Positions 1 to 20,296 of a stretch of DNA of 20,296 nucleotides are shown here, piece after piece. A model generated the notes under the pieces. It did no database searches. It was not told where the DNA came from and worked only from the letters and a program-made list of their open reading frames with translations. The stretch lies in the IMG/VR virus record IMGVR_UViG_3300033182_000397, positions 1 to 20,296 of that record, one strand, 5' to 3'. Both the position numbers and the translations under genes were made by a program. Position 1 is the first letter of the stretch. The number at the start of each line of letters is the position of its first letter. The DNA is from a virus.

Positions 1-189
1 ATTACCTATGAAACTAGGGGACCAAAGAATAGTCCATTCGCTAAAGTTGCGGTCAGTGAGAAATCAAGAGGTGGAAGATTGGGTGGTAGACTTGTTAATG
101 ATGCAAAGCTCAATAAACAATTTAAGGGAAGACTTTTCACATTCCTTTATACATATAGAGACAATTATGATCCAGAGATTAAAGTATGA
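1..189 (+). CDS. C-terminal end of an unidentified protein, cut by the left edge
   Basis: An open frame enters at base 1 and ends at the TGA at 187-189, giving 62 visible residues. The piece is basic and rich in Gly and Arg (it contains RGGRLGGRLVND) and ends in an aromatic stretch, FTFLYTYRDNYDPEIKV. The stop overlaps the ATG of the next gene as ATGA, which is the usual layout of translationally coupled phage genes and is the main reason for preferring this frame over an alternative frame with an ATG at position 8. I do not recognise the family. Its place just before small phage genes and gp25 suggests a phage protein, but the function cannot be given. Confidence 0.6.
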   Translation: MTYETRGPKNSPFAKVAVSEKSRGGRLGGRLVNDAKLNKQFKGRLFTFLYTYRDNYDPEIKV

Positions 190-422
190 TTCTGAAAAGA
201 AAATCTATAGTCACACTAAATATACTTTATTGGATGCCTGATTATCAGGACATTCTGCGAGAGTTCATTTGGCAGACGCAGGATGTTAAACCAGACTATC
301 CAAGAGTACACAAGTTTTTAAATTTTTGGCATGAGAATATTGATGCAGTTATATCAGAAGTTCTTTTATGCGATGAGTATGAAACATCATACAGGCCAGT
401 GAAGGAGTTTTATAATGGCTAG
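186..422 (+). CDS. Small conserved-type phage protein, function unknown
   Basis: This 78-residue protein begins at an ATG that overlaps the preceding stop (ATGA at 186-189) and ends 8 bases inside the next gene. It is rich in aromatic residues (ILYWMPDYQ near residue 14, then HKFLNFWHENIDAVISEV) and has no signal peptide or clear membrane segment. From memory, T4-like marine phages carry small proteins with similar ILYWMPD and HKFLN-W motifs near gp25, but I cannot confirm that here and know of no assigned role. The tight overlaps on both sides suggest co-translation with its neighbours. The ribosome binding site is weak, which fits coupling. Confidence 0.7.
   Translation: MILKRKSIVTLNILYWMPDYQDILREFIWQTQDVKPDYPRVHKFLNFWHENIDAVISEVLLCDEYETSYRPVKEFYNG
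402..407 (+). promoter_or_regulatory. Strong ribosome binding site AAGGAG
   Basis: AAGGAG lies 7 bases before the ATG at 415, inside the 3' end of the preceding gene. It fixes the start of the 91-residue gene at 415 even though this overlaps the upstream stop. Confidence 0.75.
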
Positions 423-690
423 AGGTAAGAAGAGTAAGGGTACACATTACGTTTCAAAGGGAGAACGACCAAACGTAAACAAGAAGACATGCAATGCAAT
501 TCGTCTTGATACAACTCCATTGCAAAGACTTCGAAATCAACAGAATGCTTGGTTGAAGGGTAAGAATGTCATGGTGACTATTTCTAATCCAAACGACAAA
601 GAAACAAACAAAAGATTCATTCGGGTGAACGCAAATGACGTTTGGGGTTCACCAAAGAAGTATATTATGAAACAAACTGCGAGTGAGTGA
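415..690 (+). CDS. Small basic phage protein, function unknown
   Basis: This 91-residue, strongly basic protein opens with MARGKKSKGTHYVSKGERPN and contains a central segment, WLKGKNVMVTISNPNDKET, followed by a short basic tail. Lys and Arg are spread along its length, so binding to nucleic acid is possible, but no known domain is visible. I recall proteins with the same MARGKKSKGT-like opening in T4-like cyanophages, annotated only as hypothetical. It overlaps the previous gene by 8 bases and has a near-perfect Shine-Dalgarno sequence. It ends 1 base before the late promoter of the baseplate genes, so it is probably the last gene of its own transcript, although read-through is possible. Confidence 0.75.
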   Translation: MARGKKSKGTHYVSKGERPNVNKKTCNAIRLDTTPLQRLRNQQNAWLKGKNVMVTISNPNDKETNKRFIRVNANDVWGSPKKYIMKQTASE

Positions 691-691
691 G

Positions 692-699
692 TATAAATA
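692..699 (+). promoter_or_regulatory. T4-type late promoter TATAAATA
   Basis: An exact TATAAATA, the sequence recognised by the gp55-type late sigma factor of T4-like phages, lies 19 bases before the gp25 start. AAAAGGA at 705-711 provides the ribosome binding site. It probably drives gp25, gp6 and the gp7-position gene. Confidence 0.85.
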
Positions 700-717
700 A
701 TATAAAAAGGATTACTC

Positions 718-1173
718 ATGGCCCACGGAGCATCTCTAAACACAACTTTTCCTGATGCACAGTCCAAAAATATCAATCTTGATAGGGATGCACAGGTATA
801 CAAAGACCTAGACTTGTTCTTTGGTAAGAAGAGTACATCGAAAGATATCTCAAAGGTAAATGGTATTCAGGCAGTCAAGAGGTCTGTGAGAAATCTTATT
901 CTTACGAACATCTATGAGAAACCCTTTCATCCAGAGATAGGTTCTGGTATTCGTGATCTATTATTCGAACCACTAAGTCCCATCACTGCATTTGTATTAT
1001 CACAGAAGGTTGAAGATGTAATTGAGAACTTTGAACCAAGAGCAAGACTAGTGGGTGTGCGGGCTCTCCCTGACTTGGACCGCAATTCTTATGAAATCAC
1101 CATTGAATTCTATGTACAGAATGCTCCTACAGAATTAGTTGATACCACAGTTCTATTAGAGAGACTACGATAA
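718..1173 (+). CDS. 25: Baseplate wedge subunit gp25
   Basis: This 151-residue protein belongs to the GPW/gp25 family, whose members form the inner part of the baseplate wedge and carry a fold related to a lysozyme-like scaffold without enzymatic use. The family signature EKPFHPEIGSGIRDLLFEP is at residues 67-85, and KRSVRNLILTNIYEKPF leads into it. T4 gp25 is 132 residues, so this one is slightly longer, mainly through an N-terminal extension. In T4 it joins gp6 and gp53 in the wedge core that meets the tail tube. The start is set by AAAAGGA 6 bases upstream. The stop overlaps the ATG of gp6 by one base (TAATG), as expected for coupled partners of one complex. Confidence 0.95.
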   Translation: MAHGASLNTTFPDAQSKNINLDRDAQVYKDLDLFFGKKSTSKDISKVNGIQAVKRSVRNLILTNIYEKPFHPEIGSGIRDLLFEPLSPITAFVLSQKVEDVIENFEPRARLVGVRALPDLDRNSYEITIEFYVQNAPTELVDTTVLLERLR

Positions 1174-3080
1174 TGGCGGCAAATCCAAGACGACTGAATG
1201 TAACAGAGTTGGACTTTGATGATATCAAAGACAATCTAAAAGTATTCCTCAAAGGACAGACAGAGTTTACTGACTACGACTTTGAAGGTTCGGGTATGAA
1301 CATCCTCTTGGATGTTCTTGCATATAACACTCACTATCTTGCGTTCAATGCGAACATGCTTGCAAACGAAATGTTCCTTGACAGTTCTTCTCTGCGTTCA
1401 TCTGTTGTATCCCATGCAAAGACACTTGGATATGTTCCACAGTCTGCAAGAGCCGCAACCGCAACTGTCGAAGTTGCATTGAACACTACAAACGCAACTG
1501 CAACGATGTCTGCTGGAACTGCATTTAATACAACTATTGAAGGTGATGCATACACATTCATTAATCCAACAGAAATTACTGCATCAAATATTGGTAACAG
1601 TATTGTGTTCTCCAATCTTGTTCTTTACGAAGGAACATTTGTTACCACACGATATACTGTAAACACTCAAGACGTTGAGCAGAGATTCTTAATTAATGAC
1701 AACAGAGTAGATACTCGTACACTTACAGTTAAGGTTCAGAACTCTGCATCTGGCTCCACCACAACAACTTATACTCTTGCAACAGATATTGCACAGGTTA
1801 CTGGAAGTAGTAATGTTTACTTCCTACAAGAAGTTGAGATTGGTAAATTTGAAGTATACTTTGGAGATGGTGTTCTTGGTAAAGCATTGTCAGATGACAA
1901 TATTGTGATTCTTCAGTATGTTGTGTCTAACAAAGAGGACGGCAACGACGCTTCAGTATTTACTTCTGCTGGTGCAATTGATGGTGTCACAAATGTATCT
2001 GTTACAACAATTCAAAATTCTATCGGTGGTTCAGAAGCAGAATCAATTGAATCTATCAAACTCAATGCACCTTTGGATTATGCTTCACAGGGTAGAGCTG
2101 TAACTAGTGAGGATTACAAGACTCTCGTAAGACAACTCTTTGCACAGACTCAAGCAGTTGCAGTATTTGGTGGTGAGTCTGGTTCTTTCGATACAAGTGT
2201 TGGTGTAACTTCTACACCAGAGTATGGTAAGGTGTTTATTAGTATTAAATCTACTACAGGTCAAAATCTTACTGAGACACAGAAAGAAAATTTGAAGACA
2301 AACTTACAACAGTATACGGTTGCCTCTATTACTCCTGTAATCGTTGATCCAGAGACACTCTTCCTTATACTTCAGTCAAATGTCAAGTTCAATCCAAACG
2401 CAACAACAAAGGGTGAGGCAACTATCGAATCTAATGTTCGTAGTACAATTACAAATTATAACACAGACAATCTGAATACCTTTAATGGTTTGTTTAGACA
2501 CTCAAAGTTGACGGGGTTGATTGATGATACAGATACATCAATTACTGGTAACTCATTGAATGTTACTCTGGCAAAATACTTTACTCCAACTTTAGCAGAA
2601 TCAAAATCCTATACCGTTTATTATAACAATAAGTTGTTTCATCCCCACGCTGGACATAATGGTGCAAATGGTGGTATAGTTGCATCAACAGGATTTGGTA
2701 TTGTTGGTCAAGGAACCACAGAATTTTTCTTTGATGATGATGGAAATGGTAACATTAGAGTTTACTATCTTGTTGCTGGAGTAAGAACATATCTCGATTC
2801 TACGGCGGGAACAATTGATTACACGAGTGGTATTATCTCTATTAATTCAATTTCTATTAATAGTGTTTCTAATGTTGATGGGGCATCTTCTACACAAATT
2901 CGTATTACTGTCACACCAGACTCACTTGATATTGTTCCAAAGAGAAATCAGTTACTTGAGATTGATTTGGTGAATACTACTGTGACTGCATCTGTTGATA
3001 CAGTTGCTCAAGGTAATGACTCAGGTAATACTTTATTCACAACAACATCTAGTGTAACTACACCATCGAGTTTTAACTAA
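1173..3080 (+). CDS. 6: Baseplate wedge subunit gp6
   Basis: This 635-residue protein matches the T4 gp6 / baseplate J-like family, which forms the ring that holds the wedges together and transmits the baseplate's conformational change. T4 gp6 is 660 residues. Visible landmarks are the N-terminal segment with FEGSGMNILLDVLAYNTHYL (residues 37-56), then NMLANEMFLDSSSLRSSVVS and the GYVPQSA turn near residue 87. In the middle are FEVYFGDGVLGKAL and the YASQGRAVTSEDYKTLVRQ region typical of this family, followed by EYGKVFISIK. The C-terminal 130 residues are Ser/Thr/Asn-rich beta structure. It overlaps gp25 and the next gene by one base each (TAATG junctions), in the order 25-6 found in T4. Confidence 0.95.
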   Translation: MAANPRRLNVTELDFDDIKDNLKVFLKGQTEFTDYDFEGSGMNILLDVLAYNTHYLAFNANMLANEMFLDSSSLRSSVVSHAKTLGYVPQSARAATATVEVALNTTNATATMSAGTAFNTTIEGDAYTFINPTEITASNIGNSIVFSNLVLYEGTFVTTRYTVNTQDVEQRFLINDNRVDTRTLTVKVQNSASGSTTTTYTLATDIAQVTGSSNVYFLQEVEIGKFEVYFGDGVLGKALSDDNIVILQYVVSNKEDGNDASVFTSAGAIDGVTNVSVTTIQNSIGGSEAESIESIKLNAPLDYASQGRAVTSEDYKTLVRQLFAQTQAVAVFGGESGSFDTSVGVTSTPEYGKVFISIKSTTGQNLTETQKENLKTNLQQYTVASITPVIVDPETLFLILQSNVKFNPNATTKGEATIESNVRSTITNYNTDNLNTFNGLFRHSKLTGLIDDTDTSITGNSLNVTLAKYFTPTLAESKSYTVYYNNKLFHPHAGHNGANGGIVASTGFGIVGQGTTEFFFDDDGNGNIRVYYLVAGVRTYLDSTAGTIDYTSGIISINSISINSVSNVDGASSTQIRITVTPDSLDIVPKRNQLLEIDLVNTTVTASVDTVAQGNDSGNTLFTTTSSVTTPSSFN

Positions 3081-6000
3081 TGGCACCTTTTGACGGCAGA
3101 TATTCACCAGACCTAATTAACAAGGTCAGCACACAGATTGATGGTCAACTTCCCGACTTTGTGGCAGATGACCATCCTGTATTTTCGTCCTTTCTTCAAA
3201 GTTACTACAAGTATCTGGAGTCTGGTGAACTCGTCGTCTCTGCAACAATTGATAATCTACTTCTTGAGGTAGAGACAACCACTCGACTTCTTGATGAGAA
3301 TGCAGACCGTATCGTTCTAGAAAAAGGAACTGGTACTACAGGTAAGTTTGTTGTTGGTGAAACTATTACTGGGTCTACTTCTAAAGCTACTGCCGAGGTT
3401 CTTGTTGATGACTTGGGTAATAATGAAAGACCAAGACTATTCATCACATCTCAACAACAGTTTGTAACTGGTGAGACAATCACTGGTGCAACCTCTGGTG
3501 CAACTGGCACAGTAACAAGTTATCGTGCAAGTCCTGTGCAGAACATTCAACAACTTCTTGCATATGCAGATGTTGACAATACTATCTACGACTTCTTAGA
3601 GGAGTTTCGTAAGTCATTCATGAATGCAATTCCAAGTAGTCTTGCTACTGGATTGGACAAAAGAAATCTTATTAAGAATATTCGCGAACTCTATCGTAGG
3701 AAGGGAACTCAAGAAGGTATCAAACTTTTCATTCGTATTCTTCTTGACGAAGATGCCGAGGTATTTTATCCCAACACAAGAATGCTTCGTGTGTCTGGTG
3801 GTGATTGGGATAAACCAACAATTATTTGTGCAAGTCCAATTGGGAATCCAATTCACGGTGAACTAGAAGGACAAACGATTACTGGACAAACATCTGGTGC
3901 AACTGCAAGAGTTGAGTCTTGTGCAACGTTTGTTGATCCAACGGACTCTGCTACAATTGTAGAAATTACTGTTGGTGATATTAACGGGACATTTACAAAG
4001 GATGAAGAGATACATGGTGTCTCTGGTGTTGTTGATGTTGTCTACAAGTATAACATACGACAAATTGTAAGTTCTGCAACAGTCTCTAATGAAGGTATTC
4101 TTTATTCCACCAATGATGTAATTGATGTTGAGACAGACACAGTAATCGGTAGCGGTGATATTGATGCTGTTGTGGGTCGAGTTGAAACTGGTTCTGTTAG
4201 TGGTGTTGAGGTAGATGATGCGGGTACAGATTACGAGCTTGGTGATGTTCTAACATTTACAGACAATTCAAATCAATCTGGACTTACTCAATCTGCTACC
4301 GCTCGTGTCGCAGTTATTCATGGTTCTATTCTACTTGAGGATGGTGAGACACTTCTTCAAGAAGGTGCAACCAATAGAGAGGTTGAGTATTTCAATATCG
4401 TACAAGAGGATGGTGGAGAACTATTCTTTGAGTCTGGTAATGCCGCAGTAGAAGTTGGTGGTATTAACACAGAGGCAGAACTTGGTAACAGAATTCAAGC
4501 AGAGGCATCTATCTTCGAAGAAAGAGTCGATGTATCAAAAAGAGACGATGATACGTTTATTCTGGAGTCTGGTTCTGGTGATATCACAAAAGTATTCCTA
4601 CAGGACGGTGGATTTGGATATTCCAAACTTCCTACTATCACGATTACTTCAAAATTTGGTAGTGGTGCAAAACTTCTTGCGACAACAAGTGACATTGGTA
4701 GAATCGAAGATGTAAATCTAAGAACAGTTGGGTTTGATTATCAGGCTGCGCCCGCTGCTGAGTTTCGTGCAAACTTTGTCGTTAAGGATATAAGTGGAAC
4801 CTTTAATGTTGGAGATGCCCTAACAAGTCATGTTGGAACAGTTCGTGCATATGAGACAGGAACACAAGTTCTAACAGTTTCATTCTCTGATATCGAAAGA
4901 ATTGTCAGTGAAGACGGAACCTTTGACAATATCGTTCTTGATGGTACAGACCCAACAGGCACTTACGATACTGGTGATTATCTTGTATATGAAGATGCAA
5001 TTGATTTCTCTGGTAAAGATGTTTCTATTACAACTGCATCAGCCAGTGCAACGATTGTAAACGCAGACATTGCAAAGGGAACTCTTAGCGTAGGAATGAC
5101 TGCCGACAGATTTGGTCGATATCCAAATATCGAAAGTCTTATCGGTGAAGACCTTATTCGTATTCAAGATTCTTACTATTATCAACAGTTCTCATACGAG
5201 GTTCAAACTGCATCTGGTTCTGGTTCATATTTAAACCCATTGAAAAAATCTGTGCATCCATCTGGATTTAATGTATTCAGTAAGGTTAAAACATCTACAT
5301 CTGTTTATGCTGGTATCTCAACACCAACTGGTGCAACACTTGGTGACGAGTATGTTGCAGATACAAATACCTTCAGCCCAATTCTCGCATCCACATTCGA
5401 AGTTCTCTTTGATGAGGTCAAAAGAAGAAGACATCAAGTATTTGAGAATCCAGCATATCATATTGCTATGGAAGATTCCGTTGGTGGTTTCTTACATGGA
5501 GAAGATGGTGAAATAATTGTCCAAGAGGAAAAGGAAACTTATTCCACAGACACCTACGACCTTAGAGTCATTAAGAAAACTGAAGTTAAGGTTGATGTAA
5601 AACCAGTTCGCACCACAGACAATGCAAATGGTATTGCGTTTGTCGGCAATGTAACTCAAAAGAGTACTCTTGGTGATACACTAGCTCTGGAGTTGGGTCA
5701 AACCGTTGGTGTTCAAGGTATGATTGGCGACCTTCTTCTTGACAATACATCAGATACACTTACTGATCAAGATGCTGGAGATAGAATACTTTTAGAAACT
5801 GTTGAAGATGTTAATAATGGACAAGGTGTTTCATTTAATGATTACGGAAGATATGAAGCTTACACTCCAAAAGAAATAACTACTGCTGATGCATTAAATA
5901 TTTCTGATGACTTCAATAGCACTGGTATTTTAACAGAACAAAGTTCTCCCGGCACCATTATGCAAGAAGACGGTACGACAGTATCTTCTACACATGGTGA

Positions 6001-6415
6001 TGAAATTCTTCTAGAGTCGGGAACTGGTTTAACAATTGGTGGAAGTTTAATTCTTGAAAGTGAAGTAATTGCACTTGAAGATGAAACTTCTGTTGGTAAA
6101 ACCCCACCAGAGGTATTTACTAGTCAGTCGGCTATTCCAAGATTTACTCGTTCTGCTGAGGTATATGTTTCACAAATTGGTAGGTTGTATTACGAATCAG
6201 AAATTGACCAAGGTGATACACAGATTCAATATGAGACTGCAACCACAGATTTGGCTGGTGTAAATATCGGTGGAAATAATATTCTTCTTGAGTCTGGAAC
6301 GAAAGAGTCGTTCCTTGAGACAATTTATTTCGACGGATTGTTCAGAGGATTTAGTGCAACTGTTGAAGGATTTGATACTACAGAACACACATTTGATATG
6401 ACGACACCACAATAG
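3080..6415 (+). CDS. Large baseplate wedge protein in the gp7 position
   Basis: This 1111-residue protein starts with SPDLINKVSTQIDGQLPDF and has a conserved-looking region at about residues 176-245 (FRKSFMNAIPSSLATGLDKR, KNIRELYRRKGTQEGIKLF, then VSGGDWDKP). In T4 the gene after 6 is 7, whose product is 1032 residues. Position and size therefore suggest the gp7 role (wedge arm nucleation with gp10 and gp8), but I cannot show sequence homology to T4 gp7. The rest is built of beta-type repeats: three copies of a GxTITGxTSGAT motif between residues 93 and 278, GGxGY-type segments, and many ILLESG/LLEDG units from residue 415 to the end. It overlaps gp6 by one base. A virion structural role is fairly safe; the exact name is not. 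Confidence 0.8.
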   Translation: MAPFDGRYSPDLINKVSTQIDGQLPDFVADDHPVFSSFLQSYYKYLESGELVVSATIDNLLLEVETTTRLLDENADRIVLEKGTGTTGKFVVGETITGSTSKATAEVLVDDLGNNERPRLFITSQQQFVTGETITGATSGATGTVTSYRASPVQNIQQLLAYADVDNTIYDFLEEFRKSFMNAIPSSLATGLDKRNLIKNIRELYRRKGTQEGIKLFIRILLDEDAEVFYPNTRMLRVSGGDWDKPTIICASPIGNPIHGELEGQTITGQTSGATARVESCATFVDPTDSATIVEITVGDINGTFTKDEEIHGVSGVVDVVYKYNIRQIVSSATVSNEGILYSTNDVIDVETDTVIGSGDIDAVVGRVETGSVSGVEVDDAGTDYELGDVLTFTDNSNQSGLTQSATARVAVIHGSILLEDGETLLQEGATNREVEYFNIVQEDGGELFFESGNAAVEVGGINTEAELGNRIQAEASIFEERVDVSKRDDDTFILESGSGDITKVFLQDGGFGYSKLPTITITSKFGSGAKLLATTSDIGRIEDVNLRTVGFDYQAAPAAEFRANFVVKDISGTFNVGDALTSHVGTVRAYETGTQVLTVSFSDIERIVSEDGTFDNIVLDGTDPTGTYDTGDYLVYEDAIDFSGKDVSITTASASATIVNADIAKGTLSVGMTADRFGRYPNIESLIGEDLIRIQDSYYYQQFSYEVQTASGSGSYLNPLKKSVHPSGFNVFSKVKTSTSVYAGISTPTGATLGDEYVADTNTFSPILASTFEVLFDEVKRRRHQVFENPAYHIAMEDSVGGFLHGEDGEIIVQEEKETYSTDTYDLRVIKKTEVKVDVKPVRTTDNANGIAFVGNVTQKSTLGDTLALELGQTVGVQGMIGDLLLDNTSDTLTDQDAGDRILLETVEDVNNGQGVSFNDYGRYEAYTPKEITTADALNISDDFNSTGILTEQSSPGTIMQEDGTTVSSTHGDEILLESGTGLTIGGSLILESEVIALEDETSVGKTPPEVFTSQSAIPRFTRSAEVYVSQIGRLYYESEIDQGDTQIQYETATTDLAGVNIGGNNILLESGTKESFLETIYFDGLFRGFSATVEGFDTTEHTFDMTTPQ
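3356..3514 (+). repeat. Two copies of the GETITGxTSxAT motif
   Basis: Residues 93-107 (GETITGSTSKATAEV) and 131-145 (GETITGATSGATGTV) of the gp7-position protein are near-identical units 38 residues apart. The same motif recurs later in this protein, in gp8 and in the 2323-residue protein. Confidence 0.8.
3869..3913 (+). repeat. Third copy of the TITGxTSGAT motif
   Basis: Residues 264-278 (GQTITGQTSGATARV) repeat the unit seen at 3356-3514. The copy follows a separate, more conserved-looking part of the protein, so the motif behaves as a dispersed module rather than a simple tandem array. Confidence 0.8.
4322..4438 (+). repeat. First cluster of ILLEDG / LFFESG repeats
   Basis: Within about 39 residues of the gp7-position protein stand SILLEDGETLLQEG, NIVQEDG and ELFFESG. 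Each is a short hydrophobic strand followed by Glu-Ser/Asp-Gly. The pattern looks like short beta strands with acidic turns, as in beta-helical or beta-prism stacks. That structural reading is inference. Confidence 0.65.
5927..6088 (+). repeat. Second cluster of LESG / QEDG repeats
   Basis: Residues 950-1003 of the gp7-position protein contain ILTEQSS, IMQEDG, EILLESGTGL, SLILESE and IALEDET in close succession. A final unit, ILLESGT, lies at 6281-6301. The units match the cluster at 4322-4438. Confidence 0.65.
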
Positions 6416-6420
6416 TTTGT

Positions 6421-6428
6421 TATAAATA
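6421..6428 (+). promoter_or_regulatory. T4-type late promoter TATAAATA
   Basis: An exact TATAAATA lies 21 bases before the ATG at 6450 in the 34-base gap after the gp7-position gene. The Shine-Dalgarno GAAGGAA is at 6437-6443. This leader closely resembles the one before gp8 (7919-7949). Confidence 0.85.
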
Positions 6429-6449
6429 ATAATAACGAAGGAATAACAA

Positions 6450-7904
6450 ATGGCAAAACAATCAATTGGTATAGGTTCTACCGCTGATGATGGTACAGGT
6501 GATACCATTCGTGATGGTGGTGACAAAATTAATGATAATTTTGATGAGATTTACACTCTTCTAGGTACTGGAACAGCACTAACTTCTGGTATTAGTGCAA
6601 CCTCTTCTGTCGTAACCCTTGCTGGTCCTACTGTTACTGGCGTTGCTTCTTTTGCCGCTGGTTCTGCTGGCGCACCTTCAATTACAAAAACTGGAGATAC
6701 AAATACAGGTATCTTCTTTAGTGCCGCAGATGAGGTTGCGATTACCACGGCAGGAACACAAAGACTAAAGGTAGATAATTCTAATACGACTTTTGCTGGT
6801 AACGTTCTAATTCCAGACGCAGGGACAATCGGCTCTGCTTCTTCGACATCCGCAATGACAATTGCATCTACTGGTATTGTTACATTTGCTGATGATATCG
6901 TCATAAAGGATGTTGGTACTATTGGTTCTTCAACCACTCCAGGCGCAATTACGGTTGCTGCAAATGGTGATGTTACATTCTCTGGTTCACCAACATTCCC
7001 AGATGGTTCCATTAATCTTGCTGACTTGGATATTGATGGTGCAACAGATATCGGTGCAGACCTTGTTGACGCAGATTTGTTTATTGTCGATGATGGTGCT
7101 GGTGGAACAAACAGAAAAGTTGCTGCCTCAAGACTGAAGACCTATATTGGTTCTGGTGCTCCTAGAGGATATCTCTCTGGAATGGGGATGAGTAATGATA
7201 CTGATACTGACCATGATATTTTGGTGGATGTTGGTGTAGTAAGAGATGCAGCGGATGCAGTGAATATTGAGTTAACCTCTGCAATCACAAAACAGATTGA
7301 TGCGTCTTGGGCATCTGGTGATGATGCTGGTGGTCTTTCTTCAAGTCTAACACTTTCTGCTGATACATGGTATCACGTTCATGCAATCATCGTAAGTGGT
7401 TCAGCAGACATTGGTTTTGATACTAGTGTAACCGCAGCAAACTTGGTTGCAGACCATAGTGCGACCGCATACAGACGTATTGGTTCAGTTCTAACTGACA
7501 GTTCATCAAACATTATAAACTTTACACAATTCCAGAACGAGTTCATTTATGATACTCAAATAACAAATGTAAATGGAAGCTCACTTGGAAGTTCTAGAGT
7601 TCTACAAACAGTTAGCGCACCACTTGGTGTTGAAACCAGAGCTATACTTGGTATAGTAGTAGTAATCTCGGGAAGTAATGCGTCAGTTAGTTTTACTGTT
7701 ACGCACCCAAATGTAACAGACGCTGCTGCATCTACTGGTATTGCTAACAACGCTGGTGAGAATAGTAGTAACCTTAATGGTACATGGGCTGCTGGCACAC
7801 ATATAGTTAGAACCAATACATCAAGTCAGGTAGCATTTAGACAAACTGGTGGTACAACTTATATAAACACTAATGGTTATTATGATGACAGAGGACAATA
7901 CTAA
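6450..7904 (+). CDS. Tail-fibre-like virion protein with N-terminal attachment module
   Basis: This 484-residue protein begins with GTGDTIRDGGDKINDNFDEI (residues 15-34), a module I know from the N-termini of many T4-like marine phage structural proteins and which probably anchors the protein to the virion. Residues 40-200 are low-complexity beta repeats, including two units of the form GTIGSxST...TIAxxGxVTF at residues 125-149 and 156-180. The C-terminal part contains DTWYHVHAIIVSG and YRRIGSVLTDSSSNIINF (from residue 341), a pattern seen in the C-terminal halves of phage tail-fibre and receptor-contact proteins. It has its own late promoter and ribosome binding site and sits between the gp7-position gene and gp8, where T4 has no gene. 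Its function as a host-contact fibre is inferred. Confidence 0.8.
   Translation: MAKQSIGIGSTADDGTGDTIRDGGDKINDNFDEIYTLLGTGTALTSGISATSSVVTLAGPTVTGVASFAAGSAGAPSITKTGDTNTGIFFSAADEVAITTAGTQRLKVDNSNTTFAGNVLIPDAGTIGSASSTSAMTIASTGIVTFADDIVIKDVGTIGSSTTPGAITVAANGDVTFSGSPTFPDGSINLADLDIDGATDIGADLVDADLFIVDDGAGGTNRKVAASRLKTYIGSGAPRGYLSGMGMSNDTDTDHDILVDVGVVRDAADAVNIELTSAITKQIDASWASGDDAGGLSSSLTLSADTWYHVHAIIVSGSADIGFDTSVTAANLVADHSATAYRRIGSVLTDSSSNIINFTQFQNEFIYDTQITNVNGSSLGSSRVLQTVSAPLGVETRAILGIVVVISGSNASVSFTVTHPNVTDAAASTGIANNAGENSSNLNGTWAAGTHIVRTNTSSQVAFRQTGGTTYINTNGYYDDRGQY
6822..6989 (+). repeat. Two GTIGS beta-repeat units
   Basis: Residues 125-149 and 156-180 of the fibre-like protein share the pattern GTIGS followed by a Ser/Thr-rich stretch, then (M/I)TxAxxGxVTF. 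The third relative, GTIGPATTTNALTFASNG, lies in the separate protein encoded at 16646-17551 (bases 17396-17470). Confidence 0.75.
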
Positions 7905-7918
7905 TTAGTAGAATGACT

Positions 7919-7926
7919 TATAAATA
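7919..7926 (+). promoter_or_regulatory. T4-type late promoter TATAAATA
   Basis: An exact TATAAATA lies 23 bases before the gp8 start, with AAAGGAA at 7937-7943 as ribosome binding site. By eye it is the last exact late motif in the window, so it probably serves gp8 and all tightly packed genes after it. Confidence 0.85.
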
Positions 7927-7949
7927 AAGATAGGTTAAAGGAACAACAA

Positions 7950-9449
7950 ATGACTGCAATCATTACACAAAAATTCAGACAACATAACGCAGAGCAGTTC
8001 TATGAGTCATTCTCTGAAACTGCAAAGTCAACATATTATATGTTGATTGGTAAGGCAACTCCATTCACTGCTGGGACCAGCGGTGGAACTGACTCTGCAC
8101 CACCAACTCCTGTTGATGATGTTTCCAGTGAGTTCTACGTTTGGGACCAGACTATTGCTGGTAAGAATATTGCATCTACTGATGTTCAATATGTTATTCC
8201 CCGTAGAGATTGGGCAAACGCAACGACATATGATATGTATGACGATACTGTTAGTGCATCAAATACTTCTACATCTGGTGCAACAAATCTGTATGACTCA
8301 ACATTTTTCTTTAGAACATCAGATAACAGAGTGTACATGGTTCTAGACAATAATGCTGGTGCTGCATATTCTGGTACAGAACCAACTTCCGAAGCAAATA
8401 CGCCCTTTGCTTCTGGTGGATACATTCTTAAGTACATGTATACGATTACTGCATCTGACCAAGTTAAGTTTCTAACAACGGACTTTATGCCTGTTCGTAC
8501 AGACTCAACTGTTTCTGCTGCTGCAACTGATGGTAAAATCGAATCACTTGTTGTTACTGGTGGTTCTGGTTATACACAGGGAACTTACTATGCCGCAGTT
8601 TATGGTGACGGTGCAAACCAAGGGACTGCCTCTGGCGCAATTGTAAAGATTGTTGTTGACTCAGACGGTGTTCTAAATGCATTTGGTCTAACAGACGGAA
8701 CAGACACAACTGTTTATGCGGGTGGTTCTGGATATACATACGGAACTGTAAATCTTGCATCAGGTTATACATTCTCAGATGCAGCTCTAACAAGTGCATC
8801 TGCAATTGGTGGTTCTGGTGGTTCCATTCGTGTTGTGATTAGTCCAAAGGGCGGTCATGGTTCAAATGCCGTTGACCAACTTGGTGGACACTATGTCATG
8901 TTGAACACACTCTTTATCGGTGCAGAACGTGATGACCTTCTCACAGGTAACGACTTCAGAAACATTGCAATCGTAGTTGACCCAACAACGTATGGAACTT
9001 CCACAGTTGCAACAGACAGTACAATTCGTCAGACTTCTGCACTTAAACTTACAAGTGTAAGTGGAACATTTACTGCTGACGAGAAGATTACTCAGACATC
9101 AACAGGTGCGATTGGTAAAGTTGTAGAGTGGGATTCAGATTTAAGTATTCTGTATTATCAACAGGAACGTTATGGTGATTATGGCACAAACTCAACCACT
9201 GGTGCATTCGTTGCATTCTCTGGTGCAAATGCTGTAACTGGTGCAGACTCATCTGCAACAGGAACACCTGATGCTGATGCAGACAGTGCAGTGACACTCT
9301 CTGGTGGACAAACAATTACCTTCACAAACGGATACGCAAATCCAGAACTACAACCCGATAGTGGAGACATCATATATAATGAGAACAGGTCACCTATCTC
9401 AAGAGCAACTGACCAGACCGAAGACATCAAAATCATAGTGGAATTCTAA
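7950..9449 (+). CDS. 8: Baseplate wedge subunit gp8, enlarged
   Basis: This 499-residue protein aligns by eye with T4 gp8 (334 residues), the dimeric wedge protein next to gp7 and gp10. The N-terminal ITQKFRQHNAEQFYES matches T4 VTSKFRTEKMLNFYNS. VIPRRDW at residues 82-88 is shared exactly, GYILKYMYTI matches GYVWEYLFEI, and the C-terminus IIYNENRSPI...DQTEDIKI matches T4 MIYMENRPPI...DQTEEINI. The extra length comes from internal insertions. One near residues 195-275 holds two GGSGYT units, and another, at about residues 350-465, includes DEKITQTSTGAIGKV (bases 9078-9122), a relative of the TITGxTSGAT motif in neighbouring proteins. Its stop is one base before the ATG of the 2323-residue gene. 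Confidence 0.92.
   Translation: MTAIITQKFRQHNAEQFYESFSETAKSTYYMLIGKATPFTAGTSGGTDSAPPTPVDDVSSEFYVWDQTIAGKNIASTDVQYVIPRRDWANATTYDMYDDTVSASNTSTSGATNLYDSTFFFRTSDNRVYMVLDNNAGAAYSGTEPTSEANTPFASGGYILKYMYTITASDQVKFLTTDFMPVRTDSTVSAAATDGKIESLVVTGGSGYTQGTYYAAVYGDGANQGTASGAIVKIVVDSDGVLNAFGLTDGTDTTVYAGGSGYTYGTVNLASGYTFSDAALTSASAIGGSGGSIRVVISPKGGHGSNAVDQLGGHYVMLNTLFIGAERDDLLTGNDFRNIAIVVDPTTYGTSTVATDSTIRQTSALKLTSVSGTFTADEKITQTSTGAIGKVVEWDSDLSILYYQQERYGDYGTNSTTGAFVAFSGANAVTGADSSATGTPDADADSAVTLSGGQTITFTNGYANPELQPDSGDIIYNENRSPISRATDQTEDIKIIVEF
9078..9122 (+). repeat. TITGxTSGAT-type motif inside gp8
   Basis: Residues 377-391 (DEKITQTSTGAIGKV), preceded by SGTFTA, follow the same plan as GTFTRGEKITGGTSGATGRI in the downstream giant protein. 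It lies in a region absent from T4 gp8. Confidence 0.6.
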
Positions 9450-9450
9450 T

Positions 9451-12400
9451 ATGGCACAAAAAACAAATCTTAATGCTGCACCTTATTACGACGACTTCAA
9501 TAAGGACAATAATTATGTTCGCACACTCTTTCGGCCTGGTTTCGCAGTTCAGGCGAGAGAACTTACTCAGTTACAGAGTCAGTTGCAGTATCAGATTGAG
9601 GCACACGGTAGTCATGTGTTTAAAGAGGGTGCGTTGGTGGTGCCAGGTGTTAATGGCATTAAAACTTATGAGTCACTAAAACTTGCAACACAATTTGGTG
9701 GGGAAAACGTAGACCCATCAAAATACTATAATGCAACTACACCAGTTGTAATCACTGGTGTAACTAGTGGTGTTGAAGCAGAGGTGATTGGATATCAGGC
9801 AGGGACTACGACAGAACAACCACTTCTTTTTCTGAACTATAAACGGGCAGGAACAGATAATACAACTGTTAGATTTTCTGATAATGAAAATATTACTGCT
9901 AGTGTTGCAATTCAACATGATGCAACATCTTATGATGCTGACGTTGCTTCAGCAACTACTTTTACTGCAACTTCTACTGATGCAACAAGTGCAACAGGAC
10001 CAGCAGCAGTAAAAGGTTCTGCATACTTTACCAAACCAGGCGTTTACTATGTTCGTGGTTTCTTTGTTGCGGTCACTGAACAAGTACTAACACTTGACCC
10101 ATACAATAGAGACTTTAACGGATTTGTTGGTTTTGATATTACAGAGACACTAGTTACTCCAGAGGATGAATCATCACTTTTAGACAACGCACAGGGTTCT
10201 TCAAACTTTGCTGCAAAGGGTGCTCATCGTCTTCAGTTCACTCTTACTCTTGCAAAGAAAACAACTGCAACTAATGCAAACTTTGTTCAAATTGCACAGA
10301 TTAAAAATGGTGTAGTTGTTGCACAAGGTAGAGAAACAGAATACTCTGTGCTTGCAGAAGAGTTTGCAAGACGTACATTTGATGAGTCTGGTAACTACAC
10401 TGTTCGTCCATTTCAGTTTAGTGTTGAAGAGTCAGTAACGGTAAATGAGAACACTGGTAGATTTGCAGTTGGTGCAACTACAGATGATGGTAATACTGCA
10501 AGTTCAGATTTACTTGCAATCAAGGTTTCTCCCGGCAAAGCTTATGTCAATGGTTTTGAACTTGACAAGAATGTTCCAACGTTCAAGGACATCAATAAGG
10601 CTCGTGACTTTGAAACTAAGAATGCTGACATCACAGTTTTTGATACTGGTAACTATGCACTCATCACAAATATCTATGGCACACCAGATATCTCAGAAGT
10701 AACCAGTGAGGCAACTCCTTTCAAAGAGTGTCAGTTCTATGATACACAGAACTCATCTCGTGGCACGGCAAACGGAACACTGATTGGCGTGGGACGGGCT
10801 CGTTCTATGTCATATCATAGTGGCACGGCGGGTGCAACTTCTTCTAACACAACCTCACAGTATAAGTTGTTCTTGTTTGATCTAAGACCATTTACAGTTT
10901 TAACTCTAAGTGGTACACCAAGTCCAACACTCACCGCAACCCATACTGATGGTGTTCTTGTTACAGGTGTGACAAGTGGTGCAACTGGTCTTGTATTTGG
11001 TGAAGGTACATCAACAACTAATGTCAACCTAACAAATGTTATCGGAACGTTCTCTGCTGGTGAAAAGATTACGGCTTCAGACTCATCTGAAACAGATAGT
11101 ATTGTTGAGGACTCTGGTAACACAGACTTGACAATCTCATCAGTAACTACATATTCATTCCAAGACTTCAAACAAATCTTCATGGATGATGCAGATTCTG
11201 GACAAGACTTTACTGCTGATCTTGTTCTTGATAATGAGTTAACACTTAGTGGTACATATCGTACAGAGACAAGTGGTACAAACAACCTTATTGGTGTGTC
11301 TGGTTATGACACTAGTGAGGTCAAGGTTGGTGACGTTCTAGAAATTCCAACTGGTAATATCGGTCAGACTGAAGAAAGAGTTGTTGATGATGTAACATCA
11401 AATGCAATCTCATTTACTGTTGCACCCACAACCGATGAAATTACAACCGCAAACGTTATTCGTAAACGTGCTCAGTTGAAAGACCCAGAAAAAAATATCG
11501 CACTATTCAAACCATCAAAGAAGGTTGTAAAGACTCACTTGACAACTGCAAATGGCGGTGCAAGTGATACACAATTCACTATTCGCAGACAGTTCGTTGG
11601 TACAACAGATGCATCTGGTGTGGTATCATTTACTGCTGGTACAAACGAAACCTTCAATGGTTTTGCAGAGGGTGATTACACACTGTCAATTCTAACAGCA
11701 GGAACAGGAACAGGCGCACAGGGTGATATTGTTAGTCTGGATGGAAAACTCACTGGAACTGGAACTGGTTCCTTAACTGTTACTGACGCAAGTATCTTAG
11801 GTAATAGTGCAAAGGTAAAACTTCTTGCAACCACAACGAAGACTTCTGTTACACAAAAGAATAAAACTGTTAAGTTGATGAAACAGGTAAAGGTAACACC
11901 AGGCACAGCTGATGCATATGGTACACGCCCAACTGATAAAGAAATTTCTCTTGGCCGTGCAGATGCATTTAAACTTGTTGCAGTGTTTGACTCAGAAGAC
12001 ACATCAACAGATGCTGTTGCACCAGAACTAACCACAGGTGCAATCACTGGTACATTCACTAGAGGTGAAAAGATTACGGGCGGAACAAGTGGTGCAACGG
12101 GTAGAATTATTGACACATCATCACCATTTAGTTATGTTCTGACATCAGCAACAGACTTTGCTGTGGGTGATGTTATTACAGGAGAATCCTCTGGCGCAAC
12201 TGCAACAGTGAGTGCAGTGACGGCGGGTGATGTTGTTATCACCTCAGACTTCCTTCTTGATACAGGACAACGTGATAACTTCTATGATATTTCTCGTATC
12301 ATCAGAAAACCAAGTGTTCCCACACCACAGGGTAGACTCCTCGTAGTTTATGATTATATGGAACACGGTACTGGTGATGTAATGACAGTTGACTCATATA

Positions 12401-15400
12401 CTGATGTTGCAAACCAGATGGATTACGAAGATATTCCATCATACAATGCATCAAGAGTTGACCCAGATGATCCAGAACCCACAGGTCTGTTCCCACTATA
12501 TGAAACATACGACTTTAGACCAAGAGTTGCTGACATTGCTGGTGCAAGTGCAACACTTTCAACAGTAGACGAAATCACTGGAAACTCTTTCGACTTTACC
12601 TCTAGAGTTTACACTGGTACGGGTTCATCTTATTCTAACTTTGGTAAACCAGCTTCTAACGTTCAGTCCGATCTTGAGTATTATTTGCCAAAACGTGCAT
12701 CTATTTTCATGGACGACAGAGGCAATATTATTGTAAGGGAGGGTGCATCTTCTGAAAGACCTCGGTTACCAACTCCTGTTGATAATGCAATGAAACTTGC
12801 AGACCTTTCTTTACCCGCATTTACATTTAAACCATCAGACGTAACTTTGACTAGAGAAAGAACTCAAAGATTTACGATGCGTGATATTGGTAGGATGGAA
12901 CAAAGACTTACCGATGTTGAAAGAGTTACCACACTTTCATTGCTTGAGAAAGATGCACAATCCTTTGAGGTCACTGATGCAAACGGACTAAACAGATTTA
13001 AGTCTGGTTTCCTCGTTGACGCATTCCGTGGTCACTCTGTTGGTGATACTCAGCACCCTGATTATAGAAATTCTATGGATATGCAATTGGGAGAATTACG
13101 TCCAGTTCATAAGACAAAGGGTATTGGCCTTATTGAACAGGCAACTACTGATACTGCAAGAACAACTGCTGGTTATCAGAAGACAGGTGACCTTTTGACA
13201 CTTCCATACACAGAAGAGGTTATTTCCGAAAACCCATTTGCAACGACAGTGGAAAGAGTTACGCCGTTTCTTACTGCAAGTTGGAATGGTAAAGTTATAC
13301 TTGACCCAGACCAAGACTCTTGGTTTGAAACAGAGGTTGCACCAGAACTTGTTATCAATGTTGATGGTAACTTTGATGCAGTTGCTGCTGCAAATAGAAA
13401 CCAGTTGGGAACTGTTTGGAATGCATGGCAGGATACATGGAGTGGTCGAATTAGAACAATTCGGATTCCGAACGGTCTTGACGACGGCGGCAAAGGCTGG
13501 GACCCCTCGACCACCACCCGCACAGTAGAAACTGGCACTTCAAGAAGAACTGGAACAAGAACTTTTGTTGAAGAATCTGTTGAAAGAGAGAGTCAGGGTT
13601 TCAGAACAATATCTAGAGTTGCAATTCCTGTTGTTCGTGCAAGGAATGTTCGTTTTGATGCTGAGGGTTTAAGACCATTTACAAGAGTTTATGTATTCTT
13701 TGATAATAGAGATGTAAATGCATATGTCACACCAGACTCAGATTCAACTACAGATTCAACACCCGCTGCAGGAAGTCCACTAATTGTTAAATCCGATAGT
13801 AGATGTGGTGGTACGTTTGCAATTCCAGACCCAAAAATTTCTGGTAATCCACAGTTCCAAACTGGGGATATTCTGTTTAAGATAACTGGAAGTAGCACTA
13901 ATGCAAATGACCCAACCACTTTTGCACAAACAACTTACAGTGCAAATGGTATTCTTGAAACAAGACAAGAAACTATTATTGCAACTCGTAATGGTAGACT
14001 TGCAGCTGAAAATGTTAGTCAAACAAGAGGTATACAACGTGAAGCTCAAGGCTTCTTCGCCGGCGGTGGTGACGATAACTCTGATGGCACTGGTAGTTGT
14101 TTTGTTGCTGGAACTATTGTTAGAATGGCTGATGGTTCCGATAAGAAAATTGAAGACGTACAGATTGGTGACATTCTTCTTGGTATGGATGGTGCGGAAA
14201 ATACAGTATTAGAATTTGATCATCCAATGTTAGATGGTCGTGATCTTATTGGTATTAATGGATCAGGTCCGTTTAAAACACCCGAGCATCCACTCTTAAC
14301 TAAAGATGGATGGAAGGCATATAACAGTCAAGATACTATTGAACAAAAACCACAGATAGCTCATTTAATGACTAATGGCAATCTCGAAGTTGGTGATGAA
14401 ATTAAAGATATTAATGGCAACTGGATTTTAGTTGAAAGTCTTGAAGTTTTTGAAAACGAAGAAGAACAACAAGTATATAACTTCGTGTTGGACGGAAATA
14501 ATACATACCATGCAAATGGACTTGTAGCCCATAACCGTGATCCATTGTGTCAGACTTTCATTATTGCTGACGAAGATAAACAGTTTAACGCAGATTTGGG
14601 TGGAAGTAACACAGATGCTGGTAGATTTGTAACATCTATTGACTTGTTCTTCTCTGCTAAAGATGATACACTTCCAATTAGTGTTGAAATTCGTAACGTT
14701 GTAAATGGATATCCCGGCCCTAAAGTTCTACCATTTAGTAGGGTTACTCTGTCACCATCTGAAGTTAATGTCTCTTCTGATGGTAAAACTGCAACTAAGT
14801 TTACTTTCAAATCTCCAGTTTACCTACAGTCTATGGCGGAGTATTGTTTCGTTGTTCTAACAAATACACCAAATTATATTATGTGGATTTCTGATTTGGG
14901 GCAAGATGATGCCGATGGTAATCTTGTTTCTGAACAACCACACATTGGTGTTCTTTTCAAAGGACACAATAACCGTACTTGGGTTGCTTCACCAACACAA
15001 GATGCAAAGTTTACTCTTCGTGCCGCTGTTTTTGATACAAGTGCTGCTGGTGCAGTCACTCTTACCAATGACACAGTACCAACACTCACTCTTGGTAAGA
15101 ATCCACTAGTGATGACAAATGGCAGTACCACTCTAAAGGTAAACCATTTTGATAACCAGATGCACTCTACATCAAACAATGTCACAATTAGTGGTGTGGT
15201 GTCTGGTGCAGAGACTACACTTAATGGTGCTATTGCAAGTGATGCAACTGCAATCACACTAACCTCTGGTACAAACTTTGATGATACTACAGGTAAGTAT
15301 GCTCCAACCGCAGTTGGTAGTATCTACTATATCAAGATTGGTGATGAGATTATTTCTTACACCTCAATCACAGGTAATAATATTACTGGTGCAACAAGAG

Positions 15401-16422
15401 GTGTCGGTGGAACAACTGCTACAGCCCACGCAAATGGTGCAACAGTAGAATTGTACATGCTACATAAAGTTCCATTTACAGAAATCAATAAGACGCATAC
15501 TGCTATTGCAAATACATCTACGGATTATTACACAGTTTCTCTTTCAACAACACCAGTTGTTGCAAGTGGTGGTGACTCATCATTTGGTGGAACATCTGTA
15601 ACTGCAACAGAAAATGCAATGTATGATGTCAGCAGTACAATCATTGGAACTCTCATTCCACCAGAGTGTGATATTGTTTCAAAGATTAGACCCACAACTG
15701 CAACAAGTGCTAGTGGTTCTCAAACTTCATTCACACTGTCTACTCTTGCTAATGCAGAGACAGTTCCGTTGAATGATAATTACTATTATGAAGACCCATA
15801 TATGGTTGCCTCTGAGATTAACGAGACAAACGAAATGTCTGGTGATAAGTCTTTGATTATGCCATTGACACTCTCTTCAACAAATAGTAATGTATCTCCT
15901 GTTATCGACTTGAAGAGAATGACATTCTTGGCGATTGCAAACAGGATTAATGAGATTGACTCATCTGCTGATGTATATCCTACATCAATCTATGATCCAA
16001 TGACAGACCCATCTGGTGATGACCACGATGCAATCTATTTGACAAAACGTGCAACACTGGAAAATCCTGCAACATCACTCAGAGTTATCTTTGATGCAAA
16101 CAGAGAGGACACTGCTAATATCAAGGTTCTCTACAAAATTCTGAGAACTGATGATGCAAATGACTTTGATGAACTGGACTATAAGTTCTTCAATGATGAT
16201 GGGACCGTTGCCGGTTCTGGTGGACCAGACGTAAGTGTGTCTCCATCACTTGGTATTAATCAGTTTAACGAGTATGAGTTCACCGCTGGTGTGACAGACG
16301 ATGGTATTGGTACACCACTTGATGAGTTCATTGCCTTCCAGATTAAGATTGTAATGCGGGCAACAAACTCTGCAAGACCACCAAGGATTAAAGACCTTAG
16401 AATTCTAGCACTGGCGACATAA
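9451..16422 (+). CDS. Giant DUF4815-type baseplate/tail protein with an internal Hint domain
   Basis: This is a 2323-residue protein. Its N-terminus, NLNAAPYYDDFNKDNNYVRT, followed by FRPGFAVQARELTQLQSQLQ, is the hallmark of DUF4815-type structural proteins of T4-like marine phages. Further landmarks are GRLLVVYDYMEHGTGDVMTV (about residue 960), DIGRMEQRLTDVERVTTLSL then KSGFLVDAFRGHS (about 1146-1195), NPFATTVERVTPF (about 1264), and DPLCQTF (1697-1703) with SIDLFFSAKDDTLPISVEIR after it. Just before DPLCQTF a Hint domain occupies residues 1550-1695. Several TSGAT motifs occur in the first 920 residues. In T4 order the position after gp8 is that of gp9/gp10, so an outer-wedge or fibre-network role is likely but not shown. 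The start, 1 base after gp8's stop, has AGTGGAA upstream. Confidence 0.88.
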   Translation: MAQKTNLNAAPYYDDFNKDNNYVRTLFRPGFAVQARELTQLQSQLQYQIEAHGSHVFKEGALVVPGVNGIKTYESLKLATQFGGENVDPSKYYNATTPVVITGVTSGVEAEVIGYQAGTTTEQPLLFLNYKRAGTDNTTVRFSDNENITASVAIQHDATSYDADVASATTFTATSTDATSATGPAAVKGSAYFTKPGVYYVRGFFVAVTEQVLTLDPYNRDFNGFVGFDITETLVTPEDESSLLDNAQGSSNFAAKGAHRLQFTLTLAKKTTATNANFVQIAQIKNGVVVAQGRETEYSVLAEEFARRTFDESGNYTVRPFQFSVEESVTVNENTGRFAVGATTDDGNTASSDLLAIKVSPGKAYVNGFELDKNVPTFKDINKARDFETKNADITVFDTGNYALITNIYGTPDISEVTSEATPFKECQFYDTQNSSRGTANGTLIGVGRARSMSYHSGTAGATSSNTTSQYKLFLFDLRPFTVLTLSGTPSPTLTATHTDGVLVTGVTSGATGLVFGEGTSTTNVNLTNVIGTFSAGEKITASDSSETDSIVEDSGNTDLTISSVTTYSFQDFKQIFMDDADSGQDFTADLVLDNELTLSGTYRTETSGTNNLIGVSGYDTSEVKVGDVLEIPTGNIGQTEERVVDDVTSNAISFTVAPTTDEITTANVIRKRAQLKDPEKNIALFKPSKKVVKTHLTTANGGASDTQFTIRRQFVGTTDASGVVSFTAGTNETFNGFAEGDYTLSILTAGTGTGAQGDIVSLDGKLTGTGTGSLTVTDASILGNSAKVKLLATTTKTSVTQKNKTVKLMKQVKVTPGTADAYGTRPTDKEISLGRADAFKLVAVFDSEDTSTDAVAPELTTGAITGTFTRGEKITGGTSGATGRIIDTSSPFSYVLTSATDFAVGDVITGESSGATATVSAVTAGDVVITSDFLLDTGQRDNFYDISRIIRKPSVPTPQGRLLVVYDYMEHGTGDVMTVDSYTDVANQMDYEDIPSYNASRVDPDDPEPTGLFPLYETYDFRPRVADIAGASATLSTVDEITGNSFDFTSRVYTGTGSSYSNFGKPASNVQSDLEYYLPKRASIFMDDRGNIIVREGASSERPRLPTPVDNAMKLADLSLPAFTFKPSDVTLTRERTQRFTMRDIGRMEQRLTDVERVTTLSLLEKDAQSFEVTDANGLNRFKSGFLVDAFRGHSVGDTQHPDYRNSMDMQLGELRPVHKTKGIGLIEQATTDTARTTAGYQKTGDLLTLPYTEEVISENPFATTVERVTPFLTASWNGKVILDPDQDSWFETEVAPELVINVDGNFDAVAAANRNQLGTVWNAWQDTWSGRIRTIRIPNGLDDGGKGWDPSTTTRTVETGTSRRTGTRTFVEESVERESQGFRTISRVAIPVVRARNVRFDAEGLRPFTRVYVFFDNRDVNAYVTPDSDSTTDSTPAAGSPLIVKSDSRCGGTFAIPDPKISGNPQFQTGDILFKITGSSTNANDPTTFAQTTYSANGILETRQETIIATRNGRLAAENVSQTRGIQREAQGFFAGGGDDNSDGTGSCFVAGTIVRMADGSDKKIEDVQIGDILLGMDGAENTVLEFDHPMLDGRDLIGINGSGPFKTPEHPLLTKDGWKAYNSQDTIEQKPQIAHLMTNGNLEVGDEIKDINGNWILVESLEVFENEEEQQVYNFVLDGNNTYHANGLVAHNRDPLCQTFIIADEDKQFNADLGGSNTDAGRFVTSIDLFFSAKDDTLPISVEIRNVVNGYPGPKVLPFSRVTLSPSEVNVSSDGKTATKFTFKSPVYLQSMAEYCFVVLTNTPNYIMWISDLGQDDADGNLVSEQPHIGVLFKGHNNRTWVASPTQDAKFTLRAAVFDTSAAGAVTLTNDTVPTLTLGKNPLVMTNGSTTLKVNHFDNQMHSTSNNVTISGVVSGAETTLNGAIASDATAITLTSGTNFDDTTGKYAPTAVGSIYYIKIGDEIISYTSITGNNITGATRGVGGTTATAHANGATVELYMLHKVPFTEINKTHTAIANTSTDYYTVSLSTTPVVASGGDSSFGGTSVTATENAMYDVSSTIIGTLIPPECDIVSKIRPTTATSASGSQTSFTLSTLANAETVPLNDNYYYEDPYMVASEINETNEMSGDKSLIMPLTLSSTNSNVSPVIDLKRMTFLAIANRINEIDSSADVYPTSIYDPMTDPSGDDHDAIYLTKRATLENPATSLRVIFDANREDTANIKVLYKILRTDDANDFDELDYKFFNDDGTVAGSGGPDVSVSPSLGINQFNEYEFTAGVTDDGIGTPLDEFIAFQIKIVMRATNSARPPRIKDLRILALAT
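9745..9786 (+). repeat. ITGVTSG motif copy in the giant protein
   Basis: Residues 99-112 (VVITGVTSGVEAEV) form the first, slightly diverged copy of the motif in this protein. A closer copy, VLVTGVTSGATGLV, is at residues 502-515 (10954-10995). Confidence 0.65.
12049..12210 (+). repeat. Tandem pair of GxxITGxxSGAT motifs
   Basis: Residues 867-886 (GTFTRGEKITGGTSGATGRI) and 906-920 (GDVITGESSGATATV) are two units 39 residues apart. That spacing is nearly the same as the 38 residues between the two copies in the gp7-position protein. Confidence 0.75.
14098..14535 (+). other. Hint (intein-like) domain, residues 1550-1695 of the giant protein
   Basis: The 146-residue block starts at Cys1550 with CFVAGTIVRMADG and IEDVQIGDILLG (block A). 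It contains FKTPEHPLLT with Thr1610 and His1613 (block B, TxxH), and ends with NNTYHANGLVAHN, giving penultimate His1694 and terminal Asn1695 (blocks F and G). The size fits a minimal Hint domain with no homing endonuclease. A Gly-rich linker (AGGGDDNSDGTGS) precedes it. The residue after Asn1695 is Arg1696, where a splicing intein would have Cys, Ser or Thr. This combination resembles bacterial-intein-like domains that cleave at one or both ends. Whether it cleaves, splices or is inert cannot be read from the sequence. Confidence 0.88.
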
Positions 16423-16423
16423 G

Positions 16424-16645
16424 ATGAGAATACAAGTTGAAGGTCATAATGATTTGGTTCGTGATGAAAGATCAAATGCAATCGTGAACACAAATAAGTC
16501 TGCATACCTCATTGCAAAGAAACGTGCAGAAGAGGCTCAAAGACAACGTGATGAAATTCGTGAGACTACAAGAGAACTAAATAGTCTTAAATCTGAGATG
16601 CATGAAATTAAAAATATGTTATTAAAACTGGTAGAGGATAAGTAA
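16424..16645 (+). CDS. Small coiled-coil phage protein, function unknown
   Basis: This 73-residue protein has a short N-terminal part, IQVEGHNDLVRDERSNAIVN, and then a long charged helix from about residue 25 (KSAYLIAKKRAEEAQRQRDE) to the end (LKSEMHEIKNMLLKLVEDK). The C-terminal 25 residues have leucine/isoleucine/methionine spacing that fits a coiled coil. The start is 1 base after the stop of the giant gene, and its own stop abuts the next ATG, so it is translated as part of the structural operon. I recall similar small proteins with VEGH-LVRD and NTNKSAY motifs in T4-like marine phages. No function is assigned. A chaperone or connector for the neighbouring fibre proteins would fit, as inference only. 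Confidence 0.8.
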   Translation: MRIQVEGHNDLVRDERSNAIVNTNKSAYLIAKKRAEEAQRQRDEIRETTRELNSLKSEMHEIKNMLLKLVEDK

Positions 16646-17551
16646 ATGGCAACAGTAACAGCAACAGAACTTTCACTTGATGAAACATTTGAGAGCTGGA
16701 AAGAACAGTTTAATGTTCTCAGATCAGATGTCCAATCAGTTACTCTTGCATCATTAGGTTTCTCTGACGGTGTTGTTTTTGAAGGTGCGACGGATGATGC
16801 TTTCGAAACCACTCTTCAAGTTGTTGACCCAACAGCAGATAGAACTGTTTTGTTACCTGATGCAAGTACTACACTAATCGGTGCATCAACAACAGATACA
16901 CTCACAAACAAAACAATCAGTGGTGCATCTAACACTCTAAGTAATATCGGCAACTCGGCATTAACTAATTCTACAATTACAGTTGCTGGTGATACAGGTT
17001 CTAATGCAGTTGATTTGGGCGACACATTAACTGTACAAGGTACATCAAACGAGATTGAAACATCTGTTTCTGGTGATACAATCACAATCGGACTACCCAA
17101 CGATGTTACAATCACAGGTAATCTCACAGTCAATGGTTCAACAGTAACAAACAGTGCAACGAACACAACGATTGAAGATGTCCTCATTGAACTTGGAACA
17201 GGCACTTCGTCTGCATCCAGTGATGCTGGTATCGTAATTGAACGTGGTTCTACAGGAGACAATGTATTCCTTGGTTGGGACGAAAGTGCAGACCAAGTTA
17301 TCTTTGGTACAACAACTGCAACTGGTGCATCAACAGGTAACTTGACAATTACGCCTGGATCAACTAGAGTAGGTGGATTAATTGTTGATGACAGTGGTAC
17401 GATTGGTCCTGCAACCACAACAAATGCTTTGACGTTTGCATCAAATGGTAATGCAACGTTTACAGGAACAATTGCCGCGACAGCAACAGCAACTCTATTA
17501 ATTAAGAACTCTTCTGGGACAACATTAAAAACAATTAATGGAATAGGTTAA
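16646..17551 (+). CDS. Beta-repeat virion structural protein, fibre-like
   Basis: This 301-residue protein has a short N-terminal helical stretch (LDETFESWKEQFNVLRSDVQ, residues 11-30) and then almost only Ser/Thr/Gly/Asn-rich beta repeats. The segment FEGATDDAFETTLQVVDPTA (45-64), continued by DRTVLLPDAST, and later TLTNKTISG and LTVNGSTVTNSATN are patterns I know from tail-fibre and virion proteins of marine cyanophages and pelagiphages. Near the C-terminus GTIGPATTTNALTFASNG repeats a unit found in the fibre-like protein at 6450-7904. The gene directly abuts the previous one and overlaps the next by one base. A structural role on the tail or capsid surface is likely; which part is not known. 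Confidence 0.78.
   Translation: MATVTATELSLDETFESWKEQFNVLRSDVQSVTLASLGFSDGVVFEGATDDAFETTLQVVDPTADRTVLLPDASTTLIGASTTDTLTNKTISGASNTLSNIGNSALTNSTITVAGDTGSNAVDLGDTLTVQGTSNEIETSVSGDTITIGLPNDVTITGNLTVNGSTVTNSATNTTIEDVLIELGTGTSSASSDAGIVIERGSTGDNVFLGWDESADQVIFGTTTATGASTGNLTITPGSTRVGGLIVDDSGTIGPATTTNALTFASNGNATFTGTIAATATATLLIKNSSGTTLKTINGIG
17396..17470 (+). repeat. GTIGP beta-repeat unit, related to the pair at 6822-6989
   Basis: Residues 251-275 (GTIGPATTTNALTFASNG, then NATFTGT) match the two units in the fibre-like protein about 10 kb upstream. Confidence 0.7.
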
Positions 17552-18516
17552 TGACTGTAAGAACACCAATATATTATGATGGGACAGACATTGTTGAAAT
17601 GAATGCCACTCAGATTAATGAGTGGAAACAATACATCGCGTATCTATACGGCACAGACCCATCTGTAACGGTAAGTGTTGTTGCTTCATCTGGTACTTTA
17701 TCCCCAACAATGGAAGACACCAGACTACAGGCTGGTGCAGCAATAACTGGTGAAGTATCTGCATTTCCATCAGAAGCAACAACAGATGAACCTTCACAGG
17801 TAACTGTTAACTACGACAAGGTTACAGGACCAACATATAACACTGCACTCAGTGCAACTGCTGATACAAATAATGTTGCATTCCCCGCATACTATGATGG
17901 TAATGATATTGTTGCAATGTCTCTTACAGATTATCTAGATACCTTTATCTATGCAACTCTAACTGGAATGGTTTCTTCTAGTGAGAGTGCGTATACCAAC
18001 GGAACATATACAATCTCTACCTCTGCATCAGTTGCAAACTATACGGAAGTATCTGGTTCGTCTACTCCAATCTTTATTGACACACGGGCAGATACAACTT
18101 TGTATACTGCTGCTGGTATTCCAGAAACGGTTGACCAACCCACTACTGTCACGAGTTATTATCTACAGAGACGTAGTGATGCAAGGTCTTTTCCGTCACA
18201 GGCACTTCTTCTTGTAGACACAAGTGGTAATTTAAATCAGGTTGATCTGACTTCTGATACGAGTTCTTTTAATGCAATTCTAAAGAATGATATTCGTCAC
18301 TATGCGGCCGAAGATACCGCAGGGAATAAATTATCATACAACATTGATGGAACTGGTAATTCCAGAGGTTCTGCTATGGTTGATACAAGACTTACTGGTG
18401 GTTCTGGTAATTACCAAACTTATCAGGCAGGACTTGATGATTATCGGGCACAGGAATTTCCAGATGGTTCACCAACTACCATCTCAACATACACCTTCAA
18501 GATTACACAGGTATAA
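17551..18516 (+). CDS. Virion structural protein with duplicated YYDG motif
   Basis: This 321-residue protein opens with TPIYYDGTDIVEMNATQINE and repeats the idea at residues 112-126 (PAYYDGNDIVAMSLT), pointing to an ancient internal duplication. The rest is Ser/Thr-rich beta sequence with YYLQRRSDARSFPS and AGLDDYRAQEFPDGSP towards the end. I recall T4-like cyanophage structural proteins that begin in a similar way (PxYYDG followed by a helix and SVTxSVVxSSG). Here the match includes PSVTVSVVASSGTL. It overlaps the preceding gene by one base (TAATG) and is the last gene of the compact structural run. The exact virion location is not known. Confidence 0.78.
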   Translation: MTVRTPIYYDGTDIVEMNATQINEWKQYIAYLYGTDPSVTVSVVASSGTLSPTMEDTRLQAGAAITGEVSAFPSEATTDEPSQVTVNYDKVTGPTYNTALSATADTNNVAFPAYYDGNDIVAMSLTDYLDTFIYATLTGMVSSSESAYTNGTYTISTSASVANYTEVSGSSTPIFIDTRADTTLYTAAGIPETVDQPTTVTSYYLQRRSDARSFPSQALLLVDTSGNLNQVDLTSDTSSFNAILKNDIRHYAAEDTAGNKLSYNIDGTGNSRGSAMVDTRLTGGSGNYQTYQAGLDDYRAQEFPDGSPTTISTYTFKITQV

Positions 18517-18520
18517 GGAA
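18515..18520 (+). promoter_or_regulatory. Ribosome binding site AAGGAA
   Basis: AAGGAA overlaps the stop of the structural gene and lies 7 bases before the ATG at 18528. It supports that start and continued translation of the same transcript. Confidence 0.65.
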
Positions 18521-18527
18521 TACTAAA

Positions 18528-19088
18528 ATGGCATATATTTGGACAGATAAAATTGCGGATGTTACTTACACAAATCCAGCGTTGGATACTGTAAAGATTC
18601 TCTGGAAAGATGATATGAACGTCTATCGTGAGCACTACCTTAAGGTGGATGAAGAAGATGAACAGTTCATGGCTCTTCTTGGTGAGACATCTTATGAGGA
18701 TATTGAACTTCGTACTAAGGCTGCAAATAATATTATTCGTCAGGAATTTAAGGATGCATTTGATCGTTATGCAGAGCGCACTGGTATATATACTGGTAGT
18801 GGTCCATTAGAAAATAATACAGGATTTTTTAGGTTCTTTAGTAATTTTGATCCTGAGAATGCAGAAGACAAAGAGAGGTTGTTTGCATTAAAACTTAGTA
18901 TTTTTGAAAAAGATGAAGTGAAAGATTCTGAAGTAAATGAAAAAACAAAGAGTACAAAGACTGCAATCAGGAAGGCAAAAAACCCAATTGAAATTCTTGC
19001 ACTTTATCAACTTTTTAGAAATGAAGATGCAGAGATTCATAAAGACGAAGAGGGTAACATCACAGGAGTATTCGTTCCCTTTACATGA
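18528..19088 (+). CDS. Acidic protein of unknown function
   Basis: This 186-residue protein is rich in Glu, Asp and Lys and is mostly helical in character, unlike the Ser/Thr beta proteins before it. Segments include MAYIWTDKIADVTYTN at the start, YLKVDEEDEQFMALLGETSY (about residues 37-56), and KAKNPIEILALYQLFRNEDA (about 149-168). No signal peptide, membrane segment or known domain is visible. It starts after a clear AAGGAA site 11 bases beyond the structural gene's stop and overlaps the carbamoyltransferase-like gene by 4 bases (ATGA), so these two are probably co-translated. I do not recognise the family. An assembly or scaffold-type role near the tail genes, or a partner of the downstream genes, would both be guesses. 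Confidence 0.75.
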   Translation: MAYIWTDKIADVTYTNPALDTVKILWKDDMNVYREHYLKVDEEDEQFMALLGETSYEDIELRTKAANNIIRQEFKDAFDRYAERTGIYTGSGPLENNTGFFRFFSNFDPENAEDKERLFALKLSIFEKDEVKDSEVNEKTKSTKTAIRKAKNPIEILALYQLFRNEDAEIHKDEEGNITGVFVPFT

Positions 19089-19429
19089 TTATAGGTATAT
19101 CAGAAGGTTTTCATGATGCTGCTATTTGTGTCCTAGACGATAACAAGATTGTTTTTGCATCTCACGCAGAGAGACACAGTAGAAAAAAAGGTGACAAATA
19201 CCTTCACTGGTATCAACTGTCAAAGATACGAGATAATCGTGACGCAATAGTTGCATACTATGAGAAATCATTTTCTAAAAATCTAAGACGACTCTACGCT
19301 GGACAGAAGTGGAAGAAACCTCGCATTAGATATGATGTGAGTTTTCGTCATCATGAGTCCCATGCTGCAGCAGGACACACATTAATTGCAGAGAGATTAT
19401 ATGATGAGTATCAGAAGATTTATCTATAG
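19085..19429 (+). CDS. Truncated carbamoyltransferase N-terminus (NodU/CmcH-like)
   Basis: The 114 residues match only the start of the O-carbamoyltransferase family (NodU, CmcH, TobZ). MIIGISEGFHDAAICVLDDN fits the ASKHA-type phosphate-binding opening, ASHAERHSRKKGD fits the ERxxRxK region, and FRHHESHAAAG (His89, His90, His93) is the metal-binding His motif shared with Kae1/TsaD-like domains. Family members are usually around 500-600 residues. This frame ends at TAG soon after the His motif, and neither other forward frame continues the protein. The catalytic remainder is therefore missing, and the gene is probably a remnant or a small stand-alone domain. The family transfers carbamoyl groups to sugars or hydroxyls, and marine phages are known to carry full copies. 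It overlaps the upstream gene by 4 bases. Confidence 0.72.
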   Translation: MIIGISEGFHDAAICVLDDNKIVFASHAERHSRKKGDKYLHWYQLSKIRDNRDAIVAYYEKSFSKNLRRLYAGQKWKKPRIRYDVSFRHHESHAAAGHTLIAERLYDEYQKIYL

Positions 19430-19488
19430 AGCACGTCTTTTTTTAAGCACCCTTAGAAACCATAAACCTAAAAGAAATAAATTCATCT

Positions 19489-20296
19489 ATGAAGAAGAAG
19501 ATTGAAGATTATCCTTGGTTCTGCCCGCAACCCTTCATGAACATTGTCACAGATGTTTTTGGGAAGATAAAACCGTGTTGTGTTATCAAGGGTAACAACA
19601 AGTGGGATAGAAATCAAACAATTGAAGAATATTCTAAATCAGATATGCTTCAACAGTTTCGTAAGGAGATGTTGGAGGGTGGTGGTCCATTAGTTGAATC
19701 CAACTGTGAGATTTGTATCGAACAAGAAAAACATTCACCAGAGAGCCACCGCAGAACATATAACAAATACTTAGAGTATAATAAACCGGAACTCAAGGAA
19801 GAACTGGAAGAGTATCTTGAAACAGATATGGATACTCCTTTTGTTCGTACTATGGAATGGCTTGCTCCAACCAACTTCTGTAATCTTCGTTGTCATATGT
19901 GTGGGCCGGGTAATTCATCTAGTATTGCCAGAGAGAACCAACACATAGGACATCCTAACATTGGACCTTTGGGTAACCATATCCTATACAAGAACGATGA
20001 GAAAGCAGAGAGTTTCATACAGGAGTGTGATGATTTTGTAATTGACAATCTCGTAGAACTTAAACTAACTGGTGGTGAGACAGTTGCTATTAAGTATAAT
20101 TATGATTTGATGAAACGTATCGTTGACCGTGGTCTAGCAAAGGACATGGACCTGAGAATTACCACTAATGGTACACTCACTCCTAAGTTTGATGGTAAGG
20201 ATATCTTTGACTATATCCCAGAGTTCAAGGAGTGCCTAATCAATATTTCTATTGAGGGGTGGGACAAACGTAATGAGTATATTCGATATCCGTCTA
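19489..20296 (+). CDS. Radical SAM protein with N-terminal twitch/SPASM-like domain, cut by the right edge
   Basis: The frame starts at an ATG at 19489 and stays open for 269 codons to the window end. Residues 10-31 (WFCPQPFMN..., GKIKPCCVIKG) and CEIC at 73-76 form a twitch/SPASM-like auxiliary iron-sulfur cysteine set (Cys12, 30, 31, 73, 76). The radical SAM core follows with CNLRCHMCG, giving the CxxxCxxC cluster ligands Cys131, Cys135 and Cys138, and TGGET at 194-198, a variant of the GGEP motif. LRITTNGT and LINISIEGWD are later core strands. The N-terminal position of the twitch part is the arrangement NCBI names N-twitch radical SAM. The substrate is unknown; peptide or sugar modification is possible. 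No strong ribosome binding site is seen, and the C-terminus is missing. Confidence 0.88.
   Translation, partial: MKKKIEDYPWFCPQPFMNIVTDVFGKIKPCCVIKGNNKWDRNQTIEEYSKSDMLQQFRKEMLEGGGPLVESNCEICIEQEKHSPESHRRTYNKYLEYNKPELKEELEEYLETDMDTPFVRTMEWLAPTNFCNLRCHMCGPGNSSSIARENQHIGHPNIGPLGNHILYKNDEKAESFIQECDDFVIDNLVELKLTGGETVAIKYNYDLMKRIVDRGLAKDMDLRITTNGTLTPKFDGKDIFDYIPEFKECLINISIEGWDKRNEYIRYPS

Follow-up and report, generated by a model that had tools for sequence, protein, structure and literature searches.

A-type bacterial intein-like (BIL) domains carry Cys1 and a terminal His-Asn without a nucleophile at the +1 position, and have been reported both to cleave and to ligate (reviews PMC4031507, PMC7664689, PMC5874633). 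In ligation the released amine attacks the thioester, joining the flanks (review PMC4031507); cleavage products dominate (reviews PMC4031507, PMC7664689). Solved examples are a Clostridium thermocellum domain (2lwy), with a TxxH-like block B, a His-Asn end, a length of ~140 aa and no endonuclease, and BIL2 from the BUBL1 locus of Tetrahymena thermophila (6y75, 6tmm), in whose deposited structure Cys1 and the terminal Asn143 are mutated. No BIL-type Hint in a phage baseplate was found described in the literature searched. The window analysed here, a viral stretch of 20 296 nt, encodes a domain of this kind within a baseplate protein, a tail component of uncultured T4-like phages.

The ORF carrying it (9451–16422, plus strand) is open throughout and 2323 aa long. 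Its product matches Pfam DUF4815 (1.3e-53) and phrog_358 (E~0), and phmmer finds the DUF4815 chain in the baseplate of Staphylococcus phage phi812 (9euf, 7e-41). Because of these matches and because the genes around it are of baseplate type (gp25-like, gp6-like, wedge protein, gp9/10-like and gp8-like), the description as a giant baseplate protein in the initial annotation of this DNA is correct. An N-terminal part (9451–14052, plus strand), comprising the DUF4815 region and a beta-rich domain, precedes a flexible linker, FFAGGGDDNSDGTGS (14053–14097, plus strand), recognised from a structural model and from alleles with an empty site. The linker is Asp/Gly-rich here and likewise in relatives that lack the Hint, and its length and content vary among relatives. 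It is predicted to be disordered (pLDDT <35) in a 485-aa model spanning N-part, Hint and C-part, a model of low confidence (64) from which we take no more than this disorder and the phi812 match. The C-terminal part (14539–16419, plus strand) begins DPLCQTF. Further along the window, downstream of the baseplate genes, a short ORF matches a carbamoyltransferase N-terminus (19085–19429) and is followed by a radical SAM gene that runs off the contig end (19489–20295).

Residues 1550–1695 (14098–14535, plus strand) form a Hint domain of 146 aa. It starts CFVAGT, has TPEH at its positions 61–64 and ends AHN, followed by Arg (CGT). Cys1 (Cys1550, 14098–14100) is the predicted nucleophile of an N-S acyl shift, block B is Thr1610 to His1613 (14278–14289), and His1694-Asn1695 (14530–14535) is the predicted site of Asn cyclisation; the +1 Arg occupies 14536–14538, all on the plus strand. 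Pfam Hom_end_hint matched at 1.7e-10, above the cut-off, with weaker matches to Vint, Hint and PT-HINT. The AlphaFold2 model of the domain has a mean pLDDT of 87 (core >90), and with it Foldseek gave as best solved matches BIL2 6y75 (1.5e-9) and BIL 2lwy (1.7e-8), with inteins and Hedgehog ranking lower. The same two structures headed a profile search of the PDB, where 2lwy was best at 3e-15. Chance resemblance is ruled out by the profiles, the fold and 34 homologues, and an assembly artefact by the presence of the Hint on independent contigs at 98% (L002) and 73% (L003) amino acid identity. An in-frame block with Cys1, TxxH and terminal HN, Arg in place of the +1 nucleophile, a BIL-like nature and chain sizes of 1549, 146 and 628 aa had all been put forward from the letters alone; the ORF, Pfam, the homologues, the CGT codon, the PDB profile search and the confidently predicted Hint fold bear out the first three, and the arithmetic of the last is correct.

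Every sequence and structural feature that we examined points to an A-type BIL, for which self-processing is predicted: the Hint fold with an N-terminal Cys (Pfam, AlphaFold2, Foldseek), the C-terminal His-Asn, a +1 residue that is not Cys, Ser or Thr, and a position in a variable region of the host protein, the disordered linker. The C. thermocellum domain agrees in all the traits listed above and is 29% identical in the Foldseek alignment; the window group differs from BILs of the 2lwy type in its phage baseplate setting, in a +1 residue that is always Arg or Lys, and in forming arrays of up to four. BIL2 is the best structural match (TM 0.72), but it belongs to a eukaryotic locus, is 21% identical and has no phage context. 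Class 1 mini-inteins such as gp41-1 and Ssp DnaB share the Hint fold, Cys1, His-Asn and patchy in-frame gain and loss; a canonical class 1 intein is nevertheless ruled out by the Arg where Cys, Ser or Thr is expected and by the site, a disordered linker rather than the conserved functional or active site of a conserved protein. A homing endonuclease domain, frequent but not obligatory in that class, was not found by Pfam in the 146-aa Hint. B-type BILs lack the block G His-Asn motif and Hedgehog (Hog) Hints have a sterol-recognition end without His-Asn; both are ruled out by the His-Asn present here, the latter also by the 628-aa baseplate part that follows. The pretoxin HINT of polymorphic toxins (PF07591) resembles the window Hint in lying between a constant N-part and a relative-specific tail, and in a weak profile match, but it is followed by a toxin domain; here the host is a baseplate protein, no toxin tail was found, and what follows is a conserved C-part with homology to baseplate proteins.

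The closest Hint-less allele, L157, has a C-part 92% identical to that of the window in the tree alignment. Its linker reads ...GDGNDGGS/DPLAQTF, against ...NSDGTGS/C...HN-R/DPLCQTF in the window, and at the DNA level the two differ by a 441-nt in-frame unit (14098–14538), the Hint plus the Arg codon, placed between Ser and Asp within the disordered Asp/Gly linker. Comparable empty sites occur in L158, L161 and L162. Since the empty-site alleles lack the Arg, it is part of the module rather than a remnant of the baseplate protein; inheritance from that protein is further ruled out by tandem and terminal Hints, which retain a basic residue. The limits first given, 14098–14535, thus hold for the Hint, while the inserted unit is longer by the codon of its final residue.

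We searched IMG/VR with the Hint and with a DNA pattern neutral as to the +1 residue (HN-any residue-DP.AQ[ST]F), and gathered C-part relatives there with a single-protein query. Uncultured phages supplied the 34 baseplate Hints of the resulting set; 31 are less than 90% identical, and pairwise values go as low as 30%. Invariant throughout are Cys1, Phe2, Thr6, Asn35, His64, Gly99-Asp100, Asn128, Gly133, Tyr137 and His145-Asn146; in block B the His is thus fixed, with the first position variable. The +1 residue is basic in 34/34 (Lys 19, Arg 15). All pattern matches with a Hint likewise had Arg or Lys there, and the few with other residues (HNP, HNY) had no Hint. The rule holds irrespective of whether a DP.AQ C-domain, another Hint, a short tail or an S74 chaperone tail comes next; the Hint end of L011, for instance, reads HNRCDN. 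Random loss of the nucleophile as the origin of the +1 Arg is ruled out by this conserved module.

Beyond baseplates, Lys follows HN in 37/76 Hint relatives encoded by bacteria and archaea, a sample of HN-ending domains biased towards the query, and the basic residue therefore belongs to a wider class. Hints with HN-Lys are frequent in CPR and DPANN genomes (L079–L085, L087–L092, L096–L098 and others), often followed by Gly/Cys-rich tails, and occur as tandem copies in L077, L090 and L107. Distant C-terminal Hints of L033, L035, L036, L038, L127, L128 and L134 end in VHNK and a stop codon, with a single Lys after the Asn. A Pro-rich linker leads into two additional Cys immediately ahead of Cys1 (CCCF) in L060, L062, L065, L066 and L074. 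Among isolates, no case of the same arrangement covering at least 80% of the window Hint was found, the best listed places being tail-fibre-like, terminase and helicase genes. Achromobacter phages JWF and 2-1 (L075 3077–4528, L076 3083–4525) have a Hint-like domain without the His-Asn end in a tail-fibre-like protein, behind a Cys-Asn-rich stretch and two genes ahead of a radical SAM gene, and Ruegeria phage DSS3-P1 and relatives show Hint similarity within genes annotated as tail tape measure protein.

Relatives of the baseplate protein contain zero, one or up to four Hints. Hint-less one-chain homologues are found in the isolates Melnitz, Mosig and S-SM1, and phages nearly identical to that of the window (L157, L161) also lack the Hint. 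On the C-part tree, where the window clusters with these two, presence and absence are patchy and well-supported branches force at least five changes; thus the Hint was gained or lost repeatedly. One alternative is that the Hint only cleaves, as a maturation protease timed to assembly that permanently parts the N- and C-parts; the initial annotation had suggested that self-cleavage may produce chains of roughly 1549 and 628 residues, perhaps timed to assembly. Cutting at this place finds support in a lineage with split genes, described below, which shows that the two parts can be separate chains, and for BILs in general cleavage products dominate (PMC4031507, PMC7664689). Against a needed maturation step stands the presence or absence of the Hint between phages with 92% identical C-parts, and there is no sign of timing. 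Given the Hint-less cases, baseplates cannot in general depend on cutting to mature, and we regard cleavage as the sole function as possible but somewhat doubtful.

Arrays comprise four Hints in L031/L054, three in L064, three and the start of a fourth in L066, and two in L022/L068, L029, L057 and L060. Copies are spaced by HN[RK] plus 0–3 more residues, that is by 1–4 residues. Reading frame breaks occur within arrays (L032 and L070 as against L031 and L054; also L066), and may be repeat assembly errors or real decay. Such duplicated copies look like stacked decoration domains, which would suit a dead or purely structural Hint that is never processed. This we consider improbable, given that few residues are invariant across 34 diverse domains and the catalytic ones are among them, and that array copies have no linkers longer than 1–4 residues. 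The pair L003/L005 also argues against a dead insert: amino acid identity there is 79% in the Hint but ~63% in the flanks, so the Hint is under the stronger constraint.

In L007, L009 and L011–L013 the ORF ends 11 to ~100 residues past the Asn, with tails that are short or have a Peptidase_S74 chaperone match. The C-part forms the next ORF, which starts 8–11 residues ahead of the conserved Pro. The window C-part aligns over nearly its full length with that of L009 (3–627 to 12–535) and in two blocks with that of L007. With the C-part a separate gene, two chains are therefore viable. The same lineage bears on a self-splicing insert, in which religated protein would be the main product and the Arg would be left as a scar. 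Excision would give an L157-type linker plus one Arg, the patchy distribution is intein-like, and a BIL ligation route without a +1 nucleophile is on record (PMC4031507); BILs mostly cleave, however (PMC7664689), and the split-gene lineage retains a Hint with intact catalytic residues and nothing left to join, so splicing as the main outcome seems rather unlikely.

Only 13 residues follow the Hint in L009/L010, where releasing a C-chain consequently cannot be its purpose. That Cys1 is kept there, and in the distant Hints ending VHNK at the stop codon, would fit a Hedgehog-like reaction using the N-terminal thioester alone, with the N-chain transferred to another baseplate or host molecule through an amine or a different nucleophile. 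The closest fold match, BIL2, derives from BUBL1, a locus with a ubiquitin-like conjugation role. The His-Asn is also invariant, yet dispensable for a Hedgehog-type reaction, and no acceptor was identified; we rate the chance of such a reaction as low.

On balance we think it probable, from the sequences and the predicted fold, that an A-type BIL Hint removes itself from the baseplate linker, so that two chains, a religated protein or both remain. After translation, Cys1 would convert the preceding peptide bond to a thioester, and the terminal Asn, aided by the adjacent His, would cyclise, cutting the bond to Arg+1. Because there is no Cys, Ser or Thr at +1, two ways of resolving the thioester would remain. 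Water would yield chains of ~1549 and ~628 residues alongside the free Hint of 146 residues; the newly formed alpha-amine of Arg+1 would instead rejoin the flanks into one chain that carries an additional Arg. Absence of the nucleophile does not restrict the domain to cleavage, as ligation of the flanks is also within reach of A-type BILs (PMC4031507). The sequences themselves show the domain and its catalytic residues, the exact boundaries, the conservation, the fold prediction, the gain and loss, the arrays and the split-gene orthologues; that the domain is active, in what order its steps run, which product dominates and what the basic +1 residue does are inferred.

Since the protein occurs both as one Hint-less chain and as two genes, the baseplate could function with either product. 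Hint-less homologues function as one chain, so the baseplate does not require cutting. The linker likely tolerates both broken and continuous chains, and the Hint is likely kept active since 146-residue leftovers, above all in arrays, would burden the baseplate; arrays of two to four Hints with gaps of 1–4 residues would be most easily tolerated if every copy removes itself. Self-removal leaves two features unexplained, the tandem arrays and the obligate basic +1 residue, the latter not accounted for by simple hydrolysis or Asn cyclisation. As a more speculative suggestion, which we hold to be unlikely, the [C...HN(R/K)] unit may be a mechanistically distinct Hint class in which the basic residue at +1 contributes to the reaction itself, e.g. 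with an amine that resolves the Cys1 thioester, ligating or cross-linking baseplate chains without a +1 Cys, Ser or Thr. Arrays would then yield several ligation or cross-linking events per chain.

These phages offer a natural experiment in which one protein is, at one site, continuous, interrupted by one to four Hints, or split into two genes. It makes testable now the role of a BIL in its native host, the purpose of the conserved basic +1 residue, and the tolerance of a baseplate to a chain break at a defined place. The Arg/Lys rule points beyond phages to a wider Hint class, to which the 37/76 bacterial and archaeal HN-ending relatives with +1 Lys belong.
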